This document shows positions 1-64,000 of a stretch of DNA of 64,000 nt, piece after piece. The position numbers and the translations under genes were made by a program. The stretch lies in assembly GCA_028284945.1 (NCBI GenBank), contig JANQQJ010000035.1, forward strand, positions 1 to 64,000, written 5' to 3'. Position 1 is the stretch's first letter, and every line of letters begins with the position of its first letter. The notes below the pieces were generated by a model. That model was not told where the DNA came from. It did no database searches and worked only from the letters and a program-made list of their open reading frames with translations. Source of the stretch: Alphaproteobacteria bacterium. GTDB taxonomy: Bacteria > Pseudomonadota > Alphaproteobacteria > SMXS01.

Positions 1-2
1 AT

Positions 3-893
3 GCCGCGCCGCTTAGCAGCTTTTTGGGCGCCGTGATGGACACGCTGGAACCCTATCACTTCGAGAAAATGGTCCTGGTCAAAGACCAGACCGTGATGCT
101 CGATGCCAACTGGAAGACGGTGATCGACAATTTCAACGAACAGTACCATGTCGATTTCATCCATCCGCAGCATGCCAGCTTCGTTGATTGCTGTGATGCG
201 GACAATGAATTGTGGCCCTATGGCCACCGCCGGGTGCTGGTCGAGGGCTATGTCACAAATCCGCGTTATGGCGAACCGGAGGAAGCACCGCCTATCCTGG
301 CGGGCGCGATTGCGCCGCTGGGACTGAATGCCGACGATTTCAAAGGCCGCGTGCCGGAAATCCGCAAGGCGGTGCAACAGCGCAAGCGTGAAATGGGTGA
401 GGAGCTGGGCTTCAGCTACGCAGAATTCACCGACGAACAGGTGTCGGATGTCTGGCAATATGATCTCTTTCCCAATGTGATTGCGACGATCAAGCCGGAA
501 GAACTCTGGGTCATGCGGCCCCGGCCCCATCCGACCGATCCGAACAGGTGTTTCTTCGACAAGATTACGCTGCAGATTCCGACCAATAAGGGCGCTGATG
601 GCGCGCGCGGGCTTAGCCTGATCGGCGATCCGAACGCGATCGTCGACCCGCAAGGCGAGCGTCCTGAACACGAACTGTTCGACCAGGAAGATGTCATCGC
701 CGGTAAATACTCGATGACGATCACCATCGATCAGGACATTCACTATTTGCGCGATATGCAGGCCGGCATGCACTCCGCCGGATTCAAGCGTGCCTGGCTG
801 AACGATGACGAGTCCCGCGTGCAACACTTCCATGACTGGCTTGATGTCTGGATGGAGGGCAACCCGCTCGCCAAGCTCAAATCCGTCGCGTGA
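3..893 (+). CDS. Aromatic ring-hydroxylating oxygenase alpha subunit, catalytic part (5' cut by window)
   Basis: This is the C-terminal catalytic (SRPBCC) part of a Rieske non-haem iron oxygenase alpha subunit. About 296 codons are open from the window edge with no stop, and family members are about 430-460 residues, so the Rieske domain lies outside the window. The mononuclear-iron motif is visible: Glu codon 138-140, His 147-149 and His 162-164 in the pattern E-x2-H-x4-H. The position usually held by the electron-bridging Asp is Glu. The TTG at 24 is only an internal codon. It is followed after 13 nt by a second alpha subunit, so it probably heads or belongs to the same operon. Substrate unknown. 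Confidence 0.85.
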   Translation, partial: AAPLSSFLGAVMDTLEPYHFEKMVLVKDQTVMLDANWKTVIDNFNEQYHVDFIHPQHASFVDCCDADNELWPYGHRRVLVEGYVTNPRYGEPEEAPPILAGAIAPLGLNADDFKGRVPEIRKAVQQRKREMGEELGFSYAEFTDEQVSDVWQYDLFPNVIATIKPEELWVMRPRPHPTDPNRCFFDKITLQIPTNKGADGARGLSLIGDPNAIVDPQGERPEHELFDQEDVIAGKYSMTITIDQDIHYLRDMQAGMHSAGFKRAWLNDDESRVQHFHDWLDVWMEGNPLAKLKSVA

Positions 894-906
894 TCAGTCC
901 CAGCCT

Positions 907-2289
907 ATGAATATTCAGAATACAGATAAGATGAAGCCCGGCGAGGCCCGCAGCGCCGGTCCAACCATGGCTGAGATCATCGCGCGCGACCCAAACCAGC
1001 CGCCTAAAGAACTGCTCGCACAGGCCTATGAGTTCATGGGCGACGACGACATTCCCTATGACCGGTACACCTCCAAAGAGTTCTTTGATCTTGAGGTGGA
1101 AAAAATGTGGCCCAAGGTCTGGCAATGGGTTTGCCGGCTGGAGCACATTCCCGAAGTCGGCGACAACTATGTCTATGATGTGGGTCCCTATTCCATCCTT
1201 GTCGTCCGACACGGCGATGGGCCCGAAGACATCAAGGCCTATCATAATTCGTGCCTGCATCGCGGTACGCAGCTGAAACCCTCATACAGCAGCGGTAACT
1301 CGCCCAAATTGCGCTGCCCCTTCCATGGCTGGGAGTGGAATTTGGATGGCTCGGTCAGCGAAATACCCTGCCGCTGGGACTTCCCCAAGGTCACGGATGA
1401 AGAGTTCGCCCTGCCTGAAGTGAGGGTCGAGATTTGGGGCGGCTTCGTCTTCATCAACATGGATCCGGACGCCGCGCCGCTTGAGGATTATCTGGAGGTC
1501 TTGCCCGCGCATTTTGCCAACTGGCCGCTGGAAGACCGGTACATCACACTGCACGTCCAGAAGATACTGCCCTGCAACTGGAAGGCTGCGCAGGAGGCTT
1601 TTACAGAGGCCTATCACGTGAAGGAAACCCACGCGCATCTGGTGCCCTATTGCTCGGGTGAGAACGCGCAATATGACGTCTTTGGCGACAACGTCACCCG
1701 GTTCCACCATCCGTTTGTCCATCCTGACCCAAGCTGGACGGCCCCGCAGACCGAGCAGGAGCTTTTGGACGCCTGCGGCATGGGACCGGAGGGCGCCGAA
1801 CTACCGGAGGGTATGAGCGCGCGGGCCTATGTCGCGCAGCATCTGCGCGAGGCCATCGGGGGCGCCGTAGGGGTTGATCTGTCGCATGTGTCTGAGACCG
1901 AGATGCTCGATTCCATCGAGTATCATCTGTTCCCGAACATGTTTCTGTTTCCGGGCATTAGCTTGCCGATGATCTATCGGTTCCGGCCCAATGGTATGGA
2001 CACGGACACAGCGATATTCGATCTGATTTTCCTGGGTCTGAAAGCGCCAGGACAGGAAACGCCGGAACCGCCGGAGCCCTACTGGCTTGGGGTCGATGAC
2101 TCCTATACCACTGTGCCTGAATTGGGCGACATGCTTGGCCCGGTCTATGATCAGGACACCAGCAATCTCGACATGCAGCAAAAGGGCTTCAAAGCCAGCG
2201 TGGCCAAGCCGGGCCAGACGCTTGGTAACTATCAGGAAATCCGCCTGCGCCGGATTGACGCCACTCTTCACAAATATCTAGACGCTTAG
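907..2289 (+). CDS. Rieske 2Fe-2S ring-hydroxylating oxygenase alpha subunit (paralogue 1)
   Basis: The protein is 460 aa from ATG 907; longer upstream extension would overlap the preceding gene. The Rieske cluster ligands are C116/H118 and C137/H140. The catalytic iron ligands are H237 and H242, with E234 at the usual bridging Asp position. It is collinear, residue for residue through at least position 242, with the next gene, so the pair is a recent tandem duplication that has diverged. The enzyme would insert oxygen into an aromatic, steroid-like or small quaternary substrate using electrons from a reductase, but no reductase, ferredoxin or beta subunit is encoded nearby. The ribosome site is weak; translation may be coupled to the upstream gene. 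Confidence 0.9.
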   Translation: MNIQNTDKMKPGEARSAGPTMAEIIARDPNQPPKELLAQAYEFMGDDDIPYDRYTSKEFFDLEVEKMWPKVWQWVCRLEHIPEVGDNYVYDVGPYSILVVRHGDGPEDIKAYHNSCLHRGTQLKPSYSSGNSPKLRCPFHGWEWNLDGSVSEIPCRWDFPKVTDEEFALPEVRVEIWGGFVFINMDPDAAPLEDYLEVLPAHFANWPLEDRYITLHVQKILPCNWKAAQEAFTEAYHVKETHAHLVPYCSGENAQYDVFGDNVTRFHHPFVHPDPSWTAPQTEQELLDACGMGPEGAELPEGMSARAYVAQHLREAIGGAVGVDLSHVSETEMLDSIEYHLFPNMFLFPGISLPMIYRFRPNGMDTDTAIFDLIFLGLKAPGQETPEPPEPYWLGVDDSYTTVPELGDMLGPVYDQDTSNLDMQQKGFKASVAKPGQTLGNYQEIRLRRIDATLHKYLDA

Positions 2290-2299
2290 GGATCGACCA

Positions 2300-3691
2300 A
2301 TGAATATCTATGTATCCACAGACGACGCTCCGGGTGAGGCCCGCTCTCCCGGGCCCAGCACAGCCGAGATTGTGGGGCGTGATCCGAATACGCCCCCCGC
2401 CGAGCTGCTGGCGGAAAATTACGAATTTCTCGGCGATGGCGACATTTCATTTGAGCGTTATGTCAGCCAGGACTTCTTTCAGGCTGAAGTCGACAAGATG
2501 TGGAACAAAGTCTGGCAGTGGGCCTGCCGCATGGAGCACATTCCCGAGGTCGGTGACAATTATGTCTACGACGTCGGGCCTTATTCGATCCTGGTCGTGC
2601 GTCATGGCGAGGGACCGGAAGACATCAAGGCCTACCACAATTCCTGTATGCATCGCGGTACCCAGCTGAAGCCGTCGCACAGCAGTGGCAATTCGCCCGC
2701 GCTGCGCTGTCCGTTCCATGGCTGGGAGTGGAATTTGGATGGCTCGGTAAGCGAAATTCCCTGCCGCTGGGACTTTCCCAAAGTGACCGATGAAGACTTC
2801 CAACTGCCGGAGGTTCAGATCGGTTTTTGGGGCGGTTTCGTCTTCATCAATATGGATCCTGACTGCGTGCCGCTCATGGAATATCTGGAGGTGCTACCGG
2901 AACACTTCGCCAACTGGCCGCTTGATGAGCGCTATGTCGTTACGCATGTGCAGAAGACGCTTCCGGCGAACTGGAAAGCCTCGCAGGAAGCGTTCATTGA
3001 GGCCTATCACTCGATGGAGACGCATCATCAGGCGATGCCGTTTTCAGCCAACCTCAATGCAAAATACGATGTGTTCGGCCAGCATGTGACCCGGTTTCAT
3101 CACACCTTTGGTGTGCCTGACCCCAGTTGGGAAAAGCCCATGACTGAGCAGGAGGTGCTGGATGCCTGTGGCATGGTGCCAGAAGGCACGAAACTGCCTG
3201 ACGGCCAGACGGCGCGCGCCTTTCTTGCGCAATATAACCGCGACGCAATGGCGGAAGAGATGGAGCTCGATTTTTCCAAATATTCCGACGCCGAGATGAT
3301 GGACTCGATTGAGTATCATCTGTTCCCGAATATGTTCCTGTTCCCGGGCATTACTCTGCCGATGATCTATCGATTCCGGCCCAATGGAATGGACCCGGAC
3401 AGTTCGATCTTTGATCTCTTGTTCCTGCGCCTGAAAAAACCTGGGGAGGAGGTGCCCGAAGCACCGGAGCCCTATCCTGTTGATATTGGCGATTCCTATG
3501 CCGACGCGCCAGGTGTCGGAGATTTTCTCGGTCCCGTATACGACCAGGACACTGGCAATCTGGAAATGCAGCAACGTGGATTCAAGGCTGCTGTCGCCGC
3601 TGGCATCAAGACGGGCCAGACCCTGGGCAATTATCAGGAAATCCGCGTCCGGCGCACGCATATGACCCTGGACCAGTATTTGAACGCCTAA
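2300..3691 (+). CDS. Rieske 2Fe-2S ring-hydroxylating oxygenase alpha subunit (paralogue 2)
   Basis: This 463-aa close paralogue of the gene 10 nt upstream has the same cluster and iron ligand numbering: C116/H118, C137/H140, E234, H237, H242. Divergence is concentrated around the iron site after H237 and in the C-terminal third, which shapes the substrate pocket, so the two may have different substrates or form a heteromeric oligomer. Every catalytic residue is kept, so neither copy looks like a pseudogene. A TAGGGA stretch just before ATG 2300 can serve as ribosome site. It is the last of three tandem alpha subunits and is followed by a palindromic repeat, a likely end of the transcription unit. 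Confidence 0.9.
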   Translation: MNIYVSTDDAPGEARSPGPSTAEIVGRDPNTPPAELLAENYEFLGDGDISFERYVSQDFFQAEVDKMWNKVWQWACRMEHIPEVGDNYVYDVGPYSILVVRHGEGPEDIKAYHNSCMHRGTQLKPSHSSGNSPALRCPFHGWEWNLDGSVSEIPCRWDFPKVTDEDFQLPEVQIGFWGGFVFINMDPDCVPLMEYLEVLPEHFANWPLDERYVVTHVQKTLPANWKASQEAFIEAYHSMETHHQAMPFSANLNAKYDVFGQHVTRFHHTFGVPDPSWEKPMTEQEVLDACGMVPEGTKLPDGQTARAFLAQYNRDAMAEEMELDFSKYSDAEMMDSIEYHLFPNMFLFPGITLPMIYRFRPNGMDPDSSIFDLLFLRLKKPGEEVPEAPEPYPVDIGDSYADAPGVGDFLGPVYDQDTGNLEMQQRGFKAAVAAGIKTGQTLGNYQEIRVRRTHMTLDQYLNA

Positions 3692-3703
3692 GCATCGCCA
3701 TTC

Positions 3704-3818
3704 AATCCCGTTCGGCCTGAGGAGCCCGCTTTGCGGGCGTCTCGAAGGCTTCTGGCGAACGGGATTGGGCCGTCCGTACTTCGAGACGGCGCTTGCGCAC
3801 CTCCTCAGCACGAACGGT
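3704..3818. repeat. Class 1 intergenic double-hairpin repeat, copy A
   Basis: Two head-to-head halves each carry CGTTCG/CGAACG ends, a TGAGGAG-type inner box and a TCTCGAAG box. The first half (3704-3766) folds on perfect outer arms of about 11 bp with an inner GCCCGC/GCGGGC hairpin; the second (3769-3818) is in the opposite orientation. Related copies lie at 9509, 37741 and 61756. The rest of the 252-bp gap (3692-3943) shows only the ribosome site of the next gene. There is no coding potential and no flanking target duplication that I can see. Confidence 0.8.
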
Positions 3819-3943
3819 TTGGGCATGTGGTGGAAGGCATATCACAAAGACTCGCCTTTGCTGCAGTAGGTCCCTAATCTGCGGCCCCGAGGGATTTCTA
3901 CAACAAGCAATCAGCCCGCCAAGGGCTCGACAGGAGACTGACT

Positions 3944-5242
3944 ATGTCATGGGACTTTGAGACGGAACCCGAATTCCAGGAGAAGCTGGATTGGTTGTCC
4001 AACTTCGTGCGCGAAGAAGTTGAGCCGCTGGAACATGTGCTCAAGGACGCATCGCCCACCAACCCGCTGCGCAACAAGCTGATCAAGCCGCTGCAGGAAG
4101 AGGTCAAGAAGCAAAAGCTTTGGGCCTGTCACCTTGGCGCCAATCTGGGCGGGCAGGGCTATGGTCAGGTCAAGCTAGGCCTGATGAACGAAATTCTGGG
4201 CCGTGCCCGCTGGGCGCCGACGGTTTTCGGGTGCCAGGCCCCTGATACGGGTAACGCGGAGATTCTGGCGCATTACGGTACCCCGGCGCAGAAGGAAAAA
4301 TATCTGCAGCCGTTGCTGAATGGCGACATTCTCTCCTGCTTCTCTATGACAGAACCCCAAGGCGGCGCTGACCCGAAAGTTTTCCAGACCAAGGCGGTGC
4401 TGGAAGGCGACGAGTGGGTCATCAACGGCCACAAGTGGTTCTCGTCCAACGCCAAGAACGCATCCTTTCTGATTGTCATGGTCGTGACCGAGCCCGATGC
4501 GCCGCCCTACCAGCAGCAGTCGATGATCCTGGTGCCGAAGGAAACGCCGGGTGTGAATATTCTCCGCAATGTCGGTGTTGGATATCAGGCTGAGGGCGAA
4601 GGCAGCCACGCATACATCCATTACGACAATGTCCGCGTGCCGAAGGAAAATCTGCTCGGCGAACGTGGCCAAGCGTTTGCGGTGGCGCAGACACGTCTTG
4701 GTGGCGGCCGGATTCACCACGCCATGCGCACCATCGGTCAGGCGCAGAAGGCCTTCGACATGATGTGCGAGCGTGCCCTGTCCCGTGAGACCCAGGGTGA
4801 GCTGCTGGCCAAGAAACAGATGGTCCAGGAAAAGATCGCCGACAGCTGGACGGACATTCAGTGCTTCCGACTGCTGGTGCTGCAGAGCGCCTGGAAGATC
4901 GACAAGTATCAGGACTATTTGAAGGTCCGTAAAGATATCGCCGCTGTTAAGGCCATGATGCCGCGGGTGTTCCACGATGTCGCGGCACGGGCGCTTCAGG
5001 TCCATGGCTCGCTGGGTGTCTCGAACGAAATGCCGTTTGCGCATCAGGTCATCGAGAGCTTCCACATGGCGTTGGCTGATGGCCCGACCGAGGTGCACAA
5101 GATCACCGTCGCCCGTCAGGTGCTGCGTGAATATAACGGCACCAATGGCATGTTCCCGACTCAGCACATTCCGGCCAAGCGCGAAGAAGCGATCAAGCGC
5201 TTCGCTGATGTGATCGAAGCCGACCTGGCCGTTAACGCCTAA
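3944..5242 (+). CDS. Acyl-CoA dehydrogenase family protein (ACAD10/11-like)
   Basis: This 432-aa FAD enzyme has the acyl-CoA dehydrogenase fold: an N-terminal helical domain, the middle domain segment FSMTEPQGGADP and a C-terminal helical domain. The segment aligned by eye with the catalytic-base loop of medium-chain enzymes reads DGPTEVH, putting Asp (D379) where Glu is common; this resembles the ACAD10/ACAD11 branch. ATG 3944 is preceded by an AGGAG ribosome site. A luciferase-like oxidoreductase follows after 9 nt and an APH-type kinase lies further on. That kinase-plus-dehydrogenase combination is used for 4-hydroxyacyl-CoA turnover in the lva pathway. Exact substrate unknown. Confidence 0.88.
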   Translation: MSWDFETEPEFQEKLDWLSNFVREEVEPLEHVLKDASPTNPLRNKLIKPLQEEVKKQKLWACHLGANLGGQGYGQVKLGLMNEILGRARWAPTVFGCQAPDTGNAEILAHYGTPAQKEKYLQPLLNGDILSCFSMTEPQGGADPKVFQTKAVLEGDEWVINGHKWFSSNAKNASFLIVMVVTEPDAPPYQQQSMILVPKETPGVNILRNVGVGYQAEGEGSHAYIHYDNVRVPKENLLGERGQAFAVAQTRLGGGRIHHAMRTIGQAQKAFDMMCERALSRETQGELLAKKQMVQEKIADSWTDIQCFRLLVLQSAWKIDKYQDYLKVRKDIAAVKAMMPRVFHDVAARALQVHGSLGVSNEMPFAHQVIESFHMALADGPTEVHKITVARQVLREYNGTNGMFPTQHIPAKREEAIKRFADVIEADLAVNA

Positions 5243-5251
5243 GAGGTAGCG

Positions 5252-6160
5252 ATGACGCAGATGCCGGCACTGACCCTCGTCGCCACACCAGGGCGGCGGG
5301 GTAAAATGATCGACCTGGCCAAGGAGGCCGAGCAACGGGGCTTCACTGGGCTCTACGTCCCCAGCCTGTCAGCGGCGATCCCCTATTGCCAGTCGGTTCT
5401 GGAGGCGACCTCGTCCATTGAGGTCGCGACATCCATTCAGCCGATCTACTACTACAACCCGCGCGAAATGGCGCGCACGGCAGCCTATCTGCACGAGGTG
5501 GGCGAGGGCCGATTCCGGCTGGGCATTGGTGTCAGTCATGAGGTCTCGCGGGTCCAGTTTGGCGTACCGGGCCGGACCACACCGCTGAGCGACATGCGCG
5601 ATTATGTCGCCGAAATGCGCGATGCGGAGCCACAATCGGGTGAGCTGCCACCGGTCATTCTAGCAACCCTTCGCTCGAAGATGCTGGCATTGTCTGCCGA
5701 AGTGGCCCAGGGCGCTGTTTGGGCCAATGCCGCGCGTTCCTACATGGCAACGCAACTGGCAGAGATTCCGCAGTCGGCAAAGGACGGGGGCTTTACGACG
5801 GCTGTCATGATCCCCACGGTGATCGATGACGATGAACAGGCGGCTGCCGCGATTCATTGGCGCACGCTGACCGGCTATCTATCATTGCCGAACTACCGCA
5901 ACTATTGGGCCGCAGCCGGCTACGAAGACGAAATGCAGGCCGCCGCCAGCGCTATTGCGGAAGGCCGGCAGGCGGATTTACCAAATCTCGTTGGCGAACG
6001 CTGGCTGAAAGACACTACTCTTTATGGCAGTGCATCGACTGTCCGCGAGGGGATTGAAGCCTGGTTCGACAGCGGGATAACGACGCCGATTATTGTGCCG
6101 TCCTCAACGTCGGGCGGCATGACCAAGGCTGCGCGGGAACTATTTGACGCGCTTGCTTAG
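5252..6160 (+). CDS. LLM class flavin-dependent oxidoreductase
   Basis: The 302-aa product has the TIM-barrel pattern of the bacterial luciferase-like superfamily: a short N-terminal strand, the R-x-R-L-G-I-G-V-S-H segment after the first third, and a C-terminal TPIIVPS segment before the final helix. Such enzymes use FMN or F420 to oxidise or reduce small organic substrates. F420 use cannot be judged from sequence alone. It follows the acyl-CoA dehydrogenase by 9 nt, so the two are probably co-transcribed. The reaction in this cluster is unknown. Confidence 0.82.
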   Translation: MTQMPALTLVATPGRRGKMIDLAKEAEQRGFTGLYVPSLSAAIPYCQSVLEATSSIEVATSIQPIYYYNPREMARTAAYLHEVGEGRFRLGIGVSHEVSRVQFGVPGRTTPLSDMRDYVAEMRDAEPQSGELPPVILATLRSKMLALSAEVAQGAVWANAARSYMATQLAEIPQSAKDGGFTTAVMIPTVIDDDEQAAAAIHWRTLTGYLSLPNYRNYWAAAGYEDEMQAAASAIAEGRQADLPNLVGERWLKDTTLYGSASTVREGIEAWFDSGITTPIIVPSSTSGGMTKAARELFDALA

Positions 6161-6206
6161 ATGGAAGCTTGAGCAGAGTTTGAAGACGTAACAAACTGTC
6201 CTGATG

Positions 6207-6276
6207 CGTCACCCCGGCGAAGGCCGGGGTCCAGACTGACTGTCTGAATGGATTCCGGCCTACGCCGGAATGACGG
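6207..6276. repeat. Class 2 paired-hairpin repeat, copy A
   Basis: Two GC-rich hairpins sit in one element: CCCCGGCGAAGGCCGGGG and ATTCCGGCCTACGCCGGAAT, bounded by GTCA and TGAC. The same element occurs inverted at 16966-17051. It fills most of the gap between the luciferase-like gene and the kinase gene (6161-6326). Confidence 0.85.
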
Positions 6277-6326
6277 TTGATAGTAAAAGGCGGCGGAGCG
6301 GAAACTCTACCGAAGGGGAGAAAGAG

Positions 6327-7406
6327 ATGTCCCATCCGAAAGTATCCAAGGGCGAGACCGTCGAGGTTCTGGAAAAGCACCAGTTCGACCTCAAGAAACT
6401 AGAAGAGTATATGGAGGCCAACGTCGAGGGCTTTCAGGGACCGGCGACGGCCAGCCAGTTTGCCGGTGGTCAGTCCAACCCGACCTATAAGATTGAGTCG
6501 CCGTCAGGCGCCTACGTGATGCGGCGCAAGCCACCGGGAAAGCTGTTGCCGTCGGCGCATGCTGTCGACCGGGAATTCCGCGTCATCAGCGGTCTCAACA
6601 AAACCGATTTCCCGGTCCCGAAGGCCTATGTCCATTGCACCGATGAATCGATAGCAGGGACCGAGTTCTTCATCATGAGTTGCGAACCGGGCCGCGTCTT
6701 CTGGGATCCGACGATGCCGGACCTGTCGCCGGAAGAACGTGCCGCCGCCTATGATTCGATGAATGAGGTGCTGGCACGCCTGCATTCATACGATTACGTC
6801 GCGCTGGGCCTCGAAAACCATGGCCGTCCGGGCAACTATTTTGGCCGGCAGATTTCGCGCTGGTCGAAGCAGTATGTCGCGTCGGAAACGCAGCATGTCG
6901 AGGAAATGAACAAGCTGATGGAGTGGTTGCCTGCCAACAATCCAACAACCGATGAGACCACGTTGGTGCATGGCGATTACTCGCCACACAACATTCTGTT
7001 CCACCCCACTGAACCACGGGTTCAGGCAGTGCTGGACTGGGAGATTTCGACGCTGGGCCATCCGCTTGGTGACCTGACCTATCTGTGCATGAACTGGTAC
7101 GGACCCAAGACGACAGCCGGGCGGCCGAACTTCGCCGGGCTGGACTTAAGCGAACTGGGTATCCCGTCGCTGCGCGAATATATCGATACCTACTGCGAGC
7201 GGGCCAATCGCCCGTCCCCGACGGACGAGGAGTTGCACTACTACAAGGCCTATAATTTGTTCCGTTCAGCGGCCATTTTGCAGGGCATCATCGGTCGGGT
7301 GCGGGACGGAACGGCTAACGATCCGAATGCTGCGGCCAATGCCGAACGGGTGATCCCGCTTTCCAAGGCCGCATGGGATGAGGCGGTGCTGGCTGGAGCG
7401 TCTTGA
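6327..7406 (+). CDS. APH-fold phosphotransferase (ACAD10/11 kinase-domain or LvaA type)
   Basis: The 359-aa protein is a choline/aminoglycoside-kinase-like enzyme. The catalytic loop has H215-G216-D217 and N222, and the metal-binding motif DWE is at 237-239. Family relatives phosphorylate the hydroxyl of hydroxyacyl-CoA rather than antibiotics, as in LvaA of the Pseudomonas levulinate pathway and the kinase half of ACAD10/11. I chose ATG 6327 because GGGGAG precedes it at good spacing; the open frame upstream enters a repeat. The stop overlaps the start of the DUF6817 gene by 4 nt. The dehydrogenase at 3944 is the natural partner. Substrate inferred only from family. Confidence 0.85.
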   Translation: MSHPKVSKGETVEVLEKHQFDLKKLEEYMEANVEGFQGPATASQFAGGQSNPTYKIESPSGAYVMRRKPPGKLLPSAHAVDREFRVISGLNKTDFPVPKAYVHCTDESIAGTEFFIMSCEPGRVFWDPTMPDLSPEERAAAYDSMNEVLARLHSYDYVALGLENHGRPGNYFGRQISRWSKQYVASETQHVEEMNKLMEWLPANNPTTDETTLVHGDYSPHNILFHPTEPRVQAVLDWEISTLGHPLGDLTYLCMNWYGPKTTAGRPNFAGLDLSELGIPSLREYIDTYCERANRPSPTDEELHYYKAYNLFRSAAILQGIIGRVRDGTANDPNAAANAERVIPLSKAAWDEAVLAGAS

Positions 7407-7942
7407 CCCTCGACGAGAAATTCGAGGCGTTGGGCCGGTTGGGCGCCGGCGATTTCGGGCATTTTAACGGGTCGCTGAAGGATCACCTTATGGGCACCCG
7501 CGACCGGCTCGAATCATATGGCGCTGACCCGGTGTTGTGCGACGCGGGCCTGTTTCATGCGGCCTATGGCACCTCGCAATATGAAAACAATATCGTTTCC
7601 CTCGACCAGCGGTCGGCGATCGCGGACATTATCGGCGGGGAAGCCGAGGCACAGGTCTATCTTTACTGCGCCTGCGACCGTGATGAATTCTGGCCGAAGA
7701 TCGGCGTGGAAAGTCCGTTGGTTTTTCGTGATCGCTTCACGCATGAGAGTTTCGAGATCAACGAGACCCAGCTCAGGAACTTCTGCGAGCTGACTATCGC
7801 GAATGAGAACGATATTTCGAGCCAGAATGATGAGTTCATGGCCAGGGTTCACGACAATCACCGGGACTTATTTGCCCGCATGCAGCCCTGGGTCAGCCAG
7901 GCCGCGACCGAGGACGCCAAGCGGCTTTACGGCACTGGCTGA
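7403..7942 (+). CDS. DUF6817-like protein coupled to the kinase
   Basis: This 179-aa protein begins at TTG 7403, inside the stop of the kinase gene, which indicates translational coupling. The first half shows the pattern HL-x-GT-x-DRL ... C-x-AGLFHAAYGT, followed by an acidic DR-DEF stretch. That is the histidine-rich, HD-like arrangement I associate with DUF6817. No catalytic activity is established for this family to my knowledge. There is no signal peptide or membrane segment. The coupling suggests a role tied to the kinase or to removal of its product, which is inference. Confidence 0.7.
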   Translation: MTLDEKFEALGRLGAGDFGHFNGSLKDHLMGTRDRLESYGADPVLCDAGLFHAAYGTSQYENNIVSLDQRSAIADIIGGEAEAQVYLYCACDRDEFWPKIGVESPLVFRDRFTHESFEINETQLRNFCELTIANENDISSQNDEFMARVHDNHRDLFARMQPWVSQAATEDAKRLYGTG

Positions 7943-8015
7943 CGATGTTGCCGAAGGGCCTGGCGCTTCTATCTCCTCATGAATACGGATATGCCCCTAA
8001 CCGGAGGACAAATAC

Positions 8016-8486
8016 ATGCGTGTCATTTTGACCTGCGCGACTGTTCTGATGATGCTCGCCCCTATTGCTGCGACAGCCCAAGGAACGAACGAGGGTGACG
8101 CCCAGGAACTCACGGTTTCGGTCAAGAATGATACCTCCAAGCCCTTGCAGGTAGAGTGGTTTGGCAGGGACGCGGTTGTTAAGCCACTGACGTCCATGGG
8201 TGAGATCGTTCAGCCGGTATGTGGCGCGAACGGCAGCGCGTTTCTCAACGTCCATTCCACCGCGGCGGAATCCTCAACATATTGGTCCTGCGCGTTCAGC
8301 AAATGCCTAGGGAAACTGGACGCGACTAAGGAGTGGGTTACGCCAGCATCCTCGCACGTCAGGTGCCGCGTCTTGTCCGATTTGAACAATCAGCCAATAC
8401 CGAAGCCACAGTCGATGGAAGATCCGTTCGATCTTGATGTCGCAGAAGAGGGCAGCAAGGTGGAGATAACCGTTCGGGACAAATGA
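8016..8486 (+). CDS. Small exported protein of unknown function
   Basis: The 156-aa protein starts at ATG 8016 behind a strong CCGGAGGA ribosome site. Residues 1-22 form a signal peptide with a hydrophobic core and an A-T-A site before Gln. The mature part begins with a beta-strand-like stretch and has four further cysteines, two of them in the Y-W-S-C ... K-C segment, compatible with disulfides in the periplasm. I do not recognise a family. It converges on the MDR reductase with 5 nt between the ends and shows no obvious tie to the catabolic genes upstream. Confidence 0.65.
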   Translation: MRVILTCATVLMMLAPIAATAQGTNEGDAQELTVSVKNDTSKPLQVEWFGRDAVVKPLTSMGEIVQPVCGANGSAFLNVHSTAAESSTYWSCAFSKCLGKLDATKEWVTPASSHVRCRVLSDLNNQPIPKPQSMEDPFDLDVAEEGSKVEITVRDK

Positions 8487-8491
8487 TGGGG

Positions 8492-9493
8492 CTAGCCCGC
8501 CCTTACCATCCGCTTGCCGCGGTTGCCGCCGGCCAGCAGGTCAACGAGCGCGTTGGGCAGGTTCTCAAAGCCGTCGATGATGTCTTCATAGACCTTGAGC
8601 TGGCCGCTTTCGACCCAGCCCTGCATCTCAGCTAGCGCTTCGTCGCGTTTCTCATAGAAGTCCATCACGATAAAGCCGCGCACGGTCAATCGGTTGACGA
8701 CAAACATACCTGGCACGCCGCGCGGACCGTGCGGCGGCGGGGTGCCATCATAGGCCGAAACCGCGCCACAGCAGGAGATGCGCCCGTGCATGTTCATCTG
8801 AAACAACACGGCTTCGAAGATATCGCCGCCGACATTGTCGAAATAGACGTCGATGCCATCGGGGCAGGCGGCCTTCAGGGATTTGTAGACTGGTCCGTCC
8901 TTGTAATTTACAGCGGCATCGAAGCCGAGTTCATCGGTCAGCCACTGGCACTTGTCGTCTGATCCAGCGATACCAACCACTCGGCAGCCCTTGATTTTGG
9001 CGATCTGACCGACCGTATTGCCAACGGCGCCGGCGGCGGCTGAAACGACAACCGTTTCGCCTTCCTTTGGCTGTCCGACTTCAAGCAGGCCGAAGTAAGC
9101 GGTAAGGCCCGTGACTCCGTAAACGCTCAGCAAGTGCGACAGCGGCTCCATGCGCGGTTGCTTGATCAGGTTCTTCGCAGGCAGGGCCGCGGCCTCCCGC
9201 CAGCCAATGTCTCCGCTGACCAGATCGCCGGCTGTAAAATCGGGATCATTTGAAGAGAGCACCTCGGCGATCGAGCCACCGGCCATCACCATCCCGCCTT
9301 CCAGTGCGCTGCGATAGGTCGCCCCCTGCATCCAGGCTCGGTTGGCGGCATCGAGTGAGTAATAGAGCGGTTTGACCAGCACTTCGCCGTCGCCGGGTTC
9401 GGGCATAGGTGCTCGCTCGAGCTGGAAGTGCTCGGGCGTCAGGGTCCCGCTGGGAATTTCATTCAGGACGAATTGGCGGATTTGGTCGGTCAT
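8492..9493 (-). CDS. NADP-dependent MDR oxidoreductase (CurA/prostaglandin reductase-like)
   Basis: The 333-aa product is a zinc-independent medium-chain dehydrogenase/reductase. The nucleotide-binding segment V-S-A-A-A-G-A-V-G-N-T-V-G-Q is followed by the VVGIAGSDDKC segment typical of the CurA/leukotriene B4 dehydrogenase branch, and none of the zinc-ligand cysteines is present. Relatives reduce the carbon-carbon double bond of enones or enals with NADPH. It lies downstream of the acyl-CoA synthetase on the same strand, separated by a palindromic repeat, so it may form its own unit. Confidence 0.85.
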   Translation of the reverse strand: MTDQIRQFVLNEIPSGTLTPEHFQLERAPMPEPGDGEVLVKPLYYSLDAANRAWMQGATYRSALEGGMVMAGGSIAEVLSSNDPDFTAGDLVSGDIGWREAAALPAKNLIKQPRMEPLSHLLSVYGVTGLTAYFGLLEVGQPKEGETVVVSAAAGAVGNTVGQIAKIKGCRVVGIAGSDDKCQWLTDELGFDAAVNYKDGPVYKSLKAACPDGIDVYFDNVGGDIFEAVLFQMNMHGRISCCGAVSAYDGTPPPHGPRGVPGMFVVNRLTVRGFIVMDFYEKRDEALAEMQGWVESGQLKVYEDIIDGFENLPNALVDLLAGGNRGKRMVRAG

Positions 9494-9508
9494 GGTTCTG
9501 TCTCCTTA

Positions 9509-9633
9509 ACCGTTCGTGCAGAGGAGGTGCGTCAGCACCGTCTCGAAGTATGAACGGTACGCTTTAACAAAGCCGTTCGCAGGGAGCCTTCGAGATGGCT
9601 GGCATCTGCCAGCCTCCTCAGGCCGAGCGGCTT
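9509..9633. repeat. Class 1 intergenic double-hairpin repeat, copy B
   Basis: It has the same architecture as the copy at 3704: an ACCGTTCG start, a GAGGAG box, an inner hairpin GGTGC...GCACC, a TCTCGAAG box and GAACGGT, then a second half in reverse order ending CTCCTCAGGCCGAGCGG. It fills nearly all of the 148-bp gap between two minus-strand genes. Confidence 0.8.
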
Positions 9634-9641
9634 TGTGATCT

Positions 9642-11261
9642 TCATACCGTGGGCAGTTCATAGTCTTTGAATGTGTCGCGCAGGGTGTTCTTCTGCACCT
9701 TCCCAGTTGCTGTATGCGGCAACTCGTCAACAAAAACGATGTCATCGGGCAGCCACCATTTGACGACATGATCGGCCAGATAATCGATCACATCCTGCTT
9801 TTCGGGCGGGTCGCCCTTGGGCACCAGAACCAGCAGCGGGCGTTCGTCCCATTTCGGGTGGTAAACGCCGATGACGGCCGCCTCGGCGACACCGGGATGC
9901 CCCATGGCGGCATTTTCCAGATCAATGGAACTGATCCATTCGCCGCCTGATTTGATTACGTCTTTCGCCCGGTCGGTGATTTGCATGAAACCTTCGGGGT
10001 CGATGGTCGCGACATCGCCCGTGTCGAACCAGCCAGCCTCGTCTACAGGCGAGTCGTCGCGTTTGAAGTAACCGGACGTGATCCAGGGACCGCGCACCTG
10101 CAGCAGGCCAAACGCCTTGCCATCCCAGGGAAGTTCTTTGCCGTCGTCATTGACGATGCGCATTTCGACGCCGACGATCCCGCGGCCCTGTTTCAGCAGA
10201 AGATCGAGTTGCACTTTGTCCGGCAAATCCATCATCGATGCCTTGAGTTTGCCAACGGTGCCCAGCGGGCTCATTTCCGTCATACCCCAGCCCTGCGCGA
10301 CCTCGACCCCCAGGGCATGAAAGCGCTCAAACATACTGCGCGGCGGTGCTGTTCCGCCGACCACGATCCGCCCCAATGAGCCGGCGCCTTCGTTGGTTCC
10401 CTCAACCTGATTGAGGTAGTCGAGCCAGATGGTTGGCACCGCACAGGCCTTGGTCACTTTTTCCTGTTTGATCAGTGTCTTGATGTGTGCGCCAGAGACG
10501 TCGCGGCCCGGCAGGATCAGGTTGGCGCCAACGGCGGGCGCGCAATAGGGAATACCCCAGCTGTTTGCGTGGAACATTGGGGCGATCGGGAGAATGACAT
10601 CGGCTTCCTGAAACGCGTGAACGTCAGCCATGCAGGCGGTGATGGTGTGGATATAGGTCGACCGGTGGGCATAAAGCACGCCTTTGGGGTCGCCCGTGGT
10701 GCCCGACGTGTAGCAAAGCGACGAGGCCGTGTTTTCGTCAAATTCCGGCCATTCCAGATCGTCATTCTGCTCGGTCAGCAGCTCCTCATAGCAGTGGACG
10801 TTGGGCAGGGAAGAACCTGGCATGTTGCCTGTGTCCGTCATTACGATCACGGCTTCGACCGTGGGCAGCCGTGGCATCAGCCGCTCGACCAGATCCAAAA
10901 ACGTCGTATCGACAAACAAGAAACGGTTTTCCGCGTGGTTGATGATGTAGATCAGTTGTTCATCGAACAGCCGCGGATTGATCGTGTGGCAGACCGCGCC
11001 GATGCCCGGAACCCCATAAAACAGCTCGAAATGACGATAGGTATTCCAGGCCAGGGTGCCAATCCGGTCGCCACGGTCCACGCCCAGCTTCAGTAACGCC
11101 TTGGCCAGTTTCTTCGTCCGCACCAAACTGTCTGCATAGGTATAGCGGTGGATGCCTCCCTCAATCGGGCAGGAGACAACTTCCTTGTTCGGGTGATTAA
11201 GCGCTGCGTGTTCAAGCAGTGTCGTAATCAGCAGAGGCTTCTGCTGCATCAGTCCAAGCAT
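9642..11261 (-). CDS. Long/medium-chain fatty-acid-CoA ligase (AMP-binding)
   Basis: This 539-aa ANL-superfamily enzyme activates a carboxylic acid to an acyl-adenylate and then to acyl-CoA. The P-loop-like motif [11 protein letters not shown] is at residues 184-194. The A5/A7/A8 motifs W-G-M-T-E, G-W-F-D-T-G-D and the hinge segment [14 protein letters not shown] are present, with the C-terminal catalytic Lys in the T-G-K-V-Q-K segment. Length is normal for FadD/AlkK types. Start ATG 11261 lies 6 nt after the stop of the HpaB-family gene, so the two form an operon. It probably feeds CoA substrates to the dehydrogenase and kinase cluster. Confidence 0.9.
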
Positions 11262-11267
11262 CAGGGT

Positions 11268-12668
11268 TTACTCCGCGGCAGATGCGATTGATGGGTCTTC
11301 AATTTGGGCGGCGTCCAGAGCCATGCGCTTGGCCTTGTCGAGGTCGTAATGGGCGCGGGTCACGATGCGTTGTGCATAGAGCCCGCCGCCCGCCTGAACG
11401 TTGGTGACAGCGCGATAGCCGCCATAGGAGTCCGCGGTCAGATCGCGAATGGCATGGAAAAGGCGGGACCGATAGAATCCGTCGACCGACTGTTTGGTAC
11501 CCATATACTTCCGGATCAGGTGACCGGTTTCCTCGTTTTCCAGGTCGCGGATCGACGGCGCGGTCAGGATCGACCCCCCGGCAATGTCGTGCAGGTGCCG
11601 CACCATCAGGCCGTAATTGGCGGCGCCGTGATACTTGCCCGCATTGGTATAGAGCTCGCTAGGGAAGGCGGCGCCATCTTCGGTCACATCGCAATGGGCA
11701 ATGGCAGCCTCCAGCGATGCGCGGACCAGGGTCGCGTGGATGATCATCTCGGAGATTTTCTCCTTGATATGACCGACCCGCTCCAGCCCATTGGCTTCAG
11801 CAATTAATTGGGCAAACCCAACAAGAAGGTCTGCGCCATCAGCCATGGAGGCCAGCCCGCCCAACCGTTCCCACAGCCCCAGGGAATGGGCAAAGACCGC
11901 CGCATATTCGGCTTCACCATCCAGGAATATCCGGTCATTGGGCACGAAGACATTATCGAAAATTACGAAGCCTTCCGGCACCGCCTTACCGCCGGATACC
12001 GGGAAGTCCCGCAGTTCTTCATGGCGCGTGGCATAGGTGGTGTTGACAATCTTGACCCCCGGTGCGTCAACCGGTACGGCGCAGGCGATGGCGAACTCTT
12101 CCTCGCCAGGCTTCATGGATTTGGTCGGGATCGCCATCAGTTCATGGCACACGGCCGCGCAGGATATGTGCAGCTTGGCGCCGCGAATCACGACCCCATC
12201 GTCGCGCCGCTCAACCACATGCAAATAGGCGTCAGGATCGTCCTGCGCGCCGGGTTTCTTGCCCCGATCACCCTTGGCATCCGTGATGCATTCGACGACG
12301 CGTAGATCGTTTTCCTGCACATATCTGACGTATTTGTGGATTGCCTCCTTGCCCTGCGGGCGCTTCTCCGCAATGCGGTCCGCAGCCGTCAGCAGGGTCA
12401 TGATCGAGGCATAGGTCACATGGGTCAACAGGTCGACCTCATGATGCATGTCGACGCGCTCGCGCAGTGCGTCGATGGTGCCGGGCACGGTGAAGTAATC
12501 GCTGATCGCGCCGGTTTCAGGTTTGTAGAACCGGTCATAGCTGGCAGCACAGGCATCGACCATCTGGCCAAGGATCGGGTGATTTGGCAGATCGGTGATC
12601 CGCTCGCCCTCGAAATAAACCGCCCGGTCGTCGCTCAGCGACGCCTTGTACTCCTCACCCGTCATCAT
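11268..12668 (-). CDS. 4-hydroxyphenylacetate 3-hydroxylase (HpaB) family flavoprotein
   Basis: The 466-aa protein has the HpaB N-terminal domain and the acyl-CoA-dehydrogenase-like C-terminal domain. Family members are FADH2-dependent phenol monooxygenases or, with an added 4Fe-4S cluster, 4-hydroxybutyryl-CoA dehydratase. The close-spaced cysteine pair that binds the cluster in the dehydratase is not visible here, which favours the flavin-only type. The start at 12668 has AGGAG at suitable spacing; the longer open frame to 12884 would run through the promoter region and into the divergent ATPase gene. The partner flavin reductase (HpaC) is not in the window. Co-transcribed with the downstream CoA ligase. 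Confidence 0.8.
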   Translation of the reverse strand: MMTGEEYKASLSDDRAVYFEGERITDLPNHPILGQMVDACAASYDRFYKPETGAISDYFTVPGTIDALRERVDMHHEVDLLTHVTYASIMTLLTAADRIAEKRPQGKEAIHKYVRYVQENDLRVVECITDAKGDRGKKPGAQDDPDAYLHVVERRDDGVVIRGAKLHISCAAVCHELMAIPTKSMKPGEEEFAIACAVPVDAPGVKIVNTTYATRHEELRDFPVSGGKAVPEGFVIFDNVFVPNDRIFLDGEAEYAAVFAHSLGLWERLGGLASMADGADLLVGFAQLIAEANGLERVGHIKEKISEMIIHATLVRASLEAAIAHCDVTEDGAAFPSELYTNAGKYHGAANYGLMVRHLHDIAGGSILTAPSIRDLENEETGHLIRKYMGTKQSVDGFYRSRLFHAIRDLTADSYGGYRAVTNVQAGGGLYAQRIVTRAHYDLDKAKRMALDAAQIEDPSIASAAE

Positions 12669-12826
12669 CGGCGTGGTCTCCTGTCTTCCCCATCTCCCCT
12701 TGGGTGCCAAACCGTGGCAGGAACTATGTGTTCTGTCCAGTAGAGGCCGTGCGAAACAGTTGCTTTCTGTGTATCCTTTGTGAATTGGCACCGCCTCGCC
12801 GTGTAAGACGCAAAGGCTAACAAAAA

Positions 12827-13990
12827 ATGATTTTGACCTTTGCGGTTTCAGGCTATCGCTCGCTTCGGGACTTAACCATACCACTGGATCAGTTGACGGT
12901 TGTTACCGGCTCCAACGGAAGCGGGAAGTCGAACCTATACAAGGCGATAAAACTTCTCGCGGATGTTGCACAGGGGCGCGTTATCGGTGCACTGGCTGCC
13001 GAAGGTGGTCTGCAATCCACCCTCTGGGCCGGGCCTGAATCATTCTCGCGCGGTATGAAATCTGGCGACGTGCCTGTCCAAGGTACGGTCAGGCGAAATC
13101 GAATAAGCCTGAAACTTGGTTTTGCTGATGAAGACTATGGATATGCGATTGATCTCGGATTACCGAAACCCGACAGCCGCTCACTATTCGGTTCTGATCC
13201 TGAAATCAAAGCGGAGGCGATCTGGGCCGGAAACCTACTGAAGCGGTCGTCCACGCTCGCTTATCGGGCTGGACCGGGAGTCCACGTACGGGCGGAGAGG
13301 GGTAAATTCAGTCCTATCTTCACCAATTTGCCCACTTTTGACAGCATGATGACACATGCGTCAGACCCGCGCCGCGCACCGGAGTTGCTTGCTCTGCGTG
13401 AGCGAATGCGTGCCTGGCGTTTCTACGACAGATTGAGGACTGATCAAGATGCGCTCTCCCGCAGTCCGCAGATCGGCACAAGGACGTTTGCGTTGGCTTC
13501 CGATGGTGCTGATCTGGGTGCCGCCTTCCAGACCATACGCGAGATCGGTGATGCAGAGGGGCTGGCCGATGCCATTGAGGATGCGTTTCCCGGAAGCTCG
13601 GTGGATATCGACGTCACAAACGGCCGATTTGAAATCTTGATGAAACAGCAAGGGTTGCTCCGGCCTTTACATACTGCTGAACTCTCTGACGGAACGCTTC
13701 GGTATTTGCTGCTTATCGTTGCCTTGTTCACACCACGTGCGCCGCCTCTTATCGTTCTCAATGAGCCAGAGACCAGTCTGCATCGCAGTTTGATCGAGCC
13801 GTTGGGGCGCTTGATCGCGAGTGCGTCGAAGCGATCACAGATCATTGTGGTGACACATTCATCTGTGTTGGCAGACGCTTTGGCCATCCAGCAGGACAGC
13901 GTTCGGTACGAGCTACTAAAGGAACTCGGCGAGACCGTGATCGACACCAGTGACTATACAGACTGGACTTGGCCGAACCGGAAGGGATGA
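12827..13990 (+). CDS. AAA family ATPase (SMC/RecF/OLD-like, AAA_21)
   Basis: This 387-aa single-domain ATPase starts with a strand motif, then Walker A G-S-N-G-S-G-K-S-N at about residues 27-35. The signature region is L-S-D-G-T-L-R-Y. Walker B is L-I-V-L-N-E-P-E-T-S-L-H and the H-switch segment is V-V-T-H-S-S. This is the compact ABC-like fold of the AAA_21 proteins found alone or with TOPRIM/nuclease partners in defence and repair. No partner gene follows; the next gene is ispH. Base composition looks a little lower in GC than its neighbours, which may indicate transfer. Function unknown. Confidence 0.82.
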   Translation: MILTFAVSGYRSLRDLTIPLDQLTVVTGSNGSGKSNLYKAIKLLADVAQGRVIGALAAEGGLQSTLWAGPESFSRGMKSGDVPVQGTVRRNRISLKLGFADEDYGYAIDLGLPKPDSRSLFGSDPEIKAEAIWAGNLLKRSSTLAYRAGPGVHVRAERGKFSPIFTNLPTFDSMMTHASDPRRAPELLALRERMRAWRFYDRLRTDQDALSRSPQIGTRTFALASDGADLGAAFQTIREIGDAEGLADAIEDAFPGSSVDIDVTNGRFEILMKQQGLLRPLHTAELSDGTLRYLLLIVALFTPRAPPLIVLNEPETSLHRSLIEPLGRLIASASKRSQIIVVTHSSVLADALAIQQDSVRYELLKELGETVIDTSDYTDWTWPNRKG

Positions 13991-14174
13991 GCGCCACACC
14001 GTTCACGAGCCAAATCTGGTTGAACCGCCGGCTTGGAACGCTAGCTATTGGGGGTCGTGAACCACTACCTATTGCGGTGCCGCAGCCGCGTCCCTAGAAT
14101 GCCGCCGAAGCGATACGGGCCGCAATGCACAGGCATAGCGGGATTAACGGGTCTTCGTCCCTGGAGAGGACTGC

Positions 14175-15116
14175 ATGAAAGTTCTATTGGCACAGCCTCG
14201 CGGATTTTGCGCGGGCGTTGAACGGGCCATTGAAATTGTTGAGCGGGCGCTCGTGAAATACGGGCCGCCGGTCTATGTGCGGCACGAGATCGTGCATAAC
14301 AAGCGTGTGGTCGAAGATCTGCGCGCCAAGGGTGCCGTCTTTGTTGACGAGGTCGAGGAAATTCCCGAAGGCGCGATCACCGTCTTTTCCGCCCACGGGG
14401 TCGCCCGCAAGGTTGAAACAGATGCGGATGGCCGTGGCCTTGAAGTGATTGACGCCACCTGCCCGCTTGTCGCCAAGGTGCACATGGAAGGGCAGCGCTA
14501 TGCGCGCAAAGGCCATGACGTCATCCTGATTGGCCATGAGGGCCATGCCGAGGTGGAAGGCACGGTCGGGCAGATCGACGGCACGGTGCATCTGATCGGT
14601 ACGGTGGATGATGTCGCCAAGCTTGAAGTCCATGATCCGGACAAGCTGGCCTATGTTACGCAGACGACGCTGTCGGTCGATGACACGCGCGAGATTATCG
14701 CGGCGCTGCAGGAGCGTTTCCCCTCCATCAAGGGGCCGGATGTCAAAGACATCTGCTACGCCACACAGAACCGGCAGGAAGCGGTGCGGGACCTGGCCAG
14801 CCAGGCCGATCTGTTGCTTGTCATCGGCGCACAGAACAGCTCCAATTCGAACCGGTTGCGTGAGATTGGCGAGGAAATGGATATTCCAAGCTATCTGATC
14901 GACGATGCTGAATCGCTCGACCCGGCGTGGCTGAAAGGCAAGGACAAGATCGGCGTGACGGCGGGCGCCTCCGCACCGGAAGGCCTCGTGGACGAATTAC
15001 TGTCGTGCCTTAAAGACCTTGGCGCGGAAGAAGTTGTGCCGCTTGCCGGGCTGATTGAAGACGTTGTGTTTAAGCTGCCCTCACAGGTGCGGCATGTCGA
15101 ACGGCCAGCCGCCTAG
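14175..15116 (+). CDS. ispH: 4-hydroxy-3-methylbut-2-enyl diphosphate reductase
   Basis: The 313-aa enzyme performs the last MEP-pathway step, reducing HMBPP to IPP and DMAPP with a 4Fe-4S cluster. Three cluster cysteines are visible: C12 in RGFCAGV, C96 in DATCP and C194 in ICYATQNRQ. The E-G-H-A-E-V-E-G-T segment near residue 122 is also conserved. Start ATG 14175 has a GGAGAGGA ribosome site. hpnH follows after 33 nt, so isoprenoid supply and hopanoid tail building share a transcript. The 184-bp gap before it (13991-14174) shows no recognisable site. Confidence 0.96.
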
Positions 15117-15149
15117 GACCGGTGGCCCGAGACCGAAAGGAATGAAATC

Positions 15150-16289
15150 GTGACGGTTCCCCTGATACAGCAGGTCCGCGTTGGGGCCTATGTGATGAAG
15201 CAGAAGCTGAAGGGCAACGAGCGTTATCCGCTGGTGCTGATGCTTGAGCCGCTGTTCCGCTGCAATCTGGCGTGCCCGGGTTGCGGCAAGATCGACTATC
15301 CCGATGACATTCTGAACAAGCGGTTGTCGGCGCAAGAGTGCTTTGAAGCGGTCGACGAATGTGGTGCACCGATCGTCGCCATTCCCGGCGGTGAGCCGCT
15401 GATCCACAAGGAAATCGGCGAGATTGTCGACGGCATTGTCGCGCGCAAGAAATTCGTCTCGCTGTGCACCAATGCATTGCTGCTCGAGAAGAAACTTCAT
15501 CTGTTCAAGCCGTCGCCCTACCTGTTCTTCTCGGTCCATCTGGATGGTCTGGAGGAAGAGCACGACAAGGCGGTCAATCAGCAAGGCGTTTTCAAGCAGG
15601 CGATCTCGGCGATCAAGGCAGCCAAGGACAAGGGCTTTCAGGTCAACGCCAATGCGACGATCTTCGACAATATGAAGCCGCAGCAGATCGCAGATTTTCT
15701 CGATTATGCGTCAGACCTTGGCGTCAACATCACCATGTCGCCCGGCTACGCCTATGAGCGTGCGCCCGATCAGGAACACTTTCTGTCGCGCCGCCGCACC
15801 AAGGATGTGTTCCGCGATGTTTTCCGCATCCAAAAGGAACAGAAGAAAAAGTGGCGGATCAACCACTCATCCCTGTACCTGGATTTCCTGGCCGGCAATC
15901 AGGACTATGAATGCACGCCCTGGGGCATGCCGACGCGCAATGTTTTTGGCTGGCAAAAGCCCTGCTATCTGCTTGGCGAAGGCTATGTCAGCACGTTCAA
16001 GGAGCTGATGGAAACGACCGAGTGGGACACCTACGGCACCGGCAAATACGAAAAATGCGCAAACTGCATGGCGCATTGCGGATATGAGCCCACAGCGGCG
16101 GCTGATGCGGCGGCAAACCCGCTTAAGGCGCTGATGGTGCGGTTGCGGGGCATCAAGACAGAGGGTGATTTCGCGCCTGAAATCTCACTCGAACATCAGC
16201 GGCCCGCCGAATATGTTTTCGAACAGCAGGTCAACAGCTTCCTAACCGAGGAAGAGCTGCGGGAAGCCGAGAAGCGCAAAGTCGCGTAG
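15150..16289 (+). CDS. hpnH: Adenosyl-hopene transferase, radical SAM
   Basis: The 379-aa radical SAM enzyme joins the 5'-deoxyadenosyl group to diploptene, the first step in making C35 extended hopanoids. The cluster motif C-x3-C-x2-C is at C38, C42 and C45. A second cysteine-rich segment lies in the C-terminal DUF3463-type region (K-C-A-N-C-M-A-H-C). I use GTG 15150 with GAAAGGA upstream; the nearby ATG is out of frame. The last 48 bp overlap the 3' end of hpnG on the other strand. Confidence 0.95.
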   Translation: MTVPLIQQVRVGAYVMKQKLKGNERYPLVLMLEPLFRCNLACPGCGKIDYPDDILNKRLSAQECFEAVDECGAPIVAIPGGEPLIHKEIGEIVDGIVARKKFVSLCTNALLLEKKLHLFKPSPYLFFSVHLDGLEEEHDKAVNQQGVFKQAISAIKAAKDKGFQVNANATIFDNMKPQQIADFLDYASDLGVNITMSPGYAYERAPDQEHFLSRRRTKDVFRDVFRIQKEQKKKWRINHSSLYLDFLAGNQDYECTPWGMPTRNVFGWQKPCYLLGEGYVSTFKELMETTEWDTYGTGKYEKCANCMAHCGYEPTAAADAAANPLKALMVRLRGIKTEGDFAPEISLEHQRPAEYVFEQQVNSFLTEEELREAEKRKVA

Positions 16290-16913
16290 CGCTTTCCGGG
16301 CGGCACTGTTCTGACGGCTCAGTCGCAGCACGTCTGCAATCTGGCTGGGATGCTGCAGCAAACCGACGCATAAGCCAAAAATATTCAGGCCGCCCTCCGG
16401 CTTAGCGCCGGCAAGAACGGCGCTGGGTAGTTGTTGATGGGCCGGGTCGATAATCGCCCGGCTGACCGTAAGCCTGACATCTGCCTGCTGGGCAACACGC
16501 GCAACCGCGTGGCTTTCCATGTCGACCGCGATGGCGCCTGTATCTGCAAAGGCCGCCGACTTTTTCTCAATCGTATCGATCGCCTGGTTGGCTCCCAACA
16601 GGGCGCCTGCTATCGCGGTTTGGTGCTCGTGCAATTGACCGGTAAGCGCCGGGTCGCATGAAAAAACATCTCCGTGACGGGCCAGGACACAATCCGCGAC
16701 AACGATGTCTCCCGCTTTGAGGGCGGGATCAAGCGCACCGGCAACGCCGAAACTCATCAGCATGGTGGCGCCCCCTTCAACCAGTGTTTCGGCCGCCGCC
16801 TTTGCGTTGTCGGGTCCCGGCCCGAGGCATAGGACTTCAATGTCGGGGTGTCTGGGGGCGCGGGCGATTTTGGCTTCAAATGCCAGGCCGGTAACGATGC
16901 CGAGCTTGGTCAT
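16242..16913 (-). CDS. hpnG: Hopanoid-associated nucleoside phosphorylase (adenosylhopane nucleosidase)
   Basis: The 223-aa protein of the nucleoside phosphorylase fold removes adenine from adenosylhopane to give a phosphoribosyl/ribosyl hopane. Seen here are the glycine-rich GVAGALDP segment, the V-D-M-E-S substrate motif and an R-x-I-I-D-P-A loop. It is the last gene of the minus-strand hpn run, separated from hpnE by a palindromic repeat. It acts directly after HpnH, which is encoded convergently and overlaps it by 48 bp. Confidence 0.88.
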   Translation of the reverse strand: MTKLGIVTGLAFEAKIARAPRHPDIEVLCLGPGPDNAKAAAETLVEGGATMLMSFGVAGALDPALKAGDIVVADCVLARHGDVFSCDPALTGQLHEHQTAIAGALLGANQAIDTIEKKSAAFADTGAIAVDMESHAVARVAQQADVRLTVSRAIIDPAHQQLPSAVLAGAKPEGGLNIFGLCVGLLQHPSQIADVLRLSRQNSAARKALRDFALLGFPQLFLG

Positions 16914-16965
16914 GGCCGGTACCTTGTTGGCTGAATGTTTTGCCTGTTGGTGCCGCTATTCCAAC

Positions 16966-17051
16966 CCGTCATTCCGGCGCAGGCCGGAATCCATCGAGCC
17001 GTCCGAGGCGGTTTTGTGTTGACCTGGACCCCGGCCTTCGCCGGGGTGACG
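16966..17051. repeat. Class 2 paired-hairpin repeat, copy B
   Basis: This is the inverted copy of the element at 6207: an ATTCCGGCGCAGGCCGGAAT hairpin, a spacer of about 35 nt, then a CCCCGGCCTTCGCCGGGG hairpin, ending GTGACG. It occupies half of the gap between hpnG and hpnE (16914-17091). A possible ribosome-like AAAGGAGA at 17060 is on the wrong strand for any gene. Confidence 0.85.
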
Positions 17052-17091
17052 ATTAGGTCTAAAGGAGACATAAGCATCTCATTTTCGTGTT

Positions 17092-18342
17092 TCAGCGGCC
17101 CAAGGTGGCGGCAGCCAGGTCGGCGGCGCGGTTGCCGGACCGGATCGCGCTTTCGATGGTCGCGGGCAGGCCCGTATCGGTCCAGTCTCCGGCGAGATAA
17201 AGGTTCCGTATTGCGGTCTTGTTGTCCGGGCGCGTTGCGTTGGCCTCCGGTGACTGGGCGATGGTGGCCCGTTTTTCCTTGATCACACGATAGGCAGGCA
17301 TGTCGTGATCCAGTGACAGCGCCTGGCGGACGTCGGCCCAGCAGCGCTGGGCGATTTCTTCCGCATCCAGTTTGGCTTCATCACGGGCGGCGCTGATGGT
17401 GATAGAGATCGTATCCGGCCGGGTGAAGACCCATTGGGCGAAACCGCCGATCAGGCCGATCAGGCCAACGTCTTTCTTTGCCGTCTCGTTCTTGAAGTGA
17501 ACATTGACGATGGGTTCACCCGCTGGAGGAACGGCCAAGTCGGGAATCAGCGATCGAACGTCCCACGCGGGTAGCGCCATGATGACATTACCCCGCGATC
17601 CGCACCGTGCGGCATTGCTGCCAAAGTCGATGGCATCGACCCGCTGGTCCCGTATGTGGAGTTTTTGCAACCGGTCTCCGAACCGGACTTCGACGCCGCG
17701 TTTTTCTAGCTCAGCCAATGCCGGGTCGATCATGGAATCGGCAAGGCTTTCCTTCGCAATCAGTGGACGGCAGCCCTCTGCTCCACGGCCAAATGTTTCA
17801 AGCAGAACAGGTCGCATCAGCCGCGCCGAGGAGTCCGACGGGTCGGCGTTGATGGCAGCCACGGTCAACGGCTCCAGCATACGCTCATAGAGGACTGAGT
17901 CCGCGTCGATAACATCGGCGACTGTTTGCTCCCGTCCCGCCAGCATGAGTTTGAGCGCCGGGATCATGGACACGAGATTGGTATCAGGTGTGCGCCGGTC
18001 TTTTGACAGCACCCACCAGGGAAAAGGCCCGCGATTGGGCCGCAGCGTCCAGCGCTTGTCGGTCGGAATATCAATGAAGTCGAACGCACTTTCCTCCGGG
18101 CCTGACATCCGGTCGCGCGCGCCGATCTCGTCCAGATAGGCCATGGCGGCATAATTGCCGCCCATTAGCAGGTGGTTGCCGTTGTCGATGACACAGCCCA
18201 GTGTATCATCGAAGAACGACCGGCATCGCCCTCCAGCACGCTGTGTCGCCTCGTGCAGGACAACGTCTATGTTTTTTGCTGACAGCCGAAGCGCAGCGGC
18301 CAAGCCGGCCAGGCCTGCACCGATGATGTGGACGCGGTCCAT
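17092..18342 (-). CDS. hpnE: Hydroxysqualene reductase (squalene-associated FAD-dependent desaturase)
   Basis: The 416-aa flavoprotein begins with the FAD dinucleotide motif V-H-I-I-G-A-G-L-A-G-L-A-A-A at residues 4-17 and ends with the L-Y-L-A-G-D-W-T-D-T-G FAD segment common to phytoene-desaturase-like amine oxidases. HpnE reduces hydroxysqualene to squalene in the HpnCDE route. It lies 5 nt after hpnD on the same strand, in the standard hpnD-hpnE order. Confidence 0.93.
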   Translation of the reverse strand: MDRVHIIGAGLAGLAAALRLSAKNIDVVLHEATQRAGGRCRSFFDDTLGCVIDNGNHLLMGGNYAAMAYLDEIGARDRMSGPEESAFDFIDIPTDKRWTLRPNRGPFPWWVLSKDRRTPDTNLVSMIPALKLMLAGREQTVADVIDADSVLYERMLEPLTVAAINADPSDSSARLMRPVLLETFGRGAEGCRPLIAKESLADSMIDPALAELEKRGVEVRFGDRLQKLHIRDQRVDAIDFGSNAARCGSRGNVIMALPAWDVRSLIPDLAVPPAGEPIVNVHFKNETAKKDVGLIGLIGGFAQWVFTRPDTISITISAARDEAKLDAEEIAQRCWADVRQALSLDHDMPAYRVIKEKRATIAQSPEANATRPDNKTAIRNLYLAGDWTDTGLPATIESAIRSGNRAADLAAATLGR

Positions 18343-18347
18343 GCCGA

Positions 18348-19223
18348 TTATAAGAGGCCGTACCGCACCGCGATCCAGAGCTTTTCAGGCTTGGAAACAA
18401 GGTCGGTATTGGTCAGGTCCGAAAAACCGTTCTTGCGAAGCCGGTTGAGCGTCTTGCGATAGACCATCATCATGATGACAGCGGGCCGCATGTCTCCCTC
18501 GCGGCAGTCAGCGATGGCGGTTTTCGCAAAATCGAACTCCCGGGCCGCTCGGGTGCTAAGCGCTTGGCAAACTTGCTGTAACCTGGGATCAGTGACGACT
18601 TTGACCGGATCCGTTTCGGTAATGCCCGCTTCCTGCAGCAGTTCTGAGGGAAGATAAAGTCTGCCCATATCGGCATCCTCAACCACATCGCGCAGGACGT
18701 TGGTGAGTTGTAGAGCGAGCCCCAGATGATCGGCCGTTCGCTGGCCAGCTGGGCCGGGCTCGCCGAAGATGCGCACACAAAGCCGACCGACGGCGCAGGC
18801 AACACGGTCGCAGTACAGGATCAGCCGATCCATGGATGGTGCGCGGATGGGCCCCAGGCCATCCATCTCCATGCCGTCGATCAGGGCGAGGAAATCCTTT
18901 TTTTGAAGGTCGAAAGTCTGAACCGCTGGTTTCAATGCACGGCTGATCGGACGAGACGGCGTGCCCTGATAGAGCGCTGAAATCTCTTTGCGCCAGTCTG
19001 CCAGCGCGGCCCGTTTTTTGTCGTCAGGCCAATCGCCGTCGGCGATATCGTCGACATCGCGGGCAAAGGCATAGACGGCAAAAATCGCATCCCGCTTTTC
19101 AAGCGGCAGGATCCGCATGGCCCAATAGAAAGAAGAGCCTGCAGCCTTAACCTGCTCGCGGATGGCGACCATGTCGCTTATGTCAGGGGGCAATTGAGCG
19201 GATATGGGGTGTACCGCGTCCAT
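18348..19223 (-). CDS. hpnD: Presqualene diphosphate synthase
   Basis: The 291-aa trans-isoprenyl diphosphate synthase condenses two farnesyl diphosphates. The first aspartate-rich motif reads A-R-D-V-D-D-I-A-D and the second N-V-L-R-D-V-V-E-D-A-D. The open frame runs upstream to 19304 inside dxs, but family length and alignment favour ATG 19223, 13 nt after the dxs stop, implying coupling. HpnC and HpnE, which complete squalene synthesis, are in the same operon. Confidence 0.92.
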   Translation of the reverse strand: MDAVHPISAQLPPDISDMVAIREQVKAAGSSFYWAMRILPLEKRDAIFAVYAFARDVDDIADGDWPDDKKRAALADWRKEISALYQGTPSRPISRALKPAVQTFDLQKKDFLALIDGMEMDGLGPIRAPSMDRLILYCDRVACAVGRLCVRIFGEPGPAGQRTADHLGLALQLTNVLRDVVEDADMGRLYLPSELLQEAGITETDPVKVVTDPRLQQVCQALSTRAAREFDFAKTAIADCREGDMRPAVIMMMVYRKTLNRLRKNGFSDLTNTDLVSKPEKLWIAVRYGLL

Positions 19224-19236
19224 GGGATCTATCGCG

Positions 19237-21177
19237 TTAAGCGCCGACCTCGCGCAGATGGCGGGGCTGGTCCATTTCGAGCGCGCCGAAAACCTGGGCG
19301 ACAATGTCGCGCGCCATTAGGCCCGCTTCGGCATATTGTTCTTCCGGCTTGCCGTGCGGCACGAAGCGGTCAGGCAGCGTCATGGTTCTGACCTTGACGC
19401 CCCGGTCCAACAGCCCTTCGCTGCTCAGGAAGGTCAGAACATGGGCCCCAAACCCGCCTGCGGCACCTTCTTCAATCGTGACCACCACTTCATGATTGAG
19501 CACCAGTTGCTGGATGAGGTCGATGTCCAGCGGCTTGGCAAATCGCGCATCGGCGACGGTCGCCGATATGCCGTTCTCCATCAGCTTATCGGCGGCTTCA
19601 ACGCACTCCCGCAACCGCGCGCCAAGAGACAAGAGCGCGACACGGCTGCCTTCGCGAACAATCTGGCCCTTGCCAATGTGCAACGGATTCCCCCGGTCAG
19701 GCAGCGCAACGCCAAATCCTTCGCCGCGTGGATAGCGCACGGCCGACGGCCGGTCGTCGATAGCGATTGATGTCGCGATCATATGCTTCAGTTCTGCTTC
19801 ATCGCTGGGCGCCATAACGACAAACCCCGGCAGGCAGCACAGATAGGCCAGATCGAAACTTCCAGCATGGGTCGGTCCATCGGCGCCCACCAGCCCGGCC
19901 CGGTCAAGGGCGAAACGAACCGGCAGCTTTTGGAGTGCGACATCGTGAACGATCTGGTCATAGCCGCGCTGCAGGAAGGTTGAATAGATGGCCGCGACGG
20001 GTTTCATCCCTTCAGCCGCCATGCCGGCGGCGAAGGTAACGGCATGTTGTTCGGCGATCCCGACGTCGAAACACCGGTCCGGGAAGCGTTTGCCAAACAG
20101 ATCAAGGCCGGTTCCTGATGGCATCGCGGCGGTAATCGCAACAACCGCCGGGTCATCTTCGGCTTCTTCAATCAGGCTTTGGGCAAAGACCTTGGTGTAA
20201 CTGGGCGCCTTCGGCGCGGACTTGGCGATCTCTCCCGTCTCGGCATCGAACTTGCCCAGCGCGTGATAGTTTTCCGGGTGCTGCTCCTTGAACGGGTGGC
20301 CGCGTCCTTTCTCTGTCAGTATATGCAGCAAAACGGGGGCATCGCTGTTGCTGTCGCGCAGTTTCGTCATGACCGCGGTCAAAGCATCGACATCGTGCCC
20401 GTCAACGGGGCCGATATAAGCAAAGCCCAAATCCTCGAACATGGTGCCCTTATTGGCATTGCTGTTGGCATAGGCCGAGGCGCGTTCAGCGGCGGTCTTG
20501 AACGCGTCCGGGAAGGCCGCTCCAGCCTGCTCAGTCAGTTCCTCGGGCGACAGGGTTGGATGCTCTTCATGAAGCCGCACGAGATAGTTGGTTAAACTGC
20601 CCAGCGACGGGGCGATCGACATACCATTGTCATTGAGGACAACGATCAATCGGCTGTTGCGGTCACCCGCATTGTTCATGGCCTCATAGGCCATACCGGC
20701 GCTCATGGCGCCGTCGCCGATCACGGCAATCACATTGTTATTGCGACCCTGCATGTCGCGGGCAACCGCCATGCCCATTGCGGCCGAAATCGAGGTTGAA
20801 CTGTGGGCAGCGCCAAAGGGATCAAATTCGCTCTCGGCACGCTTGGTAAAGCCGTAGAGACCGTCCTTCTGGCGGATTGAACGAATGCCGCTTCGCCGTC
20901 CGGTCAGAATCTTGTGCGGATAGGCTTGGTGACTGACGTCCCAGATAATCCGGTCATCAGGCGTGTCGAAGACATAGTGAAGCGCCACCGTCAGTTCGAC
21001 GACCCCCAGACCGGCGCCAAAATGACCGCCGGTTTCGGATGCGGCATCAATGGTTTCGGCGCGCAGTTCATCGGCGACCTGTCGCAACTGCTTGGATTCG
21101 AGTGCCCGTAGGTCCTCGGGCATCGTGATCGTATCCAGCAGCGGTGTCGGTTGCGGCATAGGCTCCCCGTCGCTCAT
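19237..21177 (-). CDS. dxs: 1-deoxy-D-xylulose-5-phosphate synthase
   Basis: The 646-aa thiamine-diphosphate enzyme catalyses the first MEP-pathway step from pyruvate and glyceraldehyde 3-phosphate. Visible are the GHFGAGLG segment, the diphosphate motif G-D-G-A-M-S-A-G-M ... N-N, the transketolase central segment D-V-G-I-A-E-Q-H-A, and the [12 protein letters not shown] segment. In many alphaproteobacteria dxs neighbours xseB and ispA; here it lies between hpnB and hpnD. The 109-bp gap upstream (21178-21286) could hold its own promoter; two AGGGTTAA direct repeats on the minus strand are the only pattern I see there. Confidence 0.96.
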
Positions 21178-21286
21178 CGTTCTAGAGCTGTGTTTAACCC
21201 TAATTCAGGGCTATTGAGAGTGCATAGCAATATGACGGGCGCAGGTTAACCCTTTTTCAGCATTGACTGAGTCGGTTGTTCCGTCC

Positions 21287-22420
21287 TTACAGCCTGTAAT
21301 CACGACCTTTCCAATGGCTCGACGCCCCAAACCAGTGATTGATCGCTGAATGGATGGTCATTGCGGTGTAGAGCGCAGCGATCACGGGTAGAAGCAGCCC
21401 GGCGAGAGCAGGCCGCCCGTAGACCAACAGTGTGGGCCGGTAGGCAATCGCCATGGCCAGCCAGGCTGTACCGCCCATCAATCCGGCTACGATGTCGTCG
21501 TGCCAGGGCAGGGAAAGCAGCAGCAACGGCGGCATCAGAAAAATCAGCGTCAGTGCAGCGACCGTTCCCAGCAGCAAGACCACCGAATATCCGAGTTGGG
21601 TAAAGGCCGTACGGGTCACCATGTGCCACAGGCTGGACAGGCCGTCGGCCGGGCGAATGCTTCGGCTGTAATCGGCAAGGCCAAGCCAGATGTTACCACC
21701 GCCCTTTTTGACCGCCTCGGCCAGCGCGCAATCGTCGATCAGGGCATCCTTGATGGCGGCGATGCCGCCGATTCGGTCCAGAGCCGTGCGCCTGATCAGC
21801 ACGCAACCGCCCGCTGCACCGGCGACTTTTGATCTGGGGTTGTTCACAGCAGGGAAGGGGTAGAGCATCTGAAAGAAAAAGATGAATGCGGGAACAAGCA
21901 GGTGCTCCCAGAAGCTCTTGCAGTGCAGTTTGACCATCAGCGAGACCAGGTCCCGGTCGTCCTCCTGCGCTTTGGTAACCAATTGCTGCAGCACGCCCGG
22001 TTCGTGGACAATGTCTGCATCGGTAAACCAAAGCATATCGGCGGCGGGGGCGGCCTCAATGCCGTGCGAAAGCGCCCAGAGCTTACCGGTCCAGCCTGGT
22101 TCAAGCGGCGGCGCTGACAGAACGTCTATTTGTGCCGAGGCCGAAGCAACCTGCTGTGCCAATGCCGCGGTTGCATCCGTACTCGAGTCGTCGACAACGA
22201 CGATACGGAACGCGCCGGGATAGCCCTGTGCAGCAAGCGTGCTCACACATGCCTCAATCGACGCGGCCTCGTTTCTGGCCGGGATGATCGCTGTTACCGA
22301 CGGCCAGTCAGTCAACGATTCATCATTGGCCAAACGCTGATCGGACCGCCAGAAACCATGATGAAAAAACAGCAGATAGACCCAGGCCAAAAGCGCCATG
22401 GCGCCAATCGCCGTCAACAT
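21287..22420 (-). CDS. hpnB: Hopene-associated glycosyltransferase, family 2
   Basis: The 377-aa membrane glycosyltransferase has one N-terminal membrane segment, then a GT2 domain with A-I-I-P-A-R-N-E-A near residue 50, D-D-S-S-T-D, and the metal-binding W-F-T-D-A-D-I. At least two or three C-terminal membrane segments follow. It matches HpnB, found in hopanoid clusters; its exact sugar donor and acceptor are not established. It starts 3 nt after the hpnC stop. Confidence 0.88.
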   Translation of the reverse strand: MLTAIGAMALLAWVYLLFFHHGFWRSDQRLANDESLTDWPSVTAIIPARNEAASIEACVSTLAAQGYPGAFRIVVVDDSSTDATAALAQQVASASAQIDVLSAPPLEPGWTGKLWALSHGIEAAPAADMLWFTDADIVHEPGVLQQLVTKAQEDDRDLVSLMVKLHCKSFWEHLLVPAFIFFFQMLYPFPAVNNPRSKVAGAAGGCVLIRRTALDRIGGIAAIKDALIDDCALAEAVKKGGGNIWLGLADYSRSIRPADGLSSLWHMVTRTAFTQLGYSVVLLLGTVAALTLIFLMPPLLLLSLPWHDDIVAGLMGGTAWLAMAIAYRPTLLVYGRPALAGLLLPVIAALYTAMTIHSAINHWFGASSHWKGRDYRL

Positions 22421-22423
22421 CGT

Positions 22424-23290
22424 TCAGGTCCGTCGGAACGCAACGTCGAAGACACCGGCAAGGCCGCAAGCCAGATATTGCGGTTTGGACAGTTCGACAC
22501 GGGTAGCAATCGGGTCTTCGGTGTGAAGCTTTTTTATCAGCTTGTCAGCGATCCGAACGATCATGGCTGATTCCAGCGCGAGCCGGGTGCTTCGCGGTTT
22601 GCTGGGCAGATGCCGGGCGTCCCGCATTAATTCTTCGGTACCCTCGAGACATCGGTCCATCACCTGCCTCAACGCCGGGGATGACGAGTTTGCCGACAAT
22701 ACCTCATGGGTGATGCCCGCATCGCGCAGCCATTGCTGCGGCAGATAGACGCGGTCCAGATCGGAATAGTCATCGGCGCAATCCTGTAAATGGTTGATCA
22801 CCTGCAATGCGTTGGACAGTGCGTCCGCATAGCGGTAGTCCGCCTTGTCCTCGCCATGGATGTCCAGCAGGTAACGCCCCACAGGGGCCGCCGATCGATT
22901 GCAATAGTCAATAAGCTCGTCCCAGCTTTCATAGCGGGTTTTGACCGCGTCCTGCTTGAACGCCGAAATCAGATCCAGGCAATGCTGCTGGTCTGCACCG
23001 GTTTCGGCCAGACTGGGTCTCAAGTCGTGGGCTTTTTTGTATGACGGATCGTTGTTCTCTCCGCGGATCGCAGAGGCGAAGCCGTCCAGCCGGCTACACT
23101 TTTCATCCGGTGACAGGTCCGGATTGTCGGCAATGTCATCAATCGCCCGGGCAAAGGCATAAAACAGCGCGATGTGCGGCCGCAAATGCCTGGGCAACAG
23201 AAACGAACCGACCGGAAAATTCTCGTCTGCCGCGGCTTTGCCGGACGGTGTTTCGGCCAGCGCCGAAGGGGTTTGCGCCTGTGTGTTCAT
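22424..23290 (-). CDS. hpnC: Hydroxysqualene synthase
   Basis: The 288-aa squalene/phytoene-synthase-family enzyme converts presqualene diphosphate to hydroxysqualene. The aspartate motifs are A-R-A-I-D-D-I-A-D and Q-D-C-A-D-D-Y-S-D. The ORF extends to a TTG at 23383, overlapping divergent hpnA, but ATG 23290 gives the usual N-terminus. It is first in the minus-strand run hpnC-hpnB-dxs-hpnD-hpnE-hpnG. The 68 bp between it and hpnA must hold both promoters. Confidence 0.9.
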   Translation of the reverse strand: MNTQAQTPSALAETPSGKAAADENFPVGSFLLPRHLRPHIALFYAFARAIDDIADNPDLSPDEKCSRLDGFASAIRGENNDPSYKKAHDLRPSLAETGADQQHCLDLISAFKQDAVKTRYESWDELIDYCNRSAAPVGRYLLDIHGEDKADYRYADALSNALQVINHLQDCADDYSDLDRVYLPQQWLRDAGITHEVLSANSSSPALRQVMDRCLEGTEELMRDARHLPSKPRSTRLALESAMIVRIADKLIKKLHTEDPIATRVELSKPQYLACGLAGVFDVAFRRT

Positions 23291-23358
23291 GAGACCGCGG
23301 AATCTAGGACCCATTAACCAGATTGCCAAGGACCGCAACAGGCGTATAACCAAGATTG

Positions 23359-24342
23359 ATGACAGCGTTCGTAACGGGTGCAACCGGATTTATCGGCGCG
23401 GCAGTGGTCAGGCGGCTGCTGGATCGCGGAGAGCAGGTTCGTGCGCTTGTCAGGCCAGGCAGCGACCGGCGCAATCTCGAGGGGCTGAACGTCGACCTTT
23501 TTGAAGGGGAGTTATGCGCTGGCGATGCCGTGTGCCGCGGTTTGGAGGGCTGTGACAGCGTGTTTCATCTGGCGGCGGATTACCGCCTTTGGATGCGCAA
23601 TCCAGATGCCATGTATAAAACCAATATTGATGGTTCCAGCAGGTTGGTGCGATGTGCTGCGTCAGCGGGCGTATCCCGCGTCGTCTATACCAGCAGTGTT
23701 GCGACTCTGGGGCATACCAATGACGGCAGCCCGGCTGATGAAAAAACCCCCAGCGCGCTCAGTGACATGATCGGGCACTACAAGCGGTCCAAATTCCTCG
23801 CCGAACAGGCCGTATTGGGGGAGGGGGTGGCTGTTGTGGTTGTAAATCCTTCCACGCCGGTCGGGCCCGGTGATGTTAAGCCAACGCCCACCGGCCGGGT
23901 GATCGTCGAAGCGGGCAGCGGCAACATGCCCGCCTTCGTCGATACCGGGCTCAATATTGCGCATGTCGATGACGTGGCGGAAGGCCACGTGCTGGCCCGC
24001 GATAACGGCAAGCCGGGCGAGCGCTATGTGCTGGGCGGGACCGATATGACGTTGCAGGAGTTGTTGGTGAGTATCGCGCAGCTGTTGGGGCGCAGGCCGC
24101 CGCGGTTCAAGTTGCCGCGCTGGGCGGTTTATCCGGTCGCGGTCGCGGCAGAAGCGCGTGCCAGGTTGACGGGATCCGGGGAACCGTTCGTTACGACGGA
24201 GGGGCTGAAGATGGCGAGACAGCACATGTTCTTTTCATCAGCCAAGGCAAAGAAAGAGCTCGGCTATAGATTCAGACCGGCGAGTGAAGCGATCAGCGAT
24301 GCTGTGACCTGGTTCCGGCGACATGGCTATATCGGTGACTAA
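23359..24342 (+). CDS. hpnA: Hopanoid-associated sugar epimerase (extended SDR)
   Basis: The 327-aa NAD-dependent epimerase/dehydratase has an N-terminal Rossmann motif T-G-A-T-G-F-I-G at about residues 6-13 and the catalytic Y-K-R-S-K (Tyr-x3-Lys) near residue 140, preceded by Y-T-S-S. HpnA acts on the hopanoid sugar head group. ATG 23359 is preferred over the TTG one codon upstream because it matches the family N-terminus. A carotenoid oxygenase gene starts 3 nt after its stop. Confidence 0.9.
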   Translation: MTAFVTGATGFIGAAVVRRLLDRGEQVRALVRPGSDRRNLEGLNVDLFEGELCAGDAVCRGLEGCDSVFHLAADYRLWMRNPDAMYKTNIDGSSRLVRCAASAGVSRVVYTSSVATLGHTNDGSPADEKTPSALSDMIGHYKRSKFLAEQAVLGEGVAVVVVNPSTPVGPGDVKPTPTGRVIVEAGSGNMPAFVDTGLNIAHVDDVAEGHVLARDNGKPGERYVLGGTDMTLQELLVSIAQLLGRRPPRFKLPRWAVYPVAVAAEARARLTGSGEPFVTTEGLKMARQHMFFSSAKAKKELGYRFRPASEAISDAVTWFRRHGYIGD

Positions 24343-24345
24343 CAA

Positions 24346-25806
24346 ATGACGCTGGACATTACAGAGCAGGTATTGGGCAGCGCGGCGCTTGACGTGCCAG
24401 GCCGTCCCGATTGGGCATTGTCGCACGATAACCCTTATCTGCACGGGGTCTATGCGCCGCTTTCGACTGAGACGGCGGTAATCAGCCTTGACGTGATTGG
24501 CGAAATCCCACGTGACCTGAACGGCACCTATCTTCGCAATGGACCAAATCCGGCGCATGCGCCGATCAACCGCTATCACTGGTTCGATGGCGACGGGATG
24601 GTTCATGCCGTTCATTTCGATGATGGTAAGGCCAGCTATCGCAGCCGTTGGGTCCGCACCACGGGTTTTGCCAGAGAAGCAACAGACGGTCATGCGGTCT
24701 GGCCCGGTATGATGGGGCCATTTGATTTTTCGCTACCAGGCGGTCCGGTCAAAGATACCGCCAATACCGATCTGTTGGCGGTGGGCGGCCGGGTTCTGGC
24801 GCTTTGGTACAACGCGGGCACACCCTATTGGCTTGACGTAGAGACGCTTGAGACCTTGGGGCCAGAAACGTTTCAGGGGCAGGTCAAACATTCTATTTCG
24901 GCACATGCCAAATACGATGAGCGCACCGGTGAATTGCTGTTCTTCACCTATGGCGACGAACCGCCCTATATGACTGTGGGCGTTGCTTCTCCGGATGGCC
25001 GTCTCAAACGACGCATGGAGGTGGACCTGCCGGGGCCGCGGCTGCCGCATGATATGGGGTTCACGGAGAACTACGCCGTCGTTCACGATCTGCCGTTCTT
25101 TCACGATCTGGACATTTTGCGGCAGCACAAGAAGCGGGTGATCCGTTTCCATCGTGACATACCGTCGCGGTTCGGGTTGGTGCGCCGGGACGGCAGCGGT
25201 GAAACCCGCTGGTTCGAGGCCGAGCCCTGCTACATCTATCACGTGATCAATTGCTGGGAGGAGGGTGACGAGATCGTGATGGACGCCTGCCGTTGCGACG
25301 ACCCGCTCCCCAAACCCAATCCGGATGAGGGGGCGCTGGCCTCCATGCTCGCCTATCTTCGTCTTCAAGCGACGTTGCACCGTTGGCGGTTCAATCTGAA
25401 AACCGGTGAAACACGTGAGGAGCTCCTGGACGATCTGAGCGCGGAATTCCCCGCGATCAACAACAGGATTGGCGGGCGCCAGTCCAGATATTGCTACAGC
25501 CAGATTATCCCGCAGGCGCCTACACTCAGTTTCACCGGGCTCATCAAATACGACACGGCCACCGGCCGGTCGTGGCGTTATGATTATGGCGACGGTGTAT
25601 TCGGGTCAGAGGTGGCGTTCGCACCACGTGACGGTGCATCAGATGAAGATGACGGCTACGCCATTACCTATGTCACCGATACGTCTGACTGGACGTCGCA
25701 GTGTCTGGTGTTTGACGCTCACAACATTGAGGCTGGACCGCTATGCCGGGTTCAGCTTCCCGGCCGCATCCCCGCTGGCTTCCACGCGACCTGGGCGCTG
25801 GGTTAG
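24346..25806 (+). CDS. Carotenoid cleavage oxygenase family protein
   Basis: The 486-aa seven-bladed-propeller non-haem iron enzyme has the family motifs R-N-G-P-N-P and F-D-G-D-G-M near residues 64-86. All four iron-binding histidines are visible: H187, H235, H299 and H480 (in G-F-H-A-T-W near the C-terminus). Relatives cleave carotenoids, apocarotenals or stilbenes with O2. Translation is probably coupled to hpnA (3-nt gap). No carotenoid genes are in the window, so a polyene or phenylpropanoid substrate cannot be chosen. It converges on the MFS gene, sharing 4 nt. Confidence 0.92.
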   Translation: MTLDITEQVLGSAALDVPGRPDWALSHDNPYLHGVYAPLSTETAVISLDVIGEIPRDLNGTYLRNGPNPAHAPINRYHWFDGDGMVHAVHFDDGKASYRSRWVRTTGFAREATDGHAVWPGMMGPFDFSLPGGPVKDTANTDLLAVGGRVLALWYNAGTPYWLDVETLETLGPETFQGQVKHSISAHAKYDERTGELLFFTYGDEPPYMTVGVASPDGRLKRRMEVDLPGPRLPHDMGFTENYAVVHDLPFFHDLDILRQHKKRVIRFHRDIPSRFGLVRRDGSGETRWFEAEPCYIYHVINCWEEGDEIVMDACRCDDPLPKPNPDEGALASMLAYLRLQATLHRWRFNLKTGETREELLDDLSAEFPAINNRIGGRQSRYCYSQIIPQAPTLSFTGLIKYDTATGRSWRYDYGDGVFGSEVAFAPRDGASDEDDGYAITYVTDTSDWTSQCLVFDAHNIEAGPLCRVQLPGRIPAGFHATWALG

Positions 25807-27056
25807 GCTTTAGCTGCTTCAAGGTCCGCGCTGATGGTGCGCGCGGCCCGGAAGAAGTGGAAGGATGCCCAGACATAGATGAACAAGAAACTGAGCATGG
25901 TATAGCGCAGCGACTCTGTCCCGAACCATTCGTCCATCACGTCACTGACGATGCCGATGGTCAGTGGTCCCAGCCCCATGCCGATCAGATTGGTGACCAG
26001 CAGGAAAATCGCCACCGTCGTGGCACGCATGCGCAGCGACACCATCTGCTGCAGCATGGCATTGGTGGGGCCCAGGTAACAGGAATAGGCCGCTCCCGGC
26101 ACAATCATCATCAGGATCGCGACCAGTGAGGAGGATACCTCGGTGCCGGCGATGGTATAGGTCGTGGCCGGCATCAACATGATGACGGCCGAAAACGGGA
26201 CAGCGGGCAGGATCGCCAGTGCGGGAATCCGCATGTACCAGCGCGGGTCCTGGCTGCCCCATTTGTCGGCCAGCCAGCCGCCCAACAAGGCGCCACCGAC
26301 GCCGCCGAGGATGAAGACAGGGCCCAGTTTCAAGCCGATTTCCGCTGACGTCAGGCCGTGAGACCGCTCAAAGAAGGCCGGTATCCATGTCTGGGAGCCA
26401 TAGCCACCGAAGACGATCAGCGAGGCGCCGACGGTCATATGGAACAGCGATCGCCGCTTACGGATAAAGCGCAGAACCTCCATGAAGTTGGGAATCGGGC
26501 CATCCGCTGCGTGCAGCTTGTCAGACAGGCCACGCGGGGGCTCGCGCAGGGTGAAGTGAACGACCACCGCCACCAGAATGCCCGGCAGGCCCACGACGTA
26601 AAGCGCGATACGCCAGTCATAAATTTCGTTGATGTAGCCGCCCAGGCCATAGCCCATCAACGTGCCCAGTGGGACACCCAGACCGAACACGCCCATGGCA
26701 AAGGCACGTTTTCCCTGCGGAAAATAATCCGCAATGATCGATTGTGAGGGCGGCACACAACCGGCTTCCCCGACGCCGACGCCCATGCGGGCGATCAACA
26801 GCTGCCAGAAATTTCCCGCCAGGCCGCAGACGGCCGTCATCGCGCTCCACAATGTCAATGAAATGGTGATGATGCGGGTGCGGTTATGCCGGTCTGCCAG
26901 CCGTGCGATGGGGATGCCCAGCGTGGCGTAGAAAATCGCAAAGGCAAAGCCGGACATCGCGCCAGCCTGCGTGTCTGACAGCTTCAGGTCTTCGGTGATG
27001 GAATTCAGCAGGATCGCAATGATGTTGCGGTCCATATGGCTGAAGGCAAAGACCAC
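25803..27056 (-). CDS. MFS transporter (spinster-like), start uncertain
   Basis: This is a major facilitator permease of 417 aa from GTG 27056, with the R-x-A-D-R-x-N-R-T-R loop after TM2, the V-G-E-A-G-C-V-P-P-S segment of the spinster-like branch, and twelve membrane spans if TM1 is completed. The GTG falls inside TM1: in-frame codons upstream (to about 27170) encode R-W-Y-T-L-I-L-L-T, the missing half of TM1, and a polar N-terminus, yet contain no ATG, GTG or TTG before the stop at 27171-27173. A CTG at 27144-27146 is a candidate. Substrate unknown; relatives move organic acids or lipids. Confidence 0.82.
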   Translation of the reverse strand: MVFAFSHMDRNIIAILLNSITEDLKLSDTQAGAMSGFAFAIFYATLGIPIARLADRHNRTRIITISLTLWSAMTAVCGLAGNFWQLLIARMGVGVGEAGCVPPSQSIIADYFPQGKRAFAMGVFGLGVPLGTLMGYGLGGYINEIYDWRIALYVVGLPGILVAVVVHFTLREPPRGLSDKLHAADGPIPNFMEVLRFIRKRRSLFHMTVGASLIVFGGYGSQTWIPAFFERSHGLTSAEIGLKLGPVFILGGVGGALLGGWLADKWGSQDPRWYMRIPALAILPAVPFSAVIMLMPATTYTIAGTEVSSSLVAILMMIVPGAAYSCYLGPTNAMLQQMVSLRMRATTVAIFLLVTNLIGMGLGPLTIGIVSDVMDEWFGTESLRYTMLSFLFIYVWASFHFFRAARTISADLEAAKA

Positions 27057-27311
27057 CGTCAGCAGAATAAGCGTATACCACCGATAGGATTTGGAATAGG
27101 CCGCGCCGCCACTGTCCCGGGCATCGATTGTCGGTGTCGCGGTCAGGGTTCGTCTCGCACTATCAGAGGGTCACACAAGGTTGTAGGGGTGGTTCCGGTT
27201 ACGCGCAACTGTAGGGTCCTAGAAAATTCTTGCAATGGCTTGGGCTCGCTGCAGGATAGCGCGCGGCTTGTTGGCCGATGCGTGTTGTGTACGTGTCTTG
27301 GGGAGGAACCG

Positions 27312-27920
27312 ATTACCACGCCGATAGAATTCTATTTTGATTTCGTCTCGCCCTTTGGGTTTTTTGCCGCGACGCAGATCGATGATCTCGCAGCAAAACA
27401 TGGCCGTAGCGTGGCCTGGAAACCATTTAATCTGCGAACCGTGGCGATGACCGTCGGATTCGACCGTCCGATGATCGCTTATCCGATCAAGGGCTCTTAT
27501 TTCGCTCATGATATCCCGCGCATGGCGCGGCTTTTCGGGATCGATCCCTGGAACGTCGCTGATATTCAGGCTGTCAAGCCGGCGGTGGGCGCGCGTGCAT
27601 TCTATTGGGTTGCCGATCAGGATGAGGCCAAGGCCAAACAGCTGGCCCTGTGGCTCTATCGGAAAATCTACTCAGAAGGGGTGCCTATGTCGGACCCGGC
27701 GGCGATCGCGGCCTATGTTGGAGAGATGGGGCTCGATAGCGAGGCATTGGCAGCGGCCCTGGCTGGTGATGAATTGAGGACGCGGTATAAAGAGGTCACC
27801 CAGGCGGCCATGGACAAAGGGGTTTTCGGATCACCTTTTTTCATTGTCGATGGGGAACCCTTTTTCGGGTCAGACCGGTTGTGGATGATAGACAAATGGT
27901 TGGCTGATGGCGGATGGTGA
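27312..27920 (+). CDS. DsbA-family 2-hydroxychromene-2-carboxylate isomerase-like protein, probable ATT start
   Basis: A thioredoxin-fold glutathione S-transferase kappa-like enzyme of 202 aa. The N-terminal pattern I-E-F-Y-F-D-F-V-S-P-F-G and C-terminal V-F-G-S-P-F-F-I-V-D-G-E-P-F-F-G-S-D-R match HCCA isomerases, which isomerise cis/trans aromatic intermediates with glutathione. The active-site Ser is in the V-S-P segment. The expected start aligns with ATT 27312, directly behind a strong GGGGAGGAA ribosome site. The nearest conventional starts (GTG 27282, TTG 27285) lack such a site and would place the Shine-Dalgarno inside the gene. It overlaps the downstream kinase gene by 14 nt. Confidence 0.8.
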   Translation: MTTPIEFYFDFVSPFGFFAATQIDDLAAKHGRSVAWKPFNLRTVAMTVGFDRPMIAYPIKGSYFAHDIPRMARLFGIDPWNVADIQAVKPAVGARAFYWVADQDEAKAKQLALWLYRKIYSEGVPMSDPAAIAAYVGEMGLDSEALAAALAGDELRTRYKEVTQAAMDKGVFGSPFFIVDGEPFFGSDRLWMIDKWLADGGW

Positions 27921-28917
27921 GTTCGAGTCTGCGCTGAATGCGGCGGCCATCAAATATATCGATGGCGCGACAGGCATAGCCGGATTGCAGCGTCTGACGG
28001 CAGGTGCGTCGCAAGAGACCTGGGCGTTTGATGCCCAGACCGGAGAATCTGCCATTCCCCTGATCTTGCGGCGTTCTCCCGGTGGCGTGCCGGAGAGCGA
28101 GGCCAAGGCGGCGACCCAGAGGAACGAAGCCAGGGTAATCCAGATCTGTTTTGAACATGGCGTCAAGGCGCCGGAGGTCATGTTCTCACTCAAGCCTGAA
28201 GATGGTTTGGGCGTCGGATATGTGATGGCCCGGATCGATGGTGAAACACTGGCCCCACGCATCCTGCGTGATGACACCTATGCGGACGCCCGGCCCAAAC
28301 TGGCGGGGCAGTGTGGCGAAATTCTGGCTCCGATCCACGCGGTGCCGCGAGAGAAAGTCGATTTCCTCGAAGAGATCACGCCGCAGGATCATTGGCAGAA
28401 CACCTGGGAGGCCTACGAAAAGTACTTCCTGGAGTGGTCGCCGTCTCCCGTCTTCGACTATGCCTTTGCCTGGCTGAAGGAGCGCGTGCCTGCGCGCGAC
28501 CGCGTGACGCTTGTCCATGGCGACTTCCGCAATGGCAATTTGATTTATGGGCCCGAAGGTGTTCGGGCGGTGCTCGACTGGGAGATCGCCCACATCGGCG
28601 ATCCGATGGAGGATCTCGCCTGGATCTGCGTCAATTCGTGGCGCTTCGGCAATATCGACAGGCCGGTCGGGGGCTTTGGCGAACGCGAACAGATGTTCGA
28701 GGGGTATGAACGCGCCAGTGGCATCAAGGTTGATCCTGACCGCGTCAAATATTGGGAAATTTTCGGCAGCCTGCGCTGGGGCGTCACCTGCAGGGGCATG
28801 GCGTTCACGCATCTTACAGGCCATGACCGGTCGGTCGAGCGGCCAGCCATTGGCCGCAGGTCATCGGAATGCGAGGCTGACCTGATGATTCTCTTGGGAG
28901 GCGCCGATGCGTCCTGA
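27907..28917 (+). CDS. APH-fold phosphotransferase (second copy)
   Basis: The 336-aa kinase-like protein has the catalytic H-G-D-F-R-N-G-N motif and D-W-E metal site about two-thirds along. It belongs to the same broad acyl-CoA-associated kinase group as the protein at 6327 but is clearly diverged. It overlaps the upstream isomerase gene by 14 nt and the downstream DUF6285 gene by 11 nt, so the three are one translationally coupled unit. In the lva operon the kinase LvaA needs the small protein LvaB; the arrangement here is similar. Substrate unknown. Confidence 0.85.
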   Translation: MADGEFESALNAAAIKYIDGATGIAGLQRLTAGASQETWAFDAQTGESAIPLILRRSPGGVPESEAKAATQRNEARVIQICFEHGVKAPEVMFSLKPEDGLGVGYVMARIDGETLAPRILRDDTYADARPKLAGQCGEILAPIHAVPREKVDFLEEITPQDHWQNTWEAYEKYFLEWSPSPVFDYAFAWLKERVPARDRVTLVHGDFRNGNLIYGPEGVRAVLDWEIAHIGDPMEDLAWICVNSWRFGNIDRPVGGFGEREQMFEGYERASGIKVDPDRVKYWEIFGSLRWGVTCRGMAFTHLTGHDRSVERPAIGRRSSECEADLMILLGGADAS

Positions 28918-29284
28918 CCGTCCAACTGCCGAGGAACTTCTGGAAGCCGTCGAGGAATTCCTGCGCGAGCGGGCGATCCCGGAGTTGCAGGGGCAATCAT
29001 CCTTTCACGCGCGTGTCGCGGCCAATGTGGTGGGCGCCGTCCGCCGCGAAATTGCCGAGTCAGCGCCGATTGAGGCTGACCAGCACCGCCGGTTGCTTGC
29101 GCTTCTAAAGCATGACGGTGACGTGGAAACCCTCAATAGGGAGCTCTGCGAGCAGATCCGGGCAGGGCAGTGGGACCTGGCGGATGCCGACCTGCTGTAT
29201 CACCTGCGTCAGGTCGCCATCGAAAATCTGGGTGTCGATAACCCGCGTTACTCTGCCTACAAAAGGCTGACAGGGCAGGGTTAA
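28907..29284 (+). CDS. DUF6285 domain protein, likely kinase partner
   Basis: This small 125-aa helical, acidic protein begins R-P-D-R-P-T-A-E-E-L-L-E-A-V-E-E-F-L, the signature start of DUF6285 proteins, which commonly follow phosphotransferase genes. No catalytic motif, signal peptide or membrane segment is seen. Its start lies inside the end of the kinase gene (11-nt overlap). By position it may be an accessory subunit like LvaB, which is inference. Its TAA lies in a TTAA shared with the stop of the convergent TetR gene. Confidence 0.78.
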   Translation: MRPDRPTAEELLEAVEEFLRERAIPELQGQSSFHARVAANVVGAVRREIAESAPIEADQHRRLLALLKHDGDVETLNRELCEQIRAGQWDLADADLLYHLRQVAIENLGVDNPRYSAYKRLTGQG

Positions 29285-29925
29285 CGCCGCTGCTGCTGAC
29301 TGAGCAGGTCGCTCATCATCTGTTTTAGCAGGTCAAGCACCGCCTGTTCGCGGCGTTCGGTATCGTTGCCAAATTGAATAGCTGCGAGCCCTTCAAGCGC
29401 CACCCTCAATAGATCGCGGGCGATGTCGTAGACGTCGTCCGGCACTTCGGACAGTTCAGCATAGACTTCGCGGCCCACCTCCAGCCGGCGGCGGTCATAC
29501 CGCTTGGCCGCCTTGTCGACAATGGGTTTGAGTTCGGGCGCTGTGCGTGCAGCGGCCTGCAGTTCCTGCCATGCCACGAACAGCGGGTGCTTTACGAACC
29601 GCCAGTAAATGTCGACGCCGGACGAAAACCGGTTGGCGGTCGCGGGCATCTTTCGCAGTTCTTCAGCATAGGTGTCGATCCACTGGTCAATCATGTGGTC
29701 GATGGAGGCGGCCAGAACATCGCTGGTCGTGGGGAAATAGTATTGAACCGCGCCACGTGTGACCCCGGCAAACCGGGCGATTTCCGTGGTCGTCGTGCGG
29801 TGATAGCCCAGTTCGATAAAGCACTGCACCGTCGCATCCAGTATGGCGTTGCGGGTCGCGACGCTTTTCTTGGTCTGATATTTGCGCGGCTCTGACTCTG
29901 CCGTGGGGGTGGTGGTCTTGGTCAC
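29281..29925 (-). CDS. TetR/AcrR family transcriptional regulator
   Basis: The 214-aa repressor-type regulator has an N-terminal TetR helix-turn-helix at about residues 22-68 with the pattern T-R-N-A-I-L-D-A ... E-I-A-R-F-A-G-V-T-R-G-A-V-Q-Y-Y-F. The C-terminal ligand domain is unassigned. It is divergent from the nitronate monooxygenase-like gene and convergent with the isomerase-kinase-DUF6285 unit, so it may control either. An imperfect TAC...GTA palindrome lies 17 nt upstream of its start. Confidence 0.9.
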   Translation of the reverse strand: MTKTTTPTAESEPRKYQTKKSVATRNAILDATVQCFIELGYHRTTTTEIARFAGVTRGAVQYYFPTTSDVLAASIDHMIDQWIDTYAEELRKMPATANRFSSGVDIYWRFVKHPLFVAWQELQAAARTAPELKPIVDKAAKRYDRRRLEVGREVYAELSEVPDDVYDIARDLLRVALEGLAAIQFGNDTERREQAVLDLLKQMMSDLLSQQQRR

Positions 29926-29941
29926 AATATCTTCACTGGTT

Positions 29942-29958
29942 TACATACTCGGTGCGTA
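29942..29958. promoter_or_regulatory. Candidate TetR operator
   Basis: This is a 17-bp imperfect palindrome, TACATACTCGGTGCGTA. Symmetric pairs match at positions 1-3 and 6-7 from each end, resembling the TACxxAC-GTxxGTA type used by many acyl-CoA-pathway TetR proteins. It lies 17 nt upstream of the regulator start, where binding would block autogenous transcription. Prediction by eye only. Confidence 0.35.
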
Positions 29959-30020
29959 GCTAATCATTTCGCGGTGGGTCCGCCAAGCGTTTTCAGCATC
30001 CGTAACTTTTTTCGTTGGCC

Positions 30021-30038
30021 CATGACAAACCGGTCATG
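30021..30038. promoter_or_regulatory. Inverted repeat in the tetR / nitronate monooxygenase gap
   Basis: Perfect 6-bp arms CATGAC and GTCATG are separated by 6 nt. It lies about 80 nt upstream of ATG 30119 in the 193-bp divergent gap and could be a second operator controlling the rightward gene. The rest of the gap shows no clear promoter. Confidence 0.3.
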
Positions 30039-30118
30039 CGTGACTGTTAGCCGTTGATTTGCAGGGCGCACTATGCACGATGAGCCGCCACCAAATCATC
30101 AGAAGATTGAGCAAGCCT

Positions 30119-31057
30119 ATGAACCGCGTTCTCGACCACTTGGGCACCCAATATCCGATCATTCAGTCGCCGATGGGCTTTATCGCCCGGTCGCAGCTTG
30201 CGTCGGCCGTGTCGAACGCCGGCGGGATGGGAATCATCGAGACGTCGTCGGGTGAGATCGAGCAGTGCATGGAAGAAATTCGCAAGATGCACGATCTGAC
30301 GGACAAGCCGTTTGGGGTCAATCTGGCGCTTCTGTTCCTGCGGGACGAAGCCATGATCGACATGGTGATCGACGAAGGTGTGAAGTTCATCACGACATCG
30401 GCTGGCAATCCGGCCAAATATATCGACCGCCTGAAACGGCACGATATCATCGTCTATCACGCGGTCCCAACCGCGGAGATGGCGATGAAAGCCGTCGGCG
30501 CGGGCGTTGACGGTCTGATTGTCGAAGGCGCCGAAGGGGGCGGGTTCAAGAACCCGGAGGAGGTCTCACTGCCCGTGCTACTGCAGACCATTCGCGACCA
30601 GACCGATATCCCGATGGTTGCAGCGGGCGGCATTGTCGATGGCCGCGGCATGGCGGCAGCGTTTTCGGCTGGGGCGGAAGCCATTCAAATGGGCACGCGG
30701 TTTGTCAGCGCGCTGGAAAGCCCGGTTCACATCAATTTCAAGAACGCCATTGTCGACTCAGTCGAGACCGGGACGGTGGTGTTGAACAAGAAATCATCGC
30801 CGTGCGTAAGGGCCCTTAAAACAGAAAGGACCATGGCAATCCACGAGGCGGGCGTGATGGAACGTTCCGTCGTCTTCGGCGATATCCTGGACCTCTATTT
30901 TGGTGGCGATATGGAATCCAGCGTCGGCCTGGCAGGGCAGGGCGCGGGCATGATCAGCGAGATTAAGCCGGTCAAACAGATCATTGACGAAACTGTCGAC
31001 GGGTTCTTTGAAATCGCAGGCCGGTTTGCGGCGATGTCGCAGTCCAGGGCGTTTTAG
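30119..31057 (+). CDS. NAD(P)H-dependent flavin oxidoreductase / nitronate monooxygenase family
   Basis: The 312-aa FMN TIM-barrel protein has P-I-I-Q-S-P-M-G-F-I near the start, A-G-G-M-G-I-I-E, the G-V-D-G-L-I-V-E-G-A-E-G-G-G central motif, and the A-A-G-G-I-V-D-G-R-G ... G-A-E-A-I-Q-M-G-T-R-F phosphate-binding region. Family members oxidise nitronates or reduce enoyl substrates. ATG 30119 fits the family N-terminus; the open frame extends to 30059 without a better ribosome site. It lies divergent from tetR and upstream of acylphosphatase. Confidence 0.87.
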   Translation: MNRVLDHLGTQYPIIQSPMGFIARSQLASAVSNAGGMGIIETSSGEIEQCMEEIRKMHDLTDKPFGVNLALLFLRDEAMIDMVIDEGVKFITTSAGNPAKYIDRLKRHDIIVYHAVPTAEMAMKAVGAGVDGLIVEGAEGGGFKNPEEVSLPVLLQTIRDQTDIPMVAAGGIVDGRGMAAAFSAGAEAIQMGTRFVSALESPVHINFKNAIVDSVETGTVVLNKKSSPCVRALKTERTMAIHEAGVMERSVVFGDILDLYFGGDMESSVGLAGQGAGMISEIKPVKQIIDETVDGFFEIAGRFAAMSQSRAF

Positions 31058-31090
31058 GGCCTCTCTCTTGTGCGCAAGGAAGGTGATCTG

Positions 31091-31366
31091 ATGGCCACAC
31101 GAACGGTCATTTCCAGGGTGTCCGGGCATGTTCAGGGTGTCGGTTTCCGCGTCTGGGTGATGCGTGAAGCGCAAGCCCGCGGCGTCAACGGATGGGTGCG
31201 CAACTGCCCTGACGGCACGGTGGAGGCCGTGTTTTCCGGCGAGCCCGAAGCGGTCATTGAAATGCAGATGCGCTGCTATGTGGGTCCGTCGGCGTCGCGC
31301 CCGACGTCAGTCGTCTCTGATCCCTTTAACGACATACCGGGTGAGGGATTCGAGATCAGGGGCTAG
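31091..31366 (+). CDS. acyP: Acylphosphatase
   Basis: The 91-aa acylphosphatase hydrolyses acyl phosphates. The phosphate loop G-H-V-Q-G-V-G-F-R carries the catalytic Arg, and the catalytic Asn is in V-R-N-C-P-D-G. ATG 31091 is preceded by AAGGAAGGTG; the GTG at 31070 is not needed. It overlaps the convergent lipoprotein gene by 11 bp. It lies 33 nt after the flavin oxidoreductase gene, so co-transcription is likely. Confidence 0.92.
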   Translation: MATRTVISRVSGHVQGVGFRVWVMREAQARGVNGWVRNCPDGTVEAVFSGEPEAVIEMQMRCYVGPSASRPTSVVSDPFNDIPGEGFEIRG

Positions 31367-31925
31367 CGTCATCAAAATGGGAAAGACCCATCGCCTCGAG
31401 CTGTCCGCTGACAAAATGGGCTGGAATAGTGACGATGACCTGATCGCCTGTATGTGCATTCAAGCGGGTGCGGAACCCAGACTGACTGTGCCGCTGCAGG
31501 AATTGTCCGCTCAGGGATATCGCCAGGACCTCATGAAAATCGCACGGCCACAGGGTTTTGTTCTTGTGGCAGCGCAATCGCTCCTGCGACAGCACATCGA
31601 CATCGATGGTGGTGCCGCCGGGAAAGCTGGCGCTTTCGAAGAACCGTGGCCGTTTTCCGCTGTAATAAAGGTCGATGTATAGCTGGTGCTTTACCGCGTC
31701 GGACTGTTTGAGTTGATAGCTTCGGAACCGGGCATAGGCGGCGGTGCCACCCATCCCTTTAATGGATGCCTGTAGCTGCGGACCCAGAAACGTCGTTGCG
31801 GGGTCAAACTCGCTGTCTCTCACCTCGACACGTGAAACGTAGTCCTGTTGGGTGGTCGGTGCGCCGGCACAGCCGCTGACTATCAGGATTAAGAGTCCTG
31901 CTATGACCATCCGACATCGAAGCAT
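31356..31925 (-). CDS. Putative lipoprotein of unknown function
   Basis: The 189-aa protein has a lipoprotein signal: charged start, hydrophobic stretch and lipobox L-I-V-S-G-C, with the modified Cys at about residue 19. The mature part holds two further cysteines in the L-R-C-H-K ... W-P-C-D-F segment. I do not recognise a family. It is probably anchored in the outer membrane, as residue +2 is Ala. It ends inside the acylphosphatase gene and starts next to an AT-rich gap. Confidence 0.65.
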   Translation of the reverse strand: MLRCRMVIAGLLILIVSGCAGAPTTQQDYVSRVEVRDSEFDPATTFLGPQLQASIKGMGGTAAYARFRSYQLKQSDAVKHQLYIDLYYSGKRPRFFESASFPGGTTIDVDVLSQERLRCHKNKTLWPCDFHEVLAISLSGQFLQRHSQSGFRTRLNAHTGDQVIVTIPAHFVSGQLEAMGLSHFDDASP

Positions 31926-31935
31926 AATTCAATCT

Positions 31936-31951
31936 TAAGTTGTTTAACTTA
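31936..31951. promoter_or_regulatory. AT-rich inverted repeat upstream of the lipoprotein gene
   Basis: Arms TAAGTT and AACTTA are separated by GTTT. It lies 11 nt before the lipoprotein start in an unusually AT-rich 63-bp gap and could be an operator or part of the promoter. By eye only. Confidence 0.3.
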
Positions 31952-31967
31952 TTACTATATACCACTA

Positions 31968-31987
31968 TGAAAAGAACTTGTGTTCTT
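31968..31987 (-). terminator. Probable terminator of lipB
   Basis: Read on the minus strand just after the lipB stop, arms AAGAAC/GTTCTT with a 4-nt loop are followed by a short T run. The stem is only 6 bp, so strength is doubtful. Confidence 0.4.
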
Positions 31988-31988
31988 G

Positions 31989-32672
31989 TCAATTGAAGAC
32001 GGTCGGGAACGTCTCCCTGAGCGCTACGTCCAGGTCTGCCATGCTAACTGGCAGGCCCAGATCGGCAAGCGACGTAACCCCGTGGGCTGAAATGCCGCAG
32101 GGGACGATGCCGGTAAAGTGCTCAAGATCTGGCTCCACGTTGATGGAGATGCCGTGATAGGTGATCCAGCGGCGCACGCGCACACCAACGGCGGCAATTT
32201 TGTCTTCACGCCCCGCACCTCGGTCCACCCAGATCCCAACCCGGCCCTCGCGGCGCTCACCGGTCACGTTGAACCGGGCCAGCGTGTCGATAATCCATTG
32301 TTCTAACTGCTGCACATAGCGACGCAGATCGCGGCCACGTTTGTTCAGGTCCAGCATTACATAGACCACGCGCTGCCCTGGTCCGTGATAGGTGTACTGC
32401 CCGCCGCGGCCGGTTTGGTAGACGGGGAATCTGCCGGGGCTGAGAAGGTCATTCGAGTCTGCGCTCGTCCCGGCGGTATAGAGCGGTGGATGTTCCACCA
32501 GCCAGACCGTTTCCGGCGCTTCGCCGGATACAATGTCCGCAACTCTTTGTTCCATGAACGCCACGGCGTCCGGATATGCCACCGGTTGATCGGCCACGAT
32601 CCAGGAAACACCCTCCGCTTGATTGAGGGTGGGAGCGGTTGCATGCTCAGATTGTGTTTCAGCGTGACTCAT
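31989..32672 (-). CDS. lipB: Lipoyl(octanoyl) transferase
   Basis: The 227-aa enzyme moves octanoate from acyl carrier protein to lipoyl domains. The signature [12 protein letters not shown] is at about residues 89-100, the catalytic Lys is K158 (D-K-I-A-A-V-G-V) and the catalytic Cys is C192 (I-V-P-C-G-I). Length is normal. The start codon lies only 19 nt from the start of the divergent SnoaL-like gene, leaving almost no promoter space. Confidence 0.95.
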
Positions 32673-32691
32673 TTAACGAAAGGACCAGATC

Positions 32692-33099
32692 ATGGGCGAT
32701 GGTGCAGCATTTGCGGCCGCGATGCGGGAATTCTATCACGACTATCCTTCCAAGGGACCCGTTCCCAAAGCGGACCTGCTGGCCGATGACGTAGAACTCG
32801 AATCCTGCGGCGACAAGGCGCAAGTCCCGTGGGCAGGCACATGGCATGGCATTGAGGGTGTTCAGGCGTTTCTCGATGCGGTTTGGACCGCTGTCGAGAT
32901 AACGCGGTTTGATGTGATTTCTTCGGTCGCTGATGACTTTGGCGCATTGTTCTTCTCAGAGCTCGGCATTCGCCACCGTGCGTCTGGCGCAATGCTGACC
33001 CTCCACAAGGCGGACTCGATTTCAGTCCGGGATGGCAAAGTCGTCAGATACCGCGAAGTCTATGATGTGGAACAGGTTTCTCGTTGGTTGAAAAACTAA
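32692..33099 (+). CDS. SnoaL-like / NTF2-fold protein
   Basis: The 135-aa small cone-fold protein has an N-terminal helix, a W-x-G-x-x-G-I-E-G-V-Q-A-F-L-D-A-V segment, and C-terminal strands with D-S-I-S-V-R-D-G-K-V-V-R-Y-R-E-V-Y-D-V typical of SnoaL-like ketosteroid-isomerase-fold proteins. Function cannot be assigned. GAAAGGA precedes ATG 32692. An AT-rich gap with a small inverted repeat follows. Confidence 0.7.
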   Translation: MGDGAAFAAAMREFYHDYPSKGPVPKADLLADDVELESCGDKAQVPWAGTWHGIEGVQAFLDAVWTAVEITRFDVISSVADDFGALFFSELGIRHRASGAMLTLHKADSISVRDGKVVRYREVYDVEQVSRWLKN

Positions 33100-33102
33100 T
33101 AA

Positions 33103-33117
33103 ACACTATTTTAGTGT
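33103..33117. promoter_or_regulatory. AT-rich inverted repeat before the siroheme/cysH pair
   Basis: Arms ACACTA and TAGTGT are separated by TTT, just after the stop of the SnoaL-like gene. It could be a weak terminator for that gene or an operator for the sulfate-assimilation pair. The whole gap 33100-33170 is strikingly AT-rich compared with the window. Confidence 0.3.
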
Positions 33118-33170
33118 ATATTATTGGTTTATACATCATCTCTTGCGAAATTAGCGTCTAATACTAATAT

Positions 33171-33707
33171 GTGGTGTCCAATAGAGCGGAGCTGCCGGTG
33201 ATACCCATTATGCTCGATCCAGCACGGGTTTCAGCGGCGGTTGTCGGTGACGGTCCTGCCGCATCACGCCGTGTCCAGCAGTTGAAGGACGGCGGCGCCA
33301 CTGAGATTGCGGTTTTCAGGACTGTTCCACCGGCTCGCGCGCTAAAGGATATACAGGTCGTCTATGTGGCAGATCTGGACCGGGCGGCCAGTGAACAGGT
33401 CGTCGATATGGCGCATCAGGCGGGCGCGCTGGTGAATGTGGAAGACGTTATCGACCTGTGCGACTTCCATGTGCCGGGCACGGTCCGGCGGGGCGACCTG
33501 CTGCTGACCATTGCGACAGGCGGCAAGAGCCCTGGGCTGGCGCGGGCATTGCGCCGATATTTTGAGGCTGAGTTTGGCCCTGAATGGGCTGGCCGGCTGG
33601 ATGAATTGGCCGCCAGGCGGCGGCAGTGGATCGACGAGGGTGCCGACTTGCCGACGCTGGCGCGGCGGACGGACGAATTGATCGAACGGAACGGATGGTT
33701 GAAATGA
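33171..33707 (+). CDS. Precorrin-2 dehydrogenase / sirohydrochlorin ferrochelatase (siroheme synthase N-domain)
   Basis: The 178-aa protein corresponds to the CysG N-terminal/Met8 family that turns precorrin-2 into siroheme. The NAD motif reads V-V-G-D-G-P-A-A-S, the catalytic Asp region is V-N-V-E-D, and the G-G-K-S-P-G-L-A-R-A-L-R-R segment is conserved. It is a little shorter than usual (about 200 aa), mainly between the NAD motif and the middle. No methyltransferase domain is fused. The start is GTG 33171. The ATGA overlap with cysH indicates coupling. Siroheme serves sulfite reductase, whose gene is not in the window. Confidence 0.8.
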   Translation: MVSNRAELPVIPIMLDPARVSAAVVGDGPAASRRVQQLKDGGATEIAVFRTVPPARALKDIQVVYVADLDRAASEQVVDMAHQAGALVNVEDVIDLCDFHVPGTVRRGDLLLTIATGGKSPGLARALRRYFEAEFGPEWAGRLDELAARRRQWIDEGADLPTLARRTDELIERNGWLK

Positions 33708-34426
33708 CGACAGCAGTGCAGATGAAGGACGAGGTCATTGACCGAAGTGCTGCGTCACTGCAGCAGCAGTATGGCCATCTGGAAGGCCGGGCGCTGCTTG
33801 AAGTCATGATCAAGGATGTGTTTCCAGGCAAGATCGGCCTGGTTTCATCCTTTGGGTCAGAGTCTGCAGTGCTGATCGAAATGGTCGCGGATATTGATCC
33901 GGCCACCCCCATCCTGTTTCTGAACACCGGCAAGCTTTTTGGCGAAACACTGCGCTATCGCGACAAGCTGCAGGAACGTTATGGCCTGACCGATATCAGG
34001 TCGTTAAAGCCGGATGACGATGAATTGGCTGCTGAAGATCACAACGGTTTGCTGTGGACCCGTGATCAGGATGCCTGCTGCGACCTGCGCAAGACACGGC
34101 CTCTGGACCGGGCGCTGGAGGGCTTTGACGCCTGGATAACGGGCCGCAAGCGCTTCCAGACGGAAGAGCGCGCCGCGCTGGAGCTGATCGAACAGAACGC
34201 CGGTAAGGTCAAAATCAATCCGCTGGCAAATGCAAGCCTTGAGGATCTTCAGGCCATTGCAAACGAAAAGAATCTGCCGCGGCATCCCCTGGTAATGGAC
34301 GGCTATCTGTCGATTGGTTGCATGCCCTGCACCCGCCGGGTTCAAGAGGGCGAGGACTATCGCGCCGGCCGGTGGGCCGGGACCGATAAGACCGAATGCG
34401 GCATCCATGTCGGCGACGGCATTTAA
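33704..34426 (+). CDS. cysH: Adenylylsulfate (APS) reductase, CysH family
   Basis: The 240-aa reductase makes sulfite from activated sulfate. The P-loop-like S-S-F-G-S-E-S is at residues 48-54, the 4Fe-4S ligands C125-C126 and C206/C209 are present, and the catalytic C232 sits in E-C-G-I-H. The paired cysteines mark the APS-using, cluster-containing type rather than the enterobacterial PAPS reductase. The start ATG 33704 overlaps the preceding stop; the frame is open further upstream but lies within that gene. The 3' end shares a TTAA with the convergent DUF1801 gene. Confidence 0.93.
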   Translation: MTTAVQMKDEVIDRSAASLQQQYGHLEGRALLEVMIKDVFPGKIGLVSSFGSESAVLIEMVADIDPATPILFLNTGKLFGETLRYRDKLQERYGLTDIRSLKPDDDELAAEDHNGLLWTRDQDACCDLRKTRPLDRALEGFDAWITGRKRFQTEERAALELIEQNAGKVKINPLANASLEDLQAIANEKNLPRHPLVMDGYLSIGCMPCTRRVQEGEDYRAGRWAGTDKTECGIHVGDGI

Positions 34427-34809
34427 CCGGCTGCTGCCCGCCGCTCTTTCACCGCAGCGTCGATCAACGCCAGGATCGCAGGTCGCTCCGCATCAGCAAT
34501 CGACTTGTTCTTGATGTGCCGGAGTTTGGCGCCGGTGCCTTCCAGCAGGCCAGCCGGATCGTCCAAAGTTGCGCCCTGGTAGAAACCCAGATTGATCCAG
34601 TTTTTGTGCGGCATGATATAGGCATAACCGTCGATCATCTTGCGTGGGCCCAGGCCATAGCTCGCGGCCCGGTCGCCCAGCCGCACCACCTCGCAGGCTT
34701 CAGGATGACGGGCGATCACGATCTCGCGCAGCCGTTTGACAATGGGCCGCAAATCGGGCTCGGTCATTTCTAATAGGTCTTCAAATGTCCCGATTTTGGC
34801 ATTGCTCAT
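34423..34809 (-). CDS. DUF1801 domain protein
   Basis: The 128-aa protein starts at ATG 34809 (a longer form from 34836 is possible). It has the YdhG/DUF1801 pattern: L-R-P-I-V-K-R-L-R-E-I-V, a central D-G-Y-A-Y-I-M-P-H-K-N-W-I-N-L-G-F-Y segment and a C-terminal R-H-I-K-N-K-S helix. Role unknown. It is convergent with cysH; its divergent neighbour is the tRNA gene. Confidence 0.75.
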   Translation of the reverse strand: MSNAKIGTFEDLLEMTEPDLRPIVKRLREIVIARHPEACEVVRLGDRAASYGLGPRKMIDGYAYIMPHKNWINLGFYQGATLDDPAGLLEGTGAKLRHIKNKSIADAERPAILALIDAAVKERRAAAG

Positions 34810-34924
34810 CGTGATCGCCCTAGCTTCTGTCGTCACCCAGACTAAAGCCCGACCGCGGAGGCAAACAACCTGCGCCGCGGCCTTGCAGGCCCCCCGCTAT
34901 TTTGCTACTTCCTCTCCCCCAACT

Positions 34925-35012
34925 GCGGTCGTGGCGGAATTGGTAGACGCGCAGCGTTGAGGTCGCTGTGGGCGATGAGCCCGTGGAAGTTCGAGTCTTC
35001 TCGACCGCACCA
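34925..35012 (+). tRNA. tRNA-Leu (anticodon GAG)
   Basis: An 88-nt class II tRNA has acceptor arms GCGGTCG (34925-34931) and CGACCGC (35002-35008), discriminator A and encoded CCA (35010-35012). The anticodon stem CAGCG/CGCTG encloses loop TTGAGGT with GAG at 34959-34961. A long variable arm and the TTCGAGT T-loop are present. It reads CUC and CUU. Confidence 0.95.
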
Positions 35013-35019
35013 GATTCGG

Positions 35020-35063
35020 AAAGACCTGCAGGGCGTCCTATGTATGGCCTGCAGGTCTTTTTT
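35020..35063 (+). terminator. Intrinsic terminator after tRNA-Leu
   Basis: Perfect 12-bp arms AAGACCTGCAGG and CCTGCAGGTCTT (35021-35032 and 35048-35059) enclose a 15-nt loop and are followed by a run of Ts to 35063. It starts 8 nt after the tRNA CCA end and stops only 14 nt before the mgtE start codon. Confidence 0.88.
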
Positions 35064-35077
35064 GACGGAGAGTGCTG

Positions 35078-36472
35078 ATGGAGCCGGAAGAAGCGATCAC
35101 TGATCCGCGTCCCGCCGCCAGCGGCGAAGCATCCTCCGTCGTTTCTCCCGACGTCGTCCGCGAAGTTGCCGACGCGCTCCGCAACGATAATCTTGAATTT
35201 GTTCGCCGTTTGATGGGCGAATTCCACGCCGCCGACCAAGCGGACTTGATCGAGCAATTGGCGCCCAAGGTACGGCGCAAGCTGCTTGACGAGGTGCGCG
35301 AGTCTCTGATGCCGGAGGCGCTGCCCGAGCTCGAAGAGCATGTTCGTGACGCGGTCATCGATCAGTTCGAGCCGGAAGAAATTGCAGCGGCGATTACCGA
35401 ACTTGATGCCGATGACGCGGCCTATGTGATCGAGGACCTGGAAGAGGTCGACCGGCAGGAGGTGCTCGACTCGGTTCCAGACGAAGAGCGGGCTGAGGTT
35501 GAGGCCGCGCTCGGCTTCCCGGAAGACAGCGCCGGGCGCCTGATGCAGCGGGATTTCATCTCGGTGCCGTCATATTGGACCGTGGGTCAGGCGCTGGATT
35601 ACATGCGCGACACCGATGACCTGCCGAATGACTTTTACGAAATCTTCGTCGTGGATGCGCGGATGAAGCCGGTCGGTACCGTGCCGCTCAACCAGTTTCT
35701 GCGCGCCAAGCGGCCCGTCACGGTTGAAGAGATCATGCAGCCCGAACCGATCTTGATCGATGCATCAACCGATCAGGAAGAGGTCGCGTTCCAGTTCCGG
35801 CAATACAATCTGCTGTCGGCGCTGGTCGTCGACAGTGAAAAGCGCCTGCTTGGCGTGATCATGGTCGACGACGTGGTTGATGTGATTCAGGAAGAGGCCG
35901 AAGAAGACATCATGCTCCTCGGCGGTGTCAGCGAGGGCGGTGTGCACGACTCCACACTGCGCACGACACGCGACCGTTTTATCTGGCTGTTGGCCAATTT
36001 GGCGACGGCCATTGCTGCCTCGCTGGTCATCGCCCAGTTCGACGCCAGCATCGAGCAGATGGTGGCTCTCGCCATCCTGATGCCGATTGTCGCCTCCATG
36101 GGCGGCAATGCCGGCACGCAGACCTTGACCGTTGCTGTGCGCGCGCTGGGCATGAAGGAACTGACCACCAGCAATATGCTGCGCACGATCTCGCGCGAGC
36201 TGATGGTGGGCGGAATCAACGGGGTTCTGTTCGCTGTCATTATGGGTGTGGCGGCCGCGCTCTGGTTCGATAATTGGCCGCTGGGCGGCGTGATCGGCGC
36301 GGCCATGATTATCAATATGATCGTTGCGGCGCTGGCGGGCATTCTGGTACCCATCGGCCTCTCGCGCGCCGGTGTCGATCCTGCCGTCGCCTCCAGTGTT
36401 TTTGTCACCACGGTGACCGACGTTATTGGCTTCCTGGCCTTTCTGGGCCTGGCCTCCATTGTCTTGCTCTAG
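35078..36472 (+). CDS. mgtE: Magnesium transporter MgtE
   Basis: The 464-aa inner-membrane Mg2+ channel has an N-terminal superhelical acidic domain (about 30-150), two CBS domains that sense Mg2+ (about 150-270), and five C-terminal membrane helices carrying the family segment P-I-V-A-S-M-G-G-N-A-G-T-Q-T. ATG 35078 has a GGAG site; a GTG six nt upstream is less likely. There is almost no room for a promoter between the tRNA terminator and this start. The thiolase gene follows after 12 nt. Confidence 0.94.
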   Translation: MEPEEAITDPRPAASGEASSVVSPDVVREVADALRNDNLEFVRRLMGEFHAADQADLIEQLAPKVRRKLLDEVRESLMPEALPELEEHVRDAVIDQFEPEEIAAAITELDADDAAYVIEDLEEVDRQEVLDSVPDEERAEVEAALGFPEDSAGRLMQRDFISVPSYWTVGQALDYMRDTDDLPNDFYEIFVVDARMKPVGTVPLNQFLRAKRPVTVEEIMQPEPILIDASTDQEEVAFQFRQYNLLSALVVDSEKRLLGVIMVDDVVDVIQEEAEEDIMLLGGVSEGGVHDSTLRTTRDRFIWLLANLATAIAASLVIAQFDASIEQMVALAILMPIVASMGGNAGTQTLTVAVRALGMKELTTSNMLRTISRELMVGGINGVLFAVIMGVAAALWFDNWPLGGVIGAAMIINMIVAALAGILVPIGLSRAGVDPAVASSVFVTTVTDVIGFLAFLGLASIVLL

Positions 36473-36484
36473 AAGGAGAATTCC

Positions 36485-37669
36485 ATGTCAGAAGATCCCA
36501 TCGTCATCGCCGGCATTGGCCGCACCCCCATGGGCGGTTTTCAGGGCGAATTGTCGTCCATGAAGGCGACCGACCTCGGCGGCGTGGCCGTCGAAAAGGC
36601 CATTGGCGAGTCGGGTATCGCGCCGGAAGACTTCGATGAATGCGTGATGGGCTGCGTCCTGCCGGCCGGGCTGGGCCAGGCGCCCGCGCGCCAGGCGGGA
36701 ATCGCTGGCGGCCTGCCGGTCAGTGTGGGGGCCACCACCGTTAACAAGATGTGTGGGTCGGGCATGAAGGCGGTGATGCAGTCGCACGACATGATAGCCG
36801 CGGGCGTAGCTGATATCATCGTCGCTGGTGGGTTGGAGAGCATGAGCAATGCGCCCTACCTGTTGCCCAAGGCACGCCAGGGTCTGCGCATGGGCCATGG
36901 TGAGGTGAAAGACCATATGTTCGTCGATGGCCTTGAGGATTTTAACGACAACCGGCTGATGGGCACCTATGCCGAGGCGACCGCCCAGCGCTATCAGTTT
37001 ACGCGCGAGCAGCAGGATGACTTTGCGATCAACTCCCTAAAGCGCGCTCAGACCGCCAATGAAGACGGCACCTTTGCCCGCGAGATCGCGCCGGTCACCA
37101 TCGAGACCCGCAAGGGCGAGACGGTGATCGATACCGACGAACAGCCGCGCAATGCCGATCTGGAGAAGATTCCGAACCTGCGTCCTGCCTTTGCCAAGGA
37201 CGGCTCGGTCACCGCGGCCAATTCCAGCTCGATCTCTGACGGGGCGGCGGCACTGGTGCTGATGCGACGGTCGGAAGCTGAAAAACGCGGTGTAACACCC
37301 CTCGCCACGATCATCGGCCAGGCCACCTTCGCGCAAGAGCCGGAATGGTTCACCACCGCCCCGGTCGGTGCGGTGAAGCGCCTGTTCGACAAGACGGGCT
37401 GGACCAAGGAAAGCGTTGACCTGTTTGAGGTCAACGAAGCTTTTGCGGTCGTCCCCATGGCGGTCATGAACGACCTAGGCGTCAGCCACGATGTATTGAA
37501 CGTGCATGGTGGAGCCTGCGCGCTAGGGCACCCGGTGGGGGCGTCCGGCGCGCGGATTTTGGTGACGCTGCTGGGCGCGCTCGAAAAGCACGATCTGAAG
37601 CGGGGCGTTGCCGGCATCTGCCTCGGCGGCGGTGAGGCCACAGCCATGGCGATTGAACGCGCGGCCTGA
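36485..37669 (+). CDS. Acetyl-CoA acetyltransferase (thiolase)
   Basis: The 394-aa thiolase has nucleophile C90 in N-K-M-C-G-S-G, the His motif G-G-A-C-A-L-G-H-P-V-G-A-S-G, and the second catalytic Cys at about 379 in G-I-C-L-G-G-G. It is of the degradative/biosynthetic acetoacetyl-CoA type and could supply PHB synthesis or finish beta-oxidation. AGAAGGAG precedes ATG 36485. Isozyme naming (phaA/atoB) is not decided by sequence alone. Confidence 0.92.
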   Translation: MSEDPIVIAGIGRTPMGGFQGELSSMKATDLGGVAVEKAIGESGIAPEDFDECVMGCVLPAGLGQAPARQAGIAGGLPVSVGATTVNKMCGSGMKAVMQSHDMIAAGVADIIVAGGLESMSNAPYLLPKARQGLRMGHGEVKDHMFVDGLEDFNDNRLMGTYAEATAQRYQFTREQQDDFAINSLKRAQTANEDGTFAREIAPVTIETRKGETVIDTDEQPRNADLEKIPNLRPAFAKDGSVTAANSSSISDGAAALVLMRRSEAEKRGVTPLATIIGQATFAQEPEWFTTAPVGAVKRLFDKTGWTKESVDLFEVNEAFAVVPMAVMNDLGVSHDVLNVHGGACALGHPVGASGARILVTLLGALEKHDLKRGVAGICLGGGEATAMAIERAA

Positions 37670-37740
37670 TGCAATAGTCATTGGTCTCTAAAGTCTGAGG
37701 CGTCTAACATGGGTCATTCATAAGCACGACGACCCCAACA

Positions 37741-37876
37741 GCCGTTCGGCCTGAGGAGGGTCGGGCAGGTCGGGACCCGTCTCGAAGGCTTCCTGCGAAC
37801 GGCTTTTGGAGTGTTTCAGCCCGTTCGATCAGACCCTTCGAGACGCCCGCTGAAGCGGGCTCCTCAGGGCGAACGG
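37741..37876. repeat. Class 1 intergenic double-hairpin repeat, copy C
   Basis: Two opposed halves: the first (37741-37806) runs from GCCGTTCGGCCTGAGGAG to CGAACGGC; the second runs from CCCGTTCG through TTCGAGACG and the hairpin GCCCGCTGAAGCGGGC to CTCCTCAGGGCGAACGG. The surrounding 370-bp gap (37670-38039) otherwise shows no gene, promoter or RNA that I can support. Confidence 0.85.
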
Positions 37877-38039
37877 CCTGAAAGCCAACAAAGCCAAACT
37901 AAACGCCTGTGGGCTAGACATCGCTGGCCGCCCCTTGCGTATGCCGATCCCCATATCAACAGCCTTCCATTGTAGCCCCAATTTTGATTGCATAGGCGGG
38001 AAAGATTCATGGGGATCAATCTGTCGGGGAGGATGAGCT

Positions 38040-39422
38040 ATGGAAAGAGACTTTGACGTCATTGTCATCGGTTCAGGCGCTGCAGGCCTAGCGGCTGCTG
38101 TTTCCGCGGCAGACAGCGGTGCGTCTGTTCTGGTGGTGGAAGGCGAAACGCAGGTTGGGGGCTCGTCGCGGCTTTCCGGCGGGCACTTCTATGCCGCCGG
38201 GACCTCTGTTCAGGAAGAAGCGGGCGTGGTCGGGGACAACGCCGACGCCATGTTTGAACACTACATGACGCTCAATCAGCACCTGGTCGATCCGGCCGTG
38301 GTGCGCCGCTATTGCGATCTGTCCGCGCCAACGCTGGAATGGGTGATGGGCCTGGGGGTGAAGTATCCCGCGGACCAGCTCTATGCCTCCGGTGTCGGCT
38401 CGACCCCGCGGGGACATCCGCCTGAAGGTGAAGGCCAGGAAGTCATCAATGTGCTCGAAGGTCACCGCAGCCATAAGGGTGTCGATCTTGTGCTTGATGC
38501 GCGTGTCACGTCGCTGATCACCAATGACGAGGGCCGGGTGACAGGCGTACGCATTGGCGACGACGAAGCGACCGCCGGGGCCGTCATCATGGCGACCGGC
38601 GGATTTGGCAATAATCCTGAAATGATCGAAAAGTACCTGCCTCAGGCCGCCGCTACGGGCGACTGGGGCTGGTATATCGGGGCCGATGGTGCGCGGGGCG
38701 ACGGGATCACCCTGGGCGAATCCGTTGGCGGTGTGGTCGATGGCCATGACCGCGCCTTGCTTCTCGCGACGCCGGGATTCAGCCGCGACCTCGAAGTCGC
38801 CTTGCCCAGCTGGATCATCATGGTGAACCAGTATGGCCGGCGGTTCTGCGACGAAACCGGTAACTACACCGTCATTGCCGGGCTGCTGGACAAGCAGGGC
38901 GGACCGGTTTACGCAGTCTTTGACGAGCCGACGCGGGCGGCAGCAAAGCGGACTCCGTTGTTCCAAGCCTATTGGGTGAATGAAGTCCTGGAACAGAAGG
39001 CTGACGATGGCCGGATTCTCCGTGCCGACTCACTGGCCGAACTCGCGGCGCTGGCCGGTATCGATGCGGAGGGGTTGGAAGGTACGGCGCAACGCTATAA
39101 CAACGATGTGGAGGCGGGCGAGGACACGGCCTTCTTCAAACAGGGCCCGCTGTCGCCGATCAGAACAGCGCCGTTTTATGCGGTAGAAATCAGGCCCGCC
39201 ATCCTCTGCTGGACCGGTACTGGCTTGCGAATCAATGCGGATACCTGCGTGATCGACAAGGCCGAGAAACCGATCCGGGGCCTCTATGCCGCGGGTGAAA
39301 CGGTGGGCAATTTGCACGGCGACGTCTATGTCGGCGGCGGCGGGTCCTATGGCCCGTGCCTGGTTTTCGGTAAACTCGCAGGCGAAAATGCTGCGAAATA
39401 TGCCCAGATGCTGAATGACTGA
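38040..39422 (+). CDS. FAD-dependent oxidoreductase (KstD/fumarate reductase flavoprotein-like)
   Basis: The 460-aa flavoprotein has the FAD motif V-I-G-S-G-A-A-G-L-A-A-A at about 10-21, the G-G-S-S-R-L-S-G-G-H substrate-domain segment, and a C-terminal G-L-Y-A-A-G-E-T ... Y-G-G-G-G-S-Y-G-P-type FAD-closing segment (here V-G-G-G-G-S). It belongs to the FAD_binding_2 group, which includes 3-ketosteroid delta-1-dehydrogenases and soluble fumarate reductases. The substrate is not determined. A GGGGAGG site precedes ATG 38040. Confidence 0.85.
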   Translation: MERDFDVIVIGSGAAGLAAAVSAADSGASVLVVEGETQVGGSSRLSGGHFYAAGTSVQEEAGVVGDNADAMFEHYMTLNQHLVDPAVVRRYCDLSAPTLEWVMGLGVKYPADQLYASGVGSTPRGHPPEGEGQEVINVLEGHRSHKGVDLVLDARVTSLITNDEGRVTGVRIGDDEATAGAVIMATGGFGNNPEMIEKYLPQAAATGDWGWYIGADGARGDGITLGESVGGVVDGHDRALLLATPGFSRDLEVALPSWIIMVNQYGRRFCDETGNYTVIAGLLDKQGGPVYAVFDEPTRAAAKRTPLFQAYWVNEVLEQKADDGRILRADSLAELAALAGIDAEGLEGTAQRYNNDVEAGEDTAFFKQGPLSPIRTAPFYAVEIRPAILCWTGTGLRINADTCVIDKAEKPIRGLYAAGETVGNLHGDVYVGGGGSYGPCLVFGKLAGENAAKYAQMLND

Positions 39423-39452
39423 CATGCTGCTGCGGTATCAGGATAGGAGCGC

Positions 39453-39857
39453 ATGACTGTTCACATCTCCCGCCCGGCCGTCGGCGTTCGGGATCTCGAC
39501 CACCTCAAGGAGGTGATGGCCGCGCGTAGTCCCGGCATCTACATCACCACCCGCAATGTGCCGAAGCGGACGGAAGAGCTGTTGGACGGCGGCTCGGTCT
39601 ATTGGATCATCGGCGGGCAGTTCCGCGCCCGCCAGCGCGCGCTCAAAGTCGAGCGGCTGGAAGACGATAATGGCCGTGGCTATTGCAACATCTATCTGGA
39701 TGCGGAAGTCGTCGTGACCCAGCCCTATCCCCGCCGCGCGCATCAGGGCTGGCGCTATCTCGATCCCGCCGATGCCCCGCCTGACCTGAAGGAAGGCGAC
39801 ACCGCTGACCTGCCCCCGGAGATGGCCGCGGAGCTGAAGGATTTGGGGCTGATTTGA
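39453..39857 (+). CDS. DUF1489 family protein
   Basis: The 134-aa soluble protein has the conserved DUF1489 pattern: a P-K-R-x-E-E-L-L-D-G-G-S-V-Y-W-I-I middle segment, the I-Y-L-D-A-E-V-V segment and the A-H-Q-G-W-R-Y-L end. It is common in alphaproteobacteria as a single-copy gene of unknown role. It follows the flavoprotein by 30 nt and is convergent with the GST gene. Confidence 0.85.
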   Translation: MTVHISRPAVGVRDLDHLKEVMAARSPGIYITTRNVPKRTEELLDGGSVYWIIGGQFRARQRALKVERLEDDNGRGYCNIYLDAEVVVTQPYPRRAHQGWRYLDPADAPPDLKEGDTADLPPEMAAELKDLGLI

Positions 39858-39891
39858 TGCGTCGGTGCCGGCGTCTTCAGTTGCACAGACG

Positions 39892-39929
39892 CCCCTCACC
39901 CTAACCCTCTCCCCGGGGGGAGAGGGAAT
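39892..39929. repeat. Class 3 short palindromic repeat, copy A
   Basis: CCCTCACCCTAACC is followed by CTCTCCCC/GGGGAGAG arms. The same element in the same orientation lies at 40684, so the pair brackets the GST gene. It occupies the convergent gap 39858-39965 and could act as a bidirectional terminator. Confidence 0.8.
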
Positions 39930-39965
39930 CATATCGAATTCCCTAATCCGCCGCATACGTCCTGA

Positions 39966-40679
39966 TCAGGCGGTTGTTGTCTCTGCTATCGCCGCGCGAA
40001 GCGATGCTTCGATCTGGCCGCTGCACCATTCGTCACCGAATTCGGCGTCGGTTCGGGCACGCAGTTTCGCCTGTTCGGGCAGCGCCCCAAGCCGATCGCA
40101 AAGACCGGCGATACTGGGCGCGGCAGCATCGAGCATGGGCCTGAGCGTCGGGAACTTATCCGTCATCACGCCCCAGAGGACGTGGGCGGTGAAATCCGCG
40201 ATCCCGGGCGTGTCGGTGCCCAGCATGTAACCGGAGCCTTCGGTCATGCCGTGGCGGCAGCCCATCTCTTCAAAAATCGTCATCCAGCGGCTCAGGCGGG
40301 GTTGGTAGGCCGCCCAGCTCTCCGCCGTCCACATCTGCGCGCCATTATGCAGCGTCATGTCATAAAGCACGTCATCGGCGTCACAGACGATCTTGTGGGT
40401 CAGCGCAGCGCCCACCGGGGTGCCAGGCAGCAGTCCATGTTTACCGCCCAGATAAGCAAGGATCGCGGGCGTCTGGGACAGGGAGACATCTGCCGCGTGA
40501 TCGATCAGCACCGGCGGCCCCATATGTGGCACCGGCTGGTCCGCGGGCGCTGCGTCCTTCAGGTCAATGATAGCGTCCATGCCGGGTTCGTCCCAGCTCG
40601 CTCCCACATGGGCCAGAACGGCGCGGATGAACTGCCCGCGAAACGCAATCGGCCAGTAATAGAGCGTGTAGTCAACCAT
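39966..40679 (-). CDS. Glutathione S-transferase family protein
   Basis: The 237-aa protein has an N-terminal thioredoxin-like domain (Y-T-L-Y-Y-W-P-I-A-F-R-G start, G-P-P-V-L-I-D cis-Pro segment, L-S-Q-T-P-A-I glutathione-binding segment) and an all-helical C-terminal domain. It is probably a cytosolic conjugating or reducing enzyme; substrate unknown. It is flanked on both sides by the same class 3 repeat. Confidence 0.85.
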   Translation of the reverse strand: MVDYTLYYWPIAFRGQFIRAVLAHVGASWDEPGMDAIIDLKDAAPADQPVPHMGPPVLIDHAADVSLSQTPAILAYLGGKHGLLPGTPVGAALTHKIVCDADDVLYDMTLHNGAQMWTAESWAAYQPRLSRWMTIFEEMGCRHGMTEGSGYMLGTDTPGIADFTAHVLWGVMTDKFPTLRPMLDAAAPSIAGLCDRLGALPEQAKLRARTDAEFGDEWCSGQIEASLRAAIAETTTA

Positions 40680-40683
40680 GGCT

Positions 40684-40730
40684 GCCCCTCACTCTCATCC
40701 TAACCCTCTCCCCACGGGGGAGAGGGAATT
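40684..40730. repeat. Class 3 short palindromic repeat, copy B
   Basis: It has the same order as copy A: CCCCTCACTCTCATCCTAACC, then arms CCTCTCCCC and GGGGGAGAGG. It lies between the panC stop and the GST start on the minus strand, where it may terminate panC transcription. Confidence 0.8.
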
Positions 40731-40743
40731 GCCTCGTGCCCCC

Positions 40744-41595
40744 TCATTCCACCGCCCAATTGTCGATCAGGCGGGTTTTGCCCAGGCGGGCGGCGCCGAA
40801 GACGCGGGCCGGGCGGTCAATGGCGGACGCCAGTTCAAGGGTCTCCGCATGGCGAACTTCGATGTAATCGATGGAGTCGAATCCTTCGGCAATGAGCGCC
40901 ATTTTGGCCGTGTCGCAGGCGGCTGCCGGGTCACCGCCGGCCAGCACCCTGTCGCGCACGGTTTGCAGTTCGCGGGGGAAATGTGCAGCGATATGGCGCT
41001 GCGCCTCGCTTAGATACCGGTTGCGGGATGACAAGGCGAGCCCGTCCTCCTCACGCATAATCGCCCCGCCCAGAATCTCGACGGGGATGTCGAGGTCGGC
41101 CGCCATGCGGCGGATTACCTGCAGCTGCTGATAGTCCTTTTCGCCAAAGATCGCGATATCGGGCAGGCATTGCAGCAGCAGCTTGGCGACAATCTGCGTC
41201 ACCCCGTCGAAATGCCCGGGCCGGTGGGCACCACATAGCACGTCGGTTAAGCCGGTCACCCGAACCTGCGTTGAAAACCCGTCCGGGTACATTTCGCCGA
41301 CGGCGGGGGCAAAGGCGACATCCGCGCCCAGCCGGTTCAGATGATCGACATCGTCGTCTTCGACCCTTGGATAGGCGTCGAAATCCTCATTCGGGCCAAA
41401 CTGCGTCGGGTTGACGAAAATGCTGACGACAAGCCGGTCGGCCTTCTGCTGTGCCAGTTGCATCAGCGACAAATGGCCTTCATGCAGCGCGCCCATGGTG
41501 GGCACCAGGGCAACCGTTTCCCCAGCGTCGCGCCAATCGCGCACTTGCCGCCTTAGGTCACTGACCATACGTATGGTTTGCGTCTCGCCAGGCAT
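40744..41595 (-). CDS. panC: Pantothenate synthetase
   Basis: The 283-aa enzyme joins pantoate and beta-alanine using ATP, in coenzyme A synthesis. Visible are P-T-M-G-A-L-H-E-G-H (HIGH-like), the F-V-N-P-T-Q-F segment, F-G-E-K-D-Y-Q-Q-L and the A-L-S-S-R-N loop (KMSKS-like). I chose ATG 41595 rather than the TTG at 41604. panB is not adjacent. The divergent VWA gene starts 21 nt away. Confidence 0.95.
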   Translation of the reverse strand: MPGETQTIRMVSDLRRQVRDWRDAGETVALVPTMGALHEGHLSLMQLAQQKADRLVVSIFVNPTQFGPNEDFDAYPRVEDDDVDHLNRLGADVAFAPAVGEMYPDGFSTQVRVTGLTDVLCGAHRPGHFDGVTQIVAKLLLQCLPDIAIFGEKDYQQLQVIRRMAADLDIPVEILGGAIMREEDGLALSSRNRYLSEAQRHIAAHFPRELQTVRDRVLAGGDPAAACDTAKMALIAEGFDSIDYIEVRHAETLELASAIDRPARVFGAARLGKTRLIDNWAVE

Positions 41596-41616
41596 GGGGC
41601 GCAAGATACGGTAAGC

Positions 41617-42333
41617 ATGGCAGACAAGACACCCAAAATAGTCCCCGATACGTCATCTGATGTGGACGCGTTTCTGGAGAAGCTGGCAGCGACCCCGGCA
41701 CCGCACAAGGCGGCGCCCCGGGGGCGGCTGATCTTTGCGCTTGATGCGACCATGAGCCGGCAGCCCACCTGGGACCGCGCATGTCATATTCAGGCGGACA
41801 TGTTTCAGGCCGCGGCTGCTGTCGGCGCGCTCGACATCAAACTGATCTATTTCCGGGGACACCGGGAATGCCGGGCCAGCAAATGGTATTCGGAATCACC
41901 CCCGCTGCTGAACGCGATGACCAAAATCTACTGTCAGGGCGGCTACACACAGATTGAGCGGGTGCTGAAGCGCGCCGCCAAAGAGGTGAAAGACAGTCCG
42001 GTCAGCGCGCTGGTCTATGTGGGCGATGCCTGCGAGGAAGAGGTTGACCGGGTCTGCGGTGCCGCTGGAAGGCTGGGTGTTCATGGTGTGCCGGTCTTTA
42101 TGTTTCAGGACGGCGGTGAACCCTATGCAGAGGGCGTGTTCCGCGAGGTAGCGCGGTTGTCTGGCGGGGCCTATTGCCGGTTGGATGAAGGCAGTGCCGC
42201 TCAGCTTAAAGAACTGTTAAGTGCAGTGGCGGTTTTTGCCGCTGGTGGCAGGCGGGCCTTGTCAGATTATGGAAAAGCCCGTGGCGGTGCTGTATTAAGA
42301 TTGGCGAACCAGATGAAGGGTGGAACGAACTAG
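41617..42333 (+). CDS. VWA-domain protein
   Basis: This 238-aa protein with a von Willebrand factor A fold begins, after about 35 polar residues, with L-I-F-A-L-D-A-T-M-S-R-Q-P-T-W-D, a variant MIDAS motif with D-A-T-M-S. The later strand V-S-A-L-V-Y-V-G-D-A and the V-F-R-E-V-A-R-L-S-G-G-A segment are as in stand-alone VWA proteins. There is no signal peptide, so it is cytoplasmic. Its stop overlaps by 1 nt the GTG start of a membrane DnaJ protein; the pair probably works together. Role unknown. Confidence 0.78.
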   Translation: MADKTPKIVPDTSSDVDAFLEKLAATPAPHKAAPRGRLIFALDATMSRQPTWDRACHIQADMFQAAAAVGALDIKLIYFRGHRECRASKWYSESPPLLNAMTKIYCQGGYTQIERVLKRAAKEVKDSPVSALVYVGDACEEEVDRVCGAAGRLGVHGVPVFMFQDGGEPYAEGVFREVARLSGGAYCRLDEGSAAQLKELLSAVAVFAAGGRRALSDYGKARGGAVLRLANQMKGGTN

Positions 42334-43016
42334 TGGTCTGGGTCTTTATTGGGGCGATCGCCCTGATCGGAGTGTTGTTGTTGGCCAATTGGGCGGCGAA
42401 GGCGGATAAGTCATCGGTGCGGCAGATTGCCCGTTATTTTGGCGCGTTTCTGTTGTTTGCTGCGGCCCTTTTGCTGGCGACGCGGGGCGCGTTTCCGATT
42501 GCCGGTATTCTCGTCGTGCTTGCCATTGCCCTGGCGTCGCGTCGGGTGATCCCGTTTTTGGGCGGTGCGGCGAAATCTCCCGGGCAGAATTCGCAGGTCG
42601 AGACACGCTATCTGCGGGTCACCCTCGACCATGACAGTGGCGCGATTGATGGTGTAATCCGCGAAGGCGGCTATGCTGGCAAACGGCTCAGCGATCTGGA
42701 CCGGGTGCAGCTGACCGATCTTTACGAAATCCTTAAGTCCGATGATCCCGAAGGTGCGCGCCTGCTGGATGCCTATATGGCAAGGGCCTATGCCGGTGAA
42801 TGGCAGGAAGAGGGCGGCAGCGACGGCGTTTATGACAGCGGCTATATGACACCCAAAGAGGCGCGCGAAATTCTGGGTGTACGCTCCGGCGCGAGTGCCG
42901 AAGAGATCAAGGCGGCGCACCGCAACCTGATGAAAAAGTTTCATCCGGACCAGGGCGGCTCCACCTATTTCGCTGCGCGCCTGAATGAAGCGAAAGATCT
43001 GCTTCTGGACCTTTAA
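42333..43016 (+). CDS. Membrane-anchored J-domain protein
   Basis: The 227-aa protein has two or three N-terminal membrane segments (about 2-20, 32-50, 52-68), a linker, and a C-terminal J domain (about 170-227) with the H-P-D triad in K-K-F-H-P-D-Q-G-G. The topology resembles the Tim14/Pam18 type, which stimulates DnaK at a membrane. The start is GTG 42333 within TAGTG, overlapping the VWA stop by 1 nt. No other chaperone gene is adjacent. Confidence 0.82.
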   Translation: MVWVFIGAIALIGVLLLANWAAKADKSSVRQIARYFGAFLLFAAALLLATRGAFPIAGILVVLAIALASRRVIPFLGGAAKSPGQNSQVETRYLRVTLDHDSGAIDGVIREGGYAGKRLSDLDRVQLTDLYEILKSDDPEGARLLDAYMARAYAGEWQEEGGSDGVYDSGYMTPKEAREILGVRSGASAEEIKAAHRNLMKKFHPDQGGSTYFAARLNEAKDLLLDL

Positions 43017-43121
43017 ACGTCTCTCGGATTTACAATAAATCCGTCAGAATCCCGTCATGTACACGCGGCGCCACATCAGGCATAAACCCATGCTGACGAA
43101 GGCAATCAGGGCATAACAGGC

Positions 43122-43994
43122 ATGAGTCAACGCGTTCGAAAGGCGGTCTTTCCGGTGGGCGGCATGGGCACCCGTTTTCTACCTGCGACGAAGGCAATGC
43201 CAAAGGAAATGCTGCCTGTCGTCGATAAGCCACTGATCCAATATGCGGTCGAGGAAGCACAGGAAGCCGGGATTGAAGAGTTCATCTTCGTAACGGGCCG
43301 CGGCAAATCGGCAATCGAGGATCATTTCGACAGGTCGGTCGAATTGGAAGCCTTGCTTGAGGAGCGCGACAAGGATCATGTACTTGAGGCGCTGATCGGA
43401 ACGATGCCTGCGGCGGGCCAAGTCTCCTATACGCGTCAGCAGAGCCCTCAGGGGCTTGGGCATGCGGTCTGGTGCGCACGTCATCTGGTCGGGGATGAGC
43501 CGTTCGCCGTTCTGCTCGCTGACGATCTAATTAAAAGCGATGTGTCGTGCCTGAAACAGATGGCCGATGCCCATGCAGAGGTCGGCGGCAATATGGTCGC
43601 GATCATGAATGTCCCGCATGAACACACCTCCCGCTATGGCGTGATCGACCCGGGCGACAATGGCGACAGGATGATCCAGGTCAACGGCTTGGTTGAGAAG
43701 CCGGCGCCAGACGTCGCGCCGTCCAACCAGGCCGTCGTCGGGCGCTATATTCTGATGCCGGATGTGTTTGGGCATCTGTCGGGACACGAAAAAGGCGCTG
43801 GCGGTGAAATCCAGCTCACCGACGCGCTCGCCAAGATGATCGGATCGGCGCCATTCAATGGTTACCGCTTCGACGGTACCCGGTTCGATTGCGGCGACAA
43901 GGTCGGGTTTCTGGGCGCCAATCTGGCCTTTGCGCTGGACCGTGACGATCTGCGGGATGGGGTTCTGGAACAGATGGCCGTGTTGCGGGGCTGA
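43122..43994 (+). CDS. galU: UTP-glucose-1-phosphate uridylyltransferase
   Basis: The 290-aa nucleotidyltransferase makes UDP-glucose. The signature G-G-M-G-T-R-F-L-P-A-T-K-A-M-P-K-E is at residues 13-29, the metal site L-L-A-D-D is present, and the sugar-binding region V-E-K-P is near 170. It heads a three-gene unit (galU-ugd-pgm) that makes precursors for exopolysaccharide or LPS. The gap before it (43017-43121) shows no clear promoter. Confidence 0.94.
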   Translation: MSQRVRKAVFPVGGMGTRFLPATKAMPKEMLPVVDKPLIQYAVEEAQEAGIEEFIFVTGRGKSAIEDHFDRSVELEALLEERDKDHVLEALIGTMPAAGQVSYTRQQSPQGLGHAVWCARHLVGDEPFAVLLADDLIKSDVSCLKQMADAHAEVGGNMVAIMNVPHEHTSRYGVIDPGDNGDRMIQVNGLVEKPAPDVAPSNQAVVGRYILMPDVFGHLSGHEKGAGGEIQLTDALAKMIGSAPFNGYRFDGTRFDCGDKVGFLGANLAFALDRDDLRDGVLEQMAVLRG

Positions 43995-43998
43995 AATC

Positions 43999-45321
43999 AT
44001 GCGCGTGACGATGATTGGCACCGGTTATGTTGGCCTCGTCTCGGGGGCCTGCTTTTCCGAGTTCGGCCATGATGTCGTTTGCATCGATAAGGATGCCTTG
44101 AAGATTGAGGCGTTGAACGGAGGCGAAATTCCGATTTTTGAACCGGGTCTCGACGATCTGGTGTCGCGTAATGTCGCTGAAGGCCGGCTGTCGTTTTCAT
44201 TGGAGCTGAAGCAGGCTGTCGCTGAGTCCGACGCGGTGTTCATCGCGGTTGGAACACCGTCGCGCCGGGGCGACGGCCATGCAGATCTCTCGTATGTCTA
44301 CGCAGCAGCCGAAGAGGTAGCGGACGCGCTTGATGGTCATACGGTTGTTGTCACCAAGTCGACCGTGCCGGTTGGCACCGGCCGCAAGGTCCGTGAGATT
44401 GTTTCTGAACGTTTGGCAGCAACGGGCTCTACCGCGACCTTTGATATCGCGTCCAACCCCGAATTTCTGCGCGAGGGGTCAGCGATTGAAGACTTCATGC
44501 GGCCAAACCGTGTCGTCGTCGGGTGTGATGGCGAGGCAGGGAGGGACATCATGCGGCGCTTGTATCGGCCGCTATCCCTGCGTGAGACACCGATTCTGTT
44601 CGCCGATATTGAGACGGCGGAACTGATCAAATATGCAGCGAATGCCTTTCTGGCGACTAAGATCACCTTCATCAACGAAATCGCCGATCTGTGCGAAAAA
44701 ACCGGCGGTGACGTGCAGGCCGTCGCCCATGGGATCGGTCTCGACAATCGGATTGGGTCAAAGTTCTTGCATCCGGGTCCCGGCTATGGTGGCAGTTGTT
44801 TCCCCAAGGATACCCGGGCGCTATTGGCGACGGGACAAGAGGCCGGGGTCGAGTTGAGCATCGTCGCGGCCGTTGAAAACGCCAACCGGCGGCGTAAGCA
44901 GGCCATGGCAGAGCGGATCATTGGCGCTTGCGGTGGCGACGTAATGGGTAAGACCATTGCGGTGCTTGGCCTGACCTTCAAACCAAACACGGATGATATG
45001 CGTGACAGCCCCAGCCTGGACATCGTTCCTGCGCTCATTGCGGCCGGCGCAACCGTCAGGGGCTATGACCCTGAAGGCATGGACGAGGCTGCGGCCCTGC
45101 TGCCCGGGATGGTTTTTTGTGAGGATGCCTATGACGCGATGACCGGTGCCGATGCGGTGGTCGTTCTCACCGAATGGAATCAGTTCAGGGCGTTGGATCT
45201 GAATCGCACGAAAGAGCTGCTGAAAGCCCCGTTGATGGTGGACCTTCGCAATGTTTACGACCCTGACGAAATGGCGCAGGCGGGTTTTGTCTATCACTCG
45301 ATTGGGCGGCGCTCGTCATGA
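43999..45321 (+). CDS. ugd: UDP-glucose 6-dehydrogenase
   Basis: The 440-aa enzyme oxidises UDP-glucose to UDP-glucuronate. It has the NAD motif I-G-T-G-Y-V-G-L-V at 6-14, K211 in the L-I-K-Y-A-A-N-A-F helix and catalytic C267 in G-P-G-Y-G-G-S-C-F-P-K-D. ATG 43999 is 4 nt after the galU stop; the open frame further upstream lies in galU. Its stop overlaps the pgm start (ATGA). Confidence 0.94.
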   Translation: MRVTMIGTGYVGLVSGACFSEFGHDVVCIDKDALKIEALNGGEIPIFEPGLDDLVSRNVAEGRLSFSLELKQAVAESDAVFIAVGTPSRRGDGHADLSYVYAAAEEVADALDGHTVVVTKSTVPVGTGRKVREIVSERLAATGSTATFDIASNPEFLREGSAIEDFMRPNRVVVGCDGEAGRDIMRRLYRPLSLRETPILFADIETAELIKYAANAFLATKITFINEIADLCEKTGGDVQAVAHGIGLDNRIGSKFLHPGPGYGGSCFPKDTRALLATGQEAGVELSIVAAVENANRRRKQAMAERIIGACGGDVMGKTIAVLGLTFKPNTDDMRDSPSLDIVPALIAAGATVRGYDPEGMDEAAALLPGMVFCEDAYDAMTGADAVVVLTEWNQFRALDLNRTKELLKAPLMVDLRNVYDPDEMAQAGFVYHSIGRRSS

Positions 45322-46700
45322 CGGATGCACATCATTTCAATCCGACCGTCCTGCGCGAATACGATATTCGCGGGATTATCGGCGACACGTTGGATGAGCG
45401 GGATGCATTGGCGCTGGGCCGGGCGTTTGGCACCCGGGTGCGCCGAGATGGCGGCAAGTCGGTCTGTGTTGGTTATGACGGCCGCCTGACGTCACCCGCG
45501 CTGGAACAGGCGCTGGTCGAAGGGCTAACATCTACGGGGTTACAGGTCCTGCGGATTGGGCTGGGTCCGACGCCGATGCTGTACTACTCGGTCTATCACC
45601 ACGACGCCGACGGCGGGATCATGATTACTGGGTCGCACAACCCGCCGGATTATAACGGCTTCAAGATGATGATCGGGAAGAAGCCGTTTTTCGGTGAACA
45701 GATTCAGGCGCTGGGCGCCGGTGCGGCTGCCGGTGATTTCGAGGCCGGTGTAGGTGCTGCAACCCAGGCGCCGGTGTTCGAAGCCTATATTGATCGCCTG
45801 CTTCAGGACTATGACGGGGGCGCGATCAACGCGGCATGGGATGCGGGAAATGGTGCAGCTGGGCCGGTGGTTGAGGCTGTCGTCGCGCGGCTTCCCGGCA
45901 CCCACCGGCTGCTCTACACGGATGTAGACGGACAGTTTCCTAACCACCACCCGGATCCGACAGATCCGGAAACGTTGCATCAGCTTCGTGCGACGGTTCT
46001 CCAAGACGGCCTTGATCTGGGCATCGGGTTTGACGGTGATGGCGACCGCATCGGTGCTTTGGATGGGATGGGTGAGATTATCTGGGGCGATCAGCTGCTG
46101 GCCTTGTTGGCCCGGGATGTCCTGAAAGACGTGCCCGGTTCGACCATTGTGGCTGACGTTAAGTCCAGTCAGGTCCTGTTTGACGACATCGCCGCCCATG
46201 GCGGAAACCCCGTCATGTGGCCGACAGGGCACTCCCTGATCAAACAGAAAATGGCGGAGACGGGTGCCCCGCTGGCGGGGGAGATGAGTGGGCACATCTT
46301 CTTCGCGCATCATTATTATGGCTTCGACGACGCTGTGTTCGCGGCGCTGCGCCTGCTCTCGGCAATTGCCCGATCCGGTAAAAGTCTTGCTGAACTGCGG
46401 CAAAGTCTGCCCCAGATGCAAAATACCCCCGAATTGCGGTTTCCCTGCCCGGAAGACCGCAAATTTCTTGTCCCCGGAGAGATTGAGGCGCGCCTGACGG
46501 GAAAGGGCCTCAACGTCAATGCGATCGATGGGGTTCGGGTCTCTTCAGAGGATGGGTGGTGGCTGCTGCGGGCGTCGAACACGCAGGATGTCCTGGTTGC
46601 CCGATGCGAGTCGGATACCGAGGATGGCCTGGAACGATTGAAGTCCATGCTTGTTGAAGAACTGTCCCAAAGTGGTATTGAACCGCCTGCAAGCCTTTAA
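45318..46700 (+). CDS. Phosphomannomutase/phosphoglucomutase
   Basis: The 460-aa alpha-D-phosphohexomutase (AlgC/ManB type) has the active phosphoserine S106 in T-G-S-H-N-P-P, the metal loop G-F-D-G-D-G-D-R near 240, and the sugar-binding segment G-E-M-S-G-H near 323. It interconverts hexose 6- and 1-phosphates, feeding galU (glucose-1-P) or GDP-mannose. A 4-nt overlap with ugd shows translational coupling. Glucose versus mannose preference cannot be read from sequence. Confidence 0.92.
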   Translation: MTDAHHFNPTVLREYDIRGIIGDTLDERDALALGRAFGTRVRRDGGKSVCVGYDGRLTSPALEQALVEGLTSTGLQVLRIGLGPTPMLYYSVYHHDADGGIMITGSHNPPDYNGFKMMIGKKPFFGEQIQALGAGAAAGDFEAGVGAATQAPVFEAYIDRLLQDYDGGAINAAWDAGNGAAGPVVEAVVARLPGTHRLLYTDVDGQFPNHHPDPTDPETLHQLRATVLQDGLDLGIGFDGDGDRIGALDGMGEIIWGDQLLALLARDVLKDVPGSTIVADVKSSQVLFDDIAAHGGNPVMWPTGHSLIKQKMAETGAPLAGEMSGHIFFAHHYYGFDDAVFAALRLLSAIARSGKSLAELRQSLPQMQNTPELRFPCPEDRKFLVPGEIEARLTGKGLNVNAIDGVRVSSEDGWWLLRASNTQDVLVARCESDTEDGLERLKSMLVEELSQSGIEPPASL

Positions 46701-46717
46701 AACCGGGCGCTTCACCG

Positions 46718-46739
46718 TTTTGTTGCAGTGCACAAAAAA
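46718..46739. promoter_or_regulatory. Candidate PhaR-type box 1 (phasin promoter)
   Basis: The pseudo-palindrome TTTTGTTGCAGTGCACAAAA lies just upstream of the -35 hexamer of the phasin promoter. Related boxes follow at 46781 and 46812. TGC-rich palindromes of this kind at phasin genes are the usual targets of the PHB-sensing repressor PhaR in alphaproteobacteria. Confidence 0.55.
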
Positions 46740-46743
46740 TTGC

Positions 46744-46772
46744 TTGACGTCTGAGTTGATCGCCACTATCTA
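46744..46772 (+). promoter_or_regulatory. Sigma70-type promoter of the phasin gene
   Basis: TTGACG (46744-46749), a 17-bp spacer and TATCTA (46767-46772) put the transcription start near 46779, about 80 nt upstream of the phasin ATG. It is the best housekeeping-type promoter I find in the window. Confidence 0.6.
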
Positions 46773-46780
46773 GGGGTCAC

Positions 46781-46827
46781 GCTGCGGTGCACAAAAAGTG
46801 TTGGAAGACCTGCTGCAGTGCGATAAA
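46781..46827. promoter_or_regulatory. Candidate PhaR-type boxes 2 and 3
   Basis: GCTGCGGTGCACAAAAAG (46781-46798) and GCTGCAGTGCGATAAA (46812-46827) repeat box 1 with small changes, just downstream of the predicted transcription start, where a repressor would block elongation. The second is the weaker match. Confidence 0.5.
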
Positions 46828-46857
46828 CCCAAGTTTAGGACAGGATGGAGGTTGGCT

Positions 46858-47385
46858 ATGGCCACCGCAACGACCGCGAAGAAGACCACAAGAAAAACCG
46901 CTAAGCCGCGTACCACGACGGCGCGCAAGGCCGCGGATACCGTTGAAAAGACAGTAGGGGCAGCCGAGTCCGCTGTGAAGGCTGGCGCTGGCGCCGTATC
47001 TGAAAAAGTTGGACAGGCTCTGGGTTCAGCCCGGGAGCGTATTAGCGAGATTTCATCGCTCAATCGCGAAGGTCTTGATGCCTTCGTCGCCTCTGGCACT
47101 GTGTGGCAGAAGGGTGTGCAGGCTGTGAATGCTGAAATCGGCGCAATTTCACGCCGCAACCTGGAAGACAGCATGGCTGCGTTCAAGTCGCTTTCCACCG
47201 CTAAGTCTCCGATTGAGCTGTTTGAGCTTCAGTCCGACCTGCTGCGTACGGGTTGGGACAACATGATCGCGGACCGCAATCGTCTGAGCGAGATGGTTTC
47301 TGAGTACACCAAGGACGCTGTTGAGCCGATCAACACTCAGGTCAAGAAGACCGTTGAGCAGATCAGCCAGCCGTTCGCCCGCTAA
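46858..47385 (+). CDS. Phasin family protein
   Basis: The 175-aa phasin coats polyhydroxyalkanoate granules. It has a Lys/Ala/Thr-rich N-terminus (about 1-30), then the amphipathic helical phasin_2 domain with the pattern N-R-E-G-L-D-A-F-V-A-S-G ... F-E-L-Q-S-D-L-L-R-T-G-W-D. ATG 46858 has a GGATGGAGG site; the ORF upstream lies in the promoter. It has its own promoter with repressor-like boxes and a strong terminator. The PHA synthase genes are not in the window. Confidence 0.88.
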   Translation: MATATTAKKTTRKTAKPRTTTARKAADTVEKTVGAAESAVKAGAGAVSEKVGQALGSARERISEISSLNREGLDAFVASGTVWQKGVQAVNAEIGAISRRNLEDSMAAFKSLSTAKSPIELFELQSDLLRTGWDNMIADRNRLSEMVSEYTKDAVEPINTQVKKTVEQISQPFAR

Positions 47386-47410
47386 GCAATAACAGCAATT
47401 TTGCGAGGCA

Positions 47411-47443
47411 GGCCCGGCGCCGTGCGGCGCCGGGCCTTCTTTT
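47411..47443 (+). terminator. Intrinsic terminator of the phasin gene
   Basis: GGCCCGGCGCC and GGCGCCGGGCC arms (11 bp) enclose a 4-nt loop and are followed by TTCTTTTTG. It starts 26 nt after the phasin stop. The rest of the gap to clpS (47444-47586) has a possible weak promoter (TTGAAT at 47480, TATTAT at 47501, short spacing). Confidence 0.9.
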
Positions 47444-47586
47444 TGTGTGGCCAATGGGCTGAAGTGCTGAAAATCGGCTTTGAATCAGGCCGGGTTATCT
47501 TATTATCTAAAGGGCAAAGTGGAGTCGCCCGGTGTGGTCACGGCTAGTGGCCCGGGTGCTTCAGGACACAATTGATGACGGTTTGG

Positions 47587-47913
47587 ATGAGCGAAGATAA
47601 AGACGGCGAGGGCGGCGGCACCGGAACGGATGTTGTCACCAAAACCCGTACAAAAACCGAGAAGCCGTCCCTATATAAGGTCCTGCTGTTAAACGACGAC
47701 TACACACCGATGGAGTTCGTCGTCCATATCCTCGAAAGGTTTTTCAATAAGAACCGCGAGGAAGCGACTAATATCATGCTTACGGTGCATCAGAAGGGAA
47801 TCGGGGTCTGCGGGGTGTATACGTTTGAAGTCGCGGAGACCAAGGTGACCCAGGTCATCGACTATGCACGGCGGCACGACCATCCGCTGCAGTGCACTCT
47901 GGAAAAAGAATAG
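47587..47913 (+). CDS. clpS: ClpS adaptor of ClpAP
   Basis: The 108-aa N-degron adaptor has the core [16 protein letters not shown] with the N-D-D-x-T-P binding pocket and H-x-x-G-x-G-V-C-G-V-Y. The N-terminal tail, rich in Asp, Glu, Gly and Thr, inserts in ClpA. ATG 47587 is my choice; ATG 47575 is also possible. clpA begins 13 nt after its stop, the standard order. Confidence 0.94.
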
Positions 47914-47926
47914 ATAAGGTGATGAT

Positions 47927-50257
47927 GTGCCGGCGATTTCCCAAAATTTAGAGAAGACTCTGCACGGCGCGCTCGCGCTAGCAAACGAGCACAGGCATGA
48001 ATATGCCACGCTCGAACATCTTCTCTTCAAGCTGACCGAAGACGGCGATGCCATCGCTGTCATGCGCGCCTGTGGCGTCGATCTTGATAAGTTGCGGCAG
48101 ACGATCAGCGACTATTTCGAGCGTGAATTGGCAAGCATTGAGGTGTCTGACACGGCCGATGCCAAGCCGACTGCCGGCTTCCAGCGGGCCGTCCAGCGCG
48201 CGATTATCCATGTTCAGAGTTCGGGCCGTGAAGAGGTGACCGGCGCCAATGTGCTGGTGGCGATTTATTCAGAGCGCGAATCGCATGCGGCGTACTTCCT
48301 GCAGGAGCAGGATATGACGCGGCTGGATGCGGTGAACTATATCTCGCATGGCATTGCCAAGACAGGCGGCAATACCGAGAGCCGTCCGCCCCAAGGGGTT
48401 GAGCCGGAAGGCGAAGCCGCCCCCGCCAGTGCCGGCGAGGCATTGGAAACCTATTGCGTTAACCTGAACCAGAAAGCCGCAGACGGTAAAATCGACCCAT
48501 TGATTGGCCGCCAGGCGGAGGTTGAGCGGGTGATCCAGATCCTGTGCCGCCGGTCGAAGAATAATCCCCTGTTGGTGGGCGACCCTGGCGTTGGCAAAAC
48601 GGCCATTGCCGAGGGCCTGGCACGCCAGATCGTCAATGAGGAAGTGCCCACGGTTTTGAGTGAGGCGACGATTTTCTCGCTCGATATGGGCGCGCTGTTG
48701 GCGGGAACACGCTATCGCGGCGACTTCGAAGAGCGGCTGAAGGCGGTCGTCAAGGAAGTCGAGGAGCATGAAGGCGCGATCCTCTTTATCGACGAAATCC
48801 ACACGGTCATTGGCGCCGGTGCGACAAGTGGTGGGGCGATGGATGCGTCCAACCTACTGAAACCCGCGCTGCAATCGGGTGTGCTCCGGTGCATCGGCTC
48901 GACGACCTATAAGGAGTTCAGGTCCTATTTCGAAAAGGACCGCGCTTTGCTGCGCCGGTTCCAGAAGATCGATGTCACCGAACCGTCGGTCGATGACGCG
49001 ATCAAGATCATGAACGGGCTGAAACCGTATTTCGAAGAGCACCATCAGGTTCGCTACACCAATCAGGCGGTCAAGACGGCGGTAGAACTGGCTGCGAAGT
49101 ACATCCATGACCGCAAACTGCCTGACAAGGCCATCGATGTGATCGACGAAGTGGGCGCCGCCCAGATGCTGGTGCCTGAGAATCGCCGCCGTAAGACCAT
49201 TGGCGTTAAGGAAGTTGAAGACATTGTTGCCAAGATTGCGCGTATTCCGGCCAAGTCGGTGTCGCGTGATGACAAGCAGGTCCTGAAGGATCTGGTCGGT
49301 GATCTGAAGCGCGTGGTTTATGGCCAGGACGCGGCAATTGAGGCGCTGTCATCGGCAATCAAACTGTCGCGGGCGGGCCTTCGCGAGGAAGAAAAGCCGA
49401 TTGGCTCTTACCTGTTTTCCGGGCCTACGGGCGTTGGTAAAACCGAGGTGGCCCGCCAGTTGGCGAGCATCATGGGCATCGAACTCGTACGGTTCGACAT
49501 GTCGGAATATATGGAACGCCACAGCGTCTCGCGGCTGATCGGTGCGCCTCCAGGCTATGTCGGTTTTGATCAGGGCGGCCTGATGACCGATGCCATCGAT
49601 CAGAACCCGCATTGCGTACTGCTGCTGGATGAGATTGAAAAGGCGCATCCGGATGTTTTCAACGTCCTGTTGCAGATCATGGATCATGGCAAGCTGACCG
49701 ATCATTCGGGCAAGTCTGTCGATTTCCGCAACGCCATCCTGATCATGACGACCAATGCCGGTGCCGCTGAACTCAGCCAGGCCTCAATCGGCTTTGGCCG
49801 CGGCACCAAGGATGATGCGGACGACGAGGCCATCAAGAAGATGTTCACGCCGGAATTCCGTAACCGGCTTGATGCGACGATTGCGTTCTCGCATCTGGAC
49901 CCCTCCGTCGTGCGCAAGGTGGTGCAGAAGTTCGTGATGCAGTTGGAAGCCCAACTCAGCGACCGGAATGTGACATTCGAACTGACCGACCCGGCCGTCG
50001 ACTGGATCGTCGATAAGGGCTATGACCGCCTTTACGGCGCGCGTCCGATGGGCCGTGTGATCCAGGAGCACATCAAGAAACCGCTGGCTGACGAGCTGCT
50101 GTTCGGTAAGTTGGCCAAGGGCGGCCATGTGCTGGTCAAGGTGAAGGATGGGGCGCTGGATTTCGATATCGAACCATCCACGAAGGCGCCGTCGAAATCG
50201 AAGGCCAAGGCAAAGGCGAGCAAACCCGCAGAATCAGGCGAACCGGAAACCGTCTAA
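47927..50257 (+). CDS. clpA: ATP-dependent Clp protease ATP-binding subunit ClpA
   Basis: The 776-aa double-AAA+ unfoldase has a Clp N domain (about 1-145), AAA1 with Walker [10 protein letters not shown] and Walker [12 protein letters not shown]2 with Walker [10 protein letters not shown] and L-L-L-D-E-I-E-K, and the small C-terminal domain. The acidic and Lys-rich C-terminal tail is longer than usual. The start is GTG 47927. ClpP, its protease partner, is not in the window. It is convergent with the flotillin gene. Confidence 0.95.
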
Positions 50258-50287
50258 ATTAACTCGACGGTTCCCGGTCCCGGTGGT

Positions 50288-52060
50288 TTACCGGTCTGAT
50301 TGGGGTTCTTGGTCACCGTTGCTTTCTTCGCTGTCCTGAACGGGTTTAGTCAGGCCATTAAGATCCTGGCCTTCCATACCAATCTCGGAAAGCAGTGAGT
50401 CGATCAACGGTGCTTGAGCGCGGTACTTCAGCGCGCTGCTGACAACTTGGTCGGCCATGTTTCCCCCTACGGCGGGTTGTCCGCTTTCCTGTCCAGGGAC
50501 AGTCGCACCACCGTTTAGCCCATCGACCTGGATGATCTTGATGCTGTCGATCTGTTCCATCGGTTTAACGCTTTCGCGTACGATTTCGTCCAGGTTCTCG
50601 ATTAGCTTCATCTTGATCTGCATGGCGATCTGATCTGCGGATAGGACGTTGCGAGCCTCGTTGACAGCACGCGTACCTTCAGCTTCAACCCGGTATTCGA
50701 CCTCGTCTGCATCTGCCATAGCTTTTTTGGCCGAGGCTTCCGCTTGGGCGTTGATTAGCACTTCGTCTGCGGTGCCTCGTGCCTGTTCGCGAATGGCCTC
50801 AGCATTATCCGCAGCGGCAACCTTCTCGGCTTCTGCGGCGACCTTGACGGCGATGGCTTCACGCTCGGCCTGCTTGGCGGCTTCGATCAGCTCAATCTGT
50901 TTTTCTCGTTCAGCTGCTTCGGTCAGACGCGCAGTGACAACTTGTTCTTCCGCCTGGACGGCCATGGCCCGGGCAAAGTCGGCTTCCTTTTCGGCTTCCG
51001 ACTGGGCGCGGGATCGTTCGGCGATGGCAATGGCGCGATCCTGTTCGGCCAGCTCGACAGTTTTCTTGCGGTCGACATCCTGCGTTTCAATAGAACGTTC
51101 CTTTTCAATTTCCCGTTCCCGCACAATGCGAGTTTTCTGAATTTCTTCTTCCTCGACGGCACGCTCTGAGACAATCCGTGCGGTCTCAACCTCCTGCCGT
51201 GCGGCAATCCGGGCCTGTTCGGCTTCTTGTTCTTTCAATGCCTGTTCGCGAGCGATCTCCGCAGTTTGAGACGCCCGGCGAACTTCGACCTCTCTTTCTT
51301 GTTCTAGTTTCGCGTACTCCTCATCACGTTTGATTGTTAGAGTTAGCTTTTCCGCTTCCAGGTTCTTGCGCTCAACCTCGACCTGGGTGTCCTGCTCAAT
51401 ATCGTTACGAATTTTGCGGCGTTGCTCGATCTCTTCGGTCAGGCGGGTCAAGCCTTCTGCGTCGAACGCGTTTTGAGGATTGAAGAATTCCTTGCTGGTC
51501 TGGTCGAGGCCGGTGAGTGAAACGGCTTCGAGTTCCAAACCATTTTTCAATAGGTCTTCCGTGACTGCCTGTTGCACCTTCTGGACGAAGTTGGTGCGCT
51601 GTTCGTGTAGCTCCTCCATCGTCATTTCTGCGGCAACAGAGCGCAGGGCGTCGACGAATTTGCCTTCGACCAGCTCCTTCAATTGTTCCGGCATCAGCGT
51701 CCGCTGGCCCAATGTCTGAGCAGCAGCGGCGATTGATTCGATCGAGGGCTGAACCCTGACATAAAATTCCGCGACAACATCGACCCGCATTCGGTCGCGC
51801 GTGATAAGCGCTTGATCGTTGTGCCGGTGCACTGCCAGCCGGATGGTATTCATGTTGACCCAGATGATCTCGTGGACGACGGGCAGTACGATGGCGCCTG
51901 CGTCCATAGTCACCTTCTGGCCACCCATACCAGTTCGAACGAAGGAAAGTTCCTTGGTCGAGCGCTTATAGAGGCGCGTAATGATGAGGGCGATAGTTAG
52001 AAGGAGAATGAAACCGACTATAATGAGGACTGTTAAGCTGCCTCCGAAGCTGAAATTCAT
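50288..52060 (-). CDS. Flotillin family protein (YqiK-like)
   Basis: The 590-aa membrane-raft scaffold has one N-terminal membrane helix (about 9-29), an SPFH/band 7 domain (about 30-210) and a very long Glu/Ala/Arg-rich coiled coil (about 210-480). The C-terminal part contains the flotillin oligomerisation region near I-K-I-I-Q-V-D-G-L. In E. coli and others yqiK is paired with yqiJ, as here. The operon (RHH-like, PspA, YqiJ-like, flotillin) points to membrane stress response. Confidence 0.9.
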   Translation of the reverse strand: MNFSFGGSLTVLIIVGFILLLTIALIITRLYKRSTKELSFVRTGMGGQKVTMDAGAIVLPVVHEIIWVNMNTIRLAVHRHNDQALITRDRMRVDVVAEFYVRVQPSIESIAAAAQTLGQRTLMPEQLKELVEGKFVDALRSVAAEMTMEELHEQRTNFVQKVQQAVTEDLLKNGLELEAVSLTGLDQTSKEFFNPQNAFDAEGLTRLTEEIEQRRKIRNDIEQDTQVEVERKNLEAEKLTLTIKRDEEYAKLEQEREVEVRRASQTAEIAREQALKEQEAEQARIAARQEVETARIVSERAVEEEEIQKTRIVREREIEKERSIETQDVDRKKTVELAEQDRAIAIAERSRAQSEAEKEADFARAMAVQAEEQVVTARLTEAAEREKQIELIEAAKQAEREAIAVKVAAEAEKVAAADNAEAIREQARGTADEVLINAQAEASAKKAMADADEVEYRVEAEGTRAVNEARNVLSADQIAMQIKMKLIENLDEIVRESVKPMEQIDSIKIIQVDGLNGGATVPGQESGQPAVGGNMADQVVSSALKYRAQAPLIDSLLSEIGMEGQDLNGLTKPVQDSEESNGDQEPQSDR

Positions 52061-52087
52061 GCCTATGTCTCCTTATTGTTGTTGATC

Positions 52088-52792
52088 TTAGTGTGTGAGG
52101 CTCCTGCTCACGTCGCCAATGGCGAAATAGGTGCCGCCACCGCGGCGTACTAACAGGACGGATTGCCCCTCGTTAAAAGTTTCACTGTCTGTATCGGGTT
52201 CGATCATCACGTAGTGATCGCGGCCATGTTCATCTTTTACCTTGCCCTGCGCAGCAGAACCGAGTGTGGCTGTTCCCAGTACAATGATCGCGATCCGGCC
52301 GATCAGGCTGTCCTGGGACACCGCCAAGGTTTCATCCTTTGGCATAATCTTGCCGACGATCAGGCCCATAAACCGGGTAATCGGCAGGCTAACGACGAAT
52401 GCGGGAATAGCTGCCAGCCAAGCCGGCCACAAGAAGCCGAGACCTTCATAGGTAAACCCTTGCAGACCGATGCCCACCATCCCGAACGCCGACAGGAATA
52501 TGACGAACAAGACCAGAAACGGGACCCGGCCGACATTCAGCCAAGATAGCAGTGTGGCGAAAGAGCCAGGCGCATCCACACTGGGGGCGTCCATGTCGGG
52601 AATATCGACATCAGGAACGTCAATATCGGGAACGTCGATGTCGAGGTCGATATCGGGAAGGAGGCCGTCGACTGCCGAAGACAGGCTGCCGCCCAACACC
52701 ATGCTGACCAGCTCAATAACGCCGATCAGCACCATAAGACCTATGGCAATGCTAAAAGGCAGATTGGGTGCGGCGGCCAGAAACTCCCACAT
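52088..52792 (-). CDS. YqiJ-like NfeD-related membrane protein with Asp-Pro repeats
   Basis: The 234-aa inner-membrane protein has one N-terminal membrane helix (about 13-35), then an Asp/Pro repeat tract at residues 47-75 built of units like D-I-D-V-P. Two or three membrane helices follow (about 90-145), then a C-terminal OB-like beta domain (about 165-225) as in NfeD-family partners of flotillins. It lies directly upstream of the flotillin gene (27-nt gap). The repeat is not a usual feature of the E. coli protein. Confidence 0.78.
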   Translation of the reverse strand: MWEFLAAAPNLPFSIAIGLMVLIGVIELVSMVLGGSLSSAVDGLLPDIDLDIDVPDIDVPDVDIPDMDAPSVDAPGSFATLLSWLNVGRVPFLVLFVIFLSAFGMVGIGLQGFTYEGLGFLWPAWLAAIPAFVVSLPITRFMGLIVGKIMPKDETLAVSQDSLIGRIAIIVLGTATLGSAAQGKVKDEHGRDHYVMIEPDTDSETFNEGQSVLLVRRGGGTYFAIGDVSRSLTH

Positions 52793-52804
52793 CGTGTTCG
52801 TACT

Positions 52805-53485
52805 TTAGCCCTTGCGCGCCGACTTGATGGCGGCGAGCCGTTCCTTGACTCTATTGTCGTGAGCCAGTTGCTCGAGTTCGGCCAGCCTTGCGGCATTTTC
52901 AGCCTTCGGCCCGCCAAGGCCGGGGACACCGCCCGAATTCTCCAGGACCCGGTCAAATGCCGACGTCGCGTCGTCGATTGCTTTGTTGACTGAGTTGCCG
53001 GTATTAGTCCCGCCGTCGGCGCTTGGCTCTCCAGCTTCGATCTTTCGCGATTCCGCGAAGCGCTTCAATTCCTCGCGCATCTCGCGTTTCTTGCCTTTGA
53101 GCGCGGCGATAAAGCCTTCGAGCTCTTTTTCACGCTCGTTGCAATCTACAATTGTCTGCTCCAAGACCGGGATCTGAGCTTCGATGTCGAGCTGGCTTTC
53201 TACAGCCGCCTCGGCCAGATCATCCCGGCCCTCGTCGAGCGCCACTTCGATGCTCTTGCCCAGCCGTTCATGTTCGCTGTTCTTTTCGGCCAATCTCTTA
53301 TTGGCAAGGTGTTTAGCGGCTGACGTTTTGCCGAGCTCAAGGCGCACATCGTCAACAGCGTCATCGATCTCGCGAATTGCCTGTTCCATAACAACTTCAG
53401 GTGCGGCGCCTTCTACGGCGTCGACCAGCGCATTGAGACTGCCACTGATAATTCTACCGACTCGGCCTGCGATGTTCTCGGCCAT
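52805..53485 (-). CDS. PspA/IM30 family protein
   Basis: The 226-aa helical protein has the PspA pattern: an N-terminal amphipathic helix (R-V-G-R-I-I-S-G-S-L-N-A-L-V-D), then a long coiled coil with the A-I-R-E-I-D-D-A-V segment and Q-L-D-I-E-A-Q-I-P. PspA/Vipp proteins form ESCRT-III-like membrane-binding assemblies that protect leaking membranes. It lies 12 nt upstream of the YqiJ-like gene and 2 nt after the RHH-like gene. Confidence 0.88.
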   Translation of the reverse strand: MAENIAGRVGRIISGSLNALVDAVEGAAPEVVMEQAIREIDDAVDDVRLELGKTSAAKHLANKRLAEKNSEHERLGKSIEVALDEGRDDLAEAAVESQLDIEAQIPVLEQTIVDCNEREKELEGFIAALKGKKREMREELKRFAESRKIEAGEPSADGGTNTGNSVNKAIDDATSAFDRVLENSGGVPGLGGPKAENAARLAELEQLAHDNRVKERLAAIKSARKG

Positions 53486-53487
53486 TT

Positions 53488-54006
53488 CTAAGCCTCCTTC
53501 TTCTGTTTTTTCGTAGGGTCGATCATGCTCGACAGTTCAACGATATGGTCGGCATGATCACGGATAACGTTCGGATTAAAACAGGGCGCTCGTTCGGTAA
53601 CACCCAACCTTAACAAAGCCTCCATCAGCCGGAAACAGCGTTCCGCGAGGCCCTCTTCAGTTTTAAGCAAATCTTCCTTCGTCGTTTTGTCGCCGATCTG
53701 AGTGGCAAGAACAAAGGCAACCATGTCAGGCAGCCATTCGTTCATGATCGCAAGCAACTCTGACCGTTGATGAATTTCGTTCTGGGCGTGGCTTATCTCG
53801 TCGATCGCTGGTGTTAGTAGCTCGCGAGCGAGCCGCAACGCCCCTGCATAGCTGGACGGTCTGTCGCTGCGAGCGCGCGCCAGGCGAATGATCGCACGTA
53901 CTTTTTCGCTCGGGGTAACGGCATCATCCGAATTGAACCGAGCGATGAAGTCAGCCTCGTCTTGGGACAGGCGGACGCTTAGGGGAATAGATTTGGCTGG
54001 TGACAT
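53488..54006 (-). CDS. Uncharacterised protein with ribbon-helix-helix-like N-terminus
   Basis: The 172-aa protein heads the PspA-YqiJ-flotillin operon. Residues 6-42 (P-L-S-V-R-L-S-Q-D-E-A-D-F-I ... T-P-S-E-K-V-R-A-I-I) fit the strand plus two helices of a ribbon-helix-helix DNA-binding domain. The remainder is helical without a family I know. It could be the operon's autoregulator or a partner of PspA. Its stop is 2 nt before the PspA start codon. An AT-rich gap with a perfect palindrome lies upstream. Confidence 0.6.
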   Translation of the reverse strand: MSPAKSIPLSVRLSQDEADFIARFNSDDAVTPSEKVRAIIRLARARSDRPSSYAGALRLARELLTPAIDEISHAQNEIHQRSELLAIMNEWLPDMVAFVLATQIGDKTTKEDLLKTEEGLAERCFRLMEALLRLGVTERAPCFNPNVIRDHADHIVELSSMIDPTKKQKKEA

Positions 54007-54060
54007 GATCCTGAGACACTGGGTTGTGACAAATTCTGTATCATTATGTATTCATAAAAT

Positions 54061-54070
54061 GACAATTGTC
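54061..54070. promoter_or_regulatory. Palindrome in the PspA-operon control region
   Basis: The perfect 10-bp palindrome GACAATTGTC lies 55 nt upstream of the RHH-like gene, in an AT-rich stretch (54025-54100). On the minus strand a TAGACA, 18 bp, CATAAT arrangement overlaps it, so it could be an operator over the promoter. The 133-bp gap holds nothing else I can name. Confidence 0.35.
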
Positions 54071-54139
54071 TACAATTATTGCATATGTGTTCAAATCTTG
54101 CAGGCGCTCAGCCGTCAGATTACCTTTAACTGCAGTGAC

Positions 54140-55276
54140 TTATCCTGTTTTCCGGAATGGCCCGTGTTTTTCCAGGGCCCGCTGGTCGGCCTCCACATAG
54201 ACGCCTTCGTCCTGCAGATAGGCTTCCACCGCATTTCGAAAGCCTGCATCGGCGACCCAGTGCGCTGAATAGGTGAATTGAGGCAGGTAGCCGCGTGACA
54301 GCTTGTGCTGTCCTTGTGCACCGGCTTCTACCCGTCTGAGCCCGCGGTCGATGGCAAAGTCGATGGCCTGATAATAGCAGGTCTCGAAATGCAGGCAGGG
54401 GTGGTCTTCGACGCAGCCCCAGTTTCGCCCGTATAGCGCGTCCGTGCCCAAGAGGTTCAAGGCACCGGCGATATATCGCCCTGCGCGCCTGGCCAGCACC
54501 AAGACGACCTTGTCTGGCATGGTCTCACCGATCAGTGAGAAGAACGTGCGGTTCAGATAGGGACGGCCCCACTTCCGCGCCGAGGTATCGACATAAAAAT
54601 TGTAAAAGGCATCCCAATGGTTCTCCGTCAGGTCGGCGCCAGTGACGATTTCCATGGTGATGTCGTTTTCCACCGCCTGCCGGCGTTCCTTGCGGATGTT
54701 CTTGCGTTTTCGCGAGCTGAGCGCATCGAGGAAGTCGTCAAACGACCCGTAACCATCATTGTGCCAGATGAACTGCTGGTCCTTGCGTAGCAGCAGCCCG
54801 GCATCGCCCATGGATTTCCACTCGTCATAGGTCGGAAAGGTGATGTGCAGCGAGGAAACATCCATGCGGTCGGCGAATTCGATGCACGCCCGCAGCAACA
54901 GGTCTTTGGTTTCGATGTCATGGGCCAGCAGCCTTGGCCCGGTCACTGGCGAAAACGGTACGCTGATCTGCAGCTTGGGATAGTAGTTGCCGCCCGCGCG
55001 CTCATAGGCATGCGCCCAGCTGTGATCGAAGACATATTCACCTTGAGAGTGCGATTTCAGATACATCGGAACGCATCCGCGAAGTCCCGATTCCCCTTCG
55101 ATTACAACGTGATAGGGTGCCCAACCTGCCTCGGGTCCAACACAGCGGCTTTCTTCCAGCGCTGACAGAAAGGCATGGGAAACAAACGGGTTTTCCACCC
55201 CGGCACAGGCATCCCATTGATCTGCGGAGATCTCACTGATCGATTGAACCGCCCGGGCGGTAACGGCTGACGTCAT
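54140..55276 (-). CDS. GNAT-superfamily protein of the FemAB-like DUF482 group
   Basis: This 378-aa protein contains the DUF482/FemAB_like pattern: N-P-F-V-S-H-A-F-L-S-A-L-E-E-S near the start, Y-V-F-D-H-S-W-A-H-A-Y-E-R, Y-Y-P-K-L-Q-I-S-V-P-F-S-P-V-T-G-P-R, and a C-terminal acyltransferase-like half with F-E-T-C-Y-Y-Q-A-I-D-F-A-I-D. Such proteins are annotated as peptidogalycan biosynthesis or N-acetyltransferase; the acceptor is unknown. The start overlaps the RidA stop by 4 nt (ATGA). Confidence 0.82.
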   Translation of the reverse strand: MTSAVTARAVQSISEISADQWDACAGVENPFVSHAFLSALEESRCVGPEAGWAPYHVVIEGESGLRGCVPMYLKSHSQGEYVFDHSWAHAYERAGGNYYPKLQISVPFSPVTGPRLLAHDIETKDLLLRACIEFADRMDVSSLHITFPTYDEWKSMGDAGLLLRKDQQFIWHNDGYGSFDDFLDALSSRKRKNIRKERRQAVENDITMEIVTGADLTENHWDAFYNFYVDTSARKWGRPYLNRTFFSLIGETMPDKVVLVLARRAGRYIAGALNLLGTDALYGRNWGCVEDHPCLHFETCYYQAIDFAIDRGLRRVEAGAQGQHKLSRGYLPQFTYSAHWVADAGFRNAVEAYLQDEGVYVEADQRALEKHGPFRKTG

Positions 55277-55740
55277 TCGAAGGCAACCACCGCATCGACC
55301 TCAACCGCGACACCGGCAGGCAGGGCGTTGACGCCGACGGCCGCGCGCGAGTGGCGGCCCGTATCGCCAAAAACTTCCACCATCAGGTCGGATGCGCCGT
55401 TGATGACCTTGGGCTGGTCTTTGAAGTCGCCGGTACTACGGACAAAACCACCGAGCCGGACAATTCGGGTTACCCGGTCAAGGTCTCCATCAAGCGCCGC
55501 ATTCACCTGCGCCAGAATGTTGAGTGCGCAGAGCCGTGCGGCGTCCTGACCTTCCTCGACCGAAAAGTCATAGCCGACGATGCCGCGATAGTGCAGCCCG
55601 TCGGCATTCATGGGTACCTGGCCGGACACGAAGATCAGGTTGCCGGTGATCACATAGGGGACATAGCTGGCGACCGGTTCCGGCGGGTCTGGAAGCTCAA
55701 TTCCAAGGTCCTCTAGCCGTGCTGTAATTCGCCCGCTCAT
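55273..55740 (-). CDS. RidA family protein
   Basis: The 155-aa member of the RidA/YjgF/UK114 group, which clears reactive enamines, starts at ATG 55740. The trimer-interface pattern is seen: V-S-G-Q-V-P-M-N near 40, a middle N-I-L-A-Q-V-N segment and a C-terminal H-S-R-A-A-V-G-V-N-A-L-P-A-G-V-A-V-E-V. The arginine that binds the carboxylate in RidA is at the expected place in the S-R-A-A-V segment. It is coupled to the downstream DUF482 gene. Confidence 0.88.
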   Translation of the reverse strand: MSGRITARLEDLGIELPDPPEPVASYVPYVITGNLIFVSGQVPMNADGLHYRGIVGYDFSVEEGQDAARLCALNILAQVNAALDGDLDRVTRIVRLGGFVRSTGDFKDQPKVINGASDLMVEVFGDTGRHSRAAVGVNALPAGVAVEVDAVVAFE

Positions 55741-55813
55741 GCCACTATCCAACCGTTCGAGATCAATGATTTATAGCAGACCCTTGCGATGGGCCAAGCC
55801 CATCACACCAATA

Positions 55814-56689
55814 TCAGGGCCATAGAAGCGCTGCACCGCGTACGCCACTCGAATCCCCGTGCTTAGCCTTCACGACCGGTGTCGAGAAGCCGTCTGAAAA
55901 CACATGGGCGCGCAGCAAAGGCGGCAAATTTTCATAAAGCTGGTCGATGTTGGACAGGCCGCCGCCCAGCACGATGATATCCGGGTCGATAATGTTGATC
56001 ACGCTGGCGAGCGCGCGGGCCAGCCTGTCGACATAAAGATCCAGCGCAGCAGCCTTGTGCAGCGTGTCACCCTTCGCAATTTCCTCAGGCGACGCCATTT
56101 CGCCACAGCGTTCCAGATAGGCCCGGGTCAGGCCGCGGCCGTTCAAGAAGGTCTCGATGCACCCCCGGCGGCCGCAATAACAGGGCGCGCCAGGCCGTTC
56201 AGAGTCAGTCATGCGGGGCAGGGGGTTATGGCCCCACTCTCCGGCGATGGCGTTCTGGCCTGACAGAATTTCGCCGTTGATGTTGATACCACCGCCGACA
56301 CCGGTCCCAAGGATGACACCAAAAACAGTGTCATATCGGGCTGCAGCCCCATCTATCGCTTCGGAATGCGTGAAACAATTTGCGTCATTGGCCATCCTGA
56401 TGGTCTGGCCCAGCGCAGACTCCAGGTCGGACCTCAGTGGCTTACCAACCAGGTTTTCTGCGTTCTGCATCCGGCCTGTATGTGGTGACAGGGCGCCAGG
56501 CGTGCCGACTCCGACAGTGGCATCCGGGCCTGCGACGGCTTTGGCGTCCGTGACTAGACTACAGATGGCGTCGATGCGGTTCTGATAGGCTTCTGGAGTT
56601 GCCACCCGTTTGCGAAATCGTTCACCAAGATCAGCGTCCAGGACGATCACCTCGGTCTTGGTGCCGCCCAGGTCGATACCGATCTTCAT
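55814..56689 (-). CDS. ROK family sugar kinase
   Basis: The 291-aa ROK protein (fructokinase/N-acetylglucosamine kinase type) has the ATP phosphate motif D-L-G-G-T-K at 6-11, the catalytic Asp in A-N-D-A-N-C, and a G-E-W-G-H-N motif followed by zinc ligands in C-Y-C-G-R-R-G-C. No helix-turn-helix is present, so it is an enzyme rather than a repressor. It lies 5 nt after the HAD gene. The 73-bp gap to RidA shows no clear signal. Confidence 0.9.
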   Translation of the reverse strand: MKIGIDLGGTKTEVIVLDADLGERFRKRVATPEAYQNRIDAICSLVTDAKAVAGPDATVGVGTPGALSPHTGRMQNAENLVGKPLRSDLESALGQTIRMANDANCFTHSEAIDGAAARYDTVFGVILGTGVGGGININGEILSGQNAIAGEWGHNPLPRMTDSERPGAPCYCGRRGCIETFLNGRGLTRAYLERCGEMASPEEIAKGDTLHKAAALDLYVDRLARALASVINIIDPDIIVLGGGLSNIDQLYENLPPLLRAHVFSDGFSTPVVKAKHGDSSGVRGAALLWP

Positions 56690-56694
56690 GGAGG

Positions 56695-57360
56695 TCAGAA
56701 CCCCTGGTCGGCGAGGTGACGGTCCAGATAGGCGTGCGCGTCGTCCCAGCTGTCGGCCCGGTGGTGGCTGTCTTCAGCGGGGCCCAAAAGCTTGGCCAGG
56801 CGTTCATCGGCGATGAAGTGAATCCGATGAACCTCATCGGCTTCCTGCGCGACCGAGGTCAGGTTATGCGGCAGGTCGTCGATGAAATAGACCGGTGTAT
56901 CCACCATATCGGCGATATAGCGGATGATCGCACCTTTCAGGCCAATATTGGCGACGACCGGATAGTCCATATTGTGTTTCTTCAGGCTGCGGATCCGCGC
57001 CTCGCGCTGTTGCAGCGGTACGTTGGTGACCACCACAATCTGTGCCCGTTCAGACAGACTCGCCAGTGCTTCTGGCGCGCCTTTGACGGGGGGCTGGTGT
57101 TCTGTTTTCTCAACAAAGAACTGACCGATCAGCGCACCGATTTCTTCCGCGGCAATCGCCTGGTCGTCTGCCTTGCGTTTGATGTTGCCGGTCAGGGCGA
57201 AGCTTGCCATGTCGAAATAGAGCTCATTCTCATGCAGGAACTCCTCCAGGCATGATGCGAATTGCAGGATGACCTCATCGGCGTCAACAAGCATCAGCGG
57301 GCGGCTGCGGTCGAGCGTCAGTTCGTCGGCCTGTGCCTTTACGTCTTCGTGGAGTTTCAT
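56695..57360 (-). CDS. HAD-like hydrolase
   Basis: The 221-aa protein has HAD superfamily motif I at D-A-D-E-V near residue 26, motif II V-V-V-T-N-V in the middle and motif IV F-I-D-D-L-P-H-N near 165. It is likely a small phosphatase of unknown substrate, perhaps acting with the ROK kinase it is linked to. ATG 57360 is chosen; the open frame upstream lies in the DUF3572 gene. Confidence 0.75.
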   Translation of the reverse strand: MKLHEDVKAQADELTLDRSRPLMLVDADEVILQFASCLEEFLHENELYFDMASFALTGNIKRKADDQAIAAEEIGALIGQFFVEKTEHQPPVKGAPEALASLSERAQIVVVTNVPLQQREARIRSLKKHNMDYPVVANIGLKGAIIRYIADMVDTPVYFIDDLPHNLTSVAQEADEVHRIHFIADERLAKLLGPAEDSHHRADSWDDAHAYLDRHLADQGF

Positions 57361-57364
57361 CGAA

Positions 57365-57643
57365 CTAGGTATAGTGCGGCAGATCGCTGCCGGGCAAGAG
57401 CGCCCTGGCACGGGCCGGTACGGTCGGTTCGATATCGATGTGCTCGCAGAACGCCAGCAGCCGGTCTTCATTCTGCAGAAGGTAATCGAGTACGCCGCCC
57501 TGCAGTTCCGGGTCGTTTGCGCGCAGGCGGACCGTGCCGATATCCAGCCCGGTCAGGTTCAAAAAGCCCTGAAAGGCGTATTCATCGGTTGCGACAAATG
57601 TCAATGCTTGCAGCGCAATGGTTTGCGCCGTTTCGGGAGTCAT
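57365..57643 (-). CDS. DUF3572 family protein
   Basis: The 92-aa helical protein begins T-P-E-T-A-Q-T-I-A-L-Q-A-L-T-F-V-A and contains F-L-N-L-T-G-L-D, the DUF3572 signature common to alphaproteobacteria. The role is unknown. It lies 4 nt upstream of the HAD gene and downstream of rpmG, the arrangement seen in many alphaproteobacterial genomes. Confidence 0.82.
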   Translation of the reverse strand: MTPETAQTIALQALTFVATDEYAFQGFLNLTGLDIGTVRLRANDPELQGGVLDYLLQNEDRLLAFCEHIDIEPTVPARARALLPGSDLPHYT

Positions 57644-57651
57644 AGAAATGG

Positions 57652-57684
57652 AAATAGGCCGCGTTGTTCGCGGTCCAAGACCTA
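57652..57684 (-). terminator. Possible terminator of rpmG
   Basis: Read on the minus strand, an interrupted hairpin TAGG...CCGCG / CGCGG-CCTA is followed by TTTCC. It begins within the rpmG stop codon and ends before the DUF3572 start. The stem is bulged, so it may be weak. Confidence 0.35.
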
Positions 57685-57849
57685 TTTGATCTTGGTTTCC
57701 TTGAATTCGACATGTTTGCGGACCACGGGATCGTACTTTTTGACGACCATCTTTTCGGTCAGCGTGCGTGGGTTCTTCTTGGCCACATAGTAATAGCCGG
57801 TGCCTGCGGTGCTCTCGAGCTTGATTTTGATGCTGGATGGCTTGGCCAT
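57682..57849 (-). CDS. rpmG: 50S ribosomal protein L33
   Basis: The 55-aa ribosomal protein begins [11 protein letters not shown] and has the core [11 protein letters not shown] and Y-D-P-V-V-R-K-H-V ending in K-E-T-K-I-K. The zinc-binding cysteines of the C+ form are absent, so this is the zinc-independent form. It is too short for most gene lists but fully intact. Confidence 0.95.
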
Positions 57850-57923
57850 GAACGGACTCCTGCTTCGCCTCGCGGCGAGGAATTGCTTAAGAGGCGCAGA
57901 AAATAGCGGTCCGCGCCCCTAAG

Positions 57924-59078
57924 TCAAGCGGGATCAGGTGCGGTTTGGTGGTGACGCCGCATCGCCAGCGCGAAGAGCAGGAAGCCGCCAAAGATGATCG
58001 CGAGCCCATAGCCGAAGCCATTGGGCAGCACCAGGTCCATGGACTTGCCGAGAAACGGCGACCCGGTGAGTGAGCCGATATTATAGGCGCTGATTAGCGC
58101 GGCATTGGCGCTTGCCAGCGCCAGACCCCGATACTGATGTCCCAATAGGGTTAGACCGATGGTGTAAACGCCGGTGATCGTACCGCCCCAGACAAACAGC
58201 AGCGGCCAGATATAGATGGTGCCGACCAGGGCAGGCAGTGCGAGGCCTCCCAGCATGCCAATCAACGCACAGCCCAGCAGCACCCGGATGGGCGGAATCT
58301 TGTCCGCCAGCCAGCCAATCGGGAACTGCAGGACCACGTTGCCAAGCGCGATGGCGGTCAACAGCCGGGCGCTGGCTTCGTTACTAAAGCCTGTATAGGT
58401 GCCGAATACGGGCAGAAGCTGAAACACACCGGTCTCAATCGCGCCATAGACTAGCCCCGCCATCAGTGCGACCGGGCTGAGCCGAAAATAGCGAAAAATC
58501 GACGTCGTCTTGTTGCTTTCGAATTGCGGCCGGCTCTGTCCAGCGCCCAGGATCACCAGGCAGCCCAGGCCGATCAGGCTGGCCGCGACCATGAAGGGAA
58601 GCCAGCCCTCGGTCCCGGTGAATGACACCAGCAGCGGGCCGCCGCCGAACCCGAACGAAATACACGCCGCATAGAGGCCAAGCAGTCGACCGCGATTGCT
58701 GTCATCGGCGATTTGATTGATCCAGACTTCGCTGAGCACAAAGGGGATGACAATGGATGCCCCCAGCACATAGCGCAGCACGAACCAGGCTTCGATCGCG
58801 GCGAACAATCTTAGACCTAGCAGACAGGTTGCACCGACGATCAGCGCCCCCAGAATTAGCCGCATGGGACCAACGATCACCACCAGACGCGGAATGAAGG
58901 GCGCCATCGATATGCCGCCTAGCGCCATCATGGCGCCGTTCAGGCCAATGAGAGTGTTGGAGAAGCCTCGCTCAACCAGCAGCAGATTGAGCAGTGGTCC
59001 GGTCAAGCCGAAGACCAGCCCGACCACACTGATCATGCCAATGATGGCCGCGAGCGGACGCGCCTTCGAATGATCCAT
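57924..59078 (-). CDS. MFS transporter (YcaD-like)
   Basis: The 384-aa permease has about twelve membrane helices, with a short polar N-terminus and the central loop near residue 190 (R-P-Q-F-E-S-N-K-T-T). TM4-5 has the D-D-S-N-R-G-R-L-L-G-L motif common to MFS. Substrate unknown. It starts 3 nt after the DUF983 stop, so it is co-transcribed with rnr and DUF983. Confidence 0.88.
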   Translation of the reverse strand: MDHSKARPLAAIIGMISVVGLVFGLTGPLLNLLLVERGFSNTLIGLNGAMMALGGISMAPFIPRLVVIVGPMRLILGALIVGATCLLGLRLFAAIEAWFVLRYVLGASIVIPFVLSEVWINQIADDSNRGRLLGLYAACISFGFGGGPLLVSFTGTEGWLPFMVAASLIGLGCLVILGAGQSRPQFESNKTTSIFRYFRLSPVALMAGLVYGAIETGVFQLLPVFGTYTGFSNEASARLLTAIALGNVVLQFPIGWLADKIPPIRVLLGCALIGMLGGLALPALVGTIYIWPLLFVWGGTITGVYTIGLTLLGHQYRGLALASANAALISAYNIGSLTGSPFLGKSMDLVLPNGFGYGLAIIFGGFLLFALAMRRHHQTAPDPA

Positions 59079-59081
59079 GAA

Positions 59082-59516
59082 TTAGGTCGGTTGCGGGGCG
59101 TCCGCGTCCGCCGTGTCGTCGAAGCCGTGCATATATTTGGCCCATTGCAGGCCGATCAGCGCGCCCTTGATGCGCGGCAATAGCAACAGCGCAGAAATGA
59201 TCGTGAGCGCAATACCAAGGCTCAGAACCACCGCCAGACTGGGTTTGAACGCCAATTCATAGGAAATCATCAGCGGCACAACCAAATGCCCCACGATCAC
59301 GATCGTGAAGTAAGGCGGGGCGTCGTCTGCCTGATGGCCGGAGAAATCGAGGCCGCATGTCTCGCATTCATGCTTGACGGACAGATACTTGCGGAAAACA
59401 TGACCCTCGCCGCAGTCCGGGCACCGGCCAAGCCAGCCGCGCTTCAGGCTGTCCCAAAGCGGGCGCTCGGGGCGACCCCCGAAATGGTGCGTCTGGTCAG
59501 TACTCTGCGCGCTCAT
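59082..59516 (-). CDS. DUF983 family membrane protein
   Basis: The 144-aa protein has two zinc-ribbon-like C-x2-C pairs at about 32-35 (C-P-D-C) and 53-56 (C-E-T-C), followed by two membrane helices (about 70-115). DUF983 proteins occur beside rnr or cytochrome oxidase genes in alphaproteobacteria; the role is unknown. It lies 8 nt after the rnr stop. Confidence 0.88.
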   Translation of the reverse strand: MSAQSTDQTHHFGGRPERPLWDSLKRGWLGRCPDCGEGHVFRKYLSVKHECETCGLDFSGHQADDAPPYFTIVIVGHLVVPLMISYELAFKPSLAVVLSLGIALTIISALLLLPRIKGALIGLQWAKYMHGFDDTADADAPQPT

Positions 59517-59524
59517 GGCATTTC

Positions 59525-61732
59525 CTATCTGCGGCGTTTGCCGCGCTTGCCCGCGCGCTTTGCACCGCGGACGGGTGCATCATAAAGCAGTTCGAATCGC
59601 AGGCCACCGGTAATCGGGGCTGCTTCGATCAGCCGGACGGTAATAGCATCGCCCAGCGTAAATGTGGTGCCTGTTTCTTCACCGACAAGCGCATGGCTGC
59701 CCTGCTCGTGGCGGAAGTATTCGCGGCCCAGCGTGCTGATTGGGATCAGACCTTCGGCGCCGGTATCGTCCAGGCTGGCAAACAGGCCAAAGCGGCTGAC
59801 GCCGGAAATCCGGGCCGGAAACTGGGCGCCCAGCTTGTCGGCCATATATCCGGCCATATAGCGTTCGACGCATTCGCGTTCTGCGCCCATCGCCCGGCGC
59901 TCGGTCATAGAGATATGTTCACCGATCTCGCTCAACCGTTCCTCGGCGTCGCCAGTCAGTCCGTCATCACCCAGTCGAAGCGCCCTGATCAGGCCGCGAT
60001 GGACCACCAGGTCCGCATAGCGCCGGATCGGTGACGTGAAGTGCGCGTAACGATCCAGAGCCAGGCCAAAATGCCCCAGATTGTCCGGGCTGTAGGCAGC
60101 CTGGCTTTGGCTGCGCAGCACGACCGTATTCACCACATGTTGGTGTGCGGTGTCCTGCGCACGGGAAAGCACCTCATTGAAATGTGACGGTTCTATCCGT
60201 TGTGCCTTGGGTAGACGGTAGTCCAGCGTTTTGAGGAAGTCCTGAAGCGCTTCCATCTTTTCTGCCGACGGTGCTTCATGGACGCGGTAGAGGCAAGCGG
60301 TGCGGCGCTTTTCCAGCTCTTCGGCAGCGGCCACATTGGCCGCGATCATGAACTCTTCAATCAGTTTGTGGGCGTCGAGCCTAACCTGTTCAGCGACGTA
60401 GAGGACACGCCCGATCTCATCAAGCGCCACTTTTCGCTCCGGGAGGTCAAGGTCGAGAGGGCCGCGCTTTGACCGTTCTTTCAATCGCGCTTGATAAGCG
60501 CCATAGAGCGGCTTGATAACGGTCTCGACCAGCGGTTCAGTCGCTTCATCCGGCGTGCCATCAAATCCAGCCTGGGTTTGCTCATAACTGAGGTTGGCCG
60601 CACACCGCATCAGCCCCCGGGTGAACTTGTGCGCTATCTTCCGGCCATTCTTGTCAAACCGCAGATGCGCGGCCATGCAGGCCCGGTCGACACCGGCTTT
60701 CAGCGAGCACAGGTCCGTGGAGAGCGCCTCGGGTAACATCGGCACGACCTGGTCGGGAAAATAGGCTGAGTTCCCCCGCTTATAGGCTTCAGCATCAAGC
60801 GCGCTGCCGGGGCGCACATAATGCGCAACGTCGGCAATCGCAACGATCACGTGCCAACCGCCCTTGTTGTCGGGGTCGTCATCGGGTTCAGCAAAAACCG
60901 CATCGTCGTGGTCGCGGGCATCATGCGGGTCGATGGTGATCAGGGGTATGTCGCGCAGGTCCGCGCGCTTGCCCAGTTCGACCGGCTTAGCCTGTTCGGC
61001 TTCCTTTACGGACTTGGGGTCAAAATCGGTCGGGATGCCGTGGCCATGAATGGCGATCAGGCTGGTCTTGCTGGGGGCATCGACATCGCCCAGACGCTCG
61101 ACCACGCGGGCCTTTTTCAATCCCAGCTTGTTGCGCTTGGGCGATAGAAGCTCTGCCAGCACCAGTTCGCCATGGACGGCACCGCCTTCGTCTCCTCGGT
61201 CGACCTGTAATTCGTGGCGGGCACGCTTATCAGTGGGAATGATCCGTCCACCATCGCGGTAGACGCCCAGCACCTTATCCTGCGCGGGCAGCAGCCGCTT
61301 CATCACCTTGGCTTCGTATGTGCCGTCTTCCAGTGCGGTTAACCGGGCAAGCGCCCTGTCGCCTGCGCCCATGGCGCTGCCGGCATGCCGGCCACCCGGC
61401 AACACCAGAATAGGTGGCGGTGGTGCGTCGTCCTCCCAGCGGACCGGCTTTGCCATCAGCTCGCCGTCGACATCTGTGCCGGTGACCTCGATCACCGTGA
61501 CGTTGGGCAGGCTGCCGGCACGGCCCAAACTGCGGCGATGGCCTTGGGACAGCAGGCCCTCGGCCCGCATTTCCGCGATCAGTGCTTTTAGTTTAGTCCG
61601 GTCATCGCCGCGAATATGAAACGCGCGCGCGATTTCACGTTTCCCGACATTTCCGGGGCTTTCTTCAATGAATTTAAGGACCTGTGCCTTGCTGGGGAAC
61701 GGCACGGCCTTATTGGTTCGCTTGCGTGCCAT
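59525..61732 (-). CDS. rnr: Ribonuclease R
   Basis: The 735-aa 3'-5' exoribonuclease has an N-terminal helix-turn-helix, two cold-shock-type domains, the RNB domain with the metal site I-D-P-H-D-A-R-D-H-D-D-A-V near 270-282 and N-S-A-Y-F-P-D-Q-V-V-P-M-L-P, an S1 domain near 635-715 and a basic tail. It degrades structured RNA. ATG 61732 agrees with the family. A repeat separates it from topA. Confidence 0.94.
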   Translation of the reverse strand: MARKRTNKAVPFPSKAQVLKFIEESPGNVGKREIARAFHIRGDDRTKLKALIAEMRAEGLLSQGHRRSLGRAGSLPNVTVIEVTGTDVDGELMAKPVRWEDDAPPPPILVLPGGRHAGSAMGAGDRALARLTALEDGTYEAKVMKRLLPAQDKVLGVYRDGGRIIPTDKRARHELQVDRGDEGGAVHGELVLAELLSPKRNKLGLKKARVVERLGDVDAPSKTSLIAIHGHGIPTDFDPKSVKEAEQAKPVELGKRADLRDIPLITIDPHDARDHDDAVFAEPDDDPDNKGGWHVIVAIADVAHYVRPGSALDAEAYKRGNSAYFPDQVVPMLPEALSTDLCSLKAGVDRACMAAHLRFDKNGRKIAHKFTRGLMRCAANLSYEQTQAGFDGTPDEATEPLVETVIKPLYGAYQARLKERSKRGPLDLDLPERKVALDEIGRVLYVAEQVRLDAHKLIEEFMIAANVAAAEELEKRRTACLYRVHEAPSAEKMEALQDFLKTLDYRLPKAQRIEPSHFNEVLSRAQDTAHQHVVNTVVLRSQSQAAYSPDNLGHFGLALDRYAHFTSPIRRYADLVVHRGLIRALRLGDDGLTGDAEERLSEIGEHISMTERRAMGAERECVERYMAGYMADKLGAQFPARISGVSRFGLFASLDDTGAEGLIPISTLGREYFRHEQGSHALVGEETGTTFTLGDAITVRLIEAAPITGGLRFELLYDAPVRGAKRAGKRGKRRR

Positions 61733-61755
61733 GAGATCAATGAGCTTTCGTAAAC

Positions 61756-61878
61756 TCGTTCATGTCTCGATACACTGTCCCTTCGCAGCGCTCAGGTCCA
61801 GCACTCGACACGAACGGAACTCCTCGACACACCGTTCGCCTCGAGTGAACGGCGCGAAGCGGCGTTAGTATCGAGAGG
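61756..61878. repeat. Class 1 intergenic repeat, degenerate copy D
   Basis: It has the class 1 boxes in altered order: TCGTTCATGTCTCGATAC, then CACGAACGGAACTCCTCG, then ACCGTTCGCCTCGAGTGAACGG, ending TATCGAGAGG. Outer symmetry is poor compared with the other three copies. It fills most of the gap between topA and rnr (61733-61888). Confidence 0.55.
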
Positions 61879-61888
61879 CATAGGTTAC

Positions 61889-64000
61889 CTATTCAGAGGC
61901 GGCTTTGGCTTTGGGCTTTGCCTTGGCTTTCGTCTTCTTCTTCGCCGGTGCTTTCTTCTTTTTGGCCGCCTTGGCCTCGATCAGCGCCAGAGCTTCTTCC
62001 AAGGTCACTGACTCCGGGTCCTTGTCCTTGGGCACGGTGGCATTGATCTTTTTGTATTTGACATAGGGGCCGTAGCGTCCGTTCAGAACGTTGATCGGCG
62101 TGCCGTCGTCGGGATGCTCACCCAGCTCTTTGAGTACCGATGCGCTGCGGCCACGGCCCGGCTTGGCCTCGGCCAACAGCGCGACCGCGCGATTGACGCC
62201 AACAGTAAACACTTCATCGCTGGTCGGCATATTGGCGTATTTGCCGTCATGCAGCACATAGGGCCCATAACGGCCGATTGCGGCGGTGATCTTCTTGCCT
62301 GTCTCTGGATGGACACCAACGTCGCGCGGCAGCGAGAGCAGGGCCAGCGCTTTTGCCAGATCGACATCATCCGGCGGCACATCCTTTGGGATGGACGCGC
62401 GCGGCGGCTTTTTGCCTTCCTCGTTCTCACCCCGCTGGACATAGGGGCCGAACCGGCCGGAGCGAAGCGTGATTTCGTCACCGTCGTCTTCACCCAGGAC
62501 CTTAGTGCTGTTCTCGCCATTGACGGCGTCGTCGCCTTTGGTCGAAATCTGCCGGGTGAACTTGCATTCGGGATAGTTCGAACAGCCGATAAAGGCGCCA
62601 TAGCGCCCCAGTTTCAGGCTGAGCCGTCCGTTATCGCAGGAGGGGCAATCGCGCGGATCCTTGCCCTCTTCGATGACCGGGAAGACATGCGGCGCCAGAA
62701 TTTCATTCAGCGCGTCCAGAACTTGTGTTACCCGCAGATCCTTGGTGCCATCAATCGCATTGGAGAATTCGCGCCAGAAGTCGCTCAGGACCTTTTTCCA
62801 GTCCAGATTGCCCGCCGAAATATCATCGAGCTGTTCTTCCAAACGCGCTGTGAAGTCATATTCGACATAACGGGTGAAGAAGCTCTCCAGGAACGCTGTG
62901 ACCAGGCGGCCCTTGTCTTCGGGGATGAACCGGTTGCGGTCCATTTCGACATAGTTGCGGTTGCGCAGCACATCGAGGATCGACGCATAGGTCGACGGGC
63001 GCCCGATGCCCAGCTCCTCCATCTTGCGGACCAGGCTCGCCTCGGTATAGCGGGGCGGCGGCTCGGTGAAGTGCTGTTCCGGGCTGACTTTTTCACGGCT
63101 CACCGCGTCGCCATTGGTGAGCGGCGGCAGGCGGCGATCGTCATCACCGCCGTCGCTGTCGTCCTGACCCTCTTGATAAAGCGTCAGAAAGCCCTGGAAA
63201 GTGAGCACCGAACCGCGGGCACGCAGGGTGGCCGATCCGTCCGCGGCGGTAATGTCGGCGACGGTGCGCTCGAACCGGGCACTTTCCATCTGGCTGGCAA
63301 GCGTACGCTTCCAGATCAGGTCGTAGAGCTTGAATTGTTCGTCATCCAGGATGAATTTCAGGTCATCCGGCCGGCGCAGCATGCCGGTGGGCCGGATGGC
63401 TTCGTGGGCTTCCTGCGCGTTCTTGGCCTTGGTTTTATAGATGCGCGGACTATCGGGCAGATAGTCCGGCCCGTAATCCTTGCCGATCAGGTCGCGTGCC
63501 TCTGACAGCGCCTCATTGGCAATGGTCACGCCGTCGGTACGCATATAGGTAATCAGACCGACAGTCTCGCCACCAATGTCAAAACCCTCATAGAGTTTCT
63601 GGGCGACCCGCATGGTGCGGGATGCAGCAAAACCCAGCTTGCGCGCGGCTTCCTGCTGCATGGTCGAGGTGGTGAAAGGGGCTGCCGGATTACGGCGTGC
63701 CGGTTTGCTTTCGACCGTGGCAACGGAAAAATTCGAGGCTTCGATCGCCTGCTGGGCGCGGGTTGCGGCAGCAGCATCCGGCAGGTCGAATTTCTCGAGC
63801 TTCTTGCCGTCGAGCGCGGTGAGCGAGGCTTTGAATGGATCGCCTGCCGGTGTCTTCATGTCGACATCGACGGTCCAGTATTCCTGAGGTTTAAAGGCCT
63901 CGATTTCCAACTCGCGCTCGCAGATCAGCCGCAAAGCGACCGATTGAACTCTACCGGCCGATTTCGCGCCCGGCAGCTTGCGCCACAACACCGGCGACAG
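61889..64000 (-). CDS. topA: DNA topoisomerase I (5' end cut by window)
   Basis: About 704 codons of the C-terminal two-thirds of TopA are present. The frame stays open through the window edge, with the visible fragment beginning L-S-P-V-L-W-R-K-L-P-G. The catalytic tyrosine lies in L-I-T-Y-M-R-T-D-G, about 152 residues from the edge. One four-Cys zinc finger (C-P-S-C ... C-S-N-Y-P-E-C) is seen, followed by several topo-C repeats with G-R-Y-G-P-Y and a Lys/Ala-rich tail, typical of alphaproteobacteria. It relaxes negative supercoils. Dprotein start and Toprim domain are outside the window. Confidence 0.95.
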   Translation of the reverse strand: MSPVLWRKLPGAKSAGRVQSVALRLICERELEIEAFKPQEYWTVDVDMKTPAGDPFKASLTALDGKKLEKFDLPDAAAATRAQQAIEASNFSVATVESKPARRNPAAPFTTSTMQQEAARKLGFAASRTMRVAQKLYEGFDIGGETVGLITYMRTDGVTIANEALSEARDLIGKDYGPDYLPDSPRIYKTKAKNAQEAHEAIRPTGMLRRPDDLKFILDDEQFKLYDLIWKRTLASQMESARFERTVADITAADGSATLRARGSVLTFQGFLTLYQEGQDDSDGGDDDRRLPPLTNGDAVSREKVSPEQHFTEPPPRYTEASLVRKMEELGIGRPSTYASILDVLRNRNYVEMDRNRFIPEDKGRLVTAFLESFFTRYVEYDFTARLEEQLDDISAGNLDWKKVLSDFWREFSNAIDGTKDLRVTQVLDALNEILAPHVFPVIEEGKDPRDCPSCDNGRLSLKLGRYGAFIGCSNYPECKFTRQISTKGDDAVNGENSTKVLGEDDGDEITLRSGRFGPYVQRGENEEGKKPPRASIPKDVPPDDVDLAKALALLSLPRDVGVHPETGKKITAAIGRYGPYVLHDGKYANMPTSDEVFTVGVNRAVALLAEAKPGRGRSASVLKELGEHPDDGTPINVLNGRYGPYVKYKKINATVPKDKDPESVTLEEALALIEAKAAKKKKAPAKKKTKAKAKPKAKAASE

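Follow-up and report, generated by a model that had tools for sequence, protein, structure and literature searches.

An RHH-like protein proposed as autorepressor of a PspA-YqiJ-flotillin operon

Analysis of a four-gene operon in a 64-kb stretch of DNA (the whole of which is referred to here as the window) indicated that its first gene, gene 1, probably encodes a one-component ribbon-helix-helix (RHH) protein that represses its own operon, a Psp variant that lacks PspB and PspC and has apparently spread horizontally. Most bacteria still pose the question of how Psp systems are turned on without PspF, PspB and PspC, and here a candidate regulator, a predicted operator and the target operon lie together in one four-gene unit. 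With one promoter, one small protein and one predicted binding sequence, the unit could be transferred whole to a laboratory host for testing, and the proposal would amount to a new mode of membrane-repair control in bacteria that is open to experiment.

The four-gene locus and its conservation

The operon consists of four minus-strand open reading frames running from 54006 to 50288, with intergenic gaps of 2, 12 and 27 nt; recomputing their positions reproduced the close packing noted in the original prediction. All coordinates are positions in the window.

53488..54006, minus strand: gene 1, 172 aa; no assigned family; RHH-like N-terminus at about residues 4-48 and predicted helical bundle at about 53-162; proposed autorepressor
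52805..53485, minus strand: pspA (PspA/IM30 family), 226 aa; PspA_IM30 (PF04012, 1.5e-14)
52088..52792, minus strand: yqiJ-like inner-membrane protein with YqiJ_N and OB fold, 234 aa; YqiJ_N (PF21001, 4.5e-36) and YqiJ_OB (PF07290, 6.1e-27)
50288..52060, minus strand: flotillin / SPFH protein, 590 aa; Band_7 (PF01145, 2.8e-16) and Flot (PF15975, 3.5e-42)

The PspA/IM30 profile detected a single copy in the whole genome, and the PspA of the window matched solved Vipp1/PspA structures by sequence at 5e-6. The original prediction had also noted that pspF, pspB and pspC are missing. For pspB and pspC this holds genome-wide, as the corresponding profiles gave no matches (an E. coli control was positive for both), and for the PspF activator gene it holds within the four-gene operon.

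In a survey of the conservation of gene 1 with pspA, each of the 26 distinct loci that contain a verified gene 1 relative had the same order, gene 1 preceding pspA and yqiJ, and because of this constant order gene 1 is more than a chance neighbour of the operon. The flotillin gene follows in 23 of these loci, while in the other three the contig ends earlier. Two weak single-gene matches were left out of the count, one without any query protein nearby (G486) and one of 44 aa (G020). The 26 loci span Alpha-, Beta- and Gammaproteobacteria as well as unnamed classes, with one located on a Vitreoscilla plasmid, and the four-gene unit has apparently spread horizontally. Among the 385 genomes of the class, 10 carry gene 1, and these carriers are the 10 best of the 14 PspA-subfamily matches in the same set. 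A 4-nt overlap between gene 1 and pspA is present in 13 of 22 loci. The distances of gene 1 correlate most strongly with those of PspA (Mantel r 0.82), followed by YqiJ (0.74) and flotillin (0.72).

The gene 1 protein

Searches with gene 1 gave no match in Pfam, nothing at E <= 1 in NCBIfam and PADLOC, and nothing useful in PHROGs or, by sequence, in the PDB; none of the curated family models exceeded its own cut-off, which counts against the proposed reading. Across 19 gene 1 members, Pfam returned scattered weak matches, each common to at most two members. When the N-termini were searched alone, weak matches were obtained to DUF6290 (0.0019, two members), NikA-like (0.17, two members) and CB_ParB_C (0.015, one member), which we take to be RHH-like families. 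Profile-profile comparison using hhalign aligned the 19 N-termini with 14 genomic RHH_1 (PF01402) members over 46 columns at a probability of 92 and an E-value of 6.7e-7, compared with probabilities of at most 8.5 (best E 0.004) for 40 column-shuffled sets and at most 2.8 for six PspA and three C-terminal segments. Within the strand region, all 19 members share S10 and R12, and positions 9, 11 and 13 are mostly hydrophobic, a pattern corresponding to the RHH-type alternation of outward-facing conserved polar and inward-facing hydrophobic residues. At the sequence level, the N-terminus matches the RHH (MetJ/Arc) type, as originally predicted.

In the AlphaFold monomer model, helices at residues 15-23 and 32-46 lie where the RHH fold expects them; the beta strand is not formed, residues 1-13 having pLDDT < 50, a point against the proposal, although a monomer run cannot reveal an intermolecular ribbon. 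Foldseek and VIA gave a few weak matches for the N-terminal model, among them SeqA, MazE-mt1 and TCP domains (best Z 3.6, MazE-mt1), which are presumably RHH-type DNA binders, and Foldseek found no solved structure with the same fold at E <= 0.001. The remainder of the protein is modelled as a helical bundle of about 110 aa, in agreement with the helical region proposed earlier. Foldseek with the whole model returned no match at E <= 0.001, leaving the bundle without a convincing fold match; the best VIA match, an ion channel (Z 5.5, 4.9 A over 79 residues), was rejected as helical-bundle noise.

Predicted operator and proposed regulation

RHH operators are usually, but not obligatorily, short symmetric repeats near the regulator's own promoter, and predicted sites of this kind are present near the promoter of gene 1. 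A conserved palindrome, TGTATACATATGTATACA, occurs upstream of gene 1 in 20 non-redundant loci. The palindromic motif reached a log-likelihood of 112.5 (17 upstream regions, width 16), compared with 29.9 +/- 2.0 and a maximum of 33.3 for 15 dinucleotide-shuffled sets. Leave-one-out scans of entire loci (4.5-16.5 kb) placed the top-scoring site no more than 160 bp upstream of gene 1 in 18 of 20 cases. The exceptions were L023, where it ranked second, and the window, where the sites ranked 2, 3 and 6 in 64 kb. Sites of at least 9 bits were found in 12 of 3008 other 160-bp stretches, and the operator is absent from six PspA-YqiJ-flotillin operons without gene 1, where scores near the operon start do not exceed 1.3 bits.

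54076..54093, no strand assigned: predicted operator box 1, TGAACACATATGCAATAA; 14.6 bits and best of the window with a matrix including the box, 11.9 bits and rank 2 when it is left out
54057..54074, no strand assigned: predicted operator box 2, TGTAGACAATTGTCATTT; 9.1 bits; over the predicted -35
54037..54054, no strand assigned: predicted operator box 3, TGAATACATAATGATACA; 10.9 bits; over the predicted -10
54043..54072, minus strand: sigma-70-like promoter, TAGACA-18-CATAAT; 10/12 matches

The original prediction of a self-regulated module had pointed to 54025-54100 for DNA binding, and it now gains predicted sites at 54037-54093, inside that region. Counting against the boxes of the window, they are weaker than those of most relatives, and a box-like site elsewhere, at 47816, scores 13.9 bits. 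The exact pattern GYATRCAWNYGYATRC missed the gene 1 operator in most genomes, including that of the window, and is too stringent to define a regulon. Its sole match in G000 falls within a gene. In G218, two more exact matches lie away from the operon, one between what we take to be malate synthase-like and aminotransferase-like genes and the other upstream of a presumably isocitrate-dehydrogenase-like gene.

The promoter site alone is weak, because three such sites occur in 4.3 kb compared with 1.9 expected. Its telling feature is its position beneath the boxes. In 17 of 20 loci the boxes lie on the best promoter-like site, compared with 10.4 expected at random placement, and this overlap is not independent of the motif, because the motif holds TTGACA/GTATAC words.

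We propose that the gene 1 protein acts as a dimer, the N-terminal ribbon of which would bind the palindromic boxes, spaced one or two helical turns apart across the -35 and -10. Box occupancy would repress, rather than activate, the gene1-pspA-yqiJ-flotillin operon, amounting to negative autoregulation, and the C-terminal bundle may serve as the effector part. Upon envelope stress the protein would let go of the DNA, and PspA, YqiJ and flotillin would then be co-produced, assembling at the inner membrane. We favour a version in which the bundle would sense the state of PspA, an arrangement that would mirror the PspF-PspA loop with a repressor in place of the activator; if the helical domain does read PspA, the PspA feedback principle would have evolved twice, the second time with an unrelated DNA-binding protein. 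A more far-reaching form, which we consider doubtful, is that one RHH protein would stand in for PspF, PspB and PspC in a Psp variant that is mobile and self-contained. Its bundle would be a regulatory domain of a new kind, responding to the assembly state of PspA (or to the membrane) and directly releasing a 10-bp-phased operator array.

A variant compatible with autorepression, to which we give even weight, is that PspA is not the signal: the helical domain would instead respond directly to a small molecule, a lipid or the membrane. Many one-component regulators carry helical ligand domains. Gene 1 contains no transmembrane-like stretch (highest 19-residue hydropathy 1.39), and its signal would therefore have to come from a ligand in the cytosol or through peripheral contact. 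The exclusive pairing with one PspA subfamily (10/10) exceeds the need of a generic ligand, although co-inheritance as one operon also explains it.

The sign of regulation is not given by the RHH match and the boxes alone, and gene 1 could instead be an RHH activator or a non-regulatory nucleoprotein on the same boxes, with the operon activated by gene 1 or a host factor and not repressed. We regard this as unlikely, since a layout with boxes over -35/-10-like sequence in 17 of 20 loci suits occlusion better than activation. About as unlikely, in our estimate, is that the boxes serve a host regulator, one of the GntR family for example, and that gene 1 acts elsewhere, for example as a PspA assembly factor. 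GntR-family sites typically contain GTATAC-type words too, which the words in the boxes resemble, and the two extra exact matches in G218 would fit such a regulator; however, the motif stays with gene 1 in several classes and on a plasmid, each with different host regulators, and the six sister operons without gene 1 do not have it. Rejected were a toxin-antitoxin system with an RHH antitoxin (the neighbour is PspA in 26 of 26 loci), a defence system (in PADLOC, gene 1, the YqiJ-like protein and flotillin had no match, and PspA had weak matches to JetC3, 0.00028, and LmuB, 0.0027, which resemble a shared coiled coil), a phage origin (no gene 1 relative in viral_contigs or phage records) and a relationship between gene 1 and PspA (no profile similarity; hhalign probability 0.2).

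Comparison with known systems

As in the proposed autorepressor unit, PspA is central and a regulator gene adjoins pspA in E. coli pspF-pspABCDE; PspF, however, is an AAA+ activator, whereas here a small RHH-like protein lies within the operon and the genome lacks PspB and PspC. The Bacillus subtilis pspA-ydjGHI operon likewise combines PspA with an SPFH protein, YdjI, which is required to bring PspA to the membrane, and with two membrane proteins; these partners are different, and the operon as described in that account has no RHH regulator (PMC8581546). In E. coli, NfeD-like YqiJ and flotillin-like YqiK are encoded in one operon, and the paper on yqiJ-yqiK contains 0 occurrences of PspA (PMC2636767). 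Alphaproteobacterial operons with a fused PspA (L075-L078, and L097 and L098 on Shinella and Agrobacterium plasmids) match the unit in their three membrane genes and gene order, but in place of gene 1 they have a long N-terminal PspA extension (about 165 aa in L075-L078), and they lack the operator. This extension gave no NCBIfam match, no Pfam match over the cut-off and only two PDB matches, at E 0.96.

Operons of PspA, a 3TM YqiJ-like protein and a TM, band-7 and flotillin protein were already described by Ravi et al. 2024 (PMC11237479), and the same genes occur together here. In the relevant passages of that work, PspA is paired with a CesT/Tir-like protein and with a novel AAA+ ATPase, and an RHH gene appears only as the last gene of a different PspA operon (spermidine-synthase group), whereas here an RHH-led four-gene unit has its own predicted operator. 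In the open-licence PMC literature, that work was the one paper found to join PspA, flotillin/YqiJ and RHH, and its supplementary tables may include the operon studied here. The gene 1 regulator and its operator were not found in the article texts of this literature. PspA-YqiJ-flotillin operons are known, and the gene 1 regulator with its predicted operator is new as far as searched.

Conservation and distribution of the four-gene unit

The four open reading frames of the operon were recovered as originally predicted, with gaps of 2, 12 and 27 nt from gene 1, the 172-aa first gene, to the flotillin gene:

53488-54006, minus strand, gene 1, no Pfam match
52805-53485, minus strand, pspA, clear Pfam match
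52088-52792, minus strand, yqiJ-like gene, clear Pfam match
50288-52060, minus strand, flotillin gene, clear Pfam match
54140-55276, FemAB-like gene (Pfam), ending 133 nt upstream of gene 1
47927-50257, downstream neighbour in the opposite direction to the operon, presumably clpA-like

The predicted absence of pspB and pspC also held, as a genome-wide search returned no PspB or PspC match in the source genome, and the single PspA_IM30 match was the PspA of the operon. Directly upstream, 54140-55752 holds the FemAB-like peptidoglycan protein gene (PF04339, 3.4e-161) and a YjgF-like gene. These neighbours look local to the lineage of the window, since among the other gene 1 loci searched they recur only in L028, a locus from the same family.

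Relatives of gene 1 were rare and scattered among genomes. Among related genomes, 4 of 60 had one (E ≤ 0.01; counting the source genome and a 44-aa match in G020 that was later dropped). Within the class the figure was 10 of 385 genomes, and within the phylum 6 of 398 (counting the source genome and a false match in G486). The class of G445 gave 1 in 78 and the class of G493 gave 3 in 369, and relatives also turned up at 11 loci in genome_contigs and in 1 plasmid record among 72,556. Named carriers were Lysobacteraceae, Arenimonas, Amphritea, Denitrobaculum, Sneathiellales, Kiloniellaceae and Vitreoscilla filiformis, whose plasmid pVF1 (NZ_CP022424.1, 269435-272989; L089) carries the whole unit, with gene 1 annotated as "hypothetical protein". 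A very large calcium-binding protein gene follows the unit on pVF1.

At all 26 distinct loci (sets of 18, 4 and 3 plus the window, counted once; one twice-seen genome omitted), pspA and yqiJ come next after gene 1, and flotillin follows in 23, the contig ending first in L017, L044 and L095; gene 1 is conserved with its partners. Thirteen of 22 loci show a 4-nt overlap between gene 1 and pspA. In a comparison of protein distances, gene 1 correlated most strongly with PspA (Mantel r 0.82, a value reached in none of 500 permutations), ahead of YqiJ (0.74) and flotillin (0.72). In the class sample, the 10 genomes with gene 1 took the first ten places in a search with the PspA-subfamily profile (all at E ≤ 7e-62), and the four remaining PspA matches (E 3e-46 to 3e-51) lacked gene 1, the E-value limit differing between the gene 1 and PspA searches (0.001 and 1e-30). 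The patchy occurrence of gene 1, together with its presence on a plasmid, suggests that the unit has been transferred as a whole.

Gene 1, yqiJ and flotillin persist in two loci with an apparently broken pspA, frameshifted into two tblastn pieces in L030 (8345-9015) and with an internal stop in L019 (2188-2847), which could be decay or assembly error. In L045, gene 1 is diverged, with a 259-nt gap.

RHH-like N-terminus of gene 1

The proposed ribbon-helix-helix (RHH) N-terminus found support at the profile level. Nineteen gene 1 N-termini, compared with 14 RHH_1 (PF01402) members from related genomes, gave an hhalign probability of 92 (E 6.7e-7, 46 columns); the full-length profile gave 80. 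None of the controls, namely 40 column shuffles, six segments of PspA and three from the C-terminus, exceeded 8.5. The strand pattern is K-S-x-P-L-S-V-R-L, with S10 and R12 invariant in 19/19. On this sequence evidence, gene 1 is RHH-like at its N-terminus. AlphaFold (mean pLDDT 74; 87-91 over 51-100 and 89-90 over 111-130) predicted a disordered strand followed by helices 15-22 and 32-46, and then helices 53-77, 83-101, 110-136 and 145-162. The N-terminal model alone gave weak structure matches (Foldseek E 5 or worse), including a TCP domain, SeqA and MazE-mt1, which we take to be RHH-type, and for the helical part no convincing match emerged from the fold searches.

Predicted operator and its association with gene 1

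A palindromic motif search of 17 non-redundant upstream regions (redundant L020, L021, L022, L025, L027 and L033 omitted) gave, at width 16, a likelihood of 112.5, against 29.9 ± 2.0 (maximum 33.3) in 15 shuffled sets. The consensus is GTATACATATGTATAC at width 16 and TGTATACATATGTATACA at width 18. With three loci added and each of the 20 omitted in turn, the site scoring highest across the locus lay in the 160 bp preceding gene 1 in 18; the exceptions were L023 (rank 2) and the window (ranks 2, 3 and 6 in 64 kb). Sites of at least 9 bits occurred in 12 of 3008 160-bp windows from other parts of 18 loci (the window and L019 aside). Three boxes were predicted in the window:

54076-54093, box 1, 14.6 bits (11.9 with the window left out of the matrix)
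54057-54074, box 2, 9.1 bits (9.1)
54037-54054, box 3, 10.9 bits (10.6)

In most loci, the second and third sites are displaced by 10 bp, or by roughly 20 bp, relative to the first. Such a spacing would be expected for dimers side by side on one DNA face, although in a palindrome whose half-sites are 10 bp apart such shifts are favoured anyway. The predicted promoter TAGACA-18-CATAAT is overlapped by boxes 2 and 3. Counting all 20 loci, the boxes overlapped the top promoter-like sequence in 17 (10.4 expected at random), the exceptions being L026, L035 and L045.

Near the start of six PspA-YqiJ-flotillin operons lacking gene 1, operator scores did not exceed 1.3 bits. In these operons, PspA carries a long in-frame N-terminal extension (about 165 aa in L075-L078):

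L075, 6210-7361
L076, 8231-9385
L077, 6600-7805
L078, 2891-4051
L097, 4027-5136
L098, 4027-5136

The extension is conserved in four genomes (45-90% identity to the first), and the long form is annotated in the Shinella and Agrobacterium plasmid records. NCBIfam gave no match for it, and none from Pfam passed a cut-off; it may resemble the N-terminal half of TnpB.

Operator-like sites also occur elsewhere. One at 47816-47833 in the window (13.9 bits), inside a presumably clpS-like reading frame (47572-47913) just before the clpA-like gene, is probably due to chance. Genome G218 has two further exact copies of the operator pattern (L090:4848 and L091:5204), one between malate synthase-like and aminotransferase-like genes and the other upstream of an isocitrate-dehydrogenase-like gene, which could mean that the regulon is wider or that a different regulator uses similar sites.

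Proposed regulation and comparison with known PspA operons

Alongside the established gene order, co-occurrence, RHH similarity, operator and tie of the operator to gene 1, we propose that a gene 1 dimer would bind the operator and repress the operon by occlusion, and that a signal acting on gene 1 would lead to derepression mediated by the helical domain. We tentatively prefer a version in which PspA contacts gene 1 directly. The downstream products fit a membrane-repair role: in Bacillus subtilis, PspA needs an SPFH protein to reach the membrane (PMC8581546).

Our literature search, which covered main texts, did not find the RHH-led unit, its tie to one PspA subfamily (seen in the class sample) or the operator in print. 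One survey (PMC9239133) notes that PspA occurs together with band 7, FloT and NfeD, and that PspA operons can include HTH regulators; PMC11237479 describes PspA with band-7/flotillin, YqiJ and a CesT/Tir partner, and an RHH gene that stands last in another PspA operon.
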